Origin: Actinoallomurus soli
Lineage (GTDB): Bacteria; Actinomycetota; Actinomycetes; Streptosporangiales; Streptosporangiaceae
DNA length: 64,000 nucleotides
Assembly (NCBI RefSeq): GCF_024055715.1
Contig: NZ_JAMXMV010000004.1
Coordinates: 186,001 to 250,000, forward strand
Reading direction: 5' to 3'
This document shows, in pieces, positions 1 through 64,000 of this stretch. Numbering within the stretch: the stretch's first letter is position 1; each line of letters opens with the position of its first letter. The notes beneath the pieces were generated by a model. That model had not been told where the DNA came from, ran no database searches, and saw nothing but the letters and a program-made list of their open reading frames with translations. The translations under genes were made by a program, and so were the position numbers.

Positions 1-784
1 CCGCCTCGAGATCCTCTGCCCGCCGCCCGGCCACACCCGGCCCTCCGCCGGTGACACCCGCCCGTCCTCCGGTGACACTCGCCCCTCCCCCAGCGGCGCC
101 CGCGCCGACCGGCGCGTCCTCGCCAAGGTCCAGGCGCTGCTGGCCAAGGCCGAGTCGACCGAGTTCCCCGAGGAGGCGGAGGCGCTGACCGCACGGGCCC
201 AGGAGCTGATGGCCCGGCACAGCCTCGACCACGCGCTCCTCGCCGCGCGGACCGGCCGGACCGGTGACGGCCCCGTCGGCCGCCGGGTGCCGATCGACGA
301 CCCGTACGCCTCGGCGAAGGCCCTGCTGCTGGGCGCCGTCGCCGACGCCAACCGGTGCCGCGCCGCCTGGACCAGGGCGCTCGGCTTCTGCACCGTGCTG
401 GGCTTCCCGGCCGACCTGGACGCGGTCGAACTGCTCTTCGCGTCCCTGCTGGTCCAGGCCACGTCGGCGCTCGCCCACGAGACGGGCGACCGCGCCCGTA
501 CCCGCGCCTTCCGCCGGGCGTTCCTGGCGTCCTACGGCGTCCGGATCGGCGAACGCCTCGCCGAGGCCGCCGGCGCGGCCGAGCACCGGGTCGCCGCCGA
601 GACGCCCGGCACGGACCTCCTCCCGGTCCTCGCCGCGCGCGACCGGGCCGTCGAGGACGCGATGACCGCGATGTTCCCCCAGATCACCGGCCGCCGGATG
701 AGCGTCTCCGACCGGGCGGGCTGGCTGTCCGGCCAGGCCGCCGCCGACCGCGCCGACCTCACCGCCCGCAGACCGGTCCGCTGA
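1..784 (+). CDS. DUF2786 domain protein, 5'-truncated by window edge
   Basis: The open frame runs in from the left edge, so the true start is not visible. The first legible part is a Pro/Gly/Thr/Arg-rich stretch containing two or three copies of a GDTRPS-like unit. It is followed by KVQALLAKAESTEFPEEA and then TARAQELMARH, which is the hallmark N-terminal helical segment of DUF2786. The remaining roughly 190 residues are Ala/Arg-rich and mostly helical, with no transmembrane segment. The biochemical role of DUF2786 proteins is not established. It stands apart from the next gene, which begins 50 bases downstream. An internal ATG at 209 would cut the DUF2786 motif in half and is not the start. 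Confidence 0.8.
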   Translation, partial: RLEILCPPPGHTRPSAGDTRPSSGDTRPSPSGARADRRVLAKVQALLAKAESTEFPEEAEALTARAQELMARHSLDHALLAARTGRTGDGPVGRRVPIDDPYASAKALLLGAVADANRCRAAWTRALGFCTVLGFPADLDAVELLFASLLVQATSALAHETGDRARTRAFRRAFLASYGVRIGERLAEAAGAAEHRVAAETPGTDLLPVLAARDRAVEDAMTAMFPQITGRRMSVSDRAGWLSGQAAADRADLTARRPVR

Positions 785-833
785 CCGTGTCATTTATCGG
801 CACACCTGGTCACAATGTGCGACGATCAGCGGT

Positions 834-1262
834 ATGGGACTCGATGTCTATGCGGTCCGCCCGGGAGACCCGGCGGTGAAGGGCCACGACACACTGCGGA
901 CACCCGTGACCTGGGAGTGGGAGGGGCCCGCGGACCTCGATCCGTTCGAGGACGTCCCCCGGGGCTTCCCCGAGGGCCTCTTCTGGCCCTCCGACGGCGA
1001 CTTCACCGGGTTCCGCGGCCAGGTGTACCGGGAGTGGGTCAACGGCACGCTCGGGTTCAACCTGTACGAGCTGCTCGACCCGGCGCAGGTCCGCGACCTG
1101 GCCGGTCGCCTCGACCAGTGGCTGACCGACGCCCGCGGCTCCGGCACGGACGAGGTGGCGCTCGACGAGGGCACGACCGTCCCGTTGAAGGGCATCGAGG
1201 CGCTGGCCGAGTTCGTCCGCGCCGCCGCCGCCCAGGATCTCTGGCTCTTCCCCGACTCCTGA
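834..1262 (+). CDS. Hypothetical protein, 142 aa
   Basis: A complete small acidic frame beginning MGLDVYAVRPGD. It is rich in Trp, Phe, Asp and Gly (for example WEWEGPADLDPFEDVPRGF) and ends AAAAQDLWLFPDS. There is no signal peptide and no membrane helix, so it is probably a soluble cytoplasmic protein. I do not recognise a named family, although an MGLDVY-type start occurs in many small actinobacterial hypotheticals. No strong Shine-Dalgarno precedes the ATG. It is followed by a strong hairpin and then by the convergent HxlR gene. Codon use looks native. Confidence 0.6.
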   Translation: MGLDVYAVRPGDPAVKGHDTLRTPVTWEWEGPADLDPFEDVPRGFPEGLFWPSDGDFTGFRGQVYREWVNGTLGFNLYELLDPAQVRDLAGRLDQWLTDARGSGTDEVALDEGTTVPLKGIEALAEFVRAAAAQDLWLFPDS

Positions 1263-1281
1263 GCCGAGAAGTCGCACGCGG

Positions 1282-1308
1282 GGACGGCGCCGAACGAAGG
1301 CGCCGTCC
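1282..1308. terminator. Hairpin between convergent genes
   Basis: A perfect 10-bp stem, GGACGGCGCC pairing with GGCGCCGTCC, encloses the 7-base loop GAACGAA. It lies 20 bases after the hypothetical gene and just beyond the 3' end of the convergent HxlR gene, so it could end transcription from both sides. There is no T-run, as is common in high-GC actinobacteria. Confidence 0.6.
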
Positions 1309-1321
1309 ACGAGAACGGCCG

Positions 1322-1373
1322 TCAGCGCCGAGGATCGTCGTCGCCGACGGCACCGACACCCTCGGCGCCGGGC
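1322..1373. repeat. 52-bp dispersed repeat, copy 1
   Basis: This stretch matches 6331-6382 almost base for base. The first 23 bases are identical, then an 8-base and an 11-base identical block are separated by short mismatches. Its ends are inverted relative to each other (TCAGCGCCGAGG against CCTCGGCGCCGG, 10 of 12 pairing). This copy overlaps the last 17 codons and the stop of the HxlR gene on the minus strand. Confidence 0.7.
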
Positions 1374-1741
1374 GCTCGCCCGTCGTAAGCCGCGCGTGCC
1401 CTCAGCACGCGGGGGGCGTTGGCCTTTGACCAGTCGGCGATCGCGCCGGTGAGGGCGCCGGCCTCGACGCCGAGGTCGGTGAGGGCGTACTCCACGCGCG
1501 GCGGGACGGTCGGGTAGACGGTGCGGCTGATCAGGCCGTCGCGTTCGAGGTTGCGCAGCGCCTGGGTCAGGGACTTCTGGGTCACTCCCTCGATGTGGCG
1601 GCGCAACTCGGTGAAGCGCAGCGGCCGCTCATACTGGCGCAGCAGGCCGAGCACGTAGAGCACCCACTTGTTGGCCAGCACGTCGACCACGGTGCGGGAT
1701 GGGCAATCCTTCGCGTAGGCGTGCTGCCGCTTGGTATCCAT
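1322..1741 (-). CDS. HxlR-family transcriptional regulator
   Basis: A 139-residue winged-helix regulator starting MDTKRQHAYAKDCPSRTVVD. The HxlR core is clear: the conserved early Cys (KDCP), then ANKWVLYVLGLL, RFTELRRHIEGVTQKSLTQ as the DNA-recognition helix, and RTVYPTVPPRVEYALTDLG as the wing and dimer strand. The family uses this fold to sense redox or electrophile stress and represses adjacent oxidoreductase genes. It is transcribed divergently from the NmrA-like reductase at 1838, the usual arrangement for an HxlR target. The start at 1741 keeps the Cys motif near the N-terminus; the frame is open further upstream but that part overlaps the divergent gene. The last residues (GAVGDDDPRR) are encoded by the dispersed repeat. 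Confidence 0.9.
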   Translation of the reverse strand: MDTKRQHAYAKDCPSRTVVDVLANKWVLYVLGLLRQYERPLRFTELRRHIEGVTQKSLTQALRNLERDGLISRTVYPTVPPRVEYALTDLGVEAGALTGAIADWSKANAPRVLRARAAYDGRAPGAEGVGAVGDDDPRR

Positions 1742-1837
1742 CAGGTACCTATATATCCGAACGGTGCCTTCTTCACAGCGGAAACCAAAGCCTGGAGGAT
1801 CGGACTCGCTCGCAGACACCGCCCGAAGGAACACGTC
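1742..1837. promoter_or_regulatory. Divergent promoter region with AGGTACCT palindrome
   Basis: The 96 bases between the HxlR start and the NmrA-like start contain the perfect palindrome AGGTACCT at 1743-1750. It is followed at once by the AT-rich run ATATAT, unusual in this DNA. This is a plausible HxlR operator overlapping a -10 element. A GAAGGA Shine-Dalgarno at 1825-1830 serves the plus-strand gene. The operator role is inferred from position. Confidence 0.4.
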
Positions 1838-2686
1838 ATGATCTTGGTCACCGGAGCGACCGGCAAGGTCGGATCCGAAGCGGTCCGGCTGCTCGCCGCG
1901 CAGCACCGCCCCACACGGGCACTGGTCCGCGATCCGGCCCGCGCGCCATACGGCGGCGCGGCGGGCGTCGAGATCGCCGTGGGGGATCTCGACCGTCCCG
2001 CCACGCTCGACGCGGCCATGCGCGGCATCGACACCGTCGTGCTCGTCACTCCGTCCTGGCCGGTTCAGGAGATCGCGGTCATCGACAGCGCCCTCCGCCA
2101 CGGGGTGACGCACATCGTCAAGATCACAAATCACAAGGCGACGGTCGACTCACCGGTCGACCGCCGGCGTGACCATGCGCGGATCGAGGCCCACCTGAAG
2201 GCGACCGGACTCGCGTACACGCTGCTCGCTCCCAACCTCTTCATGCAGAACCTCCTCGCCGTCGCACCGATGATCAAGCAGACGGGCGGATTCACGATGT
2301 CGGCCGGGGACGGCCGGTTCGGGATGGTCGACGCCCGCGACGTCGGCGCCACCGCCGCGGCGATCGCCGCGGCACCCGGGGAGCACGCGGGCCGGGCCTA
2401 CCTGCTGACCGGCCCCGAACTGCTCACCTATGCGGACGTCGCGAAGGAGTTGACGCACGCGCTCGGACGGGAGATCGAGTACCGCCGGATCTCTCCGGAC
2501 GAGCACCGCGAGGCGATGATCCGGGCAGGAGTCCCCGAGGCCGTCGCGACCTCCAACGCCCAGGTGTTCGGCCTGATCGCCGAAGGCGATGCGGAGTGGC
2601 TGTCCGACGACGTGGCATCCGTCACCGGGATCCCGCCGCGCAGCCTGCGCACCTTCCTCGCCGAGCACGTCACCGCCTTCTCATGA
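1838..2686 (+). CDS. NmrA-like NAD(P)-binding oxidoreductase
   Basis: A 282-residue atypical short-chain dehydrogenase of the NmrA/QorB type. The N-terminal Rossmann motif is MILVTGATGKVGSEAV (GATGKVG). It is followed by VGDLDRPATLDAAMRGIDTVVLV, typical of the NAD(P)-binding half, and a C-terminal half with GDGRFGMVDARDVGATAAAI and YLLTGPELLTYADVA. Relatives are quinone reductases or redox-sensing proteins lacking the full Tyr-Lys catalytic pair, so the substrate cannot be named. The ATG at 1838 is chosen because GAAGGA lies seven bases upstream and the Rossmann motif begins at residue 2; the open frame continues far upstream into the HxlR promoter. It is probably regulated by the divergent HxlR protein. 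Confidence 0.85.
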   Translation: MILVTGATGKVGSEAVRLLAAQHRPTRALVRDPARAPYGGAAGVEIAVGDLDRPATLDAAMRGIDTVVLVTPSWPVQEIAVIDSALRHGVTHIVKITNHKATVDSPVDRRRDHARIEAHLKATGLAYTLLAPNLFMQNLLAVAPMIKQTGGFTMSAGDGRFGMVDARDVGATAAAIAAAPGEHAGRAYLLTGPELLTYADVAKELTHALGREIEYRRISPDEHREAMIRAGVPEAVATSNAQVFGLIAEGDAEWLSDDVASVTGIPPRSLRTFLAEHVTAFS

Positions 2687-2747
2687 GAGCCCCTGCGGAG
2701 GATGCCCCGCGAGGTGATGGTCCGCCCCGGCCGTCGGCAGACGGCCG

Positions 2748-3257
2748 TTACCGGTCCTCGATCCTGATGCCGAACGCCGACGCCATCGCCCATACGAGGC
2801 TCTGCGCATCGGCGGCCGACACGGTGGCACCACGAAGATCCCCGACGCCCCCGACGCCTGACAGGTCACAATCCTTGAATCGGGCGTCGACGATCTTCAC
2901 TTGGGAGAATTGAGCACCGGTCAGGCGGTAGTTCTCGAACAGGACGCCGTTGAGCGTGGCGGCCTGGAAGCCGGCCTCCGTGAGGTCTCAGTCGCGGAAG
3001 ACCACATCCCGCAGTGTCGACATCCGGAACCGGGCCAGGTTCGCGCGGCAGTCGGTGAACACGACGGTGAACCGGCACCCGTTCACCTCCACGTCCTCGG
3101 CCTGTATCCCGGCCCAGCCGCTGCCGTGCAGGTCCAGGGATACCAGGACCTGGTCGTCTGCGAGCGGTCGCGCAGAGACGGCGGTACCCGTCAGTCGACG
3201 TGGGAGCCTGGGTGCGGCCGGCTCGCGGAGCCGGGCCGGACCACGGGAGTTCGGCAT
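2748..3257 (-). pseudogene. Pentapeptide-repeat protein gene, interrupted by TGA
   Basis: The minus-strand frame starts MPNSRGPARLREPAAPRLP and reads into a pentapeptide-repeat region (NGCRFTVVFTDCRANLARFR, then STLRDVVFRD). It stops at a TGA at 2990-2988. The same frame continues without a break as DLTEAGFQAATLNGVLF, LTGAQFSQVKIVDARFKDCD, SGVGGVGDLRGATVS and AFGIRIED to a TAA at 2750-2748. This is the normal end of this family. The stop sits exactly where the repeat expects Cys in an RDCDL unit, so a single TGC-to-TGA change explains it. The N-terminal part also looks short: the APRLP...LADD leader joins directly to the late repeats, suggesting an internal deletion of some tens of codons. 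Pentapeptide proteins fold as right-handed beta-helices; the role here is unknown. Very likely a dead gene. Confidence 0.75.
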
Positions 3258-3485
3258 CGCCCGAGCGTATCGGCGAGCGCCGTCCCAGGCGGACCGTCGA
3301 CGTGCCCAAGACTTGTCGGTCCTGGTTGCGAGGATGCGATATCAGACCGGAGTAGACGTACCGGCCGGCACCGACGCCTCGCACCCGTGACCCTTCCTCG
3401 GCGGCCCCGCTCACGGTGCCGGTGGGCGGCCGTGAGCCCCCGCGGGAGTCTCGGCGGCCGAATGACGACTGGAAGGCGGGAGCGC

Positions 3486-6299
3486 ATGGTGGTTGAAGGT
3501 TCCGTGTTCGCATTCCGTATGTGGCGGCGCGCGGGGGACTCCGTGGAGTGGCTGCCGGCTTCGCGGTTGCTCGTGCATATAAGCGACGGTGAGAGTGTGG
3601 TGCCGGCGCACCTGCACTGGGGCACCGAGGACGGCGCGCAGTCCGCAGTGGGCTTCTCCCCGGACATGGTGAGCTGTTACGGCCATCGCCGCACTCCCGC
3701 CGGTGACGTGGTGCAGGTGCGGGGCGAACTCGATGACCGGCGAGAGTACCCGGAGGAGGTCGGCGGTGCTCGTGGGTACGAGTTCGAAACGGAGGTCGAG
3801 GAGCCGGGAGGCCGGCAGCCGGCGGGACGGCTACGGGTGCTGATCGATGACGGCGGCGACACGCCTGTACGGTGGGCGGCCTGGCGCGAGCGCTCGGGCC
3901 TTGCCTGTTCGGTCGCGCTGCGTTCGGTGAGTCCCTCCGGCAACGCGGACGTCACCGATCTGGTGAGCGTCGTGTGGGCCAGTGCCGAACATCGCGACGC
4001 GGGCGAGGTGGCCGAGAACCTGACGGACGCGTCGGCCGGCAAATGGTTCGCACCGCACGACCGTGCGTCCCTGGGATTCGAGCTGTCCCGGCCGATCGCG
4101 GTGGATCGATACGTTCTCACCTCTGCCGATGACGCACCTGACCGCGACCCGGCCGCATGGACCCTGCGCGGCTCGGCGGACGGGGCCGTGTGGCGAACGC
4201 TCGATGTTCGCTCGGGTGAGTCGTTCACCCGGCGGCACCAGTCCAGGACGTACCGGATCGCCGAGCCCGGACCCTATGCCCACTATCGTCTCGACATCAC
4301 CGGCAACAACGGCTCCCCGCACCTGCAGCTCCAAGCCGTCCGGCTCCTGGCCGACGCCGGCGCCGGATTCGTCGGCTACCGCCAACATGAAGGCCACGCC
4401 CCCGTCGCCTACCGGGGCGTACGCGTCGCGCAGGCGTCGGAGTCGCCGCCCGAGGACACCCCGGCGCCTTCGAACGGGAGTGCGCCCGCGCCCCGAGCCC
4501 GCGGGGACCGCCCGGCCGAGTGGCGGGGATGGCAGCCGGGAGGATCATGGTTGCCGCTCGGCGGCAGCCTGTCGATGGAGTCCTTGACCTCGCCGTCGGG
4601 GCGGTTCACGGTGCGGCACTCGGTGTACGAGCCGTCCTTGGCCGTACGGGACAACGTCACGCGGGAGTGGGCGTGGGTCGGCGACTCGCCGGAATCGAGT
4701 CAGGTATGCCTGGGGCCCGACGGAGATCTCGTGGCCTGGGACCACCACGGCAACCGGGTGTGGAGCACCGGCACGGCGTGGCTGGGTGTGCGGCGGCTGG
4801 AGATGCGGGACAGCGGTGAGCTGGCCCTGATCGACGCGAACGGGGCCGTCGTGTGGAGTTCGGGTATCCCCCAGGTGTCGGCGGCCGCGGGGACCGGTCA
4901 CCGCGCGGTGGCCCGGGGGTCGAGGATGCGCCGAGGCGAGAGCCTGTACGGACAGTCGCTGACCAGCGACGACGGGTCGACCGTGCTGTGCCACGACGGT
5001 CGCGTGGTGTTCGTCATCATGCGGGGACGGACCTCGCACTGGGACAGGTTCCCCGAGCAGGAGACCGTCCTGGCGCTCGACGACGACGGGTTCCTGCGCT
5101 TGCGGACCCTGGGCGGCGCCGTGGTGGAACAGATCGCCGGGCCGGGCGCCGAGCTCGTCGTCGTGCGCGGCGCGGCGGAGCTCCGTGACGACACCGGGGC
5201 CGTCGTCTGGGCCTCCGCCGATCGCTGGAGCCGGGTGGCGCCGGTGCGGGAGCCGGCGATACCGCAGAACGACGACCTGGCCGCCTGGTTCGGCGCTCTG
5301 GTGGGCGAGGGTCGCGGCTACTGCGTCGCGGTGGTGAGGGAGAGCACCCCGCAGGACGTACTCGAGCGCACCGGCGTCGCGCCGGGCTCGATGACGCCGA
5401 CCACGTGGCACCGGCTCCAGCGGGACCGGGACACCGCACATCCGGACGAGGGGAAGGTGGTGGCGGCGATCGCCGTGGGTCCGGACGTTCTCCTGGTCGG
5501 CGACGACCCCACCCTGCCGGTGGCGGCGCTGGCACCCTCGACCTCGGTGGTGGCCCTCCACCAACCGTCCGGCGGGGAGGGGTACGGCGGGACCTTCAGT
5601 CTTCATCAGAACGGCAGGCTCGTGGCCGAGGTGCGGGACGAGCCTCGCCGTCGCAAGGGGACGAAGGTGCCGGACGTCGCCGCCGCACTGGACGACCTCG
5701 CGCACGACCTGCACCGCCACGAGCTGGTATTCCGCGTGTCCGGGGTGGTTCCCAGCGCCGCCGAGCTCGGCGGCCCGCTGCTCGGCGGGGTCCTGGTACC
5801 GGCGCCGTCACCATCCGCGACGCCTGCGGCCGAGCCGGCCGAATCGTTCCCGGCGGTCGAAGGGTACGACGGCATGTCCCCCTTGGTGGTCCGCACCGAC
5901 TTCACCGACGATGACGCCTGGGACCGGGTGGTCGAGCAACTGCGTACGCCGTGGATGGATGACGATCCGGTGACTCCCTACCTCATCGGCGACCCCAGGT
6001 ACGCCGATGCCTCCACCGAGCGCGTGCTGAAAGGCGTTCGCGCGGCACTACCCGGTCCGAGCCGGCCGGGAGCGATCTTCATCGCCGACAGCACCACGAT
6101 GCGCGGCACGGGTCATCCGCTCCTGGCCGTTTCGACCGAATGGGACGGTGAACCCTTCGAGGAGGACGAGGAGGAATTCGTCACGCAGTTCCGCCTGCTG
6201 CCCAACGCGGCCGTCGAGATCAGCACGAACCTCGGCCTCGGCAACATGGACTTCGAAGACTTCGCCGACGACGAACTGTACGAACGCATGGTGGACTGA
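3486..6299 (+). CDS. Multidomain protein: F5/8C-like, two B-lectin-like, DUF6461-like and DUF6924-like domains
   Basis: A 937-residue protein with no signal peptide or membrane helix, so apparently cytoplasmic. Residues 1-145 are unassigned. Residues 155-290 resemble a discoidin/F5-8 type C fold (AENLTDASAGKWFA, FELSRPIAVDRYVL, WTLRGSADGAVWRTLD). Residues 310-350 are a Pro-rich linker. Residues 355-460 and 478-577 look like two bulb-type lectin beta-prisms (LCLGPDGDLV-like and SGELALIDANGAVVWSSG strands). Residues 595-775 resemble DUF6461 (GYCVAVVRESTPQDVLERTG). Residues 795-930 resemble DUF6924 (SPLVVRTDFTDDDAW, GAIFIADSTTM). The start is the ATG at 3486, preceded by GGAAGG nine bases upstream; an in-frame ATG at 3462 lacks this spacing. 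It is monocistronic. The combination suggests glycan or surface recognition joined to two uncharacterised domains; function unknown. Confidence 0.75.
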   Translation: MVVEGSVFAFRMWRRAGDSVEWLPASRLLVHISDGESVVPAHLHWGTEDGAQSAVGFSPDMVSCYGHRRTPAGDVVQVRGELDDRREYPEEVGGARGYEFETEVEEPGGRQPAGRLRVLIDDGGDTPVRWAAWRERSGLACSVALRSVSPSGNADVTDLVSVVWASAEHRDAGEVAENLTDASAGKWFAPHDRASLGFELSRPIAVDRYVLTSADDAPDRDPAAWTLRGSADGAVWRTLDVRSGESFTRRHQSRTYRIAEPGPYAHYRLDITGNNGSPHLQLQAVRLLADAGAGFVGYRQHEGHAPVAYRGVRVAQASESPPEDTPAPSNGSAPAPRARGDRPAEWRGWQPGGSWLPLGGSLSMESLTSPSGRFTVRHSVYEPSLAVRDNVTREWAWVGDSPESSQVCLGPDGDLVAWDHHGNRVWSTGTAWLGVRRLEMRDSGELALIDANGAVVWSSGIPQVSAAAGTGHRAVARGSRMRRGESLYGQSLTSDDGSTVLCHDGRVVFVIMRGRTSHWDRFPEQETVLALDDDGFLRLRTLGGAVVEQIAGPGAELVVVRGAAELRDDTGAVVWASADRWSRVAPVREPAIPQNDDLAAWFGALVGEGRGYCVAVVRESTPQDVLERTGVAPGSMTPTTWHRLQRDRDTAHPDEGKVVAAIAVGPDVLLVGDDPTLPVAALAPSTSVVALHQPSGGEGYGGTFSLHQNGRLVAEVRDEPRRRKGTKVPDVAAALDDLAHDLHRHELVFRVSGVVPSAAELGGPLLGGVLVPAPSPSATPAAEPAESFPAVEGYDGMSPLVVRTDFTDDDAWDRVVEQLRTPWMDDDPVTPYLIGDPRYADASTERVLKGVRAALPGPSRPGAIFIADSTTMRGTGHPLLAVSTEWDGEPFEEDEEEFVTQFRLLPNAAVEISTNLGLGNMDFEDFADDELYERMVD

Positions 6300-6330
6300 C
6301 GCCCCTCCTCCGCGCGTCCTCAAGCCGCCA

Positions 6331-6382
6331 TCAGCGCCGAGGATCGTCGTCGCTCACGGCACCAGAACCCTCGGCGCTGAGC
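6331..6382. repeat. 52-bp dispersed repeat, copy 2, with 12-bp terminal inverted arms
   Basis: A near-copy of 1322-1373. Here the ends are a perfect 12-bp inverted repeat (TCAGCGCCGAGG at 6331-6342 and CCTCGGCGCTGA at 6369-6380), giving a hairpin with a 26-base loop. It follows the large multidomain gene by about 30 bases and could also work as a terminator. Confidence 0.7.
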
Positions 6383-6433
6383 CGGCGACGCCGCGCCCGA
6401 GACCTGTCGGACCGCACTGCGAGGATGCCGGTC

Positions 6434-7123
6434 ATGAGGGACGACAGCACCGCGATCGCCGACTACTGGGACGCCGCCGCGCCGGCCTTCGACGACGAGC
6501 CGGATCACGGGCTGGGGGATGAACGGACCCGCGCGGCGTGGGCGCGTCTGCTGGACGCCTGGATGCCGCCCGCTCCGGTCGGCGTCCTCGACGTCGGGTG
6601 CGGGACCGGCTCGCTGTCCCTGCTGCTCGCGCAGGCCGGGCATCGCGTGACGGGCGTCGACCTGGCGCCGACGATGGTCGCGCGGGCCCGCGGAAAGCTG
6701 GAGGCCGCCGGACTGCCGGGCCGGTTTCTCGTGGGTGACGCGACCTCGCCGCCGACCGGCGACGAGGTCTTCGACGTCGTGTTGTCGCGCCACCTGGTGT
6801 GGACCCTTCCCGATCCCGAGGCCGCGCTGGGTGAGTGGGCGGAGCGGCTGCGGCCCGGTGGCCGGCTGGTCCTGGTCGAGGGCCGGTGGCGTGAGTCGGG
6901 ACAGCGTGGGACGCCGTACGTGAGCGGAGCGGAGCTCCTGCCATGGAACGGCGGAATCGGCGCGCACGACCTGGCCGCCGTCATACGTCCCCTCGTCACC
7001 GACCTGCGAATCGAGCCTCTCAGTGGCGACTCGGACCTGTGGGGCGGTCCCGTGACCGACGAGCGGTACGCCCTGATCGCCCGGCGACGCCGCGATCGGG
7101 CCGGCCTCTCCCGCGGCCGCTAG
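6434..7123 (+). CDS. Class I SAM-dependent methyltransferase
   Basis: About 229 residues, soluble. SAM-binding motif I is GVLDVGCGTGSLSLLLAQAG, followed by RVTGVDLAPTMVARAR (acidic loop, post-I) and DVVLSRHLVWTLPDPEAAL (motif II/post-II); the next strand is RPGGRLVLVEGRWR. This is a small-molecule methyltransferase fold of the Methyltransf_11/25 type; the substrate is not evident. The ATG at 6434 has GAGG nine bases upstream; an ATG at 6425 is possible but has no spaced ribosome site. Its TAG stop shares the four bases CTAG with the stop of the convergent TetR gene, so the two genes overlap at their ends. Confidence 0.85.
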   Translation: MRDDSTAIADYWDAAAPAFDDEPDHGLGDERTRAAWARLLDAWMPPAPVGVLDVGCGTGSLSLLLAQAGHRVTGVDLAPTMVARARGKLEAAGLPGRFLVGDATSPPTGDEVFDVVLSRHLVWTLPDPEAALGEWAERLRPGGRLVLVEGRWRESGQRGTPYVSGAELLPWNGGIGAHDLAAVIRPLVTDLRIEPLSGDSDLWGGPVTDERYALIARRRRDRAGLSRGR

Positions 7124-7866
7124 CGGCTCTGGCCGTACTCGCGTTCGATGCCGTCGAGGATCCAGGTCAGGCCCTGCTCGAAGTCCTCTTGGGCGGGGAT
7201 TCCCGCGTCCAGGACCGGTTTCAGATGCGGGAACCGTCCCTCGGCCAGGAGACTGCGCACGTACGGCTGTTCCTCGATGCCGCCCAGGCCGGCCGCCTCA
7301 CGTTCCCGGTTGTGCTGCGCGCGGAGCGTGTAGCCGAGCAGGTAGTGGTCGATGGCCGTGACGATGGCCCGCATCGCGCGGGGGTCGTCGGTGAGCCGGC
7401 TCGCGGCGGCGAAGGACTGCTCGGCGTGCAGGAGCCCGTTGGGTCCGACCCGCGGTGAACGTCCCGCCAGCTGGAAGACCCACGGGTGCCGCAGTCCGGC
7501 CTCCCGTTCCCGGGCGGCGATCCACCGGAACGCCTCGCGCCAGTCGCCGGGCAGCTCCCCCTCGATCAGCACCTCGGCGGCCACCTCGTCGTACATCAGG
7601 TCGAGGAGGTCCTCTTTGGCGTCGATGTGCGTGTAGAGGCTCATCGCGCGCACGCCGAGTTCGCTCGCGACGCGCCGGATCGACACCGCGTCCAGCCCCT
7701 CGGCGTCGGCGATCGTGATGGCGGCCGCCACGATCGCCTCCCGGCTGAGCTTGGGCCGGCGCCCGCCGCGGGGGCGGGACCACACCGGGTCGGCGGCGCG
7801 CTTGCGGTCGCCGGCGCGCTGGTAGCGCTCAGGCACTGCGGACGGCCGGTCCCCGTCGATCGTCAT
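7120..7866 (-). CDS. TetR-family regulator of adjacent MFS exporter
   Basis: A 248-residue TetR/AcrR repressor with about 45 extra N-terminal residues before the DNA-binding domain. The helix-turn-helix is REAIVAAAITIADAEGLDAV, then SIRRVASELGVRAMSLYTHI. The C-terminal ligand domain matches the TetR_C class (DWREAFRWIAAREREAGLRH, TAIDHYLLGYTLRAQH). It diverges from the DHA2 MFS gene with four operator-like sites between them, so it very likely represses both genes until it binds an exported compound. The start is the ATG at 7866; the open frame upstream runs through the operator region. Confidence 0.9.
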   Translation of the reverse strand: MTIDGDRPSAVPERYQRAGDRKRAADPVWSRPRGGRRPKLSREAIVAAAITIADAEGLDAVSIRRVASELGVRAMSLYTHIDAKEDLLDLMYDEVAAEVLIEGELPGDWREAFRWIAAREREAGLRHPWVFQLAGRSPRVGPNGLLHAEQSFAAASRLTDDPRAMRAIVTAIDHYLLGYTLRAQHNREREAAGLGGIEEQPYVRSLLAEGRFPHLKPVLDAGIPAQEDFEQGLTWILDGIEREYGQSR

Positions 7867-7881
7867 GTCCCGATCGTACCC

Positions 7882-7954
7882 GTACGGCGTACGTTCCCGC
7901 CGATACGCTGTACGGATTGAGCGATACGGCGTACGGTTAAGCGATACACCGTAC
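7882..7954. promoter_or_regulatory. Four tandem RTAC-N3-GTAC operator-like sites, about 21-bp phased
   Basis: Four 11-bp sites of the form RTACNNNGTAC lie at 7882-7892, 7903-7913, 7924-7934 and 7944-7954. Three are preceded by CG (core CGATAC). Their starts are 21, 21 and 20 bases apart, two turns of B-DNA, so all face the same side of the helix. They fill the gap between the divergent TetR and MFS genes. A further GTAC lies at 7876. The role as TetR operators is inferred from position and symmetry. Confidence 0.65.
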
Positions 7955-7978
7955 GGAAACTTCATGGGAGAAGACCGG

Positions 7979-9448
7979 ATGACCGCCGTACCCACCCGCG
8001 ACCCCGCCACCGGCCGGCGCGGCATCGACCCCGAACTGCGCCGGCTGGCGATCGTGGTCCTGCTCGGATCGATCATGACGATCCTCGACACCACGATCGT
8101 CAACGTCGCCGTCACCACCCTCGGCAAGGACTTCGACGCCTCGCTGTCGTCGATCCAGTGGGTGATGACCGGCTACACCCTGGCCCTGTCCATGGCGATC
8201 CCGCTCACCGGCTGGTCGGTCCGCCGCTTCGGGGCGCGCACCATGTGGCTGACCTCGCTGGTGCTGTTCATCTCCGGCTCACTGCTGTGCGGGCTGGCCT
8301 GGTCGGTGCCCGCCCTGATCGCGTTCCGGATCCTGCAGGGCGTCGGCGGCGGCATGCTCATGCCGATCGGCCAGACCGTGCTGGCGCGTGCGGCGGGGCC
8401 GGACCGGATGGGTCGGGCGATGACCATCGTCTCGGTGCCGGCCATGCTCGCGCCCGTGCTCGGTCCACTGCTCGGCGGTGTGATCCTCGACAGCGTCAGC
8501 TGGCGCTGGCTGTTCTTCATCAATCTCCCGTTCTGCGCGCTGGCGCTCACCGCCGCGCTGCGCATGATGCCCCGCGACGCCGAGCGCGACCCGGGCGCGC
8601 CGCTCGACCTCCTCGGCATGCTGCTGCTCTGCCCCGGCCTGGCCGCGCTCGTGTACGGCCTGGCCCGGACCGGTGCGGGCGCGGGTCTGTCCGACCCCCG
8701 CTTCCTGACGGCTTTCGGGGCGGGTGCCGTGCTGGTCGCGGCGTTCGCGGCGCACGCGCTGCGCAAGGGCGCGGGCGCGCTGATCGACGTGCGGCTGCTG
8801 CGCGACCGCTCGTTCGCCGCCGCGACCGGCGGGCTGTTCGTCTACTGCGTTCCGGTGTTCGGCCTGACGGTGCTGCTGCCGCTGTTCTCCCAGGTCGTAC
8901 GGGGCGAGTCGCCGATGGCCGCGGGCTGGCTGATCTCGCCGCTCGGCCTCGGCGCGATGCTCACGATGACGGTGGCGGGGAGGGTCACCGACCGGTACGG
9001 GGCACGCTGGATCGCGGTCGGCGGGGTGGCGCTGGTGCTGGCCGGCACGCTGGCCCTGACCCGGATCGACCCGTCCACCGGCCGCCTCGTGCTGATGGCG
9101 GTGATGCTGGTGATCGGGTTGGGGCATGGCGCCGTGTCCCCGGTCCTGATGGCGGCCGCCTACCAGGGCATTCCGCGTGAGTCGGTGCCCGCCGCGACGA
9201 CCGGCGCCGGCGTCCTCGTCCGGGTCGGCAGCTCGTTCGGCACCGCGATCCTCACGATCGTGCTCCAGATCATGATCCGCGGCCACGTGCCGGGCGCGAC
9301 CGGCAACCTCAGGGAGGCCGCCGCCCACCGCACCGCGCGGACCCCCGTCCAGCTCACCTCGGCGTTCACCGGCACGTTCTGGTGGGCGGCCGTGCTCCTG
9401 GCCGTCACACTGGTCCCCGTGCTGCTGGTTCCGCGCAGGCGCGGGTGA
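7979..9448 (+). CDS. MFS multidrug exporter, DHA2 (14-TM) family
   Basis: A 489-residue integral membrane protein of the drug:H+ antiporter-2 type. The first helix carries the family signature LDTTIVNVAVTTLGKDF and the motif A region GWSVRRFGARTMWLTSLVLF. A proline/glycine-rich antiporter motif C appears as PAMLAPVLGPLLGGVILD. About fourteen hydrophobic segments can be followed to the C-terminal ALLAVTLVPVLLVPRRRG-like tail. It probably exports a toxic compound sensed by the divergent TetR protein. The ATG at 7979 is chosen because GGGAG lies eight bases upstream; an ATG at 7964 is also in frame. Confidence 0.9.
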   Translation: MTAVPTRDPATGRRGIDPELRRLAIVVLLGSIMTILDTTIVNVAVTTLGKDFDASLSSIQWVMTGYTLALSMAIPLTGWSVRRFGARTMWLTSLVLFISGSLLCGLAWSVPALIAFRILQGVGGGMLMPIGQTVLARAAGPDRMGRAMTIVSVPAMLAPVLGPLLGGVILDSVSWRWLFFINLPFCALALTAALRMMPRDAERDPGAPLDLLGMLLLCPGLAALVYGLARTGAGAGLSDPRFLTAFGAGAVLVAAFAAHALRKGAGALIDVRLLRDRSFAAATGGLFVYCVPVFGLTVLLPLFSQVVRGESPMAAGWLISPLGLGAMLTMTVAGRVTDRYGARWIAVGGVALVLAGTLALTRIDPSTGRLVLMAVMLVIGLGHGAVSPVLMAAAYQGIPRESVPAATTGAGVLVRVGSSFGTAILTIVLQIMIRGHVPGATGNLREAAAHRTARTPVQLTSAFTGTFWWAAVLLAVTLVPVLLVPRRRG

Positions 9449-9455
9449 TCCGGGG

Positions 9456-10334
9456 TCAGCAGGTGTGGCGTTCGAGGGAGGCGAGGGCCCGGTCGGCGAC
9501 CTGGACGACCCAGAAGCCGCCCTTCGGGAGCCGGGGATCCTCCGGGGGCGGGGCCCCGAGTTCCTCGCAGGCGCGGGCGATGAGCTCGGGCACGAGCTCG
9601 CCGTGGGTGCAGATCACGGCGGGGACGCCGTCGGCGAGGAGCTCGGCGAGCCGGTCGCCCGGGGCCTTGGCCGTGCCGACGGTGACCGCCCAGTCGGTAC
9701 GGACGTCCGCGGCGGTACGGGCGGCGTAGGGCAGGACCGTCTCCAGGCAGCGGGCCGTCGCCGAGCTGATCACCCGGGCGGGCCCGTAACAGATCAGGAC
9801 GTCGTCGAGGCGCTGCGCCTGCGCGCGTCCCTCCTGGTCGAGGGGGCGCAGCAGGTCGTCCTCCTCCCAGTCCCGCTTCTGTCCGGCCGTGGCGTGCCGG
9901 AGGACGACGTACGGCGTGGTGCGGGGCGGACCGGCGGCGAACTCCCGCAGCACGTCACGGTCGTGGTCGTAGCTGAGCCACCGGTCCGCCTCGCCGAGCG
10001 GGAGCCACTCGATCCGGTCGACCTCATCGCCGGGGACGAACCGGCCCTCGTCCCCGGTGGCCGTCCAGTAGTCGACCCGTTTGGGCCGGCCCCGCGCCTC
10101 GTACCGGATCGTGGACAGCCTGCGGCCGAGGACCGGCCAGACGCCGGTCTCCTCCCAGACCTCGCGGGCCGCGGCGCGTACGACGTGCTCGCCGCGGTCG
10201 ACCTTGCCCTTGGGGAAGGACCAGTCGTCGTACCGGGGACGGTGGATCAGGGCGACGAGCGGGCGGCCGTCCGGGCCGGGCCGCCACAGCACCGCGCCGG
10301 CGGCACGGATCGTCCCCGGGGGGTCAGGAGTCAA
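9456..10334 (-). CDS. mutT1: MutT1-like NUDIX hydrolase fused to histidine phosphatase
   Basis: A 292-residue two-domain protein. Residues 1-135 form a NUDIX fold with the Nudix box around [10 protein letters not shown] and REVWEETGV (Gly, Glu, Arg-Glu and Glu-Glu metal ligands present). Residues 140-290 form a SixA-like histidine phosphatase domain with the LRHATAG phosphohistidine motif, [10 protein letters not shown] and a late [10 protein letters not shown]. This matches mycobacterial MutT1, which hydrolyses 8-oxo-GTP/8-oxo-dGTP and diadenosine polyphosphates. Its start lies inside the last codons of ppk1 (11-base overlap), so the two are translationally coupled. The ppk-mutT1 neighbourhood is also known in mycobacteria. 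Confidence 0.9.
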
Positions 10335-12393
10335 CGGTCCTCCAGCGGCGTGCCCGCATCAGGTGGGTCTGCACGTCGATGTCTCCCTCGTGCCGCGTCC
10401 ACACGCCGTTCTCGCCGAGGACCCAGCACTTGGTGTCCGAGCCCATCGCGAGGTCGAAGCGGCCGACGAGGTCCGCGCAGTGGGCCGGGTCGGTGACGCG
10501 CACCAGCGTCTCGACCCGGCGGTCCAGGTTGCGGTGCATGAGGTCGGCGCTGCCGATCCAGACCTCGTGGTTCCCGCCGTTCTCGAAGGCGTACACCCGC
10601 GAGTGCTCCAGGAACCGGCCGAGGACGCTGCGGACCTGGATCGTCTCCGACATGCCGGGCACGCCGGGGCGCAGCGCGCAGATTCCGCGCACCCAGACGT
10701 CGATCGGCACACCCTCCCGCGAGGCCCGGTACAGCGCGTCGATGAGCACCTCGTCGACGAGGGCGTTGCACTTGAACCGGATACGGGCGGGCCGGCCCTC
10801 CTCATGGTGCTCGATCTCCCGCTCGATGCGCTCGACCAGCCCGGCGCGCAGGGAGTCGGGGGCGACGAGGAGCCGCCGGTAGTCGGTGTCCCGCGAGTAG
10901 CCGGTCAGGTGGTTGAACAGGGCGCTGACGTCCTGGCCGACCTCGGGGTCGGCGGTCAGCAGACCGTAGTCCTCATAGATCCGGGCGGTCTTGGGGTTGT
11001 AGTTGCCGGTGCCGATGTGGCAGTAGCGGCGCAGCGACCCGTCGGACTCCTGCCGGACCACCAGCGCGACCTTGCAGTGGGTCTTGAGGCCGACGAAGCC
11101 GTACACCACGTGGCAGCCGGCGCGCTCCAGCTTGCGCGCCCACGTGATGTTGGCCTGCTCGTCGAACCGTGCCTTGATCTCGACGACCACGACGACCTGC
11201 TTACCCGCCTCGGCGGCGTCGATGAGCGCGTCGATGATCGGCGAGTCGCCGCTGGTCCGGTACAGCGTCTGCTTGATCGCCAGGACCTGCGGGTCGCCGG
11301 CGGCGTCCTCGATGAGGCGCTCGACGCTCGTGGTGAACGAGTCGTACGGATGCTGGACGAGGACGTCGTGGTCGCGCAGGGTGGCGAAGATGTCGGTGTC
11401 GTGCGGCAGCGCCGCCTCGGACGGCACGAACGGCGGGTACTTCAGCTCGCTGCGGTCGAGGTCGGCGATGGCGGCCATGCCGCCGAGGTCGAGCGGGCCG
11501 GGGACGCGGTACACCGCGCGCTCGTCGACCTCCAGCTCGGTCATCAGCAGTTCGAGGACCTCGGGGGTGATCGACTCCTCGACCTCCAGCCGTACGACGG
11601 GCCCGAACCTGCGGCGCAGCAGCTCGCGTTCGAGGGCCTGCAGGAGGTTCTCGGCGATGTCCTCGTCGACCTCCAGGTCCTGGTTGCGGGTGACCCGGAA
11701 CGCGTGGTGCTCGAGGATCTCGGTCCCGGTGAACAGCTCCGGGAGGTTCTCGGCGATCACGTCCTCCAGCGGCACGAACCGCGACGGCGACGCCTCCAGG
11801 AACCTCGGCAGCACCGGCGGCACCTTGACGCGGGCGAACATGGTCGTGCCGATGTCCGGGTCGCGGACCAGCACCGCCAGGTTGAGGGACTGCCCGGAGA
11901 TGTACGGGAAGGGGTGTGCCGGGTCGACGACCAGCGGCGTCAGCACCGGGTAGATCCGCCGCCGGAACAGGCGGTTCAGGCTCTCCTTCTCGGTGTCGGC
12001 GAGCTCGTCCCAGCGCAGGACCTCGATCCCCTCCTTGGCGAGGGCCGGGAGGATCTCCTCGTGGAAGAGCGCGGCGTGCTCCAGCATCAGGTCGCGGGCG
12101 ACCTCGGAGGTGTGCGCGAGGACCTCGCGGGGCTGGCGGCCGCTGGCGCTCTGGACGGCGATGCCGGTGGCCATGCGCCGGGTCAGCCCGGCGACCCGGA
12201 CCATGAAGAACTCGTCCAGGTTGGTCGCGAAGATCGACAGGAACCGTACGCGTTCGAGCAGGGGCAGTGACGGATCGGCGGCCAGGTCCAGGACGCGCTG
12301 GTTGAACCGGAGCCAGCTCTCCTCCCGATCAAGGAACCGATCCTCTGGCAGCCCGTCCACGGATCGGGCGAAATGCCCTGCTTCAACGCTCAT
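10324..12393 (-). CDS. ppk1: Polyphosphate kinase 1
   Basis: 689 residues from the chosen start [14 protein letters not shown]. It polymerises the ATP gamma-phosphate into inorganic polyphosphate, reversibly, in the cytoplasm. The N domain has [16 protein letters not shown] and [16 protein letters not shown]. The catalytic C domains show [19 protein letters not shown], the phosphorylated His in [14 protein letters not shown], and the second phospholipase-D-like region with FKCNALVDE and [12 protein letters not shown]. The frame is open 33 codons further upstream to a GTG at 12492, and an ATG at 12411 also exists; none has a clear Shine-Dalgarno. 12393 was chosen because it gives a normal length and a plausible N-terminus. 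It forms a two-gene unit with the overlapping mutT1-like gene, linking polyphosphate and nucleotide-pool sanitation. Confidence 0.95.
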
Positions 12394-12537
12394 GAGGTAT
12401 ATGGTCCCCATTTTTGGTGAACGGAAAGCGAACGAGATGTTTCCGGCCCGATTCCCCTCCGCCAAGCCGCCGACCAGCATGGACCGGCCCACAGCGGCTT
12501 GATCGTTCTACCGGGTCTCCGCCGCGAACGGCAAAGC

Positions 12538-12572
12538 GGCGGCCCGCTCGTCAGGAGGTGGAACGGGCCGCC
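12538..12572 (-). terminator. Hairpin downstream of the SDR gene
   Basis: A perfect 9-bp stem, GGCGGCCCG against CGGGCCGCC, with a 17-base loop. It begins 14 bases after the stop of the SDR gene and separates it from ppk1 on the same strand. No T-run follows. Confidence 0.5.
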
Positions 12573-12586
12573 GGATGCTCGTAATC

Positions 12587-13330
12587 TCAGACCGCGACGC
12601 GGCCACCGTCGACGGGGAGAACAGCGCCGTGGACGAAGCTCGACCGGTCGCCGGCCAGGAAGACGATCGCCTCGGCGATCTCCTGGGCCGTGGCCGGACG
12701 GCCGGCCGGAGCGGCGGCTGCCAGGCGGTCGAGGCCCTCGCCCATACCGGCGGTGCCCTCGGTGCGGGTGGGACCGGGGCTCACCGCGTTGACGCGGACG
12801 CCCGCCGGGCCGTACTCCGCGGCCCAGGACTTGGTGAGCAGTCGCAGCGCGGCCTTGCTCGCTCCGTACAGGCCCATCCCCGCCGCACCGAACTCGGCGA
12901 CCATCGTGGTGACGTTCACGATCGCGCCGTCGCCGCGCTTCGCCATGTCCGGAGCCAGCTCGGCGACGAGGAAGTACGGCGCCTTGACGTTCAGCGCGAA
13001 CACGGCGTCGAAGTCCCCCTCCGTCGACTCATGGGTCGGACCGAAGGGGAAGACGCCGGCGTTGTTGACGAGGATGTCGACGCGGCCGACCAGGTCCCTG
13101 GCCCGCGCCGCCAGCGACCGGGCGGATGCCTCGTCGCGCAGGTCCGAGGCCACGAAGTGGGCCTCCCCACCGGACGCGCGGATCTCCCGTACCACCTCTT
13201 CTCCACGGGCCGCGTCACGCCCGGCGATCACTACGCGCGTGCCCCGCTCGGCGAGCGCGATCGCGGCCGCCCGGCCGATGCCGCTGTTCCCACCGGTCAC
13301 CAGCGCCGACTTTCCCTGCAGTTCCGACAT
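12587..13330 (-). CDS. Short-chain dehydrogenase/reductase (classical SDR)
   Basis: 247 residues starting MSELQGKSALVTGGNSGIGR. The classical SDR signatures are all present: TGGNSGIG for the dinucleotide, DIL-VNNAGVF for the NNAG motif, the catalytic Ser region NVTTM, and YGASKAA for Tyr-Lys. The C-terminal SPGPTRTEG and LAGDRSSFVHGAVLPVDGG are also typical. Arg residues after the first strand (AGRDAARG) suggest NADPH preference. The substrate is unknown; sequence style is that of FabG-like oxidoreductases. The LysR gene lies upstream on the same strand, 125 bases away, and may control it. A hairpin terminator follows. Confidence 0.9.
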   Translation of the reverse strand: MSELQGKSALVTGGNSGIGRAAAIALAERGTRVVIAGRDAARGEEVVREIRASGGEAHFVASDLRDEASARSLAARARDLVGRVDILVNNAGVFPFGPTHESTEGDFDAVFALNVKAPYFLVAELAPDMAKRGDGAIVNVTTMVAEFGAAGMGLYGASKAALRLLTKSWAAEYGPAGVRVNAVSPGPTRTEGTAGMGEGLDRLAAAAPAGRPATAQEIAEAIVFLAGDRSSFVHGAVLPVDGGRVAV

Positions 13331-13455
13331 GGTCTCCACCCACTCCTGCTGCTTCCGCGAGGCCGGGTCGATCCCGGCACGTGGGTGTAAGGAACGGCGG
13401 CACCGAAGGTTTCCCACCGCGCCAGTCGAGCGCCTTATGGCCGCCATCAGCCCAC

Positions 13456-14355
13456 CTACTGGAGCCCGCGGTACTCCAGACCGGCGAGCAGCCGGGCCAG
13501 GTCACGCCGGTGGGAGGTGGCGGGCCACACCGCCCAGGTACGCCGCACGATCGGATGCCCGGCGAGCGGCGACCAGGTGACCGCGTCGGGCAGCGGCCGG
13601 TCCCATCCGGGCGGCGCGAGCGCGAAGGCACCGCCCGCCGTCACCGCGGCCAGCTTCACCTCGGCGATCAGCTCCTGCCCCTCCGGCGGCGGGATTCCCA
13701 GATCCAGGCCATGGCTGCGCAGGATCGCGGTGAGCTCGTCGTACCAAGCGGGGCTCCCGGAGCGGGGGAATCCGACCCAGTCCAGCCCCGCGAGCTCCTC
13801 CAACCGGATCCCGTCGGGTCCGGCGATTCTCGCGGCCGCTTCGGCGGCCAGGACGACGCCCAGCCGCTCCTCGACGACCAGCATGGCGTCCAGATCTTGG
13901 CCGATCGGGTGTTCCCGTACCAGTCCGACGTCTATTTCACCCGCCCGCAGGGCCGCGAACTGGTCCGTGGTGGACATGTGGCGGGCCTGCACCCTTGTCC
14001 CCGGATAGGCGGCGGTAAGGCCGGCGAGCGGCCCGGAGAGCAGGTCTGAGGGAAGTTCGAGCGGGATCCCGATCCGCACGAGGCCTCCCCCGTCGGCGGC
14101 GTGCCTGGCGACCGCGGCCATCGCCTGATCATGACGCGCCAGCACCGCGCGCGCCTCGGCCAGCAGCGTCATACCCGCCTCGGTGGCCCGCACGCCGGTG
14201 TTCCCGCGCTCCAGCAGCCGCAGGCCGAGCCGCCGTTCCAGGGTGTTCATCGTCTGCGACAGCGCGGGCTGGCTCACATGCAGCCGCCGCGCGGCGGCCG
14301 ACAGACCGCCCTCCTCCACGACCACGACGAACGCCCGCATCTCCCGCAGATCCAC
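13456..14355 (-). CDS. LysR-family transcriptional regulator
   Basis: 299 residues. The N-terminal winged helix-turn-helix is unmistakable ([60 protein letters not shown]). The effector domain follows from about residue 90 ([19 protein letters not shown]). LysR proteins act as tetramers, usually activating a neighbouring catabolic or redox gene in response to a small ligand. The only plausible neighbour target is the SDR downstream on the same strand. The genes are co-directional rather than divergent, which is less usual. No operator was identified. Confidence 0.9.
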
Positions 14356-14407
14356 CCGCCCATCACATCACGCACCGGGTAGGGCCCGGCCAGGCCGGGG
14401 AGGCGCG

Positions 14408-15112
14408 TCAGGCCTCCCCGGCAGGTGCTCCGCCGATACGGCCGGTCAGTCCGGTGGCGGTCAGAGTGAGGTGGTGGGCCAGCACCTCGGCCGCGGTGTC
14501 GGCGTCACGGGCCAGCGCCGCCTCCTCGAGCCGGCGGTGCTCGGCGATCGTGTCCCGGCCGGGGTTGCGCTGCGCCGACCAGCGGCGGGCCAACTCGCTC
14601 GCGGTCCACAGCCGGTCGAAGGTCTCCAGCAGGACGGGGTTGCCGCACCCCTCCAGCAGGGTGCGATGGAAGAGCCGGTGGGCCTCGGACCAGGCGCTGC
14701 TGTAGTGCTCGCCCTCCTCGGGCACGTACGCCGGAGTACGGGCCAGCCGGTGGTGGGCGGCGCGGACGCGGGCCTCCCAGTCGACGTCACCGCGCTCGAT
14801 GGACAGGCGCAGCACGACCGGTTCGATGGACCGGCGGGCCTCCGCGATCTCCTGCCACCGGCGGTCGGAGAACGCCGGAACGGCGAAGCCGCGGTTGGGC
14901 AGCCGGTCGGCGAGCCCCTCGCCGACCACCCGCACGAGCGCCTCGCGCACGATGGCCAGGCTCACTCCCTGCTCCTTCGCGAGGTCCTGCGGCTTGAGGG
15001 CGTCGCCGGGGGCGTAGTCCCCCCGCATGATCGCGTTCCGCAGGTGCTCGTAGACCTGCTCGGAGAGCATCTGCTTCCCCGGCGAGGGCGGGGTCTGGGT
15101 CATCCGGCTCAT
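14408..15112 (-). CDS. GntR-family regulator, FadR/FCD subfamily
   Basis: 234 residues. The N-terminal winged helix is [60 protein letters not shown]. The all-helical FCD ligand domain follows ([60 protein letters not shown]) with the Asp/His ligands typical of metal-containing FCD domains. It diverges from the PEBP gene with an AT-rich palindrome in between and probably controls it and itself. The start may be the ATG at 15112 or at 15103; neither has a good ribosome site. Confidence 0.9.
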
Positions 15113-15132
15113 GGAAGGAGGATAGACGATCG

Positions 15133-15167
15133 GATAGATAATCGATTATTAGTGCTATCGTCGATTA
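15133..15167. promoter_or_regulatory. AT-rich palindrome in GntR/PEBP divergent promoter
   Basis: The perfect 12-bp palindrome ATAATCGATTAT sits at 15138-15149, and the heptamer TCGATTA recurs at 15161-15167, 19 bases later. The 35-base patch is strikingly AT-rich against its surroundings. It lies about 20 bases upstream of the GntR start and 56 upstream of the PEBP start, a sensible place for the GntR operator. Confidence 0.5.
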
Positions 15168-15205
15168 CATCGCACGTCCCACCACGGCCGGAAAGGCAGA
15201 ACGCC

Positions 15206-15739
15206 ATGAGCGCCAACGACCCCTTCGCCCGCCTCCCCGAGGCGGCCTCCTTCACCGTCACCAGCATCAACGTCGCCGACGGCACCGCCTGGGCGCCCGA
15301 GCAGCTCTCCTCCGGCATCCCTGGCGGGAAGGACGTCTCCCCGCAACTGTCCTGGAGCGGCGCCCCCGAAGGCACCAAGAGCTACGCCGTCACCGTCTAC
15401 GACCCCGACGCCCCCACCGGGTCCGGGTTCTGGCACTGGGCGGTCGCCGACATCCCCGCCACCGTCACCGACCTGCCCGAGGGCGCCGGCGACGACACCG
15501 GCTCAGGCCTGCCCGAGGGCGCCTTCCAGTTGCCCAACGACGCCCGCGTGGCCCGCTACCTCGGCGCCGCCCCACCGGCCGGGCACGGCCCGCACCGCTA
15601 CTTCGTCGTGGTGCACGCCCTCGACGTCGAGTCCATCGGCGTCCCGGCCGACGCCACGCCCGCCTACCTCGGCTTCGTCATGACCGGCCACATCCTCGGC
15701 CGCGCGGTCCTGACCGCCACCGGCGAGACTTCCGCATAA
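15206..15739 (+). CDS. PEBP/YbhB family protein
   Basis: 177 residues starting [20 protein letters not shown]. The phosphatidylethanolamine-binding-protein fold is shown by [40 protein letters not shown] (the conserved DPDAP and WHW ligand-pocket motifs), a later [14 protein letters not shown], and the closing [15 protein letters not shown]. Bacterial YbhB/YbcL proteins bind small anionic ligands, but their physiological role is unclear. There is no signal peptide, so it is cytoplasmic. GGAAAGG at 15190-15196 supports the ATG at 15206. It is probably controlled by the divergent GntR protein. Confidence 0.9.
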
Positions 15740-15752
15740 CAGATGACAACGA

Positions 15753-15790
15753 AGATGGCCCTCGACCACGGTCGTGATCGAGGGCCATCT
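15753..15790. terminator. Bidirectional terminator hairpin
   Basis: A perfect 13-bp stem, AGATGGCCCTCGA against TCGAGGGCCATCT, with a 12-base loop. It lies between the convergent PEBP gene and the secreted-protein gene and is placed to stop transcription in both directions. Confidence 0.75.
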
Positions 15791-15849
15791 CATGACACCC
15801 CAACGTCGTTCGACACGGCACCAGCGGTATCGATGCCGTCAGACCGCTG

Positions 15850-16320
15850 TCAGAAGACGAACGGCCCCGGGGCCTGCGGCGAGGTGGCCGTGCAGTTGAT
15901 CGCGAGTGTCCCGACCGTGCTCGTGAGGGACTTGGCCTGCAGCACGTCACCCGGGGCGACGGTGCCCGTCAACGGGCCGGAGTTGAAAGGCTGCCAGGGC
16001 AGCGTCCATGCCGGGTTGGACGTTCCCTTGAAGGTGACGGTGCCGCCGTGCGCATTGGACATCGTCAGCGTCGTGTTCATCGAATTCGCCGGAATGGAGT
16101 GGGACGTCCACACCACGGATGTGGTGAAGGTGATGGTCGCCGTCGTGCCGTTCTGCTGGACGTCGAGCCTGGCCTGGCCTGAGGGCCAGCCGCCCTCGCA
16201 GTTGATCTGGACGGTGGCGGTGGCGGGGCTGACGGCCAAGGCCGGCGGGGCCGTGACCAGCGCGCCCATCGCCAGGGCCGCCGTGCCTGCCGTGCCGGTT
16301 ACGAGGGTCCTGAGTTTCAT
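15850..16320 (-). CDS. Small secreted protein, 156 aa
   Basis: The first 29 residues form a clear Sec signal peptide: basic MKLRT, a hydrophobic Ala/Leu core, and the cleavage motif PPALA before VSPAT. The mature part (about 127 residues) is Thr/Ser/Asn-rich and predicted mainly beta. It has only two Cys, in VQINCEGG near its start and LAINCTA near its end, which could form one disulfide tying the two ends of a beta sandwich. I do not recognise the family; a role in the cell envelope or medium is inferred from secretion only. The upstream region carries inverted repeats suggesting control. Confidence 0.75.
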   Translation of the reverse strand: MKLRTLVTGTAGTAALAMGALVTAPPALAVSPATATVQINCEGGWPSGQARLDVQQNGTTATITFTTSVVWTSHSIPANSMNTTLTMSNAHGGTVTFKGTSNPAWTLPWQPFNSGPLTGTVAPGDVLQAKSLTSTVGTLAINCTATSPQAPGPFVF

Positions 16321-16395
16321 GCCAGCTGCCTTCCTGTGGTGGCTTCCGGCGCCGGGCCGTGCACGGTCCGCACGGACCCGTCACCCGGGAGAGGC

Positions 16396-16432
16396 TGGTC
16401 GCCCGACCAACGGCCAATAGTTGACCGTTCAA
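16396..16432. promoter_or_regulatory. Inverted repeats upstream of secreted-protein gene
   Basis: TGGTCG-CC-CGACCA at 16396-16409 is a 14-bp dyad, and TTGA-CCGT-TCAA at 16421-16432 is a second one. Both lie 75-110 bases upstream of the secreted-protein ATG at 16320. They may bind a regulator. No regulator gene adjoins, so the factor is unknown. Confidence 0.35.
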
Positions 16433-16486
16433 ACATATGAAGGAGCAAAGGCCGCGTCTAGGACGGCGGCGAATGAGGGGCTTATT

Positions 16487-16546
16487 TAGGCAATCGATCG
16501 ACGTCGTCGGCAATTGCCTAGTCGACTTCGTGACACCCGGCCGGGT
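16487..16546 (-). terminator. Stem-loop and palindrome after the cyclase gene
   Basis: ACCCGGCCGGGT at 16535-16546 is a perfect 12-bp palindrome. It is followed, in the direction of transcription, by an 8-bp stem (TAGGCAAT at 16487-16494 with ATTGCCTA at 16513-16520). They lie just beyond the cyclase stop and probably end the minus-strand gene row. Confidence 0.4.
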
Positions 16547-16555
16547 TCTAATGCG

Positions 16556-17536
16556 CTAGCGGGCGCGGCGGACGACGTACGGCTGGACGATGCCTAGGCC
16601 ACGGGCCGGGCGGCGGCCGATGCGGATCAGGTCGTACGCGCCGGCGCCGCGCAGGCCGTCGGCCAGGGCCGCGTCGGCGAGGACGGTGCCGGGCCGGGCG
16701 ATCGAGGTCAGCCGGCTCGCGAGGTTCACGGTCGTGCCGAACACGTCGCCCATCAGCGAGAGCACGAGACCGTACGCCATGCCGACCCGCACGTCCGTGT
16801 CGCCTCCGGCGCGGACCGCCTCGGCGATGCACAGCCCGATCTCCGCGCCGAGCGTGGGGGTCTCGGCGGTGTAGAGGACCTCGTCTCCCAGGGTCTTGAC
16901 GATCCGCCCGCCGTGCTCGGCCACGACGTCGGAGGCGGTCTCCTCGAACCGCTCGACCAGGTCGGCCAGCTCCAGCTCGCCGAGGTTCCGGCTGGTCGCC
17001 GTGAACCCGACGATGTCGGCGAACCCCACCGCGACCCGCAGCCGCCCCGGAACGGCGTCCTCCGCCGCCGACGCGGTCAGCGCGCGGGTGCCGGCGGCGG
17101 CGAGCTGCCGCCGCCACGCGTGGACGAGGAGCGGCTCCAGCGCCGCGATGTGCCCCTCGGCGTGCTCCATGATCATGCGGACGACGTCCGGCGAGGGCGG
17201 CTGCAGCGGATCGGCCAGCGCGCCGACGATGATGTCGATCTGCCACTCGGCGAGCCGCGCCATCGTCTGGCCGACGGCGCGGACCATCCGCAGGACCATC
17301 TCCTCGTCCAGCAGGCCCTCGCCGAGGAGGTCCTTGATCCGGACGAGCGCGTCGAGGTCGCCCTCGGTGAAGGCGACCGTCTCGTCGGCGAGGTGGGGGA
17401 AGCCGAAGGCCCGCCACAGCCGCTGGGTGAACTCCGGCGACACCCCGGACCGCTCGATCGCGTCGATCCGCGTGAACCTCAGCTCACCGCCGAGGAGGAG
17501 CTCCTCGATCTCCTTCGGCTCCGGCACGTCGCTCAT
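16556..17536 (-). CDS. Class III adenylate/guanylate cyclase
   Basis: 326 residues, soluble. Residues 1-150 form an all-helical regulatory domain like that of mycobacterial Rv1264/Rv2212-type cyclases (EIEELLLGGELRFTRIDAIE, RLWRAFGFPHLADETVAFTE). Residues 160-320 are the class III catalytic domain: metal Asp in VGFADIVGFT, substrate-region Lys and second metal Asp in VKTLGDEVLY, and the transition-state Asn/Arg in VNLASRLTSIARPG. It converts ATP (or GTP) to the cyclic nucleotide, probably as a dimer. Mycobacterial relatives respond to pH or fatty acids through the N domain. It follows the PH-domain gene by 11 bases and is probably the last gene of the row that begins with the FtsK module, which would place a second-messenger output next to it. 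Confidence 0.9.
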   Translation of the reverse strand: MSDVPEPKEIEELLLGGELRFTRIDAIERSGVSPEFTQRLWRAFGFPHLADETVAFTEGDLDALVRIKDLLGEGLLDEEMVLRMVRAVGQTMARLAEWQIDIIVGALADPLQPPSPDVVRMIMEHAEGHIAALEPLLVHAWRRQLAAAGTRALTASAAEDAVPGRLRVAVGFADIVGFTATSRNLGELELADLVERFEETASDVVAEHGGRIVKTLGDEVLYTAETPTLGAEIGLCIAEAVRAGGDTDVRVGMAYGLVLSLMGDVFGTTVNLASRLTSIARPGTVLADAALADGLRGAGAYDLIRIGRRPARGLGIVQPYVVRRAR

Positions 17537-17547
17537 GTACGGCCCGT

Positions 17548-18057
17548 CTACGGCTTGACGCCGTCGCCGTCGGTCAGCTCCTCGACGATCCGGTAGAGCT
17601 GGTTCTGGGTGTACTCGACCCGGGGGATGTTCTTCAGGACGAGCTGCCCGTGCTCACCGCCCGACTCGACGATCAGCGTGCCGGTCCCCAGCATCCGCTG
17701 GATCAGGTTGTGCTCGAACGACACGTCGTTGACCCGGGTGAGCGGGATGTCGCGCCCGGAGCGGGACAGGATGCCGTGCCGCAGCACGAACCGCCGGTTC
17801 GTGAGGGTGTAGGACGTGGTGACCCAGCGCAGGAACGGGATCAGCCCGACGACGAGGATCGCGACGACCGCGACCGCCGCGATGATGAGGCGGATCACCG
17901 TCTGCGCACTGCCGCCCGGGATGAAGACGATGGCGGCGACCGCCACGGCGACCGTCACGACCGCCCAGAAGATCGTGCCGACCAGCGTCGACCAGTGCGG
18001 GTGGAACTCGAGGACGATCTCTTCGTCCTCGCCCAACGAGCTCTTCGCAAGACCCAT
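17548..18057 (-). CDS. PH-domain (bPH2/YdbS-like) membrane protein
   Basis: 169 residues. Two membrane helices lie at about residues 24-48 and 58-78, after a short soluble start (LGEDEEIVLEFHPHWSTLV). They are followed by a bacterial pleckstrin-homology-like domain: TTSYTLTNRRFVLRHGILSR, SGRDIPLTRVNDVSFEHNLI, GTGTLIVESGGEHGQLVLKN, IPRVEYTQNQLYRIVEEL. Such proteins are common in actinobacteria, often near birA and carboxylase genes, but their function is unsettled. The gene lies 39 bases after the coiled-coil membrane gene and 11 before the cyclase, so co-transcription is likely. Confidence 0.85.
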   Translation of the reverse strand: MGLAKSSLGEDEEIVLEFHPHWSTLVGTIFWAVVTVAVAVAAIVFIPGGSAQTVIRLIIAAVAVVAILVVGLIPFLRWVTTSYTLTNRRFVLRHGILSRSGRDIPLTRVNDVSFEHNLIQRMLGTGTLIVESGGEHGQLVLKNIPRVEYTQNQLYRIVEELTDGDGVKP

Positions 18058-18096
18058 GGCGTCATCCTGGCAGAAACGGAGGGGTGGGAAATGTCA

Positions 18097-18783
18097 TCAC
18101 GTCACAAAGTGGACAACGATGAAGATGAGGGCGATGACCCACACGCCACCGCCGCCGACGAGGCCGCCCGTCGCGGTGTCGACGGCGTACTCGCGCTCCT
18201 CGTGCGACGTGCGGAGCCGGATCCAGCCGGCCGCCGCGACCTGCCCGAGCCACGGTGACGCCAGCACCGGCCCGTACGCGAGGGCCAGCCGCGCCTGCCC
18301 CAGGCCGCGCAGGCTCTCGGCCAGCTCGAAGCCGATCGCGGTGACGACGACGGCCACCACGAAGCCCAGCACCGCCATCTGGACGTACCGGCCGGCGAGG
18401 GCGTAGTGGACCGGCTCGCGCACGCGCCGGTGCGCGTCGCCCACCAGCTCGGCCGCCTCCTGGTCGGGGCGCACGTCGTCGGCGGGGTCGGGCAGCGGGC
18501 CGACCGCGTGCGGGCCGAAGCGGGTGGTCAGCTCCCGCCAGACGCCGGCGGCCCGCTCCTCCAGGCCGTCGAGGCGCGCCCACTCCTGCTCGACCGAGGC
18601 GTACGCGGCGGTCCGCCGCTCCTCGGCCTCCTCCAGGCCGCGCCGGGCCCGCTCCGCGGCGAGCAGCCTGCGGCCGGCCTCGGCGGCGTACTCCTTGTAC
18701 GCCCGCCGTGCCGCCTGCGGATCGTACGCGCGCCGGGCCGCCTGCGGGTCGTATGACCGCCGTGCCGCCTCCGGGTCCGTCAT
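18097..18783 (-). CDS. Coiled-coil membrane protein with YDPQAARRA repeats
   Basis: 228 residues, no recognised family. The N-terminus holds three tandem units: RRSYDPQAA, RRAYDPQAA, RRAYKEYAA. A long charged helix follows to about residue 95 (AGRRLLAAERARRGLEEAEE), likely a coiled coil. Membrane helices lie at about residues 130-150 and 163-185, and a last one at the very C-terminus (GGGVWVIALIFIVVHFV). The repeats look cytoplasmic and may be a docking surface. It starts 13 bases after the FtsK-like ATPase stop, so it is almost certainly co-translated with it and may be its membrane partner. That role is inferred from context only. Confidence 0.6.
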   Translation of the reverse strand: MTDPEAARRSYDPQAARRAYDPQAARRAYKEYAAEAGRRLLAAERARRGLEEAEERRTAAYASVEQEWARLDGLEERAAGVWRELTTRFGPHAVGPLPDPADDVRPDQEAAELVGDAHRRVREPVHYALAGRYVQMAVLGFVVAVVVTAIGFELAESLRGLGQARLALAYGPVLASPWLGQVAAAGWIRLRTSHEEREYAVDTATGGLVGGGGVWVIALIFIVVHFVT

Positions 18784-18796
18784 CTGCCCTCCACCC

Positions 18797-21346
18797 TCAC
18801 GCGACGCCGTCCCCCGCCTCGCTCATCACCTCGAACGGGATGATCGGCTGGGGCGGCACGCCGGTGCGCTGGTCGTGGAACAGGGCCCGCCGGTGGCGCG
18901 GGGTCCAGCTCAGCATCTGGCCGCCCGGCAGCGGCGACAGCTCGCTGTCCCGTACGTCCAGGGCGACCCAGGCGTCGATGTTGCGCACGTTCCCGACCCG
19001 CTCGACGACGTCGGCCTTGAGCCGGTCCGTCGTCCGCCACCAGCCGAGCACGTGCATCCGGCGCTCCGGGCCGTGCTCGACGAGACGGCGGACCGCCCGG
19101 CGCAGGTCCTCGGCGCGGCCGGTCGCGGCGTCCACCGCGAACAGCGCGAGGTACTCGGGCACGTCCCGGTCGGCGGGCTCGGGCAGGTCGCCGCCGAGCG
19201 TGACCTGGTGCCCGTCGTCGGCCAGCCGCCGGGCCAGCAGCCCGACCCGGGGCTCGAGCTGTGCGTCCAGCGCGTACAGCCGGAAGACCGCCGATCCGGG
19301 CGCGTGCCCGCGCGACAGCGACAGCACCGCGGAGGCGAGCACGTCGTACGCCTCGTCGGCGCGGGTGCCGACGACCGCGAGGTTGCGGCCGGGCGCGCGG
19401 TCGAACCGCACGGTCGCCGCGCTGCCGACCAGGTCGATGAGCTGGCCGACCGCGCTCTCGCCCGGCGGCAGGGCCGGCGCCGTCATCAGCTCCGGCACGT
19501 GCGCGCCGTCGAAGATGCGCGGCGGCGCGAGGTGCTCGGGGCGGCGCTGCCACAGCTCTCGCTGCAGCGCGTCGAACGTGCCCGCCGCCCCGGCGTCGGG
19601 CAGCCGCGCGATGCGGTTGGCCTGCCGCGCGCCCGACTCGGCGTTCACGACCGCGCAGAAGCGCGCCACCTGCAGCGCCGCGGTGTTGTCGTCGGCGAGG
19701 ATGCGGCGCGCCTTGGGCAGCGCGATCCGCAGCGTGAACTGGTCCAGGATGGCGCCGCGCCCCCACAGCGACTGGACGCCGCCGATGTTCTGGCTGGCCA
19801 GGACCAGGTGGATGCCCTGGGACCGGCCCCGGCGGGCCAGGTCGTTGAGGAGGTACAGCGACTCGTCGGTGATCTTGTCCTGCTGCTGGATCAGCACCTG
19901 GAACTCGTCGATCACCGCGACCATGCGCGGCCAGTGCCCGTCCGGGTCGACCGCCCGCAGCTCCTCCAGCTTCGTGACCTCGTGCTCGCGGGCGGCGGCG
20001 CCCCGGCGTTCGAGCTCGCGGGCCAGGAAACGCAGCAGCGCCAGGCCGAACTCCCGGTCGTTGTTGATGTTCACGCCGATGAGCCGGGCGTGCGGCAGCC
20101 ACGTCTTGTCGGTACGGCCGCTGGCCAGGCGGGCGAACGACACGCCCTCCTTGAAGTCTAGCAGGTAGAACTCCAGCTCGTCGGGTGAGTACCGCGCGGC
20201 CATCGACCCGATCATGGCGTAGAGGAAGTTCGTCTTTCCGGAGCCCGGCGGGCCGCCGACGAGCGCGTGCACCGGGTCGTCGCCGAGGAGGACCTCCACC
20301 GGCTCGTACCGGTCGACGTCCTCGCCGATGGGGGCGCGCACCCCGGCCGCCGACGACTCGCTCCACATGCGGTGCGGGACCAGCTCGGCGAAGCGCGGCG
20401 GGTCGCGTTCGATGCCCGCCCAGCGGGCGGCGCGCTCGCAGACCGCGCGGACCAGCTCGGGCGGCGGCGGCTCGACCGTCACCGGCAGCTCCCCGGTCAT
20501 CGAGGTGGTGACGCGGCCGTCCGCCGTGATGTGGATCGTCTCGATGCCCGGCGCGTCCTCGGCGGGCACGTCGCGGCAGACGACGTGGATGCCGCAGGCC
20601 GCGCCGGCGTGCATCACGCTGTTCAGGTGGGCGACCTCGTCGTCGCGGAGGCCGCGCACCGGGCTCTGCACGATGACGACCTGCCACGGCTCGGGCCGCC
20701 GTCCGGTCGCCGCGGCGAGCTCGGCGAGGGAGGAGTGCCCGCCGCCGAGCACGTCCCGCTGGATGCGCCGGATGTCACGGTCAAGCGAGCCGAGGAGATC
20801 CTTGAACTCCTCGACGCCGTACACGGTGAGCAGGCCGGGCCGGGACAGGGCGTGGAAGCCGCCGAGACCGGCCCCGAGCCGCCGCGGATCGTACAGGCTC
20901 ACCCGTACGGAGCCGGGCCGCGTCATCGCCACGATCCGGACGAGCAGCGCGTCGACGATGGCGTCGGCGAGCGGGGTCTGGCCCCCGGTGATCTTCAGGT
21001 GGCCGGAGTCCAGCAGCGGGATCAGCGCGGGCACCTCACCGGCGGCCGTGCCGACGCGGTAGAGGCACGGCCCGGAGTCGGCCGGCTCGGGCTCGGCCGG
21101 CCAGTCCGCCCAGGGCGCGGACGCGGCGCCGGGCGCGGCCTCGGCGGCCAGCTCCCGCCAGCCGGCCACGGCCGTCGCCGTCTCCGGGCCGCTCGTCGCG
21201 GCGACGTCCCGGCGGCCCTGCTCGACCGCCGCCTCCGCCTCGGCGATCATCTCGTCGAGCCGGCTCCGGCGGGCGCGGATCGCGCCGCGCGCCTGCCGGA
21301 TGTCCTTGCGCACGGCGGCAACGAGATCGCCGGGCTTGAGCGTCAT
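18797..21346 (-). CDS. FtsK/SpoIIIE-type ATPase with one active and two degenerate modules
   Basis: 849 residues, no membrane helix. Residues 5-70 form a charged coiled coil. Residues 90-290 look like a FtsK-fold module without a P-loop (VRVSLYDPRRLGAGLGGFHA, PWQVVIVQSPVRGL). Residues 340-600 are a complete FtsK/SpoIIIE motor: Walker A GGPPGSGKT at 364-372, LLDFKEGVSF, Walker B MVAVIDEFQ at 475-483, ASQNIGGVQS and later GARQANRIARLP. Residues 630-849 look like a third module with a lost P-loop (RNLAVVGTRADEA). This tripartite layout recalls EccC of type VII secretion, but EccC has N-terminal membrane helices, absent here. It is preceded by a small helical-protein gene and followed by two membrane-protein genes. 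It may drive protein export or DNA translocation; I cannot tell which. Confidence 0.85.
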   Translation of the reverse strand: MTLKPGDLVAAVRKDIRQARGAIRARRSRLDEMIAEAEAAVEQGRRDVAATSGPETATAVAGWRELAAEAAPGAASAPWADWPAEPEPADSGPCLYRVGTAAGEVPALIPLLDSGHLKITGGQTPLADAIVDALLVRIVAMTRPGSVRVSLYDPRRLGAGLGGFHALSRPGLLTVYGVEEFKDLLGSLDRDIRRIQRDVLGGGHSSLAELAAATGRRPEPWQVVIVQSPVRGLRDDEVAHLNSVMHAGAACGIHVVCRDVPAEDAPGIETIHITADGRVTTSMTGELPVTVEPPPPELVRAVCERAARWAGIERDPPRFAELVPHRMWSESSAAGVRAPIGEDVDRYEPVEVLLGDDPVHALVGGPPGSGKTNFLYAMIGSMAARYSPDELEFYLLDFKEGVSFARLASGRTDKTWLPHARLIGVNINNDREFGLALLRFLARELERRGAAAREHEVTKLEELRAVDPDGHWPRMVAVIDEFQVLIQQQDKITDESLYLLNDLARRGRSQGIHLVLASQNIGGVQSLWGRGAILDQFTLRIALPKARRILADDNTAALQVARFCAVVNAESGARQANRIARLPDAGAAGTFDALQRELWQRRPEHLAPPRIFDGAHVPELMTAPALPPGESAVGQLIDLVGSAATVRFDRAPGRNLAVVGTRADEAYDVLASAVLSLSRGHAPGSAVFRLYALDAQLEPRVGLLARRLADDGHQVTLGGDLPEPADRDVPEYLALFAVDAATGRAEDLRRAVRRLVEHGPERRMHVLGWWRTTDRLKADVVERVGNVRNIDAWVALDVRDSELSPLPGGQMLSWTPRHRRALFHDQRTGVPPQPIIPFEVMSEAGDGVA

Positions 21347-21424
21347 GTGGGGGTTCCTGCGGCTTTCACGCAGACGGCGGTGGGCGGGGTACCTCGGTCG
21401 GGGACGTGCGGGGGTGCGGTCGCC

Positions 21425-21685
21425 TTACAGCCCCTCGGCGTAGGTGTTCGCCTCTTCGATCGCGGCGCCGATCTGGTTCTGGCACTCCTCGATGCTCTCG
21501 ACCGCCTGCCCCATGGCGCCCAGCGCGCCGCTCAGGGCGTCGTGCTCGCTCCCCTGGGCCACCGCGATCAGGTACTGCAGCGCCGACTCGGCCCGGCTCC
21601 CGGCCTGGACGAGCAGCTGCACTGCCTGCTCGGCCTCTTCGCCGGCCTGGGCGATGGCGCCCTTGAGCTCAGCCACACTGGCCAT
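21425..21685 (-). CDS. Small all-helical protein, DUF6244/WXG100-like
   Basis: 86 residues starting MASVAELKGAIAQAGEEAEQ. It is predicted to be two long amphipathic helices with a short turn near GSEHDALSGALGAMGQAVES, and ends EEANTYAEGL. Size and heptad pattern resemble WXG100/ESAT-6-like proteins, although the WXG turn is absent; it fits DUF6244 by eye. There is a strong ribosome site (GGAGG, about seven bases before ATG). It lies 78 bases upstream of the FtsK-like ATPase on the same strand, as substrate genes lie near EccC genes in type VII loci. The FAD monooxygenase gene ends 32 bases upstream, so a promoter in that gap is uncertain. Confidence 0.7.
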   Translation of the reverse strand: MASVAELKGAIAQAGEEAEQAVQLLVQAGSRAESALQYLIAVAQGSEHDALSGALGAMGQAVESIEECQNQIGAAIEEANTYAEGL

Positions 21686-21717
21686 GCAACGACCTCCGGA
21701 GGATGGGGATAGCCCAA

Positions 21718-23136
21718 TTAAACCGGCGCGTTGCGGACCGGTCCAGTTGGGCAGGTCCGCCGACCGATGTAGCCGTCCGGGCGGATGACGACGGAGGTGC
21801 CGGCCGAGGCGTCGTACGCGGTGTGGGCGTGGCCGTGAGTGTCGATGACGTAAGGTCCGGGCGCGGACTCGCCGGGGCGCAGGACGGCGTAGGCATGAGG
21901 CGCGTCCGGGGCGGGGGCGCCGAAGGTCAGATGGGTGGCGTGCGGGCCGCGGAACAGGTCGAAGAGCCGGATCGTCCTGCCGTCGGCGTCGGTGACGGGG
22001 GCGTCCGGCGCGCGATCGCCCGCCACGATCCGGCCCTCGGTCGTCCGGTACGTCACGTCCAGCTGGCGGGTGTTCTCCCCGCGTTCGTGGGCGTCCTCCG
22101 CCCCCTCCCGGTGTTTGCGCATGAGCTCGGAGCTGATGCGCAGGACCCTCTCGGCGGTCGCGCGGCGTTCGGTCTCGTAGCCGTCGAGCAGCTCGGGTGA
22201 GCCGTCGGCCAGCTTCCAGCCGAGGTTGTAGGCGTCCTGCACGCCGGTGTTCAGCCCTTGCCCGCCGGTGGGCGGATGTGCGTGGGCGGCGTCGCCCGCG
22301 AGGAAGACCCGGCCCACGCGGAAGCGCCCGGCCAGGCGGATGTTGGGCCGCCAGACGGTCGACCAGGCCAGCCGGGTCAGCCGGACGCCCGCGCCGAGCG
22401 CGTCCAGCTTGCCCTGCAGGATCTCCAGCGAGGCCTCGTCCTCGTCTTCTCCGAGCGGGGCGTTGAACTGGAAGAGGCCTGGTGTGCTCGGCAGCGGGCT
22501 CAGGCCGACTCCGACCATCGGGGCGTCCGCGCGGGCGAACCAGTAGCCCCAGGCGTGGTCCAGCCCGTCGGCGGCCACGTCGCCGAGCAGCATCCGGATG
22601 GTCTCGTCCGTGACCCCCTCGAAGGGGACTCCCAGGACCTTGCGGACGGTGCTGCGTCCGCCGTCGGCGCCCACCAGATAGGAGGCGCGCACGGTCTCGC
22701 CGGTGGACAGGCGCGCCGTCACGCCGTCCGCGTCCTGGTCGAAGTCGACCAGGGCGGTGTTCAGCTCGACCCGGGTCCCGAGCTCGGCGAGCCGGTCCCG
22801 CAGGATGCCCTCGGTCTGGGACTGACCGAGGACCCACGCGTTCGGGTAGGGCACGTCGGGGGTCGGCTCGAGGTGCTCAGCCATGCGCCGGTCCATCACG
22901 TACTTCCCGTCGAGGTGCACGCGTATCACCGGCACGGGGCGTCCCTGCCGGAGCACCGCGCCGAGAACGCCGAGGTCCTCGAAGATTTCGAGCGTGCGCG
23001 GCTGGAGGCCGTCGCCCCGCGACCCGGCGAAGTACTCGCTCGCCTTGTCGATGACACGGACGCCGAGCCCCCGGCGGGCGAGATCGATGGCCAGGGTCAG
23101 GCCGGTCGGGCCGGCGCCCGCGATGATCACATCCAT
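21718..23136 (-). CDS. FAD-dependent aromatic monooxygenase
   Basis: 472 residues, soluble. Class A flavoprotein hydroxylase signatures are complete: the Rossmann motif MDVIIAGAGPTGLTLAIDLA, the FAD/NAD(P)H motif YLVGADGGRSTVRK, and the second FAD motif VFLAGDAAHAHPPTGGQGL, then GVQDAYNLGWKLA. The last 100 residues form a thioredoxin-like tail typical of polyketide and phenol hydroxylases. It would hydroxylate an aromatic substrate using NAD(P)H and O2; the substrate is unknown, and no biosynthetic cluster is present. It diverges from a TetR gene with a clear palindrome in between. The ATG at 23136 is chosen for the Rossmann motif at residue 2; the open frame continues 11 codons into the operator. 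Confidence 0.9.
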   Translation of the reverse strand: MDVIIAGAGPTGLTLAIDLARRGLGVRVIDKASEYFAGSRGDGLQPRTLEIFEDLGVLGAVLRQGRPVPVIRVHLDGKYVMDRRMAEHLEPTPDVPYPNAWVLGQSQTEGILRDRLAELGTRVELNTALVDFDQDADGVTARLSTGETVRASYLVGADGGRSTVRKVLGVPFEGVTDETIRMLLGDVAADGLDHAWGYWFARADAPMVGVGLSPLPSTPGLFQFNAPLGEDEDEASLEILQGKLDALGAGVRLTRLAWSTVWRPNIRLAGRFRVGRVFLAGDAAHAHPPTGGQGLNTGVQDAYNLGWKLADGSPELLDGYETERRATAERVLRISSELMRKHREGAEDAHERGENTRQLDVTYRTTEGRIVAGDRAPDAPVTDADGRTIRLFDLFRGPHATHLTFGAPAPDAPHAYAVLRPGESAPGPYVIDTHGHAHTAYDASAGTSVVIRPDGYIGRRTCPTGPVRNAPV

Positions 23137-23185
23137 CACTGAACCACCACTCACTGAATCAACTTTCACTGAATTTAGATTCAGT
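23137..23185. promoter_or_regulatory. TetR operator candidate, ACTGAAT-N4-ATTCAGT
   Basis: A perfect 18-bp dyad, ACTGAAT then TTAG then ATTCAGT, lies at 23168-23185. The half-site ACTGAAT recurs at 23153-23159, and a variant ACTGAAC follows the monooxygenase start. The cluster sits between the divergent monooxygenase and TetR genes and overlaps the likely promoters of both. Confidence 0.7.
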
Positions 23186-23221
23186 ATGTTGGTTGGTACG
23201 GTTCCCGGTCAAGGAGGTTCC

Positions 23222-23818
23222 GTGAAGCGCAAGGAGAGAGCGGCGGAGACCGAGGCCGCTCTTAAGGCCGCCGCGAAGCGGGTGTTCGCCGAACGCGGCT
23301 ACCTGAACACGAAGATCGCCGACATCACCGCCGAGGCCGGGCGGGCAGCGGGCTCCTTCTACAACCACTTCGCCGGGAAGGAGGCCCTCCTCGAAGCGCT
23401 CCTGGCCGACATGGCGACCGAGGGCGACTCCGCGGCCTCCGCTCCCGGGCACCTGTCGGACTTCACCGACCCGGAGGCGGTCCGCCAGCACATCGAGGTC
23501 TCCGTCCGCCTCTACCGGGAGCACGCCGCGACGATCCGCGCCGTGCAGGAGGCGGCCCTGGTCAGTGAGAACTTCGCCGGCACCCTGGCCAGGTTCGCCG
23601 GGAGCGAGATGGCCGACATCCTGGGCCACGTCACCTGCGTCACCGACGCCGGGCGCCGGCTCCCCGCTCCACCGGAGACCGCGCTGCGGATGGTGTACTC
23701 CCTGGTCCACGCCTTCCTGCAGATCCGGCGGCAGCCCGCCGACGCGCTCAGCGACGAGGAAGTGACCGAGGCCCTGACCCGCTTCGTCTACCGCGGCCTC
23801 AACGGCTGCGACTTCTAG
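23222..23818 (+). CDS. TetR-family regulator of adjacent monooxygenase
   Basis: 198 residues from a GTG start (VKRKERAAETEAALKAAAKR). AAGGAGG at 23211-23217 lies five bases before this GTG and fixes it over the ATG at 23186, which overlaps the operator. The helix-turn-helix is VFAERGYLNTKIADITAEAG, RAAGSFYNHFAGKEALLEAL. The C-terminal domain is of the KstR2-like/TetR_C type by general appearance. It very likely represses the divergent FAD monooxygenase. Its TAG stop shares CTAG with the stop of the convergent birA gene. Confidence 0.9.
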   Translation: MKRKERAAETEAALKAAAKRVFAERGYLNTKIADITAEAGRAAGSFYNHFAGKEALLEALLADMATEGDSAASAPGHLSDFTDPEAVRQHIEVSVRLYREHAATIRAVQEAALVSENFAGTLARFAGSEMADILGHVTCVTDAGRRLPAPPETALRMVYSLVHAFLQIRRQPADALSDEEVTEALTRFVYRGLNGCDF

Positions 23819-24660
23819 CGCACGTGCACGACGTCGCCGGCGCTGAGCACGTGGTCGCCACCGGCGGCGCGGACGACCAGGCAGCCGTTCTCGTCGACGT
23901 CCACGGCCTCCCCGGTCAGCACGCCGTCCGGCGCGCCCGGCGCTCCGCCGGGCAGCTCCACGCGCACCTGACGGCCGAGCGTCGCGCACACCGCGCGGTA
24001 CGCGTCCCGGAGCGCGCCCTCGGTCCAGTCCCCGCAGTACTCGACGTACCGGTGCGCCAGCTCGCGCAGGATCGCGCGCAGCACCGGGTCGCGGTCGGCG
24101 GGGGCGCCCTCCAGCGCGAGGGAGGTCGCGGTGGGCACCGGCAGCTCGTCGGCGCGCAGGCTGACGTTGAGCCCGATGCCGAGGACGACGGCGTCGCCCA
24201 CCCGCTCGGCGAGGATCCCGGCGAGCTTCCGGCCGTCGATCAGCACGTCGTTGGGCCACTTCAGCGCCGCGTCGGCCATCCCACCGCGCGACGTGTCCTC
24301 GATCTCGGCGAACCCGCGCAGGGCGCTCACCACCGCCACCCCGGCCAGGAGCGGCAGCCAGCCGAGCCGGGCGACCGGGACGGGCGGCCGCAGCAGCGCT
24401 GAGAACGCCAGCCCCGAACGCGGCGGGGCCGTCCACCGCCGGTCCAGGCGGCCTCGCCCGGCCGTCTGCGCCTCGGCGACGAGGACCAGGCCCTCCCCCG
24501 CGCCGTTCCGGGCGGCCTCGGCCAGGTCGGCGTTGGTCGAGCCGGTCTCGGCGACGACGTCGATCCGGCGCCACACCCCGCCGGGACGGACGAGCGCGCG
24601 GTTCAGCGCCCGCTCGTTCAGCGGCGGACGGTCCAGATCGGTGTACGGAGAAGGGCTCAC
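23815..24660 (-). CDS. birA: Biotin--[acetyl-CoA-carboxylase] ligase
   Basis: 281 residues, soluble. It makes biotinyl-5'-AMP and transfers biotin to the carrier Lys of acyl-CoA carboxylases. Visible motifs are ETGSTNADLAEAARNGA, the nucleotide/biotin loop QTAGRGRLDRRWTAPPRSGL (GRGRxxRxW), ALKWPNDVLIDGRKLAGIL (KWPND) and VVLGIGLNVSL; a C-terminal SH3-like domain ends the protein (GEAVDVDENGCLVVRA). There is no N-terminal DNA-binding domain, so it is a class I enzyme and not a repressor. Its substrate complex partner genes accD/accE are at 46.4 kb. Confidence 0.95.
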   Translation of the reverse strand: MSPSPYTDLDRPPLNERALNRALVRPGGVWRRIDVVAETGSTNADLAEAARNGAGEGLVLVAEAQTAGRGRLDRRWTAPPRSGLAFSALLRPPVPVARLGWLPLLAGVAVVSALRGFAEIEDTSRGGMADAALKWPNDVLIDGRKLAGILAERVGDAVVLGIGLNVSLRADELPVPTATSLALEGAPADRDPVLRAILRELAHRYVEYCGDWTEGALRDAYRAVCATLGRQVRVELPGGAPGAPDGVLTGEAVDVDENGCLVVRAAGGDHVLSAGDVVHVR

Positions 24661-24690
24661 CTCCCCAGCCTAGAGGCGGGCCGAGGGTGG

Positions 24691-24966
24691 TCACCGTGCC
24701 GTCATCGGCTCCGGTGCGTGGTGGGCGCGACGGTAGGCCAGTGGTGACAGGCCCAGGTACGTGTAGAAGTGCTTGCGCAGCGCGACAGGGTCGCCGAGGC
24801 CGGAGGCGGTGGCGATCCGTGCGACGGTCAGGTCGGTGGACTCCAGCAGCAGGCGCGCGTGCGCCAGCCGCCGCTGCGCCAGCCACTTCAGCGGGCTGCT
24901 GCCCACCTCACTGCGGAATCGCCGGGTGAAGGTGCGCACACTCATGTGCACCCGCGTGGTCCCCAC
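24691..24966 (-). pseudogene. AraC-family regulator remnant (C-terminal HTH only)
   Basis: The frame encodes only the last three quarters of an AraC double helix-turn-helix: MSVRTFTRRFRSEVGSSPLK, LESTDLTVARIATASGLGD, PVALRKHFYTYLGLSPLAYR. The family (here of the GATase1-like/FtrA type) is normally over 300 residues, with a large N-terminal domain. Everything before MSVRTF is missing, including the first helices of the DNA-binding domain, and the upstream codons (GTTRVH and beyond) do not match. A TGA lies about 14 codons upstream of the first GTG. The upstream junction lies just before the GlcG-like gene. I read it as the stump of a deletion. Confidence 0.7.
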
Positions 24967-25044
24967 CCCGGCCTCGCCCCTGCGGTGACCCGGCTCCGGG
25001 TCACTTCACCCGCCGGCGCACAGCCCAGCGACAAAGGAATCTCC

Positions 25045-25626
25045 ATGAGCACCGACACACTCCGGAAGTCGGCCCCCGCCTCGTCGGTCACCCGGGCCGC
25101 CGCCGGTGCACTCATCGCGGCGGTGCACACCGCCGCGGTCCGGATCGGCTTCACGGCGGCCATCGCCGTCACCGACCAGGGAGGACATCTGAAGGCGTTC
25201 GACCGAGCCGACGACGCGCCCTTCCTCACCGCCGAGGTCGCCCTCGACGAGGCCTGGACCGCGGCCTCCTTCCTCCTCCCCACCCATACGTGGAACGACC
25301 ACCTCGCCGACCCGCGGGTCGCCCCACTGGCCGGCCATCCTCGCCTGGTGGCCGTCGGCGGCGGCCACCCGATCATTGAGAACGGCCGGTGCATCGGGGG
25401 GCTGGGGATCTCCGGCGGCAGCGCCGAGCAGGACCAGCAGGCCGCCGAGGAGGCCCTGACCGCCCTCGGGTTCGAGGTGCCCGGTCACCGACCGGCCATC
25501 GGGGGCACGTGCGGCTTGCCGACGGCGTCGACGGACAGGTCGGTGCCGATGGCAAGCCGCCCGCCGCCTTCCGGTAGGCCGCATCCCGCCTGCGCGGACG
25601 ATGCCGGCGATGGGGCCTCCCCCTGA
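25045..25626 (+). CDS. GlcG/HbpS-like heme-binding family protein with unusual tail
   Basis: 193 residues. The first 150 match the GlcG/HbpS (DUF336) family: AALIAAVHTAAVRIGFTAA-like first helix, AVTDQGGHLKAFDRADDAPF, LAGHPRLVAVGGGHPIIENG and GRCIGGLGISGGSAEQDQQA. Members bind heme or small organics, or accompany catabolic enzymes. The family normally ends soon after EEALTALGF; here about 45 further Pro/Ser/Arg-rich residues follow, without obvious fold, suggesting a lost stop codon or frameshift near the end. AAAGGA precedes the ATG at 25045. A truncated AraC gene lies upstream in the opposite direction, so its former regulator may be lost. Confidence 0.8.
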   Translation: MSTDTLRKSAPASSVTRAAAGALIAAVHTAAVRIGFTAAIAVTDQGGHLKAFDRADDAPFLTAEVALDEAWTAASFLLPTHTWNDHLADPRVAPLAGHPRLVAVGGGHPIIENGRCIGGLGISGGSAEQDQQAAEEALTALGFEVPGHRPAIGGTCGLPTASTDRSVPMASRPPPSGRPHPACADDAGDGASP

Positions 25627-25648
25627 AGGAATGCCAGGTGTCGGCCGA

Positions 25649-26611
25649 TCAGCGCTCCGGCCCTTCGCCGAGGAGGAGGCCGGCGTTGCGCGTGGTGAGG
25701 GTCCGCCAGTCCTCGTGCCCGTCGGCCATCGCCGAGTCGAGTGACGTCAGCAGGCGCAGGGCGAGCTCGCGCTTGGTCCAGGCGTAGTCACTGCCGTAGA
25801 GCAGCCGATCCGGCCTGGCGATGCCGGTGAGCGCGGCGATCTGCTGCTTCGACGGCATGCCGGCGAGGTCGTAGTAGAACCGGCCGAGGATGTCGGCGAC
25901 CGTGACGCGGTCGGCCGCTTCACCGCTGATCGTACGGAACGCCTCGACGCGCTCCGTGAGCAGCGGCAGCACTCCGCCGAGGTGGGGCACGATCAGGCGG
26001 ATGCGGGAGAACTTCGTCGCCGCGCCGCTGAGGATGAAGTCGATGACCGTACGGGCGGTCTCGAACAGGAACTCGATCATCGGCCACGGCCGTCCTGACG
26101 ACAGGTCCTCGGCGCCGGGGCAGGTGGTCGGGTGCAGCAGGACGATCGCCGCTCGGCGGTCGAGTTCGGCGAGCAGCGGGGTGAACCGCTCGTCGGCGAG
26201 CCGGATCCCCGCGTGGTTGGACAACAGCGCCACGCCGTCCGCGCCGAGTTCGTCGAAGCAGTGGGCGAGCTCCGACAGCGAGCCGTCCACATCGGGCAGT
26301 GGCAGGGTGGCGAACTGCCCGAACCTGTCCGGATGTCCTCGCACCTCCTGGGCGCAGAACTCGTTGACCTCACGCGCCAGGGAACGGGCGGCCCGGTCGT
26401 CGCCGAAGTGGGCGCCCGGCGAGGACAGCGACAGCATCGCTTTCGCGATACCGGCTTCGTCCATGAGCGCCAGATGTTCTTCGGCGGTCCATCGCGGCCA
26501 GTAGGCCTCAGGCATGCCGTCGGCCTGCACGTGACCGCCCGCCTTGGCGGCCTCGATGTAGTGCGGGGTGGTGAAGTGGGCGTGAAAGTCGATCAGGCCG
26601 TGCGTTCTCAT
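25649..26611 (-). CDS. Amidohydrolase-2 family (ACMSD-like) metal-dependent hydrolase/decarboxylase
   Basis: 320 residues, soluble TIM-barrel enzyme. The metal-binding residues are visible: the DFHAHF motif near the N-terminus, IVLLHPTTCPGAED, the conserved His in RLIVPHLGGVLPLL and the late Asp in RLLYGSDYAWTKRE. Family members decarboxylate aromatic acids (for example ACMSD, gamma-resorcylate decarboxylase) or hydrolyse lactones, using Zn or Mn. The exact reaction is unknown. It diverges from an IclR regulator, a common pairing for aromatic catabolism, and probably answers to it. Confidence 0.85.
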   Translation of the reverse strand: MRTHGLIDFHAHFTTPHYIEAAKAGGHVQADGMPEAYWPRWTAEEHLALMDEAGIAKAMLSLSSPGAHFGDDRAARSLAREVNEFCAQEVRGHPDRFGQFATLPLPDVDGSLSELAHCFDELGADGVALLSNHAGIRLADERFTPLLAELDRRAAIVLLHPTTCPGAEDLSSGRPWPMIEFLFETARTVIDFILSGAATKFSRIRLIVPHLGGVLPLLTERVEAFRTISGEAADRVTVADILGRFYYDLAGMPSKQQIAALTGIARPDRLLYGSDYAWTKRELALRLLTSLDSAMADGHEDWRTLTTRNAGLLLGEGPER

Positions 26612-26783
26612 CGCCGTTTCCTCCCAGTCGGGGGTGCTCGGGCGCCTTACCCTAGGCAGGAGAGCCGTTCAATGGCATGGGGTGTGCCACTCAGTGAAAC
26701 GGAGATGTGGTGCCGACATCAGATCCGCTCACGGCGGGTCCGGGCCTCAGCCGCCCGCGCCGTCCGTCAAAGCGGGCGAGGCA

Positions 26784-27518
26784 GTGATCGACCGAGCCTT
26801 CGCCGTGCTGGGCGCCTTCGACGCCGACCACCGCGTCCTGCCCTTGACGCGCCTCGCCCAGCGGACCGGTCTGCCCCGCAGCACCGCCTTGCGCCTGGCC
26901 CGCAAGCTGACCGAGGCCGGGGCGCTGGAGCGCCTCGACGACGGCCGCTACGTCATCGGACTGCGACTGCTGGAGATCGCCTCGCTCGCTCCGCGCGGGC
27001 ACGGGCTGCGGGCCGTGGCGATGCCCTACCTGGAGGACCTCTTCCACGTCACGGGCCGGCACATCGTGCTGGCGGTGCGGGACGGCGCCGAGGCCATGCT
27101 CGTGGAGCGGCTGTCCGCGCACAACGCGAGTCCCGCGCTTTACCGGGTCGGAGGCCGCATGCCCCTGGCCCGGACCGGCGTCGGCCTGGTCCTGCTGGCC
27201 CACGCCCCCGTCGATGTGCAGGAGCAGATCCTCGGGTGCTTTGAACCCGGGCATGGCCCTGACGGGGTGCGCACCGCCGAGGATCTGCGCCGGGTCCTCG
27301 CCGAGGTCAGGCGGGGCGGCTATGCCATCGGGAGTCAGGCCGAGCCACAGCCGCACACCACGGTGGCGGCGCCGGTCCGCGACGCGGACGGCGTCGTCGC
27401 CGCCGTGTCCGTGGTGGCGCCGAGCATTGATTTCGACGCGGCGGTCTATGTGCCGGCCGTCCGCGCCGCCGCGCGTGCCATCTCGCGGGAGATGAGTGAC
27501 AGCCTCCAGGTCGGCTGA
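26784..27518 (+). CDS. IclR-family transcriptional regulator, probable N-terminal frameshift
   Basis: From the GTG at 26784 the protein has 244 residues with a full IclR layout: winged helix (VIDRAFAVLGAFDADHRVLP, RLAQRTGLPRSTALRLARKL) and the effector domain (GRHIVLAVRDGAEAMLVERL, TTVAAPVRDADGVVAAVSVV). The frame is open upstream to a GTG at 26694, but that part is Cys/Arg/His-rich and unlike the family. A better N-terminus lies one frame away: a GTG at 26710 with GGAG five bases before it reads MPTSDPLTAGPGLSRPRRPS, then KRA, and stops at 26785. A 4-base loss in the CGGG-like repeat near 26772 would join the two. The regulator probably controls the divergent amidohydrolase and may be partly impaired. 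Confidence 0.8.
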   Translation: MIDRAFAVLGAFDADHRVLPLTRLAQRTGLPRSTALRLARKLTEAGALERLDDGRYVIGLRLLEIASLAPRGHGLRAVAMPYLEDLFHVTGRHIVLAVRDGAEAMLVERLSAHNASPALYRVGGRMPLARTGVGLVLLAHAPVDVQEQILGCFEPGHGPDGVRTAEDLRRVLAEVRRGGYAIGSQAEPQPHTTVAAPVRDADGVVAAVSVVAPSIDFDAAVYVPAVRAAARAISREMSDSLQVG

Positions 27519-27570
27519 CAGCCCCGTCCCGCGCCGTCCGCGCGTTCCCGGCGGGGCGGGAGCCGAAGCG

Positions 27571-28557
27571 TCAGCGGGGGGCCTTGCCGGAGATGCCGAC
27601 GCCGAAGTCGAACTCACGGTAGACGCGCGCCCAGAAGCCCTCCCGCAGCCAGTCGCGGGCCTCCTTGTAGGGGCGCAGCGAGTGGCCGAGCTCCTTCTCG
27701 CCCTCGATCAGCAGCTCCTTGTCGATGACCGTGGGCAGGATCGGGCCGGGCAGCAGGTCGCGGATGTTGTCCCGGCCGCGGGTCAGGATCCACTTGTGCG
27801 CGATGTGCTCGCCGATCTCCTCGACGCGGTCGCGGCTGGGGCCCAGCTTGGCGACCGGGCTCGGCTGCGCCGGGCGGACGGGCGGCGGGGCGGGCCTCGG
27901 CGGCCGGGTGCCGAAGACCGCGGTGGGCGACGGGATCGGCGGCGTGACGGGCGTCTCCGCGGCCGGCTCGCGTGAGGTGTCGAGGGTGAAGTACGGCTTG
28001 ACGAAGTCGGCGTTCACCACGTCGACGGTGTCGGACTCCCAGATGAGCCGCTCGGCCTGGTTCGTGCCGTACGGCGGCTCGACGCCCCACAGGTGGATGA
28101 GGACCCCGTAGGTCTGTGCGGCCTCCACGGCCGGGAGCATGTCCTCGTCGCCGGCCAGCAGGATGGCGTCGGTGACGGCGCCGTGCCGGGCGAGCGTCTC
28201 CAGGTCCTCGCGGATCTGGGCGTCGACGCCCTTCTGCTGGTTGTGCTTGTTGAGGTTGCCCAGCCGGAGCTTCACCTGGGGCAGCGGCGCCACGACCCGC
28301 TGGTCGATCGTCGGCACGCGGTCGCGAGCGGCGTCGAACCAGTAGATGCGCAGCAGCTCTTTGTCGCGCAACGCGACGCAGGTCTTCGCGCGCTCCTGGA
28401 GGGCCTTGATGAGGCCCTCGGCGTCCACCCGGTAGGAGCGGCGGGAGGAGACGCCGAACAGGAGGTCACCCGCCGCGGCGTAGAGGTACCCCACGTCTAC
28501 GAGGATCGCGTAGCGCGGTAGCGGCGACGGTTGAGACACGGACTCGCGAACAGTCAT
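27571..28557 (-). CDS. NYN-domain (PIN-like) putative ribonuclease
   Basis: 328 residues, soluble. Residues 15-185 form a NYN domain of the LabA/limkain type: RYAILVDVGYLYAAAGDLLF with the first acidic residue, LLRIYWFDAARDR, QKGVDAQIREDLETLA and AILLAGDEDMLPAVEAAQTY with the later acidic residues. The set of four Asp/Glu needed for metal-dependent RNA cleavage seems intact. A Pro-rich linker (about 195-240) leads to a C-terminal domain (SRDRVEEIGEHIAHKWIL, EKELGHSLRPYKEARDWLRE) of the kind often attached to NYN proteins. An RNA-processing role is inferred from the fold. The start is the ATG at 28557, with a GTG immediately before it. Confidence 0.85.
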   Translation of the reverse strand: MTVRESVSQPSPLPRYAILVDVGYLYAAAGDLLFGVSSRRSYRVDAEGLIKALQERAKTCVALRDKELLRIYWFDAARDRVPTIDQRVVAPLPQVKLRLGNLNKHNQQKGVDAQIREDLETLARHGAVTDAILLAGDEDMLPAVEAAQTYGVLIHLWGVEPPYGTNQAERLIWESDTVDVVNADFVKPYFTLDTSREPAAETPVTPPIPSPTAVFGTRPPRPAPPPVRPAQPSPVAKLGPSRDRVEEIGEHIAHKWILTRGRDNIRDLLPGPILPTVIDKELLIEGEKELGHSLRPYKEARDWLREGFWARVYREFDFGVGISGKAPR

Positions 28558-28780
28558 CACCTATGACTTTAGGTGAAGATCAGCCCCGCGTCCTCGGTTG
28601 TGCCGCCTTTCTGGCCGTTCAACGGCGCTTTCGCATGTGAGCGGCTCATCGACGGCCGACACGCCGCTCTCCGGTCGCCCGGTAATCCCGAAACGGCACG
28701 GGCCGTTATCCGCGCGCAGCGCTGTGATCGACGTAACGGGGCGCAGGGGAGGACACGAGGCGAACACGCCGTAGGATCGA

Positions 28781-28808
28781 CTACGAGTCGTAGTACTACG
28801 AGCCGTAG
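28781..28808. promoter_or_regulatory. Tandem 13-bp palindromes upstream of cydA
   Basis: CTACGAGTCGTAG at 28781-28793 and CTACGAGCCGTAG at 28796-28808 are separated by TA. The junction itself forms the 14-bp palindrome TCGTAGTACTACGA. The array ends 23 bases before the cydA ATG, overlapping the leader. It may bind a repressor or fold as an RNA hairpin; it does not resemble the TTGTGAA-type Rex site. A regulator is not encoded nearby. Confidence 0.55.
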
Positions 28809-28831
28809 TAGATGAACGGGAGGGCGCGGGC

Positions 28832-30241
28832 ATGAACCCGCTCGACATCGCCCGGTGGCAGTTCGGGATCACGACCGTCTACCACTTCCTCTTCGTGCCG
28901 CTGACCATCGGCCTGTCCGCGCTCGTCGCGGGCCTGCAGACGGCGTGGGTGCGGACCGGGAACACGGGCCACCTCCGCGCGACCAAGTTCTGGGGGAAGC
29001 TCCTCCTGATCAACTTCGCGATGGGAATCGTCACCGGCATCGTGCAGGAGTTCCAGTTCGGGATGAACTGGAGCGCCTACTCCCGGTTCGTCGGTGACGT
29101 GTTCGGCGCGCCGCTGGCCCTGGAAGGACTGCTCGCCTTCTTCCTCGAGTCGACCTTCCTCGGCCTGTGGATCTTCGGCTGGGACAGGCTGCCGAAGAAG
29201 ATCCACCTGGCCTGCATCTGGATCGTCTCCGTAGGAACGCTCCTGTCGGCGTACTTCATCCTCGCCGCCAACTCCTGGATGCAGCACCCGGTCGGCTACC
29301 ACCTCGACCCGGCGACCGGACGAGCCCGGCTGACCGACTTCTGGGCCGTGCTGACCAACTCGACGATGCTCGTCGCCTTCCCGCACACGATCACCGCGGC
29401 GTTCGTCACGGCGGGCCTGTTCATGGTCGGCATCAGCGCGTGGCACCTGGCCCGGCGCCGGCACGTCGAGGTCTTCCGGCCGTCGCTGAAGATCGCCTTG
29501 GCGGTCACGCTGATCGCCTCGCTCGGCGTCGCCGTCACCGGTGACCTGCAGGGCAAGGTCATGACGAAGCAGCAGCCGATGAAGATGGCCGCGGCCGAGG
29601 CGCTGTACAAGACCGAACGGCCCGCGTCGTTCTCCCTGGTCACCGTCGGCACGCTCGACGGCCGCAAGGAGGTCTTCAGCGTCAAGGTCCCGCGGGTCCT
29701 GTCGTTCCTCGCCACCGGCCACTTCGACGGCAAGGTCGACGGCATCAATGACGTGCAGGCCGCCGAGCAGGCGAAGTACGGCGCGGGAGACTACCGGCCG
29801 GTCGTCCCGGTGACCTACTGGAACTTCCGGATCATGGCCGGCATCGGGTTCCTCACCGCGTTCCTCGCCCTGCTCGGCCTGTGGCTCATGCGCCGCGGGC
29901 GGCTGCCGCGCAACCGCTGGGTGTGGCGCGCCGGCGTCCTGTCGCTCGTCCTGCCGTTCGTCGGCAACTCCGCGGGGTGGATCTTCACCGAGATGGGCCG
30001 CCAGCCCTGGTCGGTGTACGGCGTCCTGAAGACCTCCGCGAGCGTCTCACCGGGCGTCTCGGCCACGTCGATGCTCATCTCCGTCCTCGCGCTGACCACG
30101 CTGTACGCCGTGCTGATCGTCATCGAGACCGGGCTGATGCTGCGGTACGTCAAGGCCGGCCCGCCCTCCGAGGAGGACGTCGCACCGCCCCCGCCCGGCG
30201 ACGACTCCTCCGCCGAACCGTCGCTCACCTTCGCCTACTGA
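28832..30241 (+). CDS. cydA: Cytochrome bd oxidase subunit I
   Basis: 469 residues, about nine membrane helices. It is the quinol-oxidising subunit of the bd-type terminal oxidase and carries hemes b558, b595 and d. The N-terminus MNPLDIARWQFGITTVYHFL holds the heme-ligand His (residue 18) and WSAYSRFVGDVFGAPLALEG, LAFFLESTFLGLWIFGWDRL are the hallmark helices; the second ligand region is NSTMLVAFPHTITAAFVTAG, and GRQPWSVYGVLKTSASVSPG closes the family pattern. The Q-loop is short, the actinobacterial/Bacillus type. GGGAGG lies eight bases before the ATG. It is first gene of cydABDC, used under low oxygen or when the cytochrome bcc-aa3 branch is blocked. Confidence 0.97.
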   Translation: MNPLDIARWQFGITTVYHFLFVPLTIGLSALVAGLQTAWVRTGNTGHLRATKFWGKLLLINFAMGIVTGIVQEFQFGMNWSAYSRFVGDVFGAPLALEGLLAFFLESTFLGLWIFGWDRLPKKIHLACIWIVSVGTLLSAYFILAANSWMQHPVGYHLDPATGRARLTDFWAVLTNSTMLVAFPHTITAAFVTAGLFMVGISAWHLARRRHVEVFRPSLKIALAVTLIASLGVAVTGDLQGKVMTKQQPMKMAAAEALYKTERPASFSLVTVGTLDGRKEVFSVKVPRVLSFLATGHFDGKVDGINDVQAAEQAKYGAGDYRPVVPVTYWNFRIMAGIGFLTAFLALLGLWLMRRGRLPRNRWVWRAGVLSLVLPFVGNSAGWIFTEMGRQPWSVYGVLKTSASVSPGVSATSMLISVLALTTLYAVLIVIETGLMLRYVKAGPPSEEDVAPPPPGDDSSAEPSLTFAY

Positions 30242-30263
30242 CCTACTGACAAGGGGTTGTGCC

Positions 30264-31298
30264 ATGGAGGCCACGACCGTCTGGTTCGTCGTCATCGCCT
30301 TCCTGTGGACCGGCTACTTCTTCCTGGAGGGATTCGACTTCGGCGTCGGCGTCCTGCTGCCGGTGCTCGGCCGCGGCGACACCGAGCGCCGCGTCCTGCT
30401 GAACGCCATCGGGCCGGTCTGGGACGGCAACGAGGTCTGGTTCATCGTCGCCGGGGCCGGGACGTTCGCCGCGTTCCCCGACTGGTACGCCACCCTCTTC
30501 AGCGGGTTCTACCTGCCGCTGCTGGCGATCCTGCTCGCGCTGATCGTGCGCGGTGTGGCGCTGGAGTACCGCGGCAAGCGGGACGAACCGCACTGGCGCC
30601 GCCGCTGGGACCGCGCAATCTTCGGGGGCAGCCTCGTCCCGGCGTTCGTGTGGGGCGTGGTCTTCGCGAACCTGAGCCGCGGGGTCCCGCTGGACGCCCG
30701 GCACGAGTACGTCGGCACCCTCGCCGACCTGCTGAACCCGTACGCGCTGCTCGGCGGTCTCACCACGCTCACGCTGTTCGTGCTGCACGGCGCGGTGTTC
30801 CTGGCGCTCAAGACGGCCGGGGACGTACGGGCCCGCGCCGTACGGATCGCCCGGGCCGCCGTGGTGGCCGCCATCGTGGTGGGCGGGGCGTTCCTGCTCA
30901 TCACGCAGGTGCAGCACGGCAAGCCCGTCACCTGGGCCACCGTGGCGGTCGCCGCCGCCGGCCTGGCCGGCGCGGCGGTCGCGGTCGTCCGCGGCCGCGA
31001 CGGCTGGGCGTTCGTCGGCACCGGCACGGCCATCGTCTTCGCGGTCGTGACCCTGTTCACGGCGCTGTTCCCCGACGTCATGCCGTCGACGATCGCCGCC
31101 GCGAACAGCCTCACCACGACCAACGCCGCCTCGTCCCCGTACACGCTCAAGATCATGACGATCGCGGCGGTCGCCTTCACGCCGCTCGTCGTCCTCTACC
31201 AGGGCTGGACGTACTGGGTGTTCCGCCGGCGCATCCACGCCTCGCACATCCCGCAGCCGGTGCCGGAGCCGGCGAAGGACCCGGAGCCCGCGCGATGA
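30264..31298 (+). CDS. cydB: Cytochrome bd oxidase subunit II
   Basis: 344 residues with eight or nine membrane helices. It is the structural partner of CydA. Typical features are TVWFVVIAFLWTGYFFLEGF, DFGVGVLLPVLGRGDTERRV, NAIGPVWDGNEVWFIVAGAG (the conserved GPVWDGNEVW), and NPYALLGGLTTLTLFVLHGA. The C-terminal tail is short, polar and Pro-rich. It follows cydA by 22 bases, and its stop overlaps the cydD start in ATGA, so the operon is translationally coupled. Confidence 0.97.
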   Translation: MEATTVWFVVIAFLWTGYFFLEGFDFGVGVLLPVLGRGDTERRVLLNAIGPVWDGNEVWFIVAGAGTFAAFPDWYATLFSGFYLPLLAILLALIVRGVALEYRGKRDEPHWRRRWDRAIFGGSLVPAFVWGVVFANLSRGVPLDARHEYVGTLADLLNPYALLGGLTTLTLFVLHGAVFLALKTAGDVRARAVRIARAAVVAAIVVGGAFLLITQVQHGKPVTWATVAVAAAGLAGAAVAVVRGRDGWAFVGTGTAIVFAVVTLFTALFPDVMPSTIAAANSLTTTNAASSPYTLKIMTIAAVAFTPLVVLYQGWTYWVFRRRIHASHIPQPVPEPAKDPEPAR

Positions 31299-32953
31299 GA
31301 CCCTTCGACCCCCGGCTGCTGCGGTACGCCCGCACGACCCGGGCGTACCTGGCCCTGTCGGTGATCCTCGGCGCCGCGACCGCCGGCCTGGTCATCGCCC
31401 AGGCGACGCTGCTCGCGGGCCTGATCGGCGACGCGTTCCTCGGCGGCGCCTCGCTCGCCGCGTCCCGTACGCCGCTGCTGCTCCTCCTCGCCGTCGTCGC
31501 CGGCCGGGCGCTGGTCGCCTGGCTGCAGGAGGTCGCCGCGCACCGTACCTCGGCCGCGGTGAAGTCGCGGCTGCGCGGGCTGCTGCTCGAACGGGCGGTG
31601 GCGCTCGGCCCGCGCTGGCTGTCCGGCGAACGCAGCGGCGAGCTCGCCACCCTCGCCACCCGGGGGATCGACGCGCTGGACGCCTACTTCTCCCGTTACC
31701 TCCCGCAACTCGTGCTCGCCGTGCTCGTCCCGGCGGCGGTGGGCGCGCGGATCCTGTTCGGCGACTGGCCGTCCGCGCTGACCGTCGCGCTGACGCTCCC
31801 GCTCATCCCGATCTTCGCGATCCTCGTGGGGCTGGCCGCCCAGCGGAGGATGGACCGCCAGTGGCGCACGCTGTCGCTGCTGTCCGGGCACTTCCTCGAC
31901 GTCGTCGCGGGCCTGCCGACCCTGAAGGTGTTCGGCCGGGCGAAGGCGCAGGCGCGCGCGATCCGCGAGGTCACCGGCCGGTACCGCACGGAGACCATGG
32001 CGAGCCTGCGGGTGGCGTTCCTGTCCGCGCTGGTGCTGGAGATGCTCTCGACGATCTCCGTCGCGCTCGTCGCCGTCTCGATCGGCCTGCGCCTGGTCGA
32101 CGGCGAGGTCGGCCTGCGGACCGCGCTGCTCGTCCTGGTCCTCGCGCCGGAGGCGTACCTCCCGCTGCGCCAGGTCGGCGCGCAGTACCACGCGAGCGTC
32201 GAGGGGCTCACCGCCGCCCAGCGCATCTTCGAGGTGATCGAGACGCCGCTCCCGCGCCACGGCGCCCGTACCGACGTCCCCGACCCTGCGGCCACGCCGC
32301 TTCGCCTGGAAGAGGTCACGGTCGCGTACGAGGGCCGGGACGAGCCCGCGCTCGACGGCTTCTCGCTCGTCGTACGCCCCGGCGAGACCGTCGCCCTGAC
32401 CGGGCCGAGCGGGTCCGGCAAGTCGACGCTGCTCGCCGTCCTCCTCGGCTTCGTCCGCCCGGACGCCGGGCGGGTCCTCCTCGGCGGAACCGACCTGGCC
32501 GACCTCGACCCCGACGCCTGGCGGTCACGCGTCGCCTGGGTGCCCCAGCGGCCGTACCTGTTCGCCGGGACCGTCGCCGACAACATCCGGCTGGGCCGCC
32601 CCGGCGCCACCGACGACGAGGTACGGCGCGCGGCGCGCGACGCCTTCGCCGAGGAGTTCGTCGACGCGCTGCCGGAGGGGTTCGGCACCCCGCTCGGCGA
32701 GCGCGGAACCGGCCTGTCCGCCGGGCAGCGCCAGCGGATCGCCCTCGCGCGGGCGTTCCTGCGCGACGCGCCGATCCTGCTGCTGGACGAGCCGACGTCC
32801 GGCCTGGACGCCGAGAGCGAGGCGGCCGTCATCGAGGCCGTACGGCGCCTGGCGGCGGGGCGCACGGTGGTGCTCGTCGCACACCGCCCGGCCCTCGCCG
32901 ACCTGGCCGACCGGGTCGTCCGCGTCGAAGGAGCACTGGAGGCGGTCGCATGA
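31295..32953 (+). CDS. cydD: Thiol reductant ABC exporter subunit CydD
   Basis: 552 residues: six membrane helices (about 18-290) and an ATPase domain. CydDC exports glutathione/cysteine-like thiols (or moves heme) and is needed to assemble cytochrome bd. The ATPase shows Walker A GPSGSGKST, the Q-loop WVPQRPYLFAGTVADNIRLG, the signature variant LSAGQRQRIALARAFL, Walker B ILLLDEPTSGLD and the switch His in VVLVAHRPALADLAD. The start overlaps the cydB stop, and its stop overlaps the cydC start. Confidence 0.95.
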   Translation: MRPFDPRLLRYARTTRAYLALSVILGAATAGLVIAQATLLAGLIGDAFLGGASLAASRTPLLLLLAVVAGRALVAWLQEVAAHRTSAAVKSRLRGLLLERAVALGPRWLSGERSGELATLATRGIDALDAYFSRYLPQLVLAVLVPAAVGARILFGDWPSALTVALTLPLIPIFAILVGLAAQRRMDRQWRTLSLLSGHFLDVVAGLPTLKVFGRAKAQARAIREVTGRYRTETMASLRVAFLSALVLEMLSTISVALVAVSIGLRLVDGEVGLRTALLVLVLAPEAYLPLRQVGAQYHASVEGLTAAQRIFEVIETPLPRHGARTDVPDPAATPLRLEEVTVAYEGRDEPALDGFSLVVRPGETVALTGPSGSGKSTLLAVLLGFVRPDAGRVLLGGTDLADLDPDAWRSRVAWVPQRPYLFAGTVADNIRLGRPGATDDEVRRAARDAFAEEFVDALPEGFGTPLGERGTGLSAGQRQRIALARAFLRDAPILLLDEPTSGLDAESEAAVIEAVRRLAAGRTVVLVAHRPALADLADRVVRVEGALEAVA

Positions 32954-34929
32954 CCTCGATCATCGGAGTCGGCGCCCCGGCGCGGCCGGCCGAGGCGGCG
33001 GCAGCCGCCGAGACACTCGGGCCGGGCGGGCCGACGGAGGCGACGCACGGCGCCGGGCCGGCCGATGCGAGGCGCGATGGCAGGCCGACGGAGGCGAGGC
33101 GCGCGGACGGCCTGGCGAAGGCGAGGCGCGCCGACGGCCCGGCGGAAGCGAGGGCCGCCGACGGTCCGGCGGAGGCGGCGCGCGGCGGCGGGCCGGTGCT
33201 GCGGCTGCTCGCCGCCGCCCGCCCGGCGGGCGGACGGCTGGCACTCGCCGCGCTGTGCGGCGCGCTGGCACTGGGCAGCGGCGTCGGGCTGATGGCGACG
33301 TCCGCCTGGCTGATCTCGCGGGCCGCGCAGCACCCACCGGTGCTGGTGCTGATGGTCGCGATCGTGGCGGTGCGGGCGTTCGGGATCGGGCGCGGCGTCT
33401 TCCGCTACGCCGAACGGCTGATCGGGCACGACGCGACGTTCCGGATCCTCGCCGACCTGCGGGCCCGGGTGTACGAGCGGCTGGAGCGGCTCGTGCCGGC
33501 CGGGCTGCCGGACGCGCGCGGCGGCGACCTGCTGGGCCGGCTCGTCGCCGACGTCGACGCCGTTCAGGACCTCTACCTGCGGGTGCTGCTGCCCGCCGCG
33601 GCGGCCGTCCTCGTCGGCGGGGCGTCGGTGGGCCTGGCGTGGAGCCTGCTGCCGTCCGCGGGCGTCCTCCTGCTGGCCGGGCTGCTGCTGGCGGGCGTCG
33701 TCGCCCCGTGGCTGTCGGCCACCGCGTCCCGGCGGGCGGAGCACCGCACGGCCGATCTGCGCGGCGAGCTGACCGCGCACGTGGTCGACGTGCTCCAGGG
33801 GGCGCCGGAGCTCGTGGCGTACGGCGCCGCCGCCGACCGGCTCGCCACGGCCGCGCGCCTGGACGACGGGCTCACCCGCGCGTCCGCCCGGTCCTCCGCG
33901 ACGGCGGGGGCCGGGGCGGCCGTGACCGCGCTGGCCGGCGGGCTCGCCGTCTGGGGCGCCCTCGTCGTCGGCATCCCGGCCGTGCGGTCCGGGCGCCTCG
34001 ACGGGACGCTGCTCGCCGTGATCACTCTGCTCCCCCTGGCGGCGTTCGAGGTGGTGGCGGGCCTGCCGCTCGCGGCGCAGCAGCTGCAGCGGGTCCGCCG
34101 GTCGGCCGCCCGCGTCTTCGCCGTCCTCGACCGCGAGGAGCCGGTGCGCGACCCCGCCGTGCCGGTCGCGCTCCCCGAGCCGCCGTACACGTTGCGGGTC
34201 TCGGACGTGCGCGCCCGGTGGACGCCCGGCGGCCCGTACGCCCTCGACGGCGTCTCCCTGGACCTGCCGCCGGGCCGGCGGTGCGCCGTGGTCGGGCCGA
34301 GCGGGTCGGGCAAGACCACGCTGACCGCCGTGCTGCTGCGGTTCCTCGCGTACGAGTCGGGTCTGGTCACGCTGAACGGTGTTGACCTGAGCGAGTTCGC
34401 CGGTGACGACGTGCGCCGCGTCGTCGGGCTGTGCGGCCAGGACGCGCACCTGTTCGACACGACGATCGGGGAGAACATCCGGCTCGCCCGGCGGTCCGCC
34501 ACCGACGAGGAGATCCGGGACGTGCTGCGCCGGGCGCGGCTCCTGGACTGGGTGGAGACGCTGCCGCGCGGGCTGGACACCCGCGTTGGTGAGGAGGGCG
34601 CCCAGGTCTCCGGCGGCCAGCGGCAGCGCATCGCGCTGGCCCGCGCGCTGCTGGCCGACTTCCCCGTGCTGCTGCTCGACGAGCCCGCCGAGCACCTGGA
34701 CGTCGCGACCGCCGACGAGCTCACCGCCGACCTGCTCGCGGCCACCGAGGGCCGCACCACCCTGCTCGTCACGCACCGCCTGGCCGGGCTGGACGCCGTC
34801 GACGAGATCGTGGTGCTCGACGCCGGCCGGGTGGTGCAGCGCGGCGGTCACGCGGACCTGCTGGCCCGGCCGGGGCCATACCGCGCGATGTGGGCTCACG
34901 AGCGCCGGCACGACGACGCGCCGTGCTGA
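32950..34929 (+). CDS. cydC: Thiol reductant ABC exporter subunit CydC, with repeat-rich N-terminal extension
   Basis: 659 residues. After an unusual leader of about 80 residues comes a standard CydC: membrane helices beginning LRLLAAARPAGGRLALAALC, the GVGLMATSAWLISRAAQHPP helix, and an ATPase with Walker A GPSGSGKTT, GLCGQDAHLFDTTIGENIRL, signature VSGGQRQRIALARALL, Walker B VLLLDEPAEHLD and VTHRLAGLDAVDE. It pairs with CydD. The leader is Ala/Gly/Arg/Asp-rich and made of four imperfect 9-10 residue units (GRPTEARRAD, GLAKARRAD, GPAEARAAD, GPAEAARGG). Other CydC proteins begin near the first helix, so this extension is a local addition. The start overlaps the cydD stop (ATGA). Confidence 0.93.
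   Translation: MTSIIGVGAPARPAEAAAAAETLGPGGPTEATHGAGPADARRDGRPTEARRADGLAKARRADGPAEARAADGPAEAARGGGPVLRLLAAARPAGGRLALAALCGALALGSGVGLMATSAWLISRAAQHPPVLVLMVAIVAVRAFGIGRGVFRYAERLIGHDATFRILADLRARVYERLERLVPAGLPDARGGDLLGRLVADVDAVQDLYLRVLLPAAAAVLVGGASVGLAWSLLPSAGVLLLAGLLLAGVVAPWLSATASRRAEHRTADLRGELTAHVVDVLQGAPELVAYGAAADRLATAARLDDGLTRASARSSATAGAGAAVTALAGGLAVWGALVVGIPAVRSGRLDGTLLAVITLLPLAAFEVVAGLPLAAQQLQRVRRSAARVFAVLDREEPVRDPAVPVALPEPPYTLRVSDVRARWTPGGPYALDGVSLDLPPGRRCAVVGPSGSGKTTLTAVLLRFLAYESGLVTLNGVDLSEFAGDDVRRVVGLCGQDAHLFDTTIGENIRLARRSATDEEIRDVLRRARLLDWVETLPRGLDTRVGEEGAQVSGGQRQRIALARALLADFPVLLLDEPAEHLDVATADELTADLLAATEGRTTLLVTHRLAGLDAVDEIVVLDAGRVVQRGGHADLLARPGPYRAMWAHERRHDDAPC
33079..33189 (+). repeat. 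27-bp coding tandem repeat in cydC
   Basis: One 30-base and three 27-base imperfect units (33079-33108, 33109-33135, 33136-33162, 33163-33189) encode the GPAEARRAD-like units of the CydC leader. All unit lengths are multiples of three, so copy-number change would keep the reading frame. Confidence 0.65.
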
Positions 34930-34941
34930 CCGGCCGCGCGC

Positions 34942-35055
34942 CAGCGCCGGACGCGCGCGGCGTCAGCGCCGGACGCGCGCGGCGCCAGGGCCGGGCGCCC
35001 GACGAGCCACGCGTCGGGGCCGGGCGCCTGGCGTACACGGCGTCGGGGCCGGGCG
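34942..35055. repeat. GC-only direct repeats downstream of cydC
   Basis: The 21 bases at 34942-34962 recur exactly at 34964-34984. A second 16-base unit, GCGTCGGGGCCGGGCG, occurs at 35011-35026 and again at 35040-35055. No gene is present between the convergent cydC and GNAT genes, and these repeats fill the gap, perhaps acting as a strong pause or terminator. Confidence 0.55.
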
Positions 35056-35071
35056 GCTGACGCGCGCGGCG

Positions 35072-35533
35072 TCAGACGCGGTCGGGTTCGGGGAGCAGGT
35101 CCTTGCGCATGTGGACGGCGTTCCGGCCGTCGATGCCCTCCCGGCCCGTCTCCCCATAGCCGAGGGACTCGTACAGGCCGATGTTGGAGGTCATCTTCTC
35201 GTTGGTGTACAACCGCACCGCGGGCAGCCCGAGCGACCGGGCGCGGAACTCGGCGAAGGCCAGGAGCCGGTGCCCCAGCCCCCGGCCCTGGCGGTCGGGG
35301 CGGACGGCGACGTTCTCCACGAGCAGCGTCTCCGCCTCCGGAACGAGGACGATCAACGCGTCGACCTCCTCGTACTCGAGGACGTACACGTACCCGCGAG
35401 AGATCAGCTCCGCGTAATCGGCGACGAGTGGCAGGGGTTCCACGCCGATCACCGGGATCCACGGGTCGTACGCCGCCTTGACGATCGCCTCTACCGCGTC
35501 CTGGTCGACGGCTTCGGCCAGCCTGATGCCCAT
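35072..35533 (-). CDS. GNAT-family N-acetyltransferase
   Basis: 153 residues, one soluble Gcn5-related acetyltransferase domain. The start is MGIRLAEAVDQDAVEAIVKA. The acetyl-CoA binding motif A is LLVENVAVRPDRQGRGLGHR (RxxGxG/A form QGRGLG), followed by LLAFAEFRARSLGLPAVRLY and the motif B region NEKMTSNIGLYESLGYGET. The substrate is unknown. It is a single gene convergent with the cyd operon and divergent from the DUF3885-like gene. Confidence 0.9.
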   Translation of the reverse strand: MGIRLAEAVDQDAVEAIVKAAYDPWIPVIGVEPLPLVADYAELISRGYVYVLEYEEVDALIVLVPEAETLLVENVAVRPDRQGRGLGHRLLAFAEFRARSLGLPAVRLYTNEKMTSNIGLYESLGYGETGREGIDGRNAVHMRKDLLPEPDRV

Positions 35534-35617
35534 GCCCTTCCCTAACCGTCAGATCGACGAGAATCATCCGAATCTACCCCACGTGACTCGGGTGATCGGA
35601 TCGCAGGAGGAGTGATC

Positions 35618-36187
35618 GTGACCAAGGACGAGGTGGAATCGCTCACCGCCACCTGGCGCACACGCTGGGGCGGCGCACCCATCGCGCATCAATTTCGCGG
35701 CCGGTATGCGGATCGCTGGGTCCGGTTCCACAGTCTCCCGCAGTCGAAGCGGTATGCCGAGACGGAGGACGAGTACGACATCATCCTCGAACGGCATCAC
35801 CGCGTGCTTGCGGCGCTCGGCGCGGACGACCGTCTCTACGTGATCGCCGGCTACTTCGAGAACACGCTCGGCCGAGGCGCCCCCGCGCCCGCTCATCGTG
35901 GCGCAGTCCCCTGGATGACGGTTCCGCCTAATGATTATTCGGGCTTCGTGATCCCGATGACGCTCTACGTCAGCGTGACCTCCCCTGCGCCGTCGAGCCT
36001 GGATCCGTTCCTGCGGGCCGTGGCCGATGACGAGATCGCTTACGCGATCATCGCCCCGCTCGACCTCAGGTGGCTGTACCACCCCTATGACGGCGGGGCC
36101 GACGTCATCGCTCCGACCACGGACGACCGGGACGGTCTCAAGGCTCGCCTCACGGACTGGCTCTCGGCTCACCCCCTGGGTCTGTAG
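35618..36187 (+). CDS. DUF3885-like protein
   Basis: 189 residues, soluble. It begins VTKDEVESLTATWRTRWGGA. The segment DRWVRFHSLPQSKRYAETED, EYDIILERHHRVLAALGADD, RLYVIAGYFEN resembles the conserved core of DUF3885 proteins, whose function is unknown. The second half has a strongly hydrophobic strand (GFVIPMTLYVSVTS) and a WLYHPYDGGADVI segment. GGAGGAG at 35606-35611 fits a GTG at 35618 better than the GTG at 35612, which is too close. It stands alone; about 226 bases without a gene follow. Confidence 0.6.
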   Translation: MTKDEVESLTATWRTRWGGAPIAHQFRGRYADRWVRFHSLPQSKRYAETEDEYDIILERHHRVLAALGADDRLYVIAGYFENTLGRGAPAPAHRGAVPWMTVPPNDYSGFVIPMTLYVSVTSPAPSSLDPFLRAVADDEIAYAIIAPLDLRWLYHPYDGGADVIAPTTDDRDGLKARLTDWLSAHPLGL

Positions 36188-36413
36188 ACGCCGGCGTCGC
36201 GGCGTTCAGCCGCCTCCCAGCTTCCCCACACCGGCGGGGACGGAGCTTTGCCGTCGGCATTGACGGAACAAAACGCGTGTTCGGCATGAAGCCCAGCCAC
36301 AGCGGCGGCGAAGTGACCACAGCGACGGTGAAGCAGGCATCACGGTGATCGGCCCACGATGCCCCCGGGGATGCCGGGAGGTGCACGGATGAACCCCCAG
36401 CGACTTCGGCCGC

Positions 36414-36860
36414 TCACACCGCCATCGCCAGTTCGGCCGCGCGGCAGGCGAACACCAACTGCTGCGGGGTCGTGGCGAACAGGATCGGGTCGGGGGTGTT
36501 GAACCGGGCGATGGCGGTGTACTCACGCCGGTACCAGCACCACATCACCAACCACTGGCGGCACAGCCCCTGCAGTTCGGCGAGCTGAGCGGGGCTGGGG
36601 TCAGGGCGGGCGGCAGGGATGTCGGTGATCGACTCTCCGACCACCACGGCACGTACGGGTGTAGCTCGGAGCAGCCGGACAAGCCCTGCGAGGAGTGAAC
36701 GGATCATCCTGCGCTTCGAATCCGCTGTGCCTGGGCCGGCGTCCGCGTGACGTCCAGCGCCGCTCCGAGGTGCGCGGGTTCGCCGGCGCCTTCGAACATC
36801 GTCCATGGGACGGCGGACACTTCCGTGTGTTCGGTGGTACTCCGGCGCTCGGCTGGTCAC
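36414..36860 (-). CDS. Hypothetical protein coupled to RsbW-like gene
   Basis: 148 residues from a GTG that overlaps the stop of the upstream ATPase gene (GTGA), with GAGGTGAAGG just before it, good evidence for coupled translation. The first 50 residues are Arg-rich and unstructured. A second possible start is the ATG at 36707 (MIRSLLAGLVRLLRATPVRA), giving 97 residues. The C-terminal half (LAELQGLCRQWLVMWCWYRR, FATTPQQLVFACRAAELAMA) looks like two helices and may be the functional part. I do not recognise a family. It probably works with the ATPase. Confidence 0.45.
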   Translation of the reverse strand: MTSRAPEYHRTHGSVRRPMDDVRRRRRTRAPRSGAGRHADAGPGTADSKRRMIRSLLAGLVRLLRATPVRAVVVGESITDIPAARPDPSPAQLAELQGLCRQWLVMWCWYRREYTAIARFNTPDPILFATTPQQLVFACRAAELAMAV

Positions 36861-37240
36861 GCCTTCACCTCGGCCCAGGCCAAGCGGCCTTCGCTGGACA
36901 CTTCGTCGCCCATGACGTCGGCGAGCTGGGTCACGATGTGCAGACCACGGCCGAAGTCGGCGGCTTCATCCGCCGCCCAGACGTCCGAGGCTCCCCGTCG
37001 AGGGCCTTCATCCCGGACTTCGAGGCGAATCCTCTCGCCATCGGCGGTCAGCCGCAGGCGGATGTGCCCGCCCTCGGCCGCCGTCGAATGGCGGACGCAG
37101 TTCGTCGCGTACTCGCTGGCGATGATCTCCATGCGGTCACGAGCGTCCTCGGGGAAATCGCCGAGGACTTCACGCACCCAGTGCCGGACGCCGGGCACCA
37201 TCGACGGCGAACCTGCGACCTCCATCGCCCACTCACTCAC
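36857..37240 (-). CDS. RsbW-like anti-sigma/ATP-binding protein (HATPase_c_2)
   Basis: 127 residues. GHKL ATP-binding fold of the anti-sigma type: the N box is IIASEYATNCVRHSTAAEGG, G1 is VRDEGPRRGASDVW and G2 is ADFGRGLHIVTQLADVMGDE. Such small proteins bind sigma factors or anti-anti-sigma partners and may phosphorylate them. No partner sigma or STAS gene lies beside it. It is divergent from the GntR/UTRA regulator, with two palindromes between, and overlaps the next gene by four bases. The start is either the GTG at 37240 or the ATG at 37225. Confidence 0.8.
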   Translation of the reverse strand: MSEWAMEVAGSPSMVPGVRHWVREVLGDFPEDARDRMEIIASEYATNCVRHSTAAEGGHIRLRLTADGERIRLEVRDEGPRRGASDVWAADEAADFGRGLHIVTQLADVMGDEVSSEGRLAWAEVKA

Positions 37241-37272
37241 GGCTCACAACCATTCACCCTCGGTCATCAAAC

Positions 37273-37302
37273 CTGGAATCCAGGTTCCTGGCTGGATTCC
37301 AG
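37273..37302. promoter_or_regulatory. Paired 11-bp palindromes, GntR operator candidate
   Basis: CTGGAATCCAG at 37273-37283 and CTGGATTCCAG at 37292-37302 are each near-perfect palindromes and are exact reverse complements of each other, with centres 19 bases apart. They sit between the divergent RsbW-like and GntR genes and probably form the autoregulatory operator. Confidence 0.65.
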
Positions 37303-37368
37303 GATGTCAAGGGCTCCCCTACGATGGACCTTGATCGAAAGATGACTTTCGAGGGGGAGGCTGCCGGA

Positions 37369-38124
37369 GTGTCGGCTGAAAACCTGCTCTACCTACGGGT
37401 TGCGGACGATTTGCGCCGCCAGATCATCGACGGCGAACTGACCGCCGGATCACGGCTTCCCTCACGCGCCCAACTCGCCGAACAGTTCCACGTCAGCGAG
37501 AACGTCGTACGCCGAGCGATCGACGTCCTCATGGCCGAAGGGCTCATCGAGACCCGTACCGGTGCCCGGCCCACCGTCCGGCAACGTCCGCAGCTACGCC
37601 GGCTCACTCGCTCCTGGTACCGCGAGCAGCGCGAAGGATCGCCCTTCCGCGCCGACATCCAGGCCCAAGGCCACGAAGCGGACTGGACCTGCGAATCCAA
37701 GACCACGACCGCCTCGCCGACCATCGCCGAGCGGCTCCGCATCGCAGCCGACGCGCCGGTGATGCGCTCGGACTACGTGTTCACCTCCGACGGCGAGCCG
37801 GTCATGATGAGCACGTCCTACGAGCCGTTGGAATTGACACGCGGCACACCGGTGATGCTGCCCGAACGCGGCCCGTACGCCGGCCAGGGCGTCCGGGACC
37901 GCATGTCGGCTATCGGGCAGCACGTCGTGACAGCGACCGAAGTCGTAACGGCCCGCCCCGTCACGCAGAACGAGTCGGCTGCCATGGATGTCAGCGCGGG
38001 CACCATCGTGATGGTCATCCAGCGGACGTACTGGACCGATGAGCGACCGGTGGAGACAGCCGACATCGTTGTGCCCGTCGACCGCTATGAACTGCTGTAT
38101 GTCATCCCCGTCGAGGGCGACTGA
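37369..38124 (+). CDS. GntR-family regulator, HutC/UTRA subfamily
   Basis: 251 residues from a GTG with GGGGAGG seven bases upstream, which is better placed than the ATGs at 37324 and 37342. The winged helix is YLRVADDLRRQIIDGELTAG, SRLPSRAQLAEQFHVSENVV, RRAIDVLMAEGLIETRTGAR. A UTRA effector domain follows from about residue 100 (APVMRSDYVFTSDGEPVMMS, GTIVMVIQRTYWTDERPVET) and ends with DRYELLYVIP. UTRA proteins sense small ligands. It probably represses itself and the divergent RsbW-like/hypothetical pair through the CTGGAATCCAG sites. A hairpin follows the stop. Confidence 0.9.
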   Translation: MSAENLLYLRVADDLRRQIIDGELTAGSRLPSRAQLAEQFHVSENVVRRAIDVLMAEGLIETRTGARPTVRQRPQLRRLTRSWYREQREGSPFRADIQAQGHEADWTCESKTTTASPTIAERLRIAADAPVMRSDYVFTSDGEPVMMSTSYEPLELTRGTPVMLPERGPYAGQGVRDRMSAIGQHVVTATEVVTARPVTQNESAAMDVSAGTIVMVIQRTYWTDERPVETADIVVPVDRYELLYVIPVEGD

Positions 38125-38127
38125 GTC

Positions 38128-38158
38128 CCCTCGGACTTTGGAGGATCCTCACCGAGGG
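38128..38158 (+). terminator. Hairpin after GntR/UTRA gene
   Basis: CCCTCGG at 38128-38134 pairs with CCGAGGG at 38152-38158 around a 17-base loop, starting three bases after the GntR stop. It is a modest intrinsic-terminator-like structure without a T-run. Confidence 0.45.
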
Positions 38159-38352
38159 TGGCCCGTCGGGTTGGACGCTGTCCCCTCACAAGGAACAAAG
38201 TGGCTCCTGACGGGACACGCGCTGAAGACACACACCCACCCGGGCGCCCGGTTCGGCGCGAATGTCCACGTCCCCGGGTCGGCACCCCGTACACGACGAA
38301 TGCCGTTGCGGGCTGTCCCGGATCAGGATCCTCGCGTTCGGCCGTGGTTCGG

Positions 38353-40716
38353 TCAGACGGCCAGGTGCAGGCCGAGCAGCACGATGGCCGCGGCCCCCAC
38401 GGCCGTCACGGCGGCGGCGGCCGTCAGCAACGCGTACTCCTGGCAGACGAAACCGACCGCCTGCAGACGGGTCGTTCCGATGCGGCGGAGCAGGGCCACT
38501 TCGCGGCGTCGGCCGGAGATCGCCGTGGCCGCCGTGGCCACAGTGCCGATCAGTCCGTAGACGGCGGCGATGCCGATCATCACCAGCAGACCGACGCGGG
38601 TCTGGTCCGCCTGGCGGTCGGTGACGGTGGCCGCCCACCGAGAGGCGGCGACGACCGTGGCGTCCGGCGTGGTGAAGCCGCGGGCGTCCGGCGGGGTGAC
38701 CCGGTGGGGAGAGCGCACCACGGCCCGCACAGCGGCGGCGGCCATGGGGCCGGCGCGCAGGTAGATGCGGTCGGGTTGGGCGCGACCGGCGCGATGTGGG
38801 CCCAGGATGAGGCGCGGGCCGCCGGGTTCGGCGTCGAACACCGCGGTGACCCGCAGGGTCGCCGGAGTGCCGTCGGCCAGCCAGAGGTGGATGGTCTGCC
38901 CGACGTGCTCGTGCCAAGAGCGATCGAGCGCCACGGTCGCATCGTTCACGCCGCCCAGTGAGCCTTGGCGGACGTGCACTCCGAGCACGGCCGAGGAGTC
39001 GATGGCGATGGCGGGGAACGGCACGGGGGCCGGTGCCTCCAGGTGGAACGGTGTCAGGGCGGGTTCGCGGGTGAGCACGCTCGTGTCGGTGACGGTGGTC
39101 GCCGCCACGCCCGGCACGGCATGGACACGGGCGACCAGCGCGGGGGGCAGTCCGGAGGCGTCTGTCGGCAGAACGACGAGGTCGGCGGGTGCCGATTGGC
39201 GGTGCAGGCCGCGGTTCTCGACCGTCTGGGCGGTCCCGGTCGCGCCGAGGACGGCCAGGGCGAGCCCCAGAGTGATCATCAGCGGGACGACGGTGCTCGC
39301 AGCCTGGCGGGAGCCGGTGGTCACCCGTTCACGGGTCAACAGGCCGCCGGGGCCGGCGCCGCGGGTGAGCGGCCACGTGAGCATCCTGACCAGTGGCGGA
39401 AGCAGGGTGGGGGCCAGCAGCGCCGCGCCGCCGACGATCAGCAGCGCCAGTTCGACGTCGGTCTTGGCGTCCAGGGCGGTGCCGGGCATCAGGGCGGCGA
39501 CCGCGAGCAGCAGCACCGAGCCGCAGCCGAGCGCGGCCAGGCCCAGCAGTCGCCGCGGCAGACCTGATCCCCTGCGCTCGACCTCCGCCTCGCGCAGCGC
39601 CTCGGCCGGGCGGACGGTCGCGGCCCGCACGGACGCGGCCACCACGGCCAGCACCGCGACCAGGACACCGGCGGCGAACGCGAGCGTCAGCGGCGCGATG
39701 CACGCGGCGGTGCGCGGGACGGTGAACCAGGCCGGGGCCATGGCGTGCCGGGCCAGCCATCGGGCCAGCAGCGGCCCGCCGAACAGGCCGAGCGCGCACC
39801 CGGCGGTCGACCCGGCCAGCCCCACCAGCACCGCCTCGATGCCGACCGCCCGGACGACCTGCACCGGTGTGGCGCCGAGTGTCCGTAGCAGCGCCAGTTC
39901 GCGGCGGCGGCGCGCGACCGCCAGGCCGAACGCGCCGGCGGTGACGTACAGCGAGACGGAGGCCGACAGCAGCGCGGCGATGCCGAGGAAGGAGGTCAGG
40001 GACGTCAGGTCGGCGCGGTCGCGCAGTGCCCCGGGATCGGCCAGGGCCCGGTCGCGGCCCGTCAGGACCCGCACGCCGGGACTGTCGGCGGCGCGCCGGG
40101 CGGACGCCTGGTCGGTGGGCACCAGCGCATCGACGGACGGTGAGAGCCGGGCCGCCTCGGCGTCGGTGAAGAAGACGGCGTGCTCGACCTGGGCCGTGCC
40201 GGAGGGAGGCCGCGCGGTGCCCACGACGGTGTAGAGGCCGTCCCGGCCGGCGACGCGGACCGTCACCCGCTGCCCCGGCCGGGCACCGCCGGAGGTGACG
40301 ATCTCATCGGGACGGGTGGGGGCGCGACCGGAGGTCAACGTGTAGGGGGCGAAGGCCGCCGAGGACCAGCCGTGGCCGACCTGGTCGGCCGGGCCGCCGG
40401 GCAGCCGGGCGGGGAAGGTGCGGTCCAGCGCCGCGCCGGGGAAACGGGCGAGGACCGCGGCGGACAGGGCGGGCTGCTCGGCGAACGGCACGGCGGTCGG
40501 CGTTCCGTAGCGGTCCCGTAGCCGCAGGTTCGGATCGGCCTGGACGACGACGGGTGCGGCGGCGAAGCGCCGCGGCAGCCGGTGCGGATCGTCGGAGGCC
40601 GCTCCCAGCACCAGCGCCATCGTGGCGATCACCGCCACGCCGAGCGCGAGCGCGGCCAGCGGTCCGGCGAAGGAGGCCCAGCGGGTCCGCAGGCCCGCGG
40701 CTGCGACGCTCAGCAT
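38353..40716 (-). CDS. FtsX-like ABC exporter permease
   Basis: 787 residues with two FtsX repeats. The N-terminal signal-anchor helix is SFAGPLAALALGVAVIATMA. The first large extracytoplasmic domain (about 45-235) is followed by helices around 245-395, including AVARRRRELALLRTLGATPV, the FtsX-type cytoplasmic loop. A second helix and outer domain lie at about 475-690, and a second loop is ISGRRREVALLRRIGTTRLQ. After that only about two helices remain before LGLHLAV, so the last helix expected for the family seems absent. It works with the overlapping ATPase (MacB-like or antimicrobial-peptide exporter class). The divergent two-component system probably controls it. Confidence 0.88.
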   Translation of the reverse strand: MLSVAAAGLRTRWASFAGPLAALALGVAVIATMALVLGAASDDPHRLPRRFAAAPVVVQADPNLRLRDRYGTPTAVPFAEQPALSAAVLARFPGAALDRTFPARLPGGPADQVGHGWSSAAFAPYTLTSGRAPTRPDEIVTSGGARPGQRVTVRVAGRDGLYTVVGTARPPSGTAQVEHAVFFTDAEAARLSPSVDALVPTDQASARRAADSPGVRVLTGRDRALADPGALRDRADLTSLTSFLGIAALLSASVSLYVTAGAFGLAVARRRRELALLRTLGATPVQVVRAVGIEAVLVGLAGSTAGCALGLFGGPLLARWLARHAMAPAWFTVPRTAACIAPLTLAFAAGVLVAVLAVVAASVRAATVRPAEALREAEVERRGSGLPRRLLGLAALGCGSVLLLAVAALMPGTALDAKTDVELALLIVGGAALLAPTLLPPLVRMLTWPLTRGAGPGGLLTRERVTTGSRQAASTVVPLMITLGLALAVLGATGTAQTVENRGLHRQSAPADLVVLPTDASGLPPALVARVHAVPGVAATTVTDTSVLTREPALTPFHLEAPAPVPFPAIAIDSSAVLGVHVRQGSLGGVNDATVALDRSWHEHVGQTIHLWLADGTPATLRVTAVFDAEPGGPRLILGPHRAGRAQPDRIYLRAGPMAAAAVRAVVRSPHRVTPPDARGFTTPDATVVAASRWAATVTDRQADQTRVGLLVMIGIAAVYGLIGTVATAATAISGRRREVALLRRIGTTRLQAVGFVCQEYALLTAAAAVTAVGAAAIVLLGLHLAV

Positions 40717-41459
40717 GCCGTCGCCTCCCCGGCGGCCGCGGCCTCCAGGCCGGCCAGCCGCGCGGCGACGGTGGCCGCGTCGGGGCGCTCCAGGCTCCCG
40801 GCGAGGCGACCGTCGGCCAGGAAGATGACGCGGTCGGCATACGCGGCGGCGACCGCGTCATGGGTGACCATGACGATCGTCTGGCCGCGGTCGGTGACCA
40901 ATGTCCGCAGGATCCGCAGCACCGTGTGCGAGGCCGCGTTGTCCAGGGCCCCGGTCGGCTCGTCGGCGAACAGCACGCGCGGCGCGGTGACCAGGGCGCG
41001 GGCGATCGCGACGCGCTGCTGCTGCCCGCCCGAGAGCTCGGCGGGCCGGTGCCGCGCCCGGTCGTCGAGGCCGACGGCGCCCAGCGCGGCGCGCACGTCC
41101 CGGGCATCGGGGCGCTTCCCGGCCAGCCGAAGCGGCAGTCCGACGTTCTGCTCGGCCGTCAGCGCGGGCAGCAGATTGTAGGACTGGAAGATGAAGCCGA
41201 CGGTCTCGCGCCGTAGCCGGGTCAGCGCGGACTCGCGCAGCCGCGACAGGTCCCTGCCGGCCAGCGAGACCGCCCCCGACGTCGGCCGCTCCAGCCCGGC
41301 GGCGCATTGCAGCAGCGTCGACTTGCCCGACCCCGAGGCACCCATCACGGCGGTGAACGAACCTTCCGCCAACCCCAGGGAGATCTCGTCCAGGGCGGTC
41401 ACGGCGCCGGAGCCCGTCCCATGAATCTTGCTCACGGCGGTCAGCCGCACGATGTCCAT
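40710..41459 (-). CDS. ABC exporter ATPase (LolD/MacB-like)
   Basis: 249 residues starting MDIVRLTAVSKIHGTGSGAV. Walker A is GASGSGKST, Q-loop GFIFQSYNLLPALTAEQNVG, signature LSGGQQQRVAIARALV, Walker B VLFADEPTGALD and the switch His in TIVMVTHDAVAAAYAD, the typical MacB/LolD subfamily set. Its stop overlaps the start of the FtsX-like permease by seven bases, so they form one exporter. A short upstream extension to 41471 uses a non-ATG codon and is not preferred. The promoter faces the histidine-kinase gene across 133 bases. Confidence 0.95.
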   Translation of the reverse strand: MDIVRLTAVSKIHGTGSGAVTALDEISLGLAEGSFTAVMGASGSGKSTLLQCAAGLERPTSGAVSLAGRDLSRLRESALTRLRRETVGFIFQSYNLLPALTAEQNVGLPLRLAGKRPDARDVRAALGAVGLDDRARHRPAELSGGQQQRVAIARALVTAPRVLFADEPTGALDNAASHTVLRILRTLVTDRGQTIVMVTHDAVAAAYADRVIFLADGRLAGSLERPDAATVAARLAGLEAAAAGEATAC

Positions 41460-41592
41460 GGCTCCAGGCAACCGGTGCGGCCGGGGCCGAGTCGATCACC
41501 CGGGCCACCGTGTGCGGGGTATGCCTGGCCTTACCCCCGCCGTCACCCGCGCCTGATGGTCCGCCTCCGAGCACCGTCCCTATCCTGACGCG

Positions 41593-42888
41593 ATGGAAGT
41601 GATCACGGCACTGCGGCGGCGCGGTTTCCTGGCGTCGGCGTGGCCGTGGCGGAGCCTGGCGTACCTGGTGACCAGTTCGGTTCCCGGAGCGCTCGTGCTG
41701 ACCATCGTGGCGGCGGTGCTGATCGTCGGCGGAACCCTGGCCTCGGCGCTCGTCGGGTTGCCGATGCTGGCGGCGCTGGCCTTCGCGGGCGTGCCGGTCG
41801 CGGCGTTCGAGCGGTGGCGGCTGCGCCTGGTGGACCCCGAGCCGGTGGCCGACCCGCACCGTGTCCCGGACGGGCCGGGCGTCGGCACGTGGCTGGCGAC
41901 CCGGGTGCGTGAGCCCGCGACCTGGCGGGAGCTGGGCTTCACGGTGCTGCTCGCCACCGTCTTGTGGCCGATGGACCTGGCCGTCGCCGCGGCGGGGGCC
42001 GCCCTGCCGGTCACGCTGCTCACCGCGTGGATGCCCGTCCTGTCGGGCGGACGACGCGGGCTGGGGCCGGGTCTGGCGATCCACAGCCCCGCGCAGGCGC
42101 TGGCGGCGCTGCCCGCCGGGATCATTCTGCTGGCGGCCGGCGCCTACCTGATCACCGCGGCGGCGGCCGGGCGGGCGGCGCTGACCCGGCGGCTGCTGAG
42201 CCCACGCCCCGACGAGGCGGCGCGGCTGCTGGCGGAGGTGACCGGGTCCCGCGCCCGGCTGGTCAACGCCTTCGAGGCCGAGCGCCGCCGCATCGAACGC
42301 GACCTGCACGACGGCGCCCAGCAGCGGCTCGTCGCGATCGCCACCAGCCTCGGCCTGGCCCTGCTCGACCTGCCTCCCGGGCCCGCCGCCGACCACGTCG
42401 CGCACGCCCACCGGCAGTCCCGGCTGGCGCTCACCGAACTGCGCGAGCTGATCCACGGCATCCATCCGCAGGTCCTGACCCAGCACGGGCTGGCCGCCGC
42501 CGTGCAGGACGCCGCAGACCGTTCGCCGTTGCCGGTGGACCTCGCCCTGGAGCTCACCGGCCGGCTACCCGCCCCCGTGGAGGCCACCGGGTATTTCATC
42601 GTCTGCGAGGCCCTGGCCAACATCGCCCGGCACAGCGACGCCGACCGTGCCTGGATCACCGTCGGGCACCGCGCCGGCACGCTGCTCCTGGAGATCGGCG
42701 ATGATGGCGTCGGAGGCGCCGACCCGGCCGGCGGCAGCGGCCTGACCGGTCTGTCCGACCGGCTCGCGGTCATCGGCGGCGTCCTCACCCTGTCCAGCCC
42801 GCCCGGGGGCCCGACCGTGCTGAAAGTGGAGTTGCCGTGTCCGGAGCCCGTCCCCTCCGCGTCGTCCTCGCCGAAGACGGCGCCCTGA
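41593..42888 (+). CDS. Sensor histidine kinase, HisKA_3 (NarL-type) class
   Basis: 431 residues. The first 200 form a membrane sensor with four hydrophobic segments (about 23-47, 52-70, 115-150, 168-190). The phospho-acceptor is His239 in AERRRIERDLHDGAQQRLVA. ATP-binding boxes are CEALANIARHSDADRAWITV (N box), EIGDDGVGGADPAGGSGLTG (G1/G2) and LSDRLAVIGGVLTLSSPPGG. It phosphorylates the response regulator whose gene overlaps its 3' end by 52 bases. The pair is divergent from the ABC exporter, the standard arrangement for sensing a membrane-active compound and inducing its export. Confidence 0.93.
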   Translation: MEVITALRRRGFLASAWPWRSLAYLVTSSVPGALVLTIVAAVLIVGGTLASALVGLPMLAALAFAGVPVAAFERWRLRLVDPEPVADPHRVPDGPGVGTWLATRVREPATWRELGFTVLLATVLWPMDLAVAAAGAALPVTLLTAWMPVLSGGRRGLGPGLAIHSPAQALAALPAGIILLAAGAYLITAAAAGRAALTRRLLSPRPDEAARLLAEVTGSRARLVNAFEAERRRIERDLHDGAQQRLVAIATSLGLALLDLPPGPAADHVAHAHRQSRLALTELRELIHGIHPQVLTQHGLAAAVQDAADRSPLPVDLALELTGRLPAPVEATGYFIVCEALANIARHSDADRAWITVGHRAGTLLLEIGDDGVGGADPAGGSGLTGLSDRLAVIGGVLTLSSPPGGPTVLKVELPCPEPVPSASSSPKTAP

Positions 42889-43496
42889 TGCGCGATGGAC
42901 TGACCGCCGTGCTCACCCGGTTCGGACACCAGGTCGTCCAGGCGGTCGGGGACGCGCCGGCGCTCGCCGCCGCAGTCGAGACGCACAGGCCCGACATCGT
43001 CGTCACCGACGTGCGCATGCCTCCCACCCAGACCGACGACGGCCTGCGCGCCGCGATCGCCCTGCGCGAGCGCCACCCCGACCTGCCGGTGCTGGTGCTC
43101 AGCCAGTACATCGAGACGGCCTCGGCCGGTGAACTCCTCGGCTCCACCGACGCCCGCGCAGTCGGCTACCTGCTGAAGGACCGCGTCATCGACGTCACCG
43201 ACTTCGCCGACGCCGTCCACAAGGTCGCGGAGGGTGGCATCATCATCGACCCGGAGGTGATCCGCCACCTGCTGGGCCGCCGCCGCGACCCGCTGGAACG
43301 CCTCACCCCCCGCGAACGCGAGGTGCTGGCGTTGATGGCGCAAGGCCACTCCAACACCGCCATCGCCCAGGCGCTCACGGTCTCACCCGCCGCCGTCGGC
43401 AAGCACATCAACAACATTCTGGCCAAACTCGACCTTCCCCCGGACGCCGATGTCCACCGCCGGGTCCTGGCCGTCCTCACCTTTCTCCGCTCCTGA
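42837..43496 (+). CDS. NarL/FixJ-family response regulator
   Basis: 219 residues from a GTG inside the kinase gene. The receiver domain has the acidic pair LAEDGALMRDGLTAVL, phospho-acceptor Asp58 in PDIVVTDVRMPP, and the conserved Lys in GYLLKDRVID. The LuxR-type helix-turn-helix is LTPREREVLALMAQGHSNTA, IAQALTVSPAAVGKHINNIL. It is the cognate partner of the upstream kinase, and its most likely target is the divergent ABC exporter promoter at 41460-41592. Confidence 0.95.
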   Translation: MSGARPLRVVLAEDGALMRDGLTAVLTRFGHQVVQAVGDAPALAAAVETHRPDIVVTDVRMPPTQTDDGLRAAIALRERHPDLPVLVLSQYIETASAGELLGSTDARAVGYLLKDRVIDVTDFADAVHKVAEGGIIIDPEVIRHLLGRRRDPLERLTPREREVLALMAQGHSNTAIAQALTVSPAAVGKHINNILAKLDLPPDADVHRRVLAVLTFLRS

Positions 43497-43561
43497 ACCC
43501 GGCGGGCACCCGCAACGACCTGCGCCGAACAGGACGGCCGGCGCGGCCGGTCGAAGAACGA

Positions 43562-43600
43562 ACGCCGCCGGCCCGCCCCTGGGGGCATGGCCGGCGGCGT
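43562..43600. terminator. Bidirectional terminator hairpin
   Basis: A perfect 12-bp stem, ACGCCGCCGGCC against GGCCGGCGGCGT, around a 15-base loop. It lies between the convergent response-regulator and ppc genes and is placed to stop both. Confidence 0.75.
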
Positions 43601-43618
43601 ACTGTCGGATCTCGTCGA

Positions 43619-46225
43619 TCAGCCGGTGTTCTGCAGGCCGGCCGCGACTCCCGCGGCGGCGAGAAGCAGGAGGTCCTCGATCCGCTCACGCTCGGCGTCG
43701 TCGTCGACCCCGGCCCGCAGCTCCTGCAGCGCGCGCAGCTGGAGGTGGGACAGCGCGTCGACGTACGGGTTGCGCAGCTCGACCGCGCGGGACAGCACCC
43801 GGCGGTTCTCGAGGAGCCGGGTGTGCCCGGTGACCTCCAGGACCAGGGAGCTCGTGCGGTCGTACTCGGCCAGGACCGTCTCGGCCAGCTCCGGCCGGTC
43901 GCCGAGGGCGAGGTAGCGCTCGGCGATGGCGCGGTCGGTCTTGGCCAGGCTCATCTCGGCGTTGTCCAGCAGCGCGGCGAACAGCGGCCACGACTGGTAC
44001 GCCTCGCGCAGGGCGTCCATGTCCTCGGCGGCGGCCAGGCCGCTGCCCAGGCCGTACCAGCCGGGCAGGTTGACCCGCGTCTGCGTCCAGGAGAACACCC
44101 ACGGGATCGCCCGCAGGTCGTCCAGCGAGGTCGTCGCCTTGCGGCGGGACGGCCGGGAGCCGAGCCGGAGGTTGCCCAGCTCGTTCAGCGGGCTGACCCG
44201 GGCGAACCACTCCGGAAAGCCCGGCGACTCCACCAGCGACCGGAACGTCCGCTCCGCGGCGACACTGATCTTGTCGGCCAGCGGACGGAACCGCTCGGCC
44301 GCCGCGACCGCGTGCTCCTGCACCGCCGGCGTCGAGGCCAGCAGCACCGCGTTGGCGACCTGCTCGACGTGGCGCTGGGCGATCTCCGCGTGGCCGTACC
44401 GCGCGAAGATGACCTCGCCCTGCTCGGTGACCTTGAACCGGCCGGCGACCGAGCCCGGCGCCTGTGCCAGCACGGCGCGGTTGGCCGGGCCGCCGCCGCG
44501 GCCGAGCGCGCCGCCGCGGCCGTGGAACATCGTGAGCCTCACGTCGTGCCGGTCCGCCCAGGCGGCGAGCGCGGCCTGCGTGTCGTACAGCTTGAGGGTC
44601 GCCGTCGTGGGGCCGAGCTGCTTGGCCGAGTCGGAGTAGCCGAGCATGACCTCCATGCGGCGGCCGGTCTCCAGCAGGCGGCGGCGCACCGGCGCGAGGT
44701 GCAGCATGCCGTCCAGCACGGCCGGGGACCGGTCGAGGTCCTCGCCCGTCTCGAACAGCGGCACGACGTCCAGCACGGGCGCCCGGCCGCCGATCGCGGC
44801 GGCCTCGGCCAGCTCGTACACGGCGGCGACGTCGTCGGCGGTGCGGGTGAAGGAGATGACGTAGCGGCGGCAGGCGTCCACGCCGAACCGCTCCTGCACC
44901 CACGACACGACCCGCAGCGTGTCGAGGACCTCCTCGGTCTGCTCGCTGAGCGGTCCGCCGGCGCGGACCTCGGCGAGGGCCTTCTCGTGCACCGCGGAGT
45001 GCTGGCGGACCTCCAGCTCGGCCAGGTGGAACCCGAAGGTCTCCACCTGCCAGATCAGGTGCTGCAACTCGCCGTACGCCTGGCGCCGCGCGCCCGCCGC
45101 GACCAGGGACTCCTGGACGATGCGCAGGTCGGCCAGCAGGTCGTCGGGGCCGCGGTACGCCAGGTCGGCGTGGCGCAGCCGGGTGGCGTTGATCCGCTCG
45201 GCGGCGTACAGCAGGAACACGCGGTGCGGCTCGCCCGGCGACCGCTTGGCGATCTCGGCGCACAGCTCGGGCTGGGCGGCGCGGGCGGCGGCGAGCGCGC
45301 CGCGCAGCGCCTCGGACGGCGGCGTCGTCGTCTCGTGCACGGTCAGCGTGCGGCCGATCCGGGTGCAGGCGTTGCCCAGCGCGCGCAGGATGTGGTCGGC
45401 CTGGACGCCGATCGCCTCCCGGGTGATCTGCGCGGTGACGAACGGGTTGCCGTCGCGGTCGCCGCCGATCCAACTGCCGTAGTGCAGGAACGGCTTGGCC
45501 AGCGGCGGCCGCTCGCCCGTGCCGGGCGCCAGCGCGGCGTCGAGCGAACGGTAGATCGCCGGGACCACCCGGAAGATCGTCTCGTCGAACATCGCCATCG
45601 CGGTGCGGACCTCGTCGAGCGGGTCCGGCTTCGTGCGGCGCAGCTGCGAGGTGCGCCAGAGCAGGTCGATCTCCTCGACCAGCCGGCGGGTGATCTCCTC
45701 GCGCTCCCCGCTGCCCGCGCGCGGGTCGTTCAGGTCGGTGAGCAGCTCGCTGATCCGCAGGATCGCGGTGACGACCGCGCGGCGGCGCGCCTCCGTCGGG
45801 TGCGCCGTCAGGACCGGGCGCAGCTCCAGGTCCTCCAGCAGCTCACGGACGCGGTCCTCACCGATCTCGGCGACCGCGGCGGCGACGGACTCGCGCTGCG
45901 GCGTCTCGCCGGTGTCCCGCTCCCGGAGCGTGCGGATCCGCTGGTGCTCCTCGGCGAGGTTGGTCAGGTGGAAGTACACGGTGAACGCGCGGGCCACCAG
46001 CTCCGCGCGATCGATCGCCCAGCCGCCGACGATTGCGGCGACGTCGTCGACGGAGGTCTCGCCCCGGCGCGCGGCGAAGACCGCGTGGCGCAGGGCCTCG
46101 ACGTCGTCGAGCAGGCTCTGCCCTCCGTACTCGACGAGAACGTTGCCCAGGAGTGAACCGAGCAACCGGACGTCACGGCGCAGTGGCTCGGGCATCTCCT
46201 GCCGAGCTGAGTTTCGTGTCGACAC
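43619..46225 (-). CDS. ppc: Phosphoenolpyruvate carboxylase
   Basis: 868 residues from a GTG at 46225 that has a GAGGTG-like ribosome site just upstream; an ATG at 46195 is the alternative. It carboxylates PEP with bicarbonate to oxaloacetate, replenishing the TCA cycle. Key signatures are LTAHPTEARRRAVVTAILRI (catalytic His), GSWIGGDRDGNPFVTAQITR, VMLGYSDSAKQLGPTTATLK, FHGRGGALGRGGGPANRAVL (the catalytic GRGGxxGRGG loop) and the C-terminal QNTG end. Divergent from the acyl-CoA carboxylase genes, it forms a carboxylation neighbourhood; co-regulation is not shown. Confidence 0.96.
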   Translation of the reverse strand: MSTRNSARQEMPEPLRRDVRLLGSLLGNVLVEYGGQSLLDDVEALRHAVFAARRGETSVDDVAAIVGGWAIDRAELVARAFTVYFHLTNLAEEHQRIRTLRERDTGETPQRESVAAAVAEIGEDRVRELLEDLELRPVLTAHPTEARRRAVVTAILRISELLTDLNDPRAGSGEREEITRRLVEEIDLLWRTSQLRRTKPDPLDEVRTAMAMFDETIFRVVPAIYRSLDAALAPGTGERPPLAKPFLHYGSWIGGDRDGNPFVTAQITREAIGVQADHILRALGNACTRIGRTLTVHETTTPPSEALRGALAAARAAQPELCAEIAKRSPGEPHRVFLLYAAERINATRLRHADLAYRGPDDLLADLRIVQESLVAAGARRQAYGELQHLIWQVETFGFHLAELEVRQHSAVHEKALAEVRAGGPLSEQTEEVLDTLRVVSWVQERFGVDACRRYVISFTRTADDVAAVYELAEAAAIGGRAPVLDVVPLFETGEDLDRSPAVLDGMLHLAPVRRRLLETGRRMEVMLGYSDSAKQLGPTTATLKLYDTQAALAAWADRHDVRLTMFHGRGGALGRGGGPANRAVLAQAPGSVAGRFKVTEQGEVIFARYGHAEIAQRHVEQVANAVLLASTPAVQEHAVAAAERFRPLADKISVAAERTFRSLVESPGFPEWFARVSPLNELGNLRLGSRPSRRKATTSLDDLRAIPWVFSWTQTRVNLPGWYGLGSGLAAAEDMDALREAYQSWPLFAALLDNAEMSLAKTDRAIAERYLALGDRPELAETVLAEYDRTSSLVLEVTGHTRLLENRRVLSRAVELRNPYVDALSHLQLRALQELRAGVDDDAERERIEDLLLLAAAGVAAGLQNTG

Positions 46226-46350
46226 GCACCTCAGGGTAGTTCGTCCCGCAAGGCGATCCGAGTCCGTCTCGCCTGGTGAGAAGCCGCAGGGAACACGGAG
46301 ATCCCGCCCCTCCTGGCGGGCCGTTCCCACCGCTGGCTAACCTGATCTCC

Positions 46351-47955
46351 ATGGCCACGCAAGCTCCCGAGCCCCTGCCCGCGGACGAGATCGACATCCA
46401 CACCACGGCGGGCAAGATCGCAGACCTGGAGCGCCGCCGGTACGAGGCGGTCCACGCCGGTTCCGCGCGTGCGGTCGAGAAGCAGCACGCCAAGGGCAAG
46501 ATGACCGCCCGCGAGCGCATCGACGCGTTCCTCGACGAGGGGTCCTTCGTCGAGTTCGACGAACTGGCGCAGCACCGCGCGCACGGCTTCGGCGTCGAGA
46601 AGAACCGCCCGTACGGCGACGGCGTCGTCACCGGCCACGGCACGGTCGACGGCCGGCCGGTGGCGATCTTCTCCCAGGACTTCACGGTCGCGGGCGGCTC
46701 GCTCGGCGAGGTGTTCGGCGAGAAGATCGTCAAGGTCATGGACCACGCGCTGAAGACCGGCTGCCCGGTCATCGGCATCAACGACTCCGGTGGCGCGCGC
46801 ATCCAGGAGGGCGTGGTCGCGCTCGGCCTGTACGCCGAGATCTTCAAGCGCAACACCCACGCCTCCGGCGTGATCCCGCAGATCTCCCTGATCATGGGAC
46901 CGTGCGCGGGCGGCGCGGTGTACTCCCCCGCCCTCACCGACTTCATCGTCATGGTCGACCAGACCTCGCACATGTTCATCACCGGGCCGGACGTCATCAA
47001 GACGGTCACCGGCGAGGAGGTGACGTTCGAGGACCTCGGCGGCGCGCACACCCACAACACCAAGTCCGGCGTCGCCCACTACCAGGCGTCGGACGAGCAG
47101 GACGCGCTCGACTACGTCAAGGCGCTGCTGTCCTACCTGCCGTCGAACAACCTGTCCGACCCGCCCGCGTACGACGCCGCCGCGGCGCTGGAGATCACCG
47201 ACGAGGACCTCGAGCTCGACACGCTGATCCCGGACTCGCCGAACCAGCCGTACGACATGCACACCGTCATCGAGCACGTCCTCGACGACGGGGAGTTCCT
47301 CGAGGTCCACGCGATGTTCGCGCCGAACATGGTCTGCGGGTTCGGCCGCGTCGAGGGCCGCTCGGTCGGGATCGTCGCCAACCAGCCGATGCACTTCGCC
47401 GGCACGCTGGACATCGAGGCGTCGGAGAAGGCCGCGCGGTTCGTCCGCACCTGTGACGCGTTCAACATCCCGGTGCTGACCTTCGTCGACGTCCCCGGCT
47501 TCCTGCCGGGCACCGACCAGGAGTGGAACGGCATCATCCGGCACGGCGCCAAGCTGCTGTACGCCTACGCCGAGGCCACCGTGCCGCTCGTCACGGTGAT
47601 CACCCGCAAGGCGTACGGCGGCGCGTACGACGTCATGGGCTCCAAGCACCTCGGCGCGGACATCAACCTGGCCTGGCCGACGGCGCAGATCGCCGTGATG
47701 GGCGCGCAGGGCGCGGTGAACATCCTGTACCGCCGCGAGCTGGCCGCCGCCGAGGACCCCGACACCCGGCGGGCCGAGCTCATCACCGAGTACGAGGACA
47801 CGCTCGCCAACCCCTACATCGCCGCGTCCCGTGGGTACGTCGACGCGGTGATCAAGCCGTCCGAGACGCGCGGCCAGGTCATCAAGGCGCTGCGCGCGCT
47901 CCGCGACAAGCGCAAGACCCTCCCGCCCAAGAAGCACGGCAACATCCCGCTGTAG
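46351..47955 (+). CDS. accD: Acyl-CoA carboxylase beta (carboxyltransferase) subunit
   Basis: 534 residues, the AccD5/PccB type. It transfers carboxyl from carboxybiotin to acetyl- or propionyl-CoA, giving malonyl- or methylmalonyl-CoA for fatty acid and polyketide synthesis. The fused crotonase halves are seen in [60 protein letters not shown] (first oxyanion site), and [40 protein letters not shown] (second site). The N-terminus is chosen at the ATG at 46351; the frame is open further upstream. Gene accE follows 11 bases later; the biotinylated alpha subunit is not in this window, but birA is at 23.8 kb. Confidence 0.93.
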
Positions 47956-47966
47956 GAGAGGACCTG

Positions 47967-48182
47967 ATGAGCGAGCGCCCCTTCCTGCAGGTCGTGCGCG
48001 GAGACGCGACGCCGGAGGAGATCGCCGCCCTGGTGGCGGTGCTGACCGCACGGGCCCGGGCCGCCGAGGCCGCACAGGGGACGCCCCCGCAGCGCCGCTC
48101 GGCCTGGGCCGACCGCTCCCGGCAGCTCCGCCGCCCCCTCCCCCACGGCCCCGGCACCTGGCGCACCAGCGCCCTGCCATAA
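47967..48182 (+). CDS. accE: Acyl-CoA carboxylase epsilon subunit
   Basis: 71 residues starting MSERPFLQVVRGDATPEEIA, followed by ALVAVLTARARAAEAA. This is the signature of the actinobacterial AccE/PccE epsilon subunit, which bridges alpha and beta subunits and raises activity. The remainder (QRRSAWADRSRQLRRPLPHG, GTWRTSALP) is the usual basic tail. AGGAGAGG lies a few bases before the ATG. It is co-transcribed with accD. Confidence 0.92.
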   Translation: MSERPFLQVVRGDATPEEIAALVAVLTARARAAEAAQGTPPQRRSAWADRSRQLRRPLPHGPGTWRTSALP

Positions 48183-48591
48183 GGACCTCCTCACAAAAGG
48201 CGACGAAGCCGTCACAGACAGCGATCTTCATCTGGACCTGGTCAGATGAGGGAGATCGCCATGTCCGTTCACCCTCACAGCGCTCCTCCGGCGGTGGCCG
48301 TCGGCGGCCCGACCGCGCCCGGGCCCGTACGTGGTGCGCCCCCGCTCCACCATGTGGCCTGGGTCGGGTCGGAGCCGTCGCCGTGCCTCTTCTCCCTCCT
48401 CTGTCCCGTGAACGATGCTCACCGGGCCGGCCGCGTCGGCCGGGCAGGCGATGTCGTTCCTGGCGGCGGGGCGGCACGGCGCCGAGGTGCCGCCCCGTCG
48501 TCGACGGTAGGGAAGGCCCGACGGGGAGACCAGTGTCACCGTGCACAGTGGAGCCGCCGCCCGGTGATGGAACGCTGCGTGGGTTCCGAAC
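48183..48591. other. 409-base stretch without a convincing gene
   Basis: No frame here has a recognisable protein. A plus-strand ATG at 48261 has GGGAG seven bases upstream and stays open for 116 codons into the end of the PucR gene, but its product (MSVHPHSAPPAVAVGGPTAP and on) is low-complexity Pro/Ala/Arg. CATCTG at 48229-48234 and CAGATG at 48243-48248 form a dyad with an 8-base spacer just upstream of that ATG. Either a regulatory dyad and a decayed gene are present, or the region is spacer. Confidence 0.4.
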
Positions 48592-50058
48592 TCAGGTGTC
48601 CAGGACCTTGAGGGCGAACCACAGGTCGTAGCGCGCTGACGGGCCGTTCAGCAGCGAGCGTCCGAGGACCTCCTCCGTCCGGATCAACCGTTTGCGCACG
48701 CCGGAGGGCGAGATGCCCAGCGCGGAGGCGGTGGTGTCCAGGCGGGCGTCGTTGGCCAGCCACACGCGGAGTGTCGTCATGAACGGCTCCGTGCCCGCCC
48801 GGAGGAGAGGCGCCACTTGCAGGTCCGCCCAACGGCGCACCTCCGGATCGTCGAGCAGTTCCTCCAGGGTGGCCGGGCCGTCGGCACCGGCGGGGCCGCC
48901 GAGGACGCGTAGCGCGAGATGGAGCGTCGCCTGGGTGTCAAGGCTGCTCAGTGGCCGGCGCAGCAACCCTTCGATGTACCGCAGCCGCGCGGCCAGCGTG
49001 TTGCGGTGGATCTTCAGTTGCCGCGCGGCCCCTCCGTAGAAGTCCAGCCAGGCCCCGAGGGTGGTGGTCAGGGCGGCGGCGTCGGGATCCTGGGCGCGCT
49101 GGGGCCGGTGGCCCGTGAGCGGCTCCAGCGTCGCCGCGACCCAGGCGTATCCGCGGGGGCGCACGAGCGCCGCCAGCTCACCGCGCCGGCTGAACCGCGC
49201 GAACCTTCTCTTGCCGTTCCGGGCCACCGCCAGCGCGTGGAAGGCCTGCTCGTACCCCGTCAAGAAGTCCCGGAGTGCGACGGCGTCACTACCGCCGACT
49301 TTGACCCCGCCCGCGACGTCGACGAAATCGCACAATGCGTCTCCGAGGTCGTCCGGCTCGGCCGATGCGGGGGCCAGGACGATGACATGCCGGCTGTAGA
49401 CCAGACACCGAACGATCCAGGCCCGGCCGCCCGATGCCTGCTCGCAGTGGTCGATGGTGCGGGCCCGGGCGGCGGGCGGACCCTCCACAACGAAGACCCG
49501 GAGCGGGTCGGCGAGCGCGGGGCCGAGAGTCGCGGCGACCCGGCGGGCGGCATCGAACTGGCCGACCATGAGAAGGTCGAGAACCGCCTCCCTGGCCTGC
49601 CGCTCCGCCCTGTCCACGCGCCGGTACCGAAGGTCCAGAGCATCCGCGCGCCGGCGTAGACCCACCAACTGGGCCGCGTCGCCGATCAGCACTCGTACGT
49701 CCGCGGTGAAACGGTCCCGCCGGATGACCACCAGCGTGGCGTCGTCACCATCCACGCCGACTCGCTGGATGTGGACGATGCTGCCGCCGACCTCGGCGAC
49801 GGCGGCCCGTACCTCGCCGGTGACGACTCTGTCGACCTCTCCCGCCGCACGCCGCAGGATGTCCCAGGGAACTTCGGGGAAGGCATGCAGCGGCGCGCCG
49901 TACCGGTCGAGCAGCACGACCGTCCCATCAACGCGCCCCGCCAGCCACCGTAAAAGGCGCTCGAGGCCGTCGGCCGAGGCCGCCTCCCGGTGCATCTTCC
50001 GGAGGTCGTCGGCGGTGTGCTCCAGACCGTGTCCCTGCTCATCTCGGATGGCCGTCAT
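48592..50058 (-). CDS. PucR-family regulator with two C-terminal HTH domains
   Basis: 488 residues, soluble. Residues 1-140 form a GAF/PucR-like sensor (GRVDGTVVLLDRYGAPLHAF). Residues 150-290 form a GGDEF-like helper domain. Two HTH_30 domains follow: residues 333-386 (LGAWLDFYGGAARQLKIHRN, TLAARLRYIEGLL) and residues 429-486 (LRVWLANDARLDTTASALGI, SPSGVRKRLIRTEEVLGRSL). Most PucR regulators carry only one. The start is the ATG at 50058 with GGAGCG upstream; the open frame continues 34 codons further. No clear target gene adjoins. Confidence 0.85.
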   Translation of the reverse strand: MTAIRDEQGHGLEHTADDLRKMHREAASADGLERLLRWLAGRVDGTVVLLDRYGAPLHAFPEVPWDILRRAAGEVDRVVTGEVRAAVAEVGGSIVHIQRVGVDGDDATLVVIRRDRFTADVRVLIGDAAQLVGLRRRADALDLRYRRVDRAERQAREAVLDLLMVGQFDAARRVAATLGPALADPLRVFVVEGPPAARARTIDHCEQASGGRAWIVRCLVYSRHVIVLAPASAEPDDLGDALCDFVDVAGGVKVGGSDAVALRDFLTGYEQAFHALAVARNGKRRFARFSRRGELAALVRPRGYAWVAATLEPLTGHRPQRAQDPDAAALTTTLGAWLDFYGGAARQLKIHRNTLAARLRYIEGLLRRPLSSLDTQATLHLALRVLGGPAGADGPATLEELLDDPEVRRWADLQVAPLLRAGTEPFMTTLRVWLANDARLDTTASALGISPSGVRKRLIRTEEVLGRSLLNGPSARYDLWFALKVLDT

Positions 50059-50316
50059 CGTCCGCGCTCCCGGCCGCAACGGATAGCCCGACGCACAACC
50101 AGCAGCATGCGGCATCGCGTGCCGCCGGGACAAGTTGGTCCTTAGACGCATAGTGAACACGGAGGCACGGAGGCGATCGGTCTAGGACGTTCGTCACCCG
50201 GAACGTCAAGGACGTCGCGCGGACCGGGGTACGCCCGCTCGACCCGTTCGAGCCGATGGCAACCTCTTCGTAATTATCCGCTCACGATCCGCCCTCGGGG
50301 GCTAGGTTCGGCGCCT

Positions 50317-51510
50317 ATGAAGGGGTGCAGGGCGGCGCCGCGCGTCGGGGTCGCGGTGACATGGGCCGTCGGGTGCGCGGTGCTCTGCGGGTGTCAGTCG
50401 GTGCCGTTCCGCGGCCGGCCGGGGCCCGACTCGCCGGTCCTGGCGCTGGGCGGGCCGGCGCCGTACGTCCGGCCGTCCGTCACGCCGCCGCCCTCGCCGC
50501 TCAGCCGCCCCGCCGGCTCGCCCGACCGGCGGCCCGGCGTCTACGCCGCGACGCGGGCCGGCATGCTCGGGCCCGCCGCGCGGCACCTGCCGCCACGGGT
50601 GTACGTCCCGGTCAGCGGCGGAACCGCGGTCGAGGTCGTCGACGCCCGTACGTACCGCCCGATCCGCCGCATCCCGGTCGGCCGCGTGCCACGGCAGGTC
50701 GTCCCGTCGTGGGATCTGCGGACCCTGTGGGTCACCGAGGCGGCCGGCCTCGTGCCGATCGACGCGCGCACCGGCGCACTCGGCCGTACGGTGCCGGTCC
50801 CCGATCCCGTCGACCTGTACTTCACCCTCGACGGCCGGTCCTCCCTGGTCCTGGGCGCACGGCCGGGCCGCCTGCAGATCCGCGACCCCCGGACCCTGCG
50901 GCTCCGGTCGACCGTCCGCCTGCCCTGCCCCGACCCGGCCGCGGCGGACCTGTCGGCCGACGGATCGACGATGGCGGTGGCGTGTGCCGGCGGGCGGCTC
51001 GTCCGCGTCGACCTCGAACGGCGGTCCGCCACGGCGACGGGCCCGCTCGCCTCGGACGCGCGGCTCCAGGACGTCCGCCTGTCCCCGGACGGCACGGCCT
51101 TCTTCGTCGCCGACGCCGGGCGCGGCGGCGTGTGGGTGGTCGACGCCGCGGGCCTGCGGCCGGCCGGGTTCATCCCCACCGGGCGCGGCGCGCACGGGCT
51201 GTACCCCAGCCGCGACGCCGCCACCCTCTACGTCACCGACGGCGCCGCGCGTACGGTCTCACTGATCTCCGTCGCCGACCACCGCCTCGTGAACCGGTGG
51301 CGGCTTCCGGTGGCGCCCGACATGGGCGGGGTGTCGGCGGACGGCCGGGTGCTGTGGCTGTCCGCCCGGCAGGCCGACACGGTCGTCGCCGTCTCGACGC
51401 GCACCGGGCGGATCATCCGTCGGCTGCCCGCCGGACCCGCCCCGCACGGTCTGTGCGTCTTCCCGCAGCCCGGCCGGTTCTCCCTGGGCCACACCGGCAA
51501 CTACCGGTAG
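50317..51510 (+). CDS. Beta-propeller (YVTN-like) lipoprotein
   Basis: 397 residues. The N-terminus MKGCRAAPRVGVAVTWAVGC ends in a lipobox (AVLCGC), so the protein is probably diacylglycerol-modified on Cys26 and anchored outside the membrane. A Pro-rich linker (about 30-75) precedes a propeller of six or seven blades, each with a YVTN/SxDG pattern: RVYVPVSGGTAVEVVDARTY, WDLRTLWVTEAAGLVPIDAR, LSPDGTAFFVADAGRGGVWV, SRDAATLYVTDGAARTVSLI. Such domains bind proteins or cofactors; no catalytic residues can be named. It lies downstream of the PucR promoter and next to the Tad locus, convergent with it. Confidence 0.85.
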   Translation: MKGCRAAPRVGVAVTWAVGCAVLCGCQSVPFRGRPGPDSPVLALGGPAPYVRPSVTPPPSPLSRPAGSPDRRPGVYAATRAGMLGPAARHLPPRVYVPVSGGTAVEVVDARTYRPIRRIPVGRVPRQVVPSWDLRTLWVTEAAGLVPIDARTGALGRTVPVPDPVDLYFTLDGRSSLVLGARPGRLQIRDPRTLRLRSTVRLPCPDPAAADLSADGSTMAVACAGGRLVRVDLERRSATATGPLASDARLQDVRLSPDGTAFFVADAGRGGVWVVDAAGLRPAGFIPTGRGAHGLYPSRDAATLYVTDGAARTVSLISVADHRLVNRWRLPVAPDMGGVSADGRVLWLSARQADTVVAVSTRTGRIIRRLPAGPAPHGLCVFPQPGRFSLGHTGNYR

Positions 51511-51520
51511 GCCCGCCCGC

Positions 51521-51597
51521 ACCGGCGACCACCGCCGGCCCCGTCCCTGCACTACCGGCGACCACCGCCAGACACGCCCGCACCGGCGGCCACCGGT
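51521..51597. repeat. Direct repeats between lipoprotein gene and Tad locus
   Basis: ACCGGCGACCACCGCC occurs at 51521-51536 and 51554-51569, with a variant ACCGGCGGCCACCGGT at 51582-51597. The units are 33 and 28 bases apart and fill the gap between convergent genes. Confidence 0.5.
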
Positions 51598-51653
51598 CGG
51601 GATGCTCGGCCGGACCGCGCAGTGCTCGGCGCCTGCGGCGATCCCGCAGGGGC

Positions 51654-54600
51654 TCAGCCCGCGCCCTCGGCGACGCGGTACTGGGGTACGAGCTCCTCGA
51701 CCAGCGCCTCCGTCTCCGGCTGCAGCTGCGCGGCGAACGGGTCGGCGCCGACGCGCTCGCTCAGCTCGTCGACGACCTCGTACACCGCGGACCGATCGCC
51801 CGTCGCGTGGGTGGCGCGCAGCAGGTCCCGCCACAGGCCCTCGTCGTCCACCGCCAGCCGCAGGCCGGCGCGGGCCGCCGTCACCGCTCCCCGGGAGTCG
51901 CCGTCGTCCAGGCGCATCAGCACGAGCCGGTGCGCGACGTCCGCGACGCGCGCGGTCGCCTCGTACTCCAGGTCCTCGGCGGCCAGCCAGGAGTACCGGC
52001 CGCGCGGACGGCCCTCCAGCAGCGGGCCCCGTACGAGGTCCAGCGCGTAGGTGAGGTACGCCGTCTCGGAGGCCGGCTCGGCGGCGGACCGCCAGACGAG
52101 CCAGCGGAACATCTCCCAGTCGACCCGGACCTCCGACCCCAGCCGGATCCGGCCGCGCTCGTCGTAGTACAGGTTGGGGCGGCCACGGGAGTCGCGGCCG
52201 AGCCAGTCGGCGACCCGGGCGACGGTCGCGTCGCGCACCGGCGCCGAGACCCCGCGCGGCCACACCGCGCCGCTCAGGACGGTCGGGTGCACGCCCTCGG
52301 GGTGGGTGGCCAGGTGGACGAGCACCTCGGTGCACAGCGCCCGGCGGCTCTCCTCGACGACGCCCGGCGCGTCCACCTCGACAGGGCCGAGGATCCGGAT
52401 GTCGACGGCGGGCCGTACCTCGCCCATCGCGGGTGCCGGCACCGGCTCCTCGTCGAGGCCGCCGTACGGGACGCCGTCCGCCCGCCCGGCCGTACGGAAC
52501 AGCTCGAGGACGGCGCGGTAGTGCCGCTCGGGCACGAGCTGGGCCTCGACGTCGAAGCCGAGGACCCCGGCGCGGAGCCGGCCGTCGGGCGTGACGTCCC
52601 AGGTCCAGGTGGCGCCGGGCGTCTCGCCCGCGACGATGTACCCGGCCGCCATCCGCTGACCGGTACGGGCCAGGGCGACGAGGCGTTCGGCCTCCTCGGG
52701 CGCCGGCGGGTCGGCCATGATCAGGTAGTGCGGCATCCACGCCTCGCCGAACACGCCGCGGCAGCGACCGGTGAGGACCGAGTCGACGCCCGAGGCTGCG
52801 AGGGCCTGACGCACCTCCTCGGTGCGGCTCTCCAGCTCCGGCAGCGCCTCGCCGAGCGTGGCGACGGCCCGGATGCGGTCCGGCGCGATCAGCGAGAGCT
52901 CCTCACCGAAGCCGACGAGCGTGATTCGCATGTGGTCGGACCAGCGGTTCGTCGCCAGCTCGACCGCGACGGCCGCGAGGACGGCGCGGCGGGCCTCGTC
53001 CGGGCCCTGCAAAGAGATCAGCCCGTGCGCGGTCTCCAGGTCGATGAGGATCCGGCCGGTGTCGTTCGTGCCGATCGAGACCAGCCCCGGGTACGGCGCC
53101 AGGACGTCGGCGAGGTCCGCGGTGGCCACACCGTCGAGGGCGCCGGCGTTCAGCCGCCAGACCTGCCCGTTGTCGTACTCCTCCCAGGGCGCCGGCGGAT
53201 TGCGGTCGGCGGGCGCGATCCACAGGTCGAGACTGTCGGCGCCGAGGTGCACGCCGTACACGGTGGGCAGCGTGCGCCCCTCGGCGGCGAGGGCCTTGGA
53301 CATCTGCCGCAGACCGAGGTCGAGCAGGCGGGTCGCGTCGGTGTCCGCGCCGATGCGCAGCGCCTGCTCGGCGAGCGCGGCCTCCCCGTCCGGCCGGGCG
53401 ATCCTGGTGCCGAACGCCCGCCGCCACAGCTGCTCGCGCCGCCGCCGCCCGAGGACGGCGAGCACTCCGGCGGCGAGCAGCGACGCCACCGCCAGCTCCT
53501 CGGGCCAGCCGAAGTCCGGCAGGTGAGCGGGCTGCCGCTCGTCGGGCCGGTGCTGTTCGGCGGGCGGCCGATGGTGCTCGGCGGGCCGATGCTGTTCGGA
53601 CGGCTGCCCGGAATGCTCCGGCCGGGCCGGCGCGGAATGCTCGGCGCGCGGTGACGCGTGAGCGGGCGGCCGTGCCGGCGGAGCCGCGCCCGGCGAGGTC
53701 GCGTGCGGCGGCTGCGCGGCCGGCGGGCGGCTCGCCTCGGCACCGCCCTGGTGGGCCGTCCCCTGGTCGTTCCCCTGGCCCGCCTCGTGACCGGTCCGGT
53801 GGTCCCGCGCCTCCTGCTCGGCGGCGCGCCGGGCCGCGTCGACGGCCTGCTTCTCGGTGGTGACGCCGCTGCGGTGGTGGACGCCGCCGGGCACCTGGGA
53901 GTGCGGCACGCCGTGCTCGTGCTGCCCGTCGTGCGGACCTCGCTGGACCACCTCGACGTGCGTCGCGTCGGCCGGCATGTCGAGCACCCAGCCGGGCCGG
54001 ATCAGGCTCGCCATCGTCAGCCGGGTGCCGTCCGGCTGCACCTTGCCCTTGTTCAGCGCGTAGATCTCCCGGTAACGGCGGCCGTCGCCGAGGCACTTCT
54101 CCGCGATCTCCCACAGGCTCTCGTGGTGCCGTCCCTCCGGCGGGCGGACCCGGTAGATCTTGCGTACGGCGTTCTGCTCCATGGGGGTCGGCGCGGTGTC
54201 CGGTTCCGGAGCCTGCCGGGCCACGGCCTCGGGGTGTTCGGCCGGCCGCGGCTGCTGCCGCGGCGGGTCCTTGACCTGGACGTGCGTCGCGCGCGGCGCG
54301 GTCAGGGCGGGCACCACCACCGTCGTGGCGGTGAACAGCAGCAGGGCCGCGACGACGAGCCGGTGCGCCACCGCCTGGGGACCACCGGCGAACGGCACCC
54401 GGGCGGGCACGCCGACCCCGCGGATCCCCGCGTACACCTCCACGAGCACGCAGGCGGCCAGCTGCAGCCAGGCCAGCCACACGACGATGACGAGGATGCG
54501 CATCAGCGCGGAGGTGTCCAGCCGCTGCGTCAGCGTCTCCATCGACGGGGGCCTGCTCGGGATCGGCGAGCCGAAGAAGGTGACCAGCGCGAACGGCACA

Positions 54601-54707
54601 CCGACGAGCAGCGCGGCGATGGCGGCGAGCGCGAGCACCCCGACGGCCACGTCACCGGGCCCGCGCCCGCGGTCGATCCGCACAGGCGGCCGTCGAATGG
54701 TACTCAC
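51654..54707 (-). CDS. Membrane LysM protein with SARP-type (wHTH-BTAD) C-terminus
   Basis: 1017 residues. Three membrane helices lie at about 18-45, 68-95 and 112-136. A LysM-like domain (183-246: ESLWEIAEKCLGDGRRYREI, YALNKGKVQPDGTRL) follows. A long His/Pro/Glu-rich region (about 255-440) contains HRPAEHHRPPAEQHRPDER-like repeats, then a fourth helix (WPEELAVASLLAAGVLAVLG). The central 500-760 region is unassigned. Residues 768-865 look like an OmpR/SARP winged helix (RILGPVEVDAPGVVEESRRA) and 866-1010 a BTAD repeat domain. Proteins of this layout accompany Tad loci in actinobacteria. The DNA-binding part would be cytoplasmic and membrane-tethered. It is last in the Tad gene row, 22 bases after tadG. 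Confidence 0.8.
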   Translation of the reverse strand: MSTIRRPPVRIDRGRGPGDVAVGVLALAAIAALLVGVPFALVTFFGSPIPSRPPSMETLTQRLDTSALMRILVIVVWLAWLQLAACVLVEVYAGIRGVGVPARVPFAGGPQAVAHRLVVAALLLFTATTVVVPALTAPRATHVQVKDPPRQQPRPAEHPEAVARQAPEPDTAPTPMEQNAVRKIYRVRPPEGRHHESLWEIAEKCLGDGRRYREIYALNKGKVQPDGTRLTMASLIRPGWVLDMPADATHVEVVQRGPHDGQHEHGVPHSQVPGGVHHRSGVTTEKQAVDAARRAAEQEARDHRTGHEAGQGNDQGTAHQGGAEASRPPAAQPPHATSPGAAPPARPPAHASPRAEHSAPARPEHSGQPSEQHRPAEHHRPPAEQHRPDERQPAHLPDFGWPEELAVASLLAAGVLAVLGRRRREQLWRRAFGTRIARPDGEAALAEQALRIGADTDATRLLDLGLRQMSKALAAEGRTLPTVYGVHLGADSLDLWIAPADRNPPAPWEEYDNGQVWRLNAGALDGVATADLADVLAPYPGLVSIGTNDTGRILIDLETAHGLISLQGPDEARRAVLAAVAVELATNRWSDHMRITLVGFGEELSLIAPDRIRAVATLGEALPELESRTEEVRQALAASGVDSVLTGRCRGVFGEAWMPHYLIMADPPAPEEAERLVALARTGQRMAAGYIVAGETPGATWTWDVTPDGRLRAGVLGFDVEAQLVPERHYRAVLELFRTAGRADGVPYGGLDEEPVPAPAMGEVRPAVDIRILGPVEVDAPGVVEESRRALCTEVLVHLATHPEGVHPTVLSGAVWPRGVSAPVRDATVARVADWLGRDSRGRPNLYYDERGRIRLGSEVRVDWEMFRWLVWRSAAEPASETAYLTYALDLVRGPLLEGRPRGRYSWLAAEDLEYEATARVADVAHRLVLMRLDDGDSRGAVTAARAGLRLAVDDEGLWRDLLRATHATGDRSAVYEVVDELSERVGADPFAAQLQPETEALVEELVPQYRVAEGAG

Positions 54708-54729
54708 GCGCCCTCCACCAGCCTTCTCA

Positions 54730-55170
54730 TCAGATCCCCTCCTGAGGGTGGGCGGTGGCCGCCGACGTCATGGTGAAGTCGTTGAAGCCGGGAATGATGC
54801 CGAGCAACTGCAGCCGGACCTTGATCTGTACGACGACGCGCGCGGTACGGCCGCCCTCGATCTGGCATCGGGCCCGCCCCGTCACCTCGGGGTAGGTGGC
54901 GACGAGGCGTTCGGCGCGGGCGCAGGCCGCGCGCGGATCGGTGATCCGCGCCTGCCCGGTCTGCCGCAGGACGTCCTGGTCGATCTCGTCGGCCGCGGCG
55001 CGGGCGCCCTGCTCGGCGATGTCCGCCGCGCGCTGGCGCGCGTGGATGGCCAGACCGCCGTCGACGACGAGCCCGGCCAGCACGATCACGAACAGGGCGA
55101 AGATCGTGGTGAACATCGCGACCGTCCCGCGGTCGCGGTCTTCGGCCACCGCCCGGTGCCACCGCGTCAA
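54730..55170 (-). CDS. TadG-like pilus assembly protein
   Basis: 146 residues from a TTG whose bases overlap the stop of the upstream gene (TTGA). One N-terminal hydrophobic helix (GTVAMFTTIFALFVIVLAGL) is followed at once by VVDGGLAIHARQRAADIAEQ, GARAAADEID, the hallmark of the Tad/TadG-like family. Unlike TadE it lacks the Glu at position five of the helix, so it is probably not cleaved by the prepilin peptidase. The rest is a small extracytoplasmic domain with two Cys. It is a minor component of the Flp pilus machine. Confidence 0.85.
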   Translation of the reverse strand: MTRWHRAVAEDRDRGTVAMFTTIFALFVIVLAGLVVDGGLAIHARQRAADIAEQGARAAADEIDQDVLRQTGQARITDPRAACARAERLVATYPEVTGRARCQIEGGRTARVVVQIKVRLQLLGIIPGFNDFTMTSAATAHPQEGI

Positions 55171-55730
55171 TCGATCCTCCGCAGTGTGTCGAGGGGAGCG
55201 GTCGCCGTGCCCACCATCGTCCTGGAGGCGGTCAGCCCGATGAGGGACAGGCCGCCCAGGTCGATGTCGCATCGCACCGTGACGGTGACCTGGCCGCCCG
55301 GACGCCAGTCGCGGAAGTCCGGCTCCGTACGCGGTCCGCCCCGGCACCGTTTGCCGCCGCTGAGGGTCGCCTGCGCCGCCTGCTCGGCATCGGAGCGGGC
55401 GCTCACCCGGTCGCGCGCCACCGAGGCGGCCCGGGCCGCGTCACGCGCGGCGCCGTCCACCTGGCCGTGCGCCTCGACGATCCGGCCGAGCCCGACCATC
55501 AGCATCATGAACGCCACGAGCAACGGGGTGAGGATGGCCATCTCCAAGGCCATCGTGCCCCGGTCCGGGACCGCCGCCGGCGACCCCGCGTCCTCCGCCG
55601 GCGCGTGCTCCACCACCGGCCCCTGCGCGTCCCGCGGCGTCTTCGCCGCCGGTTCCGGTGTGTCCCGTGGCCTCTTCGCCGCCGGTTCCGGCGCGTTCCT
55701 CGGGGGCTCGGCCGCCGCGGGTCTGGTCAC
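55167..55730 (-). CDS. TadE-like minor pseudopilin (second copy)
   Basis: 187 residues from a GTG overlapping the previous stop (GTGA). The first 65 residues are a Pro/Ala/Glu-rich leader with near-repeats (APEPAAKRPRDTPEPAAKTP). A TadE-type prepilin helix then follows: DRGTMALEMAILTPLLVAFM, with Gly before the cleavage point and Glu at position five. The extracytoplasmic part contains two Cys. The unusually long cytoplasmic leader is odd for a prepilin and may be a docking region. It is co-transcribed between tadE and tadG. Confidence 0.8.
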   Translation of the reverse strand: MTRPAAAEPPRNAPEPAAKRPRDTPEPAAKTPRDAQGPVVEHAPAEDAGSPAAVPDRGTMALEMAILTPLLVAFMMLMVGLGRIVEAHGQVDGAARDAARAASVARDRVSARSDAEQAAQATLSGGKRCRGGPRTEPDFRDWRPGGQVTVTVRCDIDLGGLSLIGLTASRTMVGTATAPLDTLRRID

Positions 55731-56164
55731 GGCCGGGCCTCGCAGGTCGTGCCGGCGCCGACGTCGGGCCGGTAGCACTCGATCGGCCCGCCGGATCGCT
55801 GGCTGACGTGGAAGGTCATGAAGGGCACGACCCGCACCGCCGTGCCGGTCACCGTCACCCACCGGGAGTTCTGGTCGCCGCCGGCCTGCGGTGTCACGCC
55901 GGTCAGCAGCGCCGGGCCGATCTGCTGGACGTACTCGCGCGCCTTCGTCTCCGCCTCTCCCTTCCAGTCGGCGGCTCCGCTCTCGCGCGCGACGCGGGCA
56001 CCGGATTGCGCGGCCGCGAGCGCGACGTGCCGGGCGTGGTAGACCATCGCGAACTGGACCACCAGCAGAATGACGAGCAGGAGGATCGGCGTCAGCAACG
56101 CGAGTTCGAGGGTGTTCGCGCCGTCGTCCGCCGTGGCGCCCTCCCGCACGGTGCGGTAGCGCAC
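55727..56164 (-). CDS. tadE: TadE-like minor pseudopilin
   Basis: 145 residues from a GTG at 56164. The short leader MRYRTVREGATADD is followed by the prepilin helix GANTLELALLTPILLLVILL, again with Glu at position five after the Gly, then VVQFAMVYHARHVALAAAQS, GARVARESG. This is the normal TadE pattern. A small outer domain with two Cys closes the protein. It lies one base after the Flp-like pilin gene. Confidence 0.88.
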   Translation of the reverse strand: MRYRTVREGATADDGANTLELALLTPILLLVILLVVQFAMVYHARHVALAAAQSGARVARESGAADWKGEAETKAREYVQQIGPALLTGVTPQAGGDQNSRWVTVTGTAVRVVPFMTFHVSQRSGGPIECYRPDVGAGTTCEARP

Positions 56165-56165
56165 C

Positions 56166-56402
56166 TCAGCCCCCGGGACCGTTGTCGACGTTGATCTTGT
56201 TGGCGGCGGACTTGACCCGGCGGAAGATCACCCAGCCAACGGTGATCGCGATGAGCGCGAGGATCCCGGTGATGATCGCCCACTCGATCGCGGACGCACC
56301 GCGTGACCTCTCGGAGTCCTCGCGAAGCCGCTCGATGCGCGCCTCGACGTGGGACCGCACATAGACGACGACCGGGTCGTTCATCGGATTCAACCACTGC
56401 AT
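56166..56402 (-). CDS. Flp-like major pilin
   Basis: 78 residues. A 35-residue hydrophilic leader ends ERSRG, and the mature pilin would start ASAIEWAIITGILALIAITV, GWVIFRRVKSAANKI. Glu40 is at +5 after the cleavage Gly, as in all Flp pilins, with Trp in place of the usual Tyr at +6. Processing needs a TadV/CpaA-type peptidase, which is not in this window. GAGGTG lies about five bases before the ATG at 56402. It is the candidate pilus shaft subunit. Confidence 0.85.
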   Translation of the reverse strand: MQWLNPMNDPVVVYVRSHVEARIERLREDSERSRGASAIEWAIITGILALIAITVGWVIFRRVKSAANKINVDNGPGG

Positions 56403-56440
56403 GGAACACCTCGGGGGATTCGGAGGACGGTTCTTCGTCG

Positions 56441-57358
56441 TCATGTGGCGATGACCCGCATCACCGCCGGATAGGCGAGGAAGATCAAGAACCCTGCGCA
56501 CAGCAGCAGCTGGGCGACGAGCATGGACTGGGACTGCTCACCTGCCTTTCCCTCGATGTCCGCGAGCTCGCGGCTGCGCATGCTGGCCGCGCGGGCGGAC
56601 AGCGACTGCCGCACCTTCGCCCCGTCGTCGGCGACCAGGGCGAGCGCCGCGGACAGGTCGCGGAGCTCGTCGACGCTGATCTCCTCGCCGAGCCGTCCGA
56701 GCGCCTGCCACGGCGTGATGCCGGTGATGCGCGCGTTGGACAGGGCGTCGCGGATGCGGCGCATGGCCCAGCCGTCACCGACGTTCGCGGCGGTCATGAG
56801 GGCCTCGGGCACGCCTCGCCCGCCCGCGAGGTTCATCGCGACGAGGTCGAGGAACGCGCTGACGGCGTGCCGGAAGTCGCGCCGCCGCGCCGCCGCCTCC
56901 TGGCGCAGCTGCAGGTCCGGCAGCAGGAAGAAGATGAGCGCGAAGATCAGGCCGACCCAGACCGGGACGGAGACCCCGACGCCGAGCCCCAGGACGGCGA
57001 AGTAGCCGGCGAGGATGGGGATGAACACGATCGCCGCCGCCGACAGCAGGAACTTCGTCGCGAGGAACCCCTCGAACGACCGGTCCAGCAGGGCCAGGTC
57101 CGCGCGGGCCGAGCGCTGCTGCCATCCCCGCGCCTCGTAGAAGGCGGCCAGGGAGCGGCCGACCCGGGCGCGCAGCCCGGGGAACCGGCCCGAGTCGCCG
57201 GAGGGCCGGCCACGCTCCGGCCCGGTCTCGCCGCGCCGGCGGGCCGCGTCGAAGGCCGCGAGGCGCGCCGCCAGGCCCGGCCGGGGCGGGAACAGCGCCC
57301 GGAACAGGAGGTACCCGCCCAGGCCGAAGAGCGCCCCGGCCAGCAGTGCGGTCGTCAT
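56441..57358 (-). CDS. tadC: Tad secretion inner-membrane protein TadC
   Basis: 305 residues. Type II secretion F-domain protein with helices near the N-terminus (LLAGALFGLGGYLLFRALFP), at about 105-150 and at the C-terminus (SMLVAQLLLCAGFLIFLAYP). The F domain is seen in RRDFRHAVSAFLDLVAMNLA, GGRGVPEALMTAANVGDGWA. TadB and TadC form the membrane platform on which TadA drives pilin assembly. Its ATG overlaps the stop of the 34-codon ORF upstream (ATGA). Confidence 0.9.
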   Translation of the reverse strand: MTTALLAGALFGLGGYLLFRALFPPRPGLAARLAAFDAARRRGETGPERGRPSGDSGRFPGLRARVGRSLAAFYEARGWQQRSARADLALLDRSFEGFLATKFLLSAAAIVFIPILAGYFAVLGLGVGVSVPVWVGLIFALIFFLLPDLQLRQEAAARRRDFRHAVSAFLDLVAMNLAGGRGVPEALMTAANVGDGWAMRRIRDALSNARITGITPWQALGRLGEEISVDELRDLSAALALVADDGAKVRQSLSARAASMRSRELADIEGKAGEQSQSMLVAQLLLCAGFLIFLAYPAVMRVIAT

Positions 57359-57459
57359 CGCGCTCCTTCCCGGCCGAGGAGGCCCCGGACCGGCCGTACG
57401 GCCCTCGTCGCGTGATGCTCGTGCTCAAGGAGGCCCCCGGCCCGCGGTGCGGTCGTCAT
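57355..57459 (-). CDS. 34-codon ORF coupled between tadB and tadC
   Basis: It starts at an ATG overlapping the tadB stop (ATGA) and stops in a TGA overlapping the tadC ATG (again ATGA). The product is MTTAPRAGGLLEHEHHATRA followed by VRPVRGLLGREGAR. Its first bases resemble the start of tadC (MTTALLAGALFG), as if the tadC beginning was duplicated in front of itself. It could be a translated spacer or a tiny protein. No family is recognised. Confidence 0.4.
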   Translation of the reverse strand: MTTAPRAGGLLEHEHHATRAVRPVRGLLGREGAR

Positions 57460-58421
57460 CGGGTGCCTCCCTTGACCGTGGGGTTGGGGCCGGTGCCCGT
57501 ACGGCCCTGCCAGCGCGCGACCGTCTCCGGGACCTCGGAGGGCACACCGGGCCGGTCGGTGTCGGCGCCGCCGAGGAAGCGCTGCGGCATCTCGTACTTG
57601 GCGAGGCGGCGCAGCCAGATGAACCCGAGGGCGAACAGCCCGACGACCACGCCGAGGACGAGCTGGCCGGTGAACGTGTCGTACATCTTCACGTAGGACC
57701 GGTTGAAGACGGCGAGCACCATGGCCGTGCCGACCGAGACGCCGACGACGATCTGGACGCTGCGGCGCGTGGTGCGGCGGTTCGCCTCGACGCGGCGCCG
57801 CATGTCGAGCTCGGCGCGGGCGGAGGTGGACAGCGCGCCGAGCATGTCGCGCAGGCCGGGGCCGCGCAGCCGCGCGTTCAGGATGAGCGCTGCGACGACG
57901 AGGTCGGCGGACGGGTCGTTCAGGTCGTCGCCGAACCTGCGGAGCGCGTCGGCGAGCGGCACGCGGGTGTGCAGGCGGTCGACCAGGGTCCGTACGTGCG
58001 GTTCCAGCACCGGGGTGACGGCGCGCAGCGAGGAGGGGATGGCCTGTTCGAGGCCGACCGCGCCGGCGATCGTGTCGCGCAGCGACTCGGTCCACGCGGC
58101 GAGGGCCTCCAGCCGGGCCATCGCGCGGCGCTCGTCGGCCGCGCCGCCGCCGACGGTGTTCCAGGCGAGGACGAGCAGGCCGCTGCCGAGTGCGGCGACC
58201 GGCCACCGCGTGACGATCAGCACGGCGACGCCGACGATGACGGCCAGCGCCGTGCGCGTGCTCAGCGTGCGGATGATCTCCTCGCGGCTGCGCCCGGACG
58301 GCCTGCCCGGCCGGGGACGTACGCCGCGGATCGCGAGGACGAGCAGGAACACGCCACCACCGACCATCGCGCCCGCGAGGATGGCGGGCAGCGCGGTGAC
58401 GTCGGTGAGGCCGGCGCTCAC
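57456..58421 (-). CDS. tadB: Tad secretion inner-membrane protein TadB
   Basis: 321 residues from a GTG overlapping the tadA stop. N-terminal helices (LPAILAGAMVGGGVFLLVLA, TALAVIVGVAVLIVTRWPVA) are followed by the F domain (ALAAWTESLRDTIAGAVGLE, PLADALRRFGDDLNDPSADL) and C-terminal helices (GQLVLGVVVGLFALGFIWLR). It partners TadC. The cytoplasmic tail is Gly/Pro/Thr-rich. Confidence 0.9.
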   Translation of the reverse strand: MSAGLTDVTALPAILAGAMVGGGVFLLVLAIRGVRPRPGRPSGRSREEIIRTLSTRTALAVIVGVAVLIVTRWPVAALGSGLLVLAWNTVGGGAADERRAMARLEALAAWTESLRDTIAGAVGLEQAIPSSLRAVTPVLEPHVRTLVDRLHTRVPLADALRRFGDDLNDPSADLVVAALILNARLRGPGLRDMLGALSTSARAELDMRRRVEANRRTTRRSVQIVVGVSVGTAMVLAVFNRSYVKMYDTFTGQLVLGVVVGLFALGFIWLRRLAKYEMPQRFLGGADTDRPGVPSEVPETVARWQGRTGTGPNPTVKGGTR

Positions 58422-59719
58422 CAGGAGACCCCGTGGGCCGGGTCGTAGCCGAAGGGCACGAGCTCCTGGACGCAGGCGATCGGCGCGGCGGGCACGGCGG
58501 AGCCGTCCGGGCCGGGCTCGAAGATCTCGCTGGACAGCACCCGCCCGTCGCAGCCGGTCACCTCGCGGATGCTGGAGACGAAGCGCCGCAGCCGCCCGCC
58601 CTGGGCGTAGTCGTTGCGCTTCTCGATGAAGATGACGAAGTCGATCGCACCTGCGATGAGCATGTGCGTCGCCTCGATCGGCAGGCGTTCGTCGGACTGC
58701 AGGGCGTACGTCGCGATGCGGTTGAACACCTCCCAGGAGGAGTTCGCGTGGATCGTGGACAGGGAACCGTCGTTGCCCTGCGTCATCGCGTTGAGCATCG
58801 TGACGATCTCGTCGCCGAGGACCTCGCCGACGATGACGCGGGAGGGGTTCATGCGCAGCGACCGGCGGACGAGCTCGGCCATCGTGATCGTGCCCTGGCC
58901 CTCGGAGTTCGGCAGCCGCTCCTCCAGCGCGACGACGTTCGGGTGCAGCTCGGGGAACTGGTCGAGCCCGAGTTCGAGGGCGCGCTCGACGGTGATGAGG
59001 CGCTCGGCGGCGGGGATCTCGTTGGCGATGGCCCGCAGCAGGGTCGTCTTCCCGGCGTTGGTCGCCCCGGCGATCATGATGTTCTTGCGCGCGGCGACGG
59101 CGGCCCGCAGGAACAGGCCGACCTCGGTGCTGAGGGTGCCGTTGCCGACGAGGTCGGACAGGAACACCTTGCCCAGCCGGGCCCGCCGGATCGACAGCGC
59201 GGGCCGTACGGTGACGTCCATGACGGCGGACAGCCGGGATCCGTCGGGCAGCCGCAGGTCGAGCTGCGGGTTGGCGGAGTCGAACGGCCGGCTCGACAGG
59301 CCGCTGTAGGCCGCGAGGATCTGGATGAGCTCGACGAGCTCCTCGTCGGACTCGGCGACCGGCTCGCCCATGACCTCCCGGCCGTCGGCGTACCCGATGA
59401 AGACCCGGTCGCAGCCGTTGACGTCGATGTTCTCGATCTCGGGGTCCTCGAGCAGGGGCTGGAGCCGCCCGACGCCGAACAGGGCGGCGTGCACGCCGGC
59501 CGCGAGCTGCTCCTCCTCTTCGGCGTTCGGCGGGCGCCGGCCCGCCGCGATCTCCGCGCGGGCGTACTCCTCGAGGACCTGCCCGATCAGGGCGCGGGCG
59601 AACTGCCGCTCGTCCTCCGAGCTCATCGGCGCGATGCCGTTCGCGGCGTCGAGCCGGCGCTGGTCGGCGAGCCGTCCGCCGACCTCCTGCCGGAGTCGCT
59701 TAACGAGACTGTGATCCAC
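58418..59719 (-). CDS. tadA: Tad pilus assembly ATPase TadA/CpaF
   Basis: 433 residues. It powers pilin extrusion as a hexamer at the membrane. The N-terminal helical part is followed by the CpaF/VirB11-like core: IENIDVNGCDRVFIGYADGR, Walker A GATNAGKTT at 218-226, the Asp/Glu box region ALELGLDQFPELHPNVVALE, Walker B SRVIVGEVLGDE around 293-304 and GSLSTIHANSSWEVFNRIAT (His box). The GTG start overlaps the last codons of tadZ by 20 bases. Confidence 0.93.
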   Translation of the reverse strand: MDHSLVKRLRQEVGGRLADQRRLDAANGIAPMSSEDERQFARALIGQVLEEYARAEIAAGRRPPNAEEEEQLAAGVHAALFGVGRLQPLLEDPEIENIDVNGCDRVFIGYADGREVMGEPVAESDEELVELIQILAAYSGLSSRPFDSANPQLDLRLPDGSRLSAVMDVTVRPALSIRRARLGKVFLSDLVGNGTLSTEVGLFLRAAVAARKNIMIAGATNAGKTTLLRAIANEIPAAERLITVERALELGLDQFPELHPNVVALEERLPNSEGQGTITMAELVRRSLRMNPSRVIVGEVLGDEIVTMLNAMTQGNDGSLSTIHANSSWEVFNRIATYALQSDERLPIEATHMLIAGAIDFVIFIEKRNDYAQGGRLRRFVSSIREVTGCDGRVLSSEIFEPGPDGSAVPAAPIACVQELVPFGYDPAHGVSW

Positions 59720-60707
59720 TAGCCGCTCCCTGCGCCTCGCGGCCCTCCGGGCCGCCCGCGGCCCGCGCGGCGAGATCGCCCGCGATCTGCCGGGCCGAAC
59801 GAATCAGCAGTGATCTGTCAAGCCTCCCGCCCCAACGTCCCCTCAGCATTTCAGCACCCTTGGGATCCAGCGCGAAACCCCCCAGAACACTCGCGGGCAA
59901 TTCGGCATTGGAAATGATGCGGCCGACCTCGGTGATGGAGGTGCGGTATTCGCGGGGATCCGCCACCACGACGACAGCGATCGGCGGGGCGGCGTGACCG
60001 CCGAGTTCGGCGGCGAGCGAGTTAATGCGTTCGCGCAGGTGAGCGACGTGTTCGAGGGTGGCGCGGGTGAACAGGACGATCGTGGACGCCTCCCGCAGCA
60101 GGTCGGTCACGGCCGATCCGGCGCCCAGCCGCCCGCAGTCCGCGACCACGTCGACGGGCGTCTGGATCGCGGGAGCACCCGCTCCGTTGACCGGCGGACC
60201 GCCCTGAATCGGGAACCCTCCGCTCGGCGTCGTGCCGTTCCCCGCGTGCCCGGCGCCCGGTGTGGGGCCGGTCCCGGGATACCCGCCGTTCGGCGTCGTG
60301 CCGTTCGTCACGCCGTTCGCCGCGTGCGCGGCGCCGTCGGCGTACGGGGCCGGGACGCCGAGGCTCGCGAACGCGCGGCCGAGCGGGCCCCACAGCCAGG
60401 TGAGCCCCTGGGCCTGTTCGGCGTTGGCGAGGCCGACGAGCACGTCCAGGCCGCCGACGAGCCGCTGCGTGTGCTCCCAGACCTGGTCCGCGCGCAGCCC
60501 GCGCCGCGCGGTGGCGGCGAGGCTGAGCATGCCGCGCGCGGGGTTGAGCATGCCGCCGTCGTCGGCGGGCAGCCGGTAGACCAGGTCGCCGCCCGCCTGG
60601 TCGCACTCGGCCAGCAGCACCGGGCGCGGCCACACCGCCGCGATGGCGACGGCGGCGGTGGTGACGCCCGGCGCTCCCTTGTCGGCCGCGAGGACGATGA
60701 GCCCCAT
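59700..60707 (-). CDS. TadZ/CpaE-like MinD-type ATPase, P-loop Lys missing
   Basis: 335 residues. It begins MGLIVLAADKGAPGVTTAAV. The deviant Walker A is KGAPGVTT: the signature first Lys is kept, but the second Lys of KGGxGKT is Val. The region VVADCGRLGAGSAVTDLLRE and IVLFTRATLEHVAHLRERIN is the MinD/CpaE switch-like second half. In between lies an insertion of about 60 Gly/Asn/Thr/Pro-rich residues (about 125-185). TadZ localises the pilus machine. Nucleotide hydrolysis here is doubtful. Its ATG shares one base with the cpaB stop (TGATG). Confidence 0.75.
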   Translation of the reverse strand: MGLIVLAADKGAPGVTTAAVAIAAVWPRPVLLAECDQAGGDLVYRLPADDGGMLNPARGMLSLAATARRGLRADQVWEHTQRLVGGLDVLVGLANAEQAQGLTWLWGPLGRAFASLGVPAPYADGAAHAANGVTNGTTPNGGYPGTGPTPGAGHAGNGTTPSGGFPIQGGPPVNGAGAPAIQTPVDVVADCGRLGAGSAVTDLLREASTIVLFTRATLEHVAHLRERINSLAAELGGHAAPPIAVVVVADPREYRTSITEVGRIISNAELPASVLGGFALDPKGAEMLRGRWGGRLDRSLLIRSARQIAGDLAARAAGGPEGREAQGAASGSQSR

Positions 60708-61555
60708 CAGGGCCTGCCCGTCGGGCCACCGGACGCCCCTGAGGCCGGCCGGCGGGTCGTACGGTCGGGGGCCGGCTGCCGGGCCGTCGCCGACTGCTGC
60801 GGCGTCGGGGGGACGGCGCTCGGGACGGTGACGGCGTGCGCCCGTTTGCCGGACGCCTGCTCGCCGGGCGCGAGGACGGCCACCGCGACCGCGCCCGCCG
60901 ACGCGGCCTGGGTGACGAGCGGGGCCTCGTCCGTGGGCACCGTCACCGACACCTGGACCTGGTCGCTCTGGATGTCGTTCTGACCGGGCCCGGCGACGTC
61001 GTACACCATCGCGACCGGAGCGAGCACCGCCCCGGCCTGGATGCCGGTCTGCCCCTCCACCGCGACGGCGTACACCGCGACGCGGTCGCCCGGGCGCAGG
61101 CCGCCCGCCGGAAGCTGACCGGGCTTGAGCGCGAGCCCGACGACGACGGTGCCCTTGGCCGCCGAGGCGGCCGTGCTGATCATCCCGTTGGTCAGGAGCG
61201 ATCCGCTCACGAGGGTGACGGTCGCGTACGTCTGCGTGACCTTCGCGCGGTCCCGCCACGGAATGTAGTCCAGGCCGCCGGCCGCCGAGACCTGGACCTC
61301 CTCCAGCGCGGACGCCGGGATGCGCTGCCCCGCGGCGACCGGCTTGGCCACCCGGATGACCGGGACCCGCTGCCCGCTGACCATCACCAGATAGGCGCTG
61401 ACCAGCGCACCTCCGACGATGAGCAGAACGGCCAGCGCCGCCATCGCCGGCTTGCGCTCCCGGGGCGGCACGGGAATCCGGTGGCCGGCCGCCACCGCGA
61501 GCGACGGCCGCCCTGGGGTGTCGGCGACGCTCTTGCGATCACTGCTCGTCGTCAC
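60707..61555 (-). CDS. SAF-domain/CpaB (RcpC)-like pilus protein
   Basis: 282 residues from a GTG at 61555 with GGCGGAG seven bases upstream; a TTG at 61570 is the alternative. One membrane helix (AALAVLLIVGGALVSAYLVM) is followed by a SAF domain (VPVIRVAKPVAAGQRIPASA), GTVVVGLALKPGQLPAGGLR, PGDRVAVYAVAVEG and a Pro/Thr-rich tail. This is the RcpC/CpaB periplasmic-side component of Tad systems; some bind the cell wall through SAF. First gene of the operon; 225 bases of divergent promoter separate it from the EccC-like gene. Confidence 0.85.
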   Translation of the reverse strand: MTTSSDRKSVADTPGRPSLAVAAGHRIPVPPRERKPAMAALAVLLIVGGALVSAYLVMVSGQRVPVIRVAKPVAAGQRIPASALEEVQVSAAGGLDYIPWRDRAKVTQTYATVTLVSGSLLTNGMISTAASAAKGTVVVGLALKPGQLPAGGLRPGDRVAVYAVAVEGQTGIQAGAVLAPVAMVYDVAGPGQNDIQSDQVQVSVTVPTDEAPLVTQAASAGAVAVAVLAPGEQASGKRAHAVTVPSAVPPTPQQSATARQPAPDRTTRRPASGASGGPTGRP

Positions 61556-61780
61556 TGGATACTCCGCCAATTCGGGGGATTGCGGACTGTCGGCGTTGAC
61601 GGGACGCGGCGAACCATCGTTCCGTCCTTACCGCTCCGCGTCAATGCGGCATCGACAGATTGTTTCGTCCCGGATGTCGCCGGCCAGTTAAGTGATCAAG
61701 ACTGCACTCGGGCGGAGCCGCTGGAGAGACCCCGGAACCCTCTCTATCCTGGTCCGGCAGACGGCGAATCCGGAGGGGTA

Positions 61781-64000
61781 ATGCGAATCTCGCTCACGGT
61801 GATGACCGATCAGGGTCCCCGTGACGTCGTGGTCAACGGTGATTCCGATATGACGGTAGAAACCGTTGCGAGATCACTAATTACGGCGCTCAACACCGAG
61901 CCGGTCAAAGAGGCCCTCGCGGAAGTCGTACACCTACCAAGCGCACGCTGGGTGGCCGAATCCGCGCCGCCCCTGTGGGCGGGCGGCCGCATGCTCGATC
62001 CGGCCGTCCCCGCGGCACGGGTCCTGCGCGACGGCGCCCTCGTGGCCCTCGACCCCGCCGGCGCCGTCGCGACGGTCCTGGCCGAGCCCACCGGAAGCGC
62101 CGAGATCCGTGTCGCCGGCGGTCCCGCCGCGGGCGCGGTGCACCGCGTCGGCATCGGCGAGACCACCGTCGGCAGCGGCCCCGACGTGGACGTGCGCCTC
62201 GGCGACCCGTCCGTTCCCGCGCACGCCCTGACCGTCACGGTCGAGTCCCACCGCGTCACCGTCTCCGTCACGGTCGCCGCCGCCGGCGACGCCCTCCTCG
62301 ACGGAGCCCCGCTCGACGGCACCGCCCAGTGGACGCCCGGCGGGATGCTGACCGTCGGGTCCTCCGTGCTGACCTACGTCCCGGCCTCCGCGCCGGACGC
62401 CCACCTCGCACCTCTGGAGGACGGCGGGCTCGCCTACAACCGGCCGCCCCGCCTGCTGCCGCCCGAGCGGCCCTCCAGGCTGGAGGTCCCGCAGGAGCCG
62501 CCGAAGACGCAGCGCGAGCGGCTCCGGCTGGTCGGCTCGCTGCTGTTCGCCGCGGCCGGCGTCGTCATGGCCGTCGTCACCGGCCAGTGGTACTGGGCGC
62601 TGATGGCCCTCGCCTACCCCGTCATCCAGGTCGGCGAGTGGATCGCCGACCGGATGTACGGCCGCACGTCCTACAAGAAGGCGATCAAGGACTACCGGCG
62701 CGCCAAGGAGGAGTTCGACGCCGCGCTGGAGCACCTGCGCCACGCCGACGAACAGGACCGCCGCGCGCTCGCGCCGGACGCCGCCGAGGTGCTCCTGACC
62801 GCCACCGGCCCGCGCCGGCGGCTCTGGGAACGCCGCCGCTCCGACGCCGACACCCTGTACCTCCGCGTCGGCCTCGCCGACCTCCCCGCGGACATCGAGC
62901 TCGTCCCCGGCCGCGGCGGCGACACCGACCCCGTCATGCCCGAGCCGCCCGTCGCGCACGCCGTCCCCGTCTCGCTGCCCCTCGCCGACCTCGGCGTCAT
63001 CGGGCTCGCCGGCCCTCGCGACCGCTCCCGCGCGCTCGCCCGCTGGCTCGTCGCCCAGGCCGCCGCCCTGCACAGCCCCCGCGACCTGGCCATCGTCGTG
63101 CTCTCGGCCGACCCCGACGGCGGTGAGCACTGGAACTGGGTCCGCTGGCTGCCCCACACCGCCCCCCGTGAGGGCGAGGAGTGCGTCGCGCTGATCGGCG
63201 CGGACCCCGACTCCGTCGCCCACCGCATCACCGAGCTGGCGATCCGCATCACCGAACGCCGCCGCGCCGCCGACCGGTCCGCCGGCGGCCTCTTCGGCGG
63301 CGCCGCCCAGGGCTCCGGCCCGTACAACATCCTCCTCGTCATGGACGGCGCGCGACGCCTGCGCCGGATGCCGGGCATGCCACAGGTCCTGTCCGCCGGC
63401 CCGTCGTACGGGCTGCACGCGATCTGCATCGACGACGACGAACGCCTCCTCCCGGAGGAGTGCACCGCCGTCGCCGTGTGGGACTGGGACCGGCCCGCGC
63501 ACGTACGGCTGCGCGGCCACGGCCTCGACTCCCTCGGCCCGATCCTCGCCGACCAGGTCTCCACGGGCTGGTGCGACCGCATGGCCCGCGCCCTCGCCCC
63601 CGTACGGGACGTCTCCCGCGACGACGCCGAGGCGGCCGTCCCGCGCGAGGCCCGGCTCCTCGACGTCCTCGGCATGCCGAACCCCACCGCCGCCCACGTC
63701 CAGGCGATCTGGGCCGCAGGCGGCCGTACGACCGCCGTCCCGATCGGACTGTCGGCCGACGGCGTGTTCACCGTCGACCTGCGCGTCGACGGGCCGCACG
63801 GCCTCATCGCCGGCACGACGGGCGCCGGCAAGTCCGAGCTCCTGCAGACCCTCATCGCGTCGCTCGCCGTGGCGAACCGGCCCGACGAGCTGACGTTCGT
63901 CCTCATCGACTACAAGGGCGGCGCGGCGTTCGCGGACTGCGCGTCGCTCCCGCACGTCGCCGGAGTGGTCACCGACCTCGACGGCCACCTCACCGAACGC
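61781..64000 (+). CDS. FHA-FtsK/SpoIIIE (EccC/EssC-like) ATPase, 3'-truncated by window edge
   Basis: At least 740 residues are visible and the frame is open at the right edge. It starts MRISLTVMTDQGPRDVVVNG with CGGAGGGG before the ATG. Residues 1-90 resemble a ubiquitin-like fold, residues 105-205 an FHA-like domain (VHRVGIGETTVGSGPDVDVR, LGDPSVPAHALTVTVE). Two membrane helices follow (LVGSLLFAAAGVVMAVVTG, WYWALMALAYPVIQVGEWIA). The first FtsK motor has Walker A AGTTGAGKSELLQT (Lys684) and FVLIDYKGGAAFADCASLPH. This is the EssC-type architecture of type VII secretion, which recognises substrates and powers export. The other secretion genes, if present, lie beyond the edge. Confidence 0.88.
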   Translation, partial: MRISLTVMTDQGPRDVVVNGDSDMTVETVARSLITALNTEPVKEALAEVVHLPSARWVAESAPPLWAGGRMLDPAVPAARVLRDGALVALDPAGAVATVLAEPTGSAEIRVAGGPAAGAVHRVGIGETTVGSGPDVDVRLGDPSVPAHALTVTVESHRVTVSVTVAAAGDALLDGAPLDGTAQWTPGGMLTVGSSVLTYVPASAPDAHLAPLEDGGLAYNRPPRLLPPERPSRLEVPQEPPKTQRERLRLVGSLLFAAAGVVMAVVTGQWYWALMALAYPVIQVGEWIADRMYGRTSYKKAIKDYRRAKEEFDAALEHLRHADEQDRRALAPDAAEVLLTATGPRRRLWERRRSDADTLYLRVGLADLPADIELVPGRGGDTDPVMPEPPVAHAVPVSLPLADLGVIGLAGPRDRSRALARWLVAQAAALHSPRDLAIVVLSADPDGGEHWNWVRWLPHTAPREGEECVALIGADPDSVAHRITELAIRITERRRAADRSAGGLFGGAAQGSGPYNILLVMDGARRLRRMPGMPQVLSAGPSYGLHAICIDDDERLLPEECTAVAVWDWDRPAHVRLRGHGLDSLGPILADQVSTGWCDRMARALAPVRDVSRDDAEAAVPREARLLDVLGMPNPTAAHVQAIWAAGGRTTAVPIGLSADGVFTVDLRVDGPHGLIAGTTGAGKSELLQTLIASLAVANRPDELTFVLIDYKGGAAFADCASLPHVAGVVTDLDGHLTER

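What the first reader, a model, noticed from the sequence alone, without database searches (positions are those of the whole stretch)
16556..21685. Candidate minimal translocation system: WXG-like small protein, tripartite FtsK ATPase, coiled-coil membrane protein, PH-domain protein and cyclase
Five minus-strand genes lie with gaps of 78, 13, 39 and 11 bases. The first encodes an 86-residue helical hairpin like an ESX substrate. The second is an 849-residue FtsK protein with one intact P-loop (364-372) between two modules whose P-loops are lost, the plan of EccC but without its membrane helices. The third has YDPQAARRA repeats, a long coiled coil and three membrane helices and could be the missing anchor. 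The last encodes a class III cyclase. No EccB, EccD, EccE or MycP homologue is present, so it is not a standard type VII system. Its function, whether protein export, DNA movement or a signalling sensor, is open.
Basis: partly seen in the sequence, partly recalled or inferred. Interest (0 to 1): 0.72.

Follow-up and report, generated by a model that had tools for sequence, protein, structure and literature searches.

The report
Stripped-down relative of type VII secretion
Three neighbouring genes, found side by side in several groups of soil actinobacteria, look like a stripped-down cousin of the type VII secretion machine with its motor, membrane anchor and small client made as separate proteins; the other two genes in the reported cluster are ordinary neighbours.

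Summary
The five genes and their spacing are real, but only three form a unit: an 86-residue helical hairpin, a soluble 849-residue EccC-like ATPase, and a membrane protein. In 394 class genomes, 39 have the ATPase, 38 the hairpin, 37 both; the two ATPase-only genomes carry a divergent hairpin on inspection. PH and cyclase are not part: they stand beside birA without the cassette in family relatives, and the cassette sits between birA and PH only in this genus (Actinoallomurus). By fold the ATPase is EccC's degenerate DUF module, one active module and a degenerate D3-like module, without membrane helices. The hairpin is probably a distant WXG100 relative without the Trp; it ends in Tyr-x-x-x-Leu-COOH in 62 of 62 distinct sequences. 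Some Micromonosporaceae carry extra hairpin genes away from any such ATPase, as ESX substrates can be. Best reading: a minimal type VII-like motor that recruits hairpin clients and is docked on a separate membrane protein. Docking, anchoring and export are inferred. My paper searches found no description of it; the T7SSc-j variants have membrane-bound, four-module ATPases.

The parts
21425..21685 (-). 86-residue helical hairpin, WXG100-like without the Trp
   Evidence: ORF; model of helices 4-43 and 49-85 at pLDDT 89.7; family alignment
21428..21442 (-). C-terminal tail Tyr-Ala-Glu-Gly-Leu (residues 82-86), the Y-x-x-x-L end of the family
   Evidence: 62 of 62 distinct relatives and 29 of 29 class-survey loci, one of them already counted
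18797..21346 (-). 849-residue soluble EccC-like ATPase: N-terminal helix, DUF-like module, active module, D3-like module
   Evidence: ORF; Pfam and NCBIfam; model and fold comparison
20231..20254 (-). Walker A GPPGSGKT (residues 365-372) of the active module
   Evidence: sequence; intact in 33 of 33 relatives
18097..18783 (-). 228-residue membrane protein with charged helical N-terminus; candidate anchor
   Evidence: ORF; two hydrophobic helices; homologue downstream in 76 of 80 loci
18700..18753 (-). YDPQAARRA tandem repeat in the membrane protein, lineage-specific
   Evidence: alignment
17548..18057 (-). bacterial PH-domain membrane protein: neighbour, tested and judged not part of the unit
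   Evidence: Pfam; synteny
16556..17536 (-). class III cyclase: neighbour, tested and judged not part of the unit
   Evidence: Pfam; synteny

Best explanation
A three-protein chromosomal module related to type VII secretion. The soluble EccC-like ATPase, probably a hexamer with one active module per subunit, is held at the membrane by the neighbouring membrane protein, which supplies the helices that EccC carries in its own chain. The WXG100-like hairpin is its client: its invariant Tyr-x-x-x-Leu C-terminus is read by the ATPase, most likely by the D3-like module as EsxB tails are read by EccC ATPase3, and the motor then moves the hairpin, alone or as a pair, across or onto the membrane. Shown here: the genes travel together, the ATPase's fold plan and active-site pattern, the conserved tail, a confident predicted hairpin, and extra hairpin genes elsewhere in some genomes. 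Inferred: hexamer, anchoring, docking, export.
For: Co-occurrence: 37 genomes with both, of 39 with the ATPase and 38 with the hairpin among 394; 32 of 38 hairpins on the same contig and strand within 1.72 kb, and a divergent hairpin beside the two remaining ATPases. In 80 named loci hairpin in 68, membrane protein in 76. ATPase fold: best whole-chain match T. curvata EccC; module 1 fits the EccC5 DUF domain, module 3 an EssC D3 domain. Tail: 62 of 62. WXG100 relation: Pfam WXG100 is the family most often matched, 15 of 28 members at E<=0.1; profile comparison E 7e-4 against controls of 0.012 or worse. Extra hairpins without a nearby ATPase: 9 of 13 loci fetched.
Against: No WXG motif; the profile comparison has a probability of only 26% and the window's own hairpin does not list WXG100 in Pfam at E<=1. 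In M. tuberculosis the EsxB residues that dock lie beyond the YxxxD/E motif, whose Asp makes no contact (PMC6954902), whereas this hairpin ends at that place, so docking by the tail is an analogy. No pore, mycosin or EccB/D/E-like gene was seen beside it. The downstream protein lacks membrane helices in the Actinopolyspora-type loci examined and is not recognised by the profile in f19. Four of 80 loci lack the hairpin without a contig break. Several sister-ATPase loci (L238, L239, L244, L245) show no hairpin.
Confidence: 0.5

Rival explanations
1. A type VII-derived module that no longer secretes: the hairpin is a regulatory subunit of a membrane-tethered ATPase that sorts or remodels proteins at the cytoplasmic face.
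For: Single hairpin per genome in the window's own genome and in most hits; no outer components beside it; stable chromosomal neighbourhoods; sister ATPase loci contain Hsp70, GrpE and DnaJ-like genes.
Against: Extra unlinked and paired hairpins with similar tails in some genomes suggest clients rather than one fixed subunit.
Confidence: 0.27
2. A DNA translocase, working like the FtsK-like SffA with its small membrane partner SmeA at septa, or in conjugation.
For: The active module fits FtsK motors best (Z 24.4); SffA-SmeA shows that an FtsK-like protein can have a separate small membrane partner (PMC4255298, passage).
Against: Modules 1 and 3 match EccC/EssC domains, and NCBIfam scores EccCa far above FtsK. 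Neither partner is explained by DNA transport. No phage match and one distant plasmid match. The cited review finds SffA and SmeA only in streptomycetes and two relatives.
Confidence: 0.1
3. An accessory motor of the genome's own standard type VII systems, with EccB/D/E supplied in trans.
For: The same genome has several EccC-type proteins of 1338-1465 residues and 16 WXG100 matches over the cut-off.
Against: It carries its own hairpin and its own membrane partner, and its module order lacks one EccC module.
Confidence: 0.08
4. A single five-gene system in which PH protein and cyclase signal to the motor.
For: Short gaps and the same order in 7 of 7 other same-genus genomes.
Against: Both neighbours exist beside birA without the cassette, and the cassette without them.
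Confidence: 0.05

Closest known systems
Type VII secretion, T7SSa/ESX and variants T7SSb-j (EccC/EssC ATPase plus WXG100 protein)
   Same: EccC-like ATPase beside a small helical hairpin; DUF-like, active and D3-like modules; unlinked and paired small genes in some genomes
   Different: ATPase without membrane helices and with three modules, not four; no EccB, EccD, EccE or MycP seen beside it; hairpin without WXG and with YxxxL-COOH in place of YxxxD/E
LXG-associated helical proteins (Laps) of T7SSb
   Same: Small WXG100-fold proteins, some lacking the WXG motif (PMC11217815, passage); LapD2 is among Foldseek's top 50 for the hairpin, without significance
   Different: No LXG toxin was noticed beside the hairpins; genus-spanning Y-x-x-x-L end
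SffA-SmeA of Streptomyces
   Same: FtsK-like protein with a separate small membrane partner (PMC4255298, passage)
   Different: No hairpin partner described there; distribution differs; sequences not compared
DUF6244 (PF19757)
   Same: 87-residue protein beside a sister ATPase in L241; weak in-register similarity to some hairpins
   Different: Separate Pfam family; the L241 member does not end in YxxxL

Membership tests
Type VII secretion system | EccC/EssC-family ATPase | tested here: inconclusive
   EccC is the best fold match and EccCa the best NCBIfam match, but at 94.6 bits against a cut-off of 509 and over one module
Type VII secretion system | Membrane-bound ATPase with four NTPase domains | tested here: not met
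   No membrane helix by hydropathy; three modules; description of T7SSc-j from PMC11217815 passages
Type VII secretion system | Export of the WXG100-type protein | not testable with these tools
   Needs a secretion experiment
Type VII secretion system | EccB/EccD/EccE/MycP (T7SSa) genes at the locus | tested here: inconclusive
   None among the Pfam-scanned neighbours of the window or noticed in gene lists; no dedicated search was run
WXG100 (PF06013) | Helix-turn-helix hairpin of about 100 residues | tested here: met
   Model at pLDDT 89.7, 86 residues
WXG100 (PF06013) | Central W-x-G motif | tested here: not met
   A-Q-G in the window; no Trp in the 19-row alignment at that place
WXG100 (PF06013) | Score over Pfam's cut-off | tested here: not met
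   Window member unlisted; L068 member 19.1 bits against 27.3
WXG100 (PF06013) | C-terminal YxxxD/E | tested here: not met
   YxxxL-COOH instead; the Tyr is 39 residues after the Trp position, against 40 in 12 of 15 WXG100 proteins
FtsK/SpoIIIE DNA translocase | FtsK-type motor domain | tested here: met
   Pfam FtsK_SpoIIIE 72.8 bits; Z 24.4 to FtsK motor
FtsK/SpoIIIE DNA translocase | DNA translocation | not testable with these tools
   Needs an assay
SffA-SmeA | Sequence relation to SffA and SmeA | not tested
   No SffA or SmeA sequence was compared

The most novel reading that the evidence does not exclude
A distinct, undescribed type of type VII-like protein translocase in Actinobacteria: soluble motor, separate membrane anchor, and W-less Esx-like clients, including unlinked and paired ones, selected by a Tyr-x-x-x-hydrophobic C-terminus.
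Probability: 0.4. Interest if true: 0.8.

Novelty: new variant of a known kind. Interest (0 to 1): 0.64.

Why it matters
If true, it splits the jobs that EccC combines in one chain (anchoring, motor, substrate reading) into separable proteins in culturable environmental bacteria. That would give a small test bed for how type VII ATPases read C-terminal tails and handle folded hairpins. The hairpin is found in 46 of 61 surveyed genomes of the Micromonospora family (43 at E<=1e-21) and 33 of 35 of another family, so an unstudied and largely retained cell function may be at stake.

Tried and rejected
Defence system: PADLOC gave generic FtsK-domain, cyclase and coiled-coil matches; no phage record matched the ATPase at E 1e-20, one plasmid record did at 29% identity. 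Not supported.

Five-gene unit with PH and cyclase: rejected by synteny. YDPQAARRA as a marker: rejected, the repeat is local.

Structural search of the hairpin: Esx and Lap structures stand in Foldseek's top 50 at E 0.4-1.5, beside unrelated coiled coils; in VIA-align's 50 rows no Esx entry appears. Uninformative for a plain hairpin.

First profile comparison (E 1.4e-5, probability 80%) used a WXG100 alignment with two sequences chosen because they hit the hairpin profile. Repeated with the 13 own-genome sequences alone: E 7e-4, probability 26%; that is the value used.

Rows dropped: of the 43 genomes with a hairpin match at E<=1e-3, 5 were left out of the count for lying above 1e-18: G349, G351, G362, G585, G640. 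Two of these, G585 and G362, are WXG100 proteins in loci with type VII-like genes; G640 showed nothing in my gene scan; G349 and G351 were not looked at. The 600-bit line for the ATPase was drawn after seeing a gap in the scores (627 to 397), and one search scored only two candidates per genome. Fifteen further genomes have only lower-scoring sister ATPases; I looked at some: L240, L241, L242 and L243 have small proteins beside them, L238, L239, L244 and L245 show no hairpin by the profile.

Not done: coiled-coil prediction, complex prediction, a tree of the ATPase, terminator and promoter scan.

Papers: searches are search listings; no listing or passage described the cassette. The library lacks most subscription journals.

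Full report
What is there. The five minus-strand genes exist as described, with gaps of 78, 13, 39 and 11 bases. Pfam finds an FtsK/SpoIIIE domain in gene 2, nothing at E<=1 in gene 3, a bacterial PH domain in gene 4 and a class III cyclase domain in gene 5. The genus is Actinoallomurus by inference: contigs of 6 of 7 same-genus genomes have the lengths of named records, five labelled Actinoallomurus and one Actinomadura sp. DC4.

Which genes belong together. All five are in the same order in 7 of 7 other same-genus genomes. A scan of named genomes with the ATPase alignment found 441 relatives and kept the best 80. In these 80, profiles find a hairpin upstream on the same strand in 68, the membrane protein downstream in 76, and in 59 a second, larger protein whose N-terminus is related to the hairpin. 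Of the 12 without a hairpin, 8 are cut by a contig end just before the ATPase. The other 4 (L087, L101, L121, L123) have a 441-496-residue protein there instead, with no Pfam family in the one scanned at E<=0.001 (L087); one of these genomes has another copy with a hairpin (L126). The 4 without a membrane-protein hit are L065, where a weak homologue is seen (as L046), and three Actinopolyspora loci; the two Actinopolyspora proteins examined, 127 and 144 residues, have no membrane helix. Most of the 80 are Micromonospora, so they are not independent.

In 394 genomes spread over the class, 39 have the ATPase at 600 bits or more, 38 the hairpin at E<=1e-18, and 37 both. Of the 38 hairpins, 32 lie on the ATPase's contig, all on its strand and at most 1.72 kb away; 5 lie on another contig of the same draft genome; one genome has no ATPase hit and its hairpin is at a contig start. 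The two ATPase-only genomes, G453 and G478, carry a divergent 86-residue hairpin beside the ATPase, ending YASSL and YAARL. In f19 the order is ATPase, a membrane protein with two to four hydrophobic helices, hairpin; that membrane protein is not recognised by my profile. Hairpins at E<=1e-10 occur in 46 of 61 genomes of the Micromonospora family (43 at E<=1e-21) and 33 of 35 of f19; these two surveys looked for the hairpin only. That the first is Micromonosporaceae rests on one contig with the length of the named Phytohabitans suffuscus chromosome.

PH and cyclase are not part. The cyclase has a relative in 46 of 61 family genomes. Of 28 fetched loci outside the genus, with 1.5 kb flanks, 23 have PH, 25 birA (a biotin protein ligase) and 21 both, 19 of them in the order birA-PH-cyclase on one strand; none has hairpin, ATPase or membrane-protein gene. 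In 20 larger regions of 11-13 kb, 15 have PH, 19 birA and again none the cassette. Conversely, of 97 cassette or survey loci searched, only the 6 same-genus ones have birA, PH or cyclase, in the order birA, cassette, PH, cyclase. In the window a TetR-type gene and an FAD monooxygenase gene lie between birA and the hairpin. So short gaps within this genus do not show a shared function.

The ATPase. Only the middle module keeps Walker A and B, in 33 of 33 relatives. The model (mean pLDDT 76.9) shows a long N-terminal helix and three alpha/beta modules. The best whole-chain Foldseek match is T. curvata EccC at E 3.6e-32 with TM-score 0.46. VIA-align 2 fits residues 62-312 to the EccC5 DUF domain (Z 15.7, rmsd 4.1, 217 residues), the middle to the FtsK motor (Z 24.4, rmsd 3.2, 272), and 610-839 to EssC domain D3 (Z 15.8, rmsd 3.6, 201); a chain titled only 'ATPase', 6jd5, fits 613-842 better (Z 19.7, rmsd 2.8, 212). 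Modules 2-3 also fit EccC ATPases 2-3 (Z 23.8, rmsd 6.3, 483), so D3 rather than D2 is likely, not certain.

The hairpin. The model is two helices, 4-43 and 49-85, at pLDDT 89.7. Nineteen diverse members, each cut to its last 86 residues, align without a gap, with A28, G45, Y82 and L86 invariant. The chain ends in Tyr-x-x-x-Leu in 62 of 62 distinct sequences, taken as the best profile hit of each locus, and in 29 of 29 class-survey loci, of which one was already counted. Pfam's WXG100 matches 15 of 28 members at E<=0.1, best 5e-5, more than any other family (next 7 of 28); the window's own member does not list it at E<=1. A profile comparison with 13 WXG100 proteins of the window's own genome gives E 7e-4, probability 26%, over 69 gapless columns, with G45 on the Gly of WXG and Ala43 on the Trp. 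Controls: 200 column shuffles best 0.012, 200 heptad-preserving shuffles best 0.031, reversed profiles 0.028 and 0.069. Against 35 families of neighbouring genes the hairpin profile hits itself, the second protein (6e-5) and then unrelated ones from 0.031. Two sister ATPases have small neighbours that match WXG100 below its cut-off (E 2e-4, with a W-S-G, and 7e-4), and a third has a DUF6244 protein at E 2e-27. Common descent with WXG100 is likely; membership is not claimed.

Clients elsewhere. Some genomes of the Micromonospora family have up to four hairpins. I fetched 13 of the 26 additional places. Two proved to be full cassettes (L307, L308), one has its own ATPase next to it (L301), one has an ATPase 3-4 kb away (L304), and nine have no family ATPase in the stretch read (about 6.5 kb each side; 2.5 kb on one side of L303). 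The nine hold 11 hairpin genes, in two loci as adjacent tandem pairs. Ten have a Tyr and one a Trp five or six places from the end, with a hydrophobic residue last or next to last. The window's own genome has one hairpin only.

How it most likely works. EsxB tails bind EccC ATPase3; in T. curvata V98 and L102 enter the pocket, in M. tuberculosis M98 and F100 (PMC6954902, passages). YxxxD/E is required for type VII export in mycobacteria (PMC3935865 and PMC6954902, passages). Here the Tyr stands 39 residues after the Trp position, against 40 in 12 of 15 WXG100 proteins, and the chain stops at a Leu four residues on, the spacing of V98 and L102. Against this, the M. tuberculosis residues that dock lie beyond YxxxD, whose Asp makes no contact. 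The simplest reading is still a motor that reads this tail while docked on the membrane protein. Hexamer, anchoring, docking and export are inferred.

Novelty. The survey of type VII variants describes T7SSc-j as having a membrane-bound ATPase with four NTPase domains (PMC11217815, abstract and passages). Searches listed no paper on this cassette. A Micromonospora lupini genome paper lists FtsK/SpoIIIE-like genes under type VII, one of them (40438) outside the three clusters it names (PMC4182475, passages); I did not establish whether it is this ATPase. I file the finding as a new variant of a known kind.

Noticed in passing
window 61781-64000, + strand, continuing beyond the window (open frame 1838 aa): A second FtsK/SpoIIIE-type protein with an FHA-like N-terminal match below Pfam's cut-off (Yop-YscD_cpl, 30.6 of 33.2 bits), resembling FHA-bearing EssC proteins.
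   Followed up: partly
L049, L050, L052, L237, L240: Sister ATPases in loci with Hsp70 (L049, L052 by eye, L240 by eye), GrpE (L050) or DnaJ-TPR-like (L052) genes, some with a kinase-vWA gene (L052).
   Followed up: partly
L241 10868-11131: DUF6244 (PF19757), a family of unknown function, stands directly after a sister ATPase and a membrane protein in a Micromonospora-family genome; the two-term paper search found none.
   Followed up: partly
L068 6707-7741 and equivalents in 59 of 80 loci: A second protein of about 240-380 residues between hairpin and ATPase whose N-terminus is related to the hairpin and whose C-terminal part has no Pfam match; absent in Actinoallomurus.
   Followed up: partly
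L087, L101, L121, L123: ATPase plus membrane-protein pair without a hairpin, with a 441-496-residue protein upstream and in three of the four (L087, L121, L123) ABC-transporter-like genes downstream.
   Followed up: no
window 21718-23818: An FAD monooxygenase gene and a divergent TetR-type regulator gene lie between birA and the hairpin in the window; in L043 and L044 birA directly precedes the hairpin.
   Followed up: no
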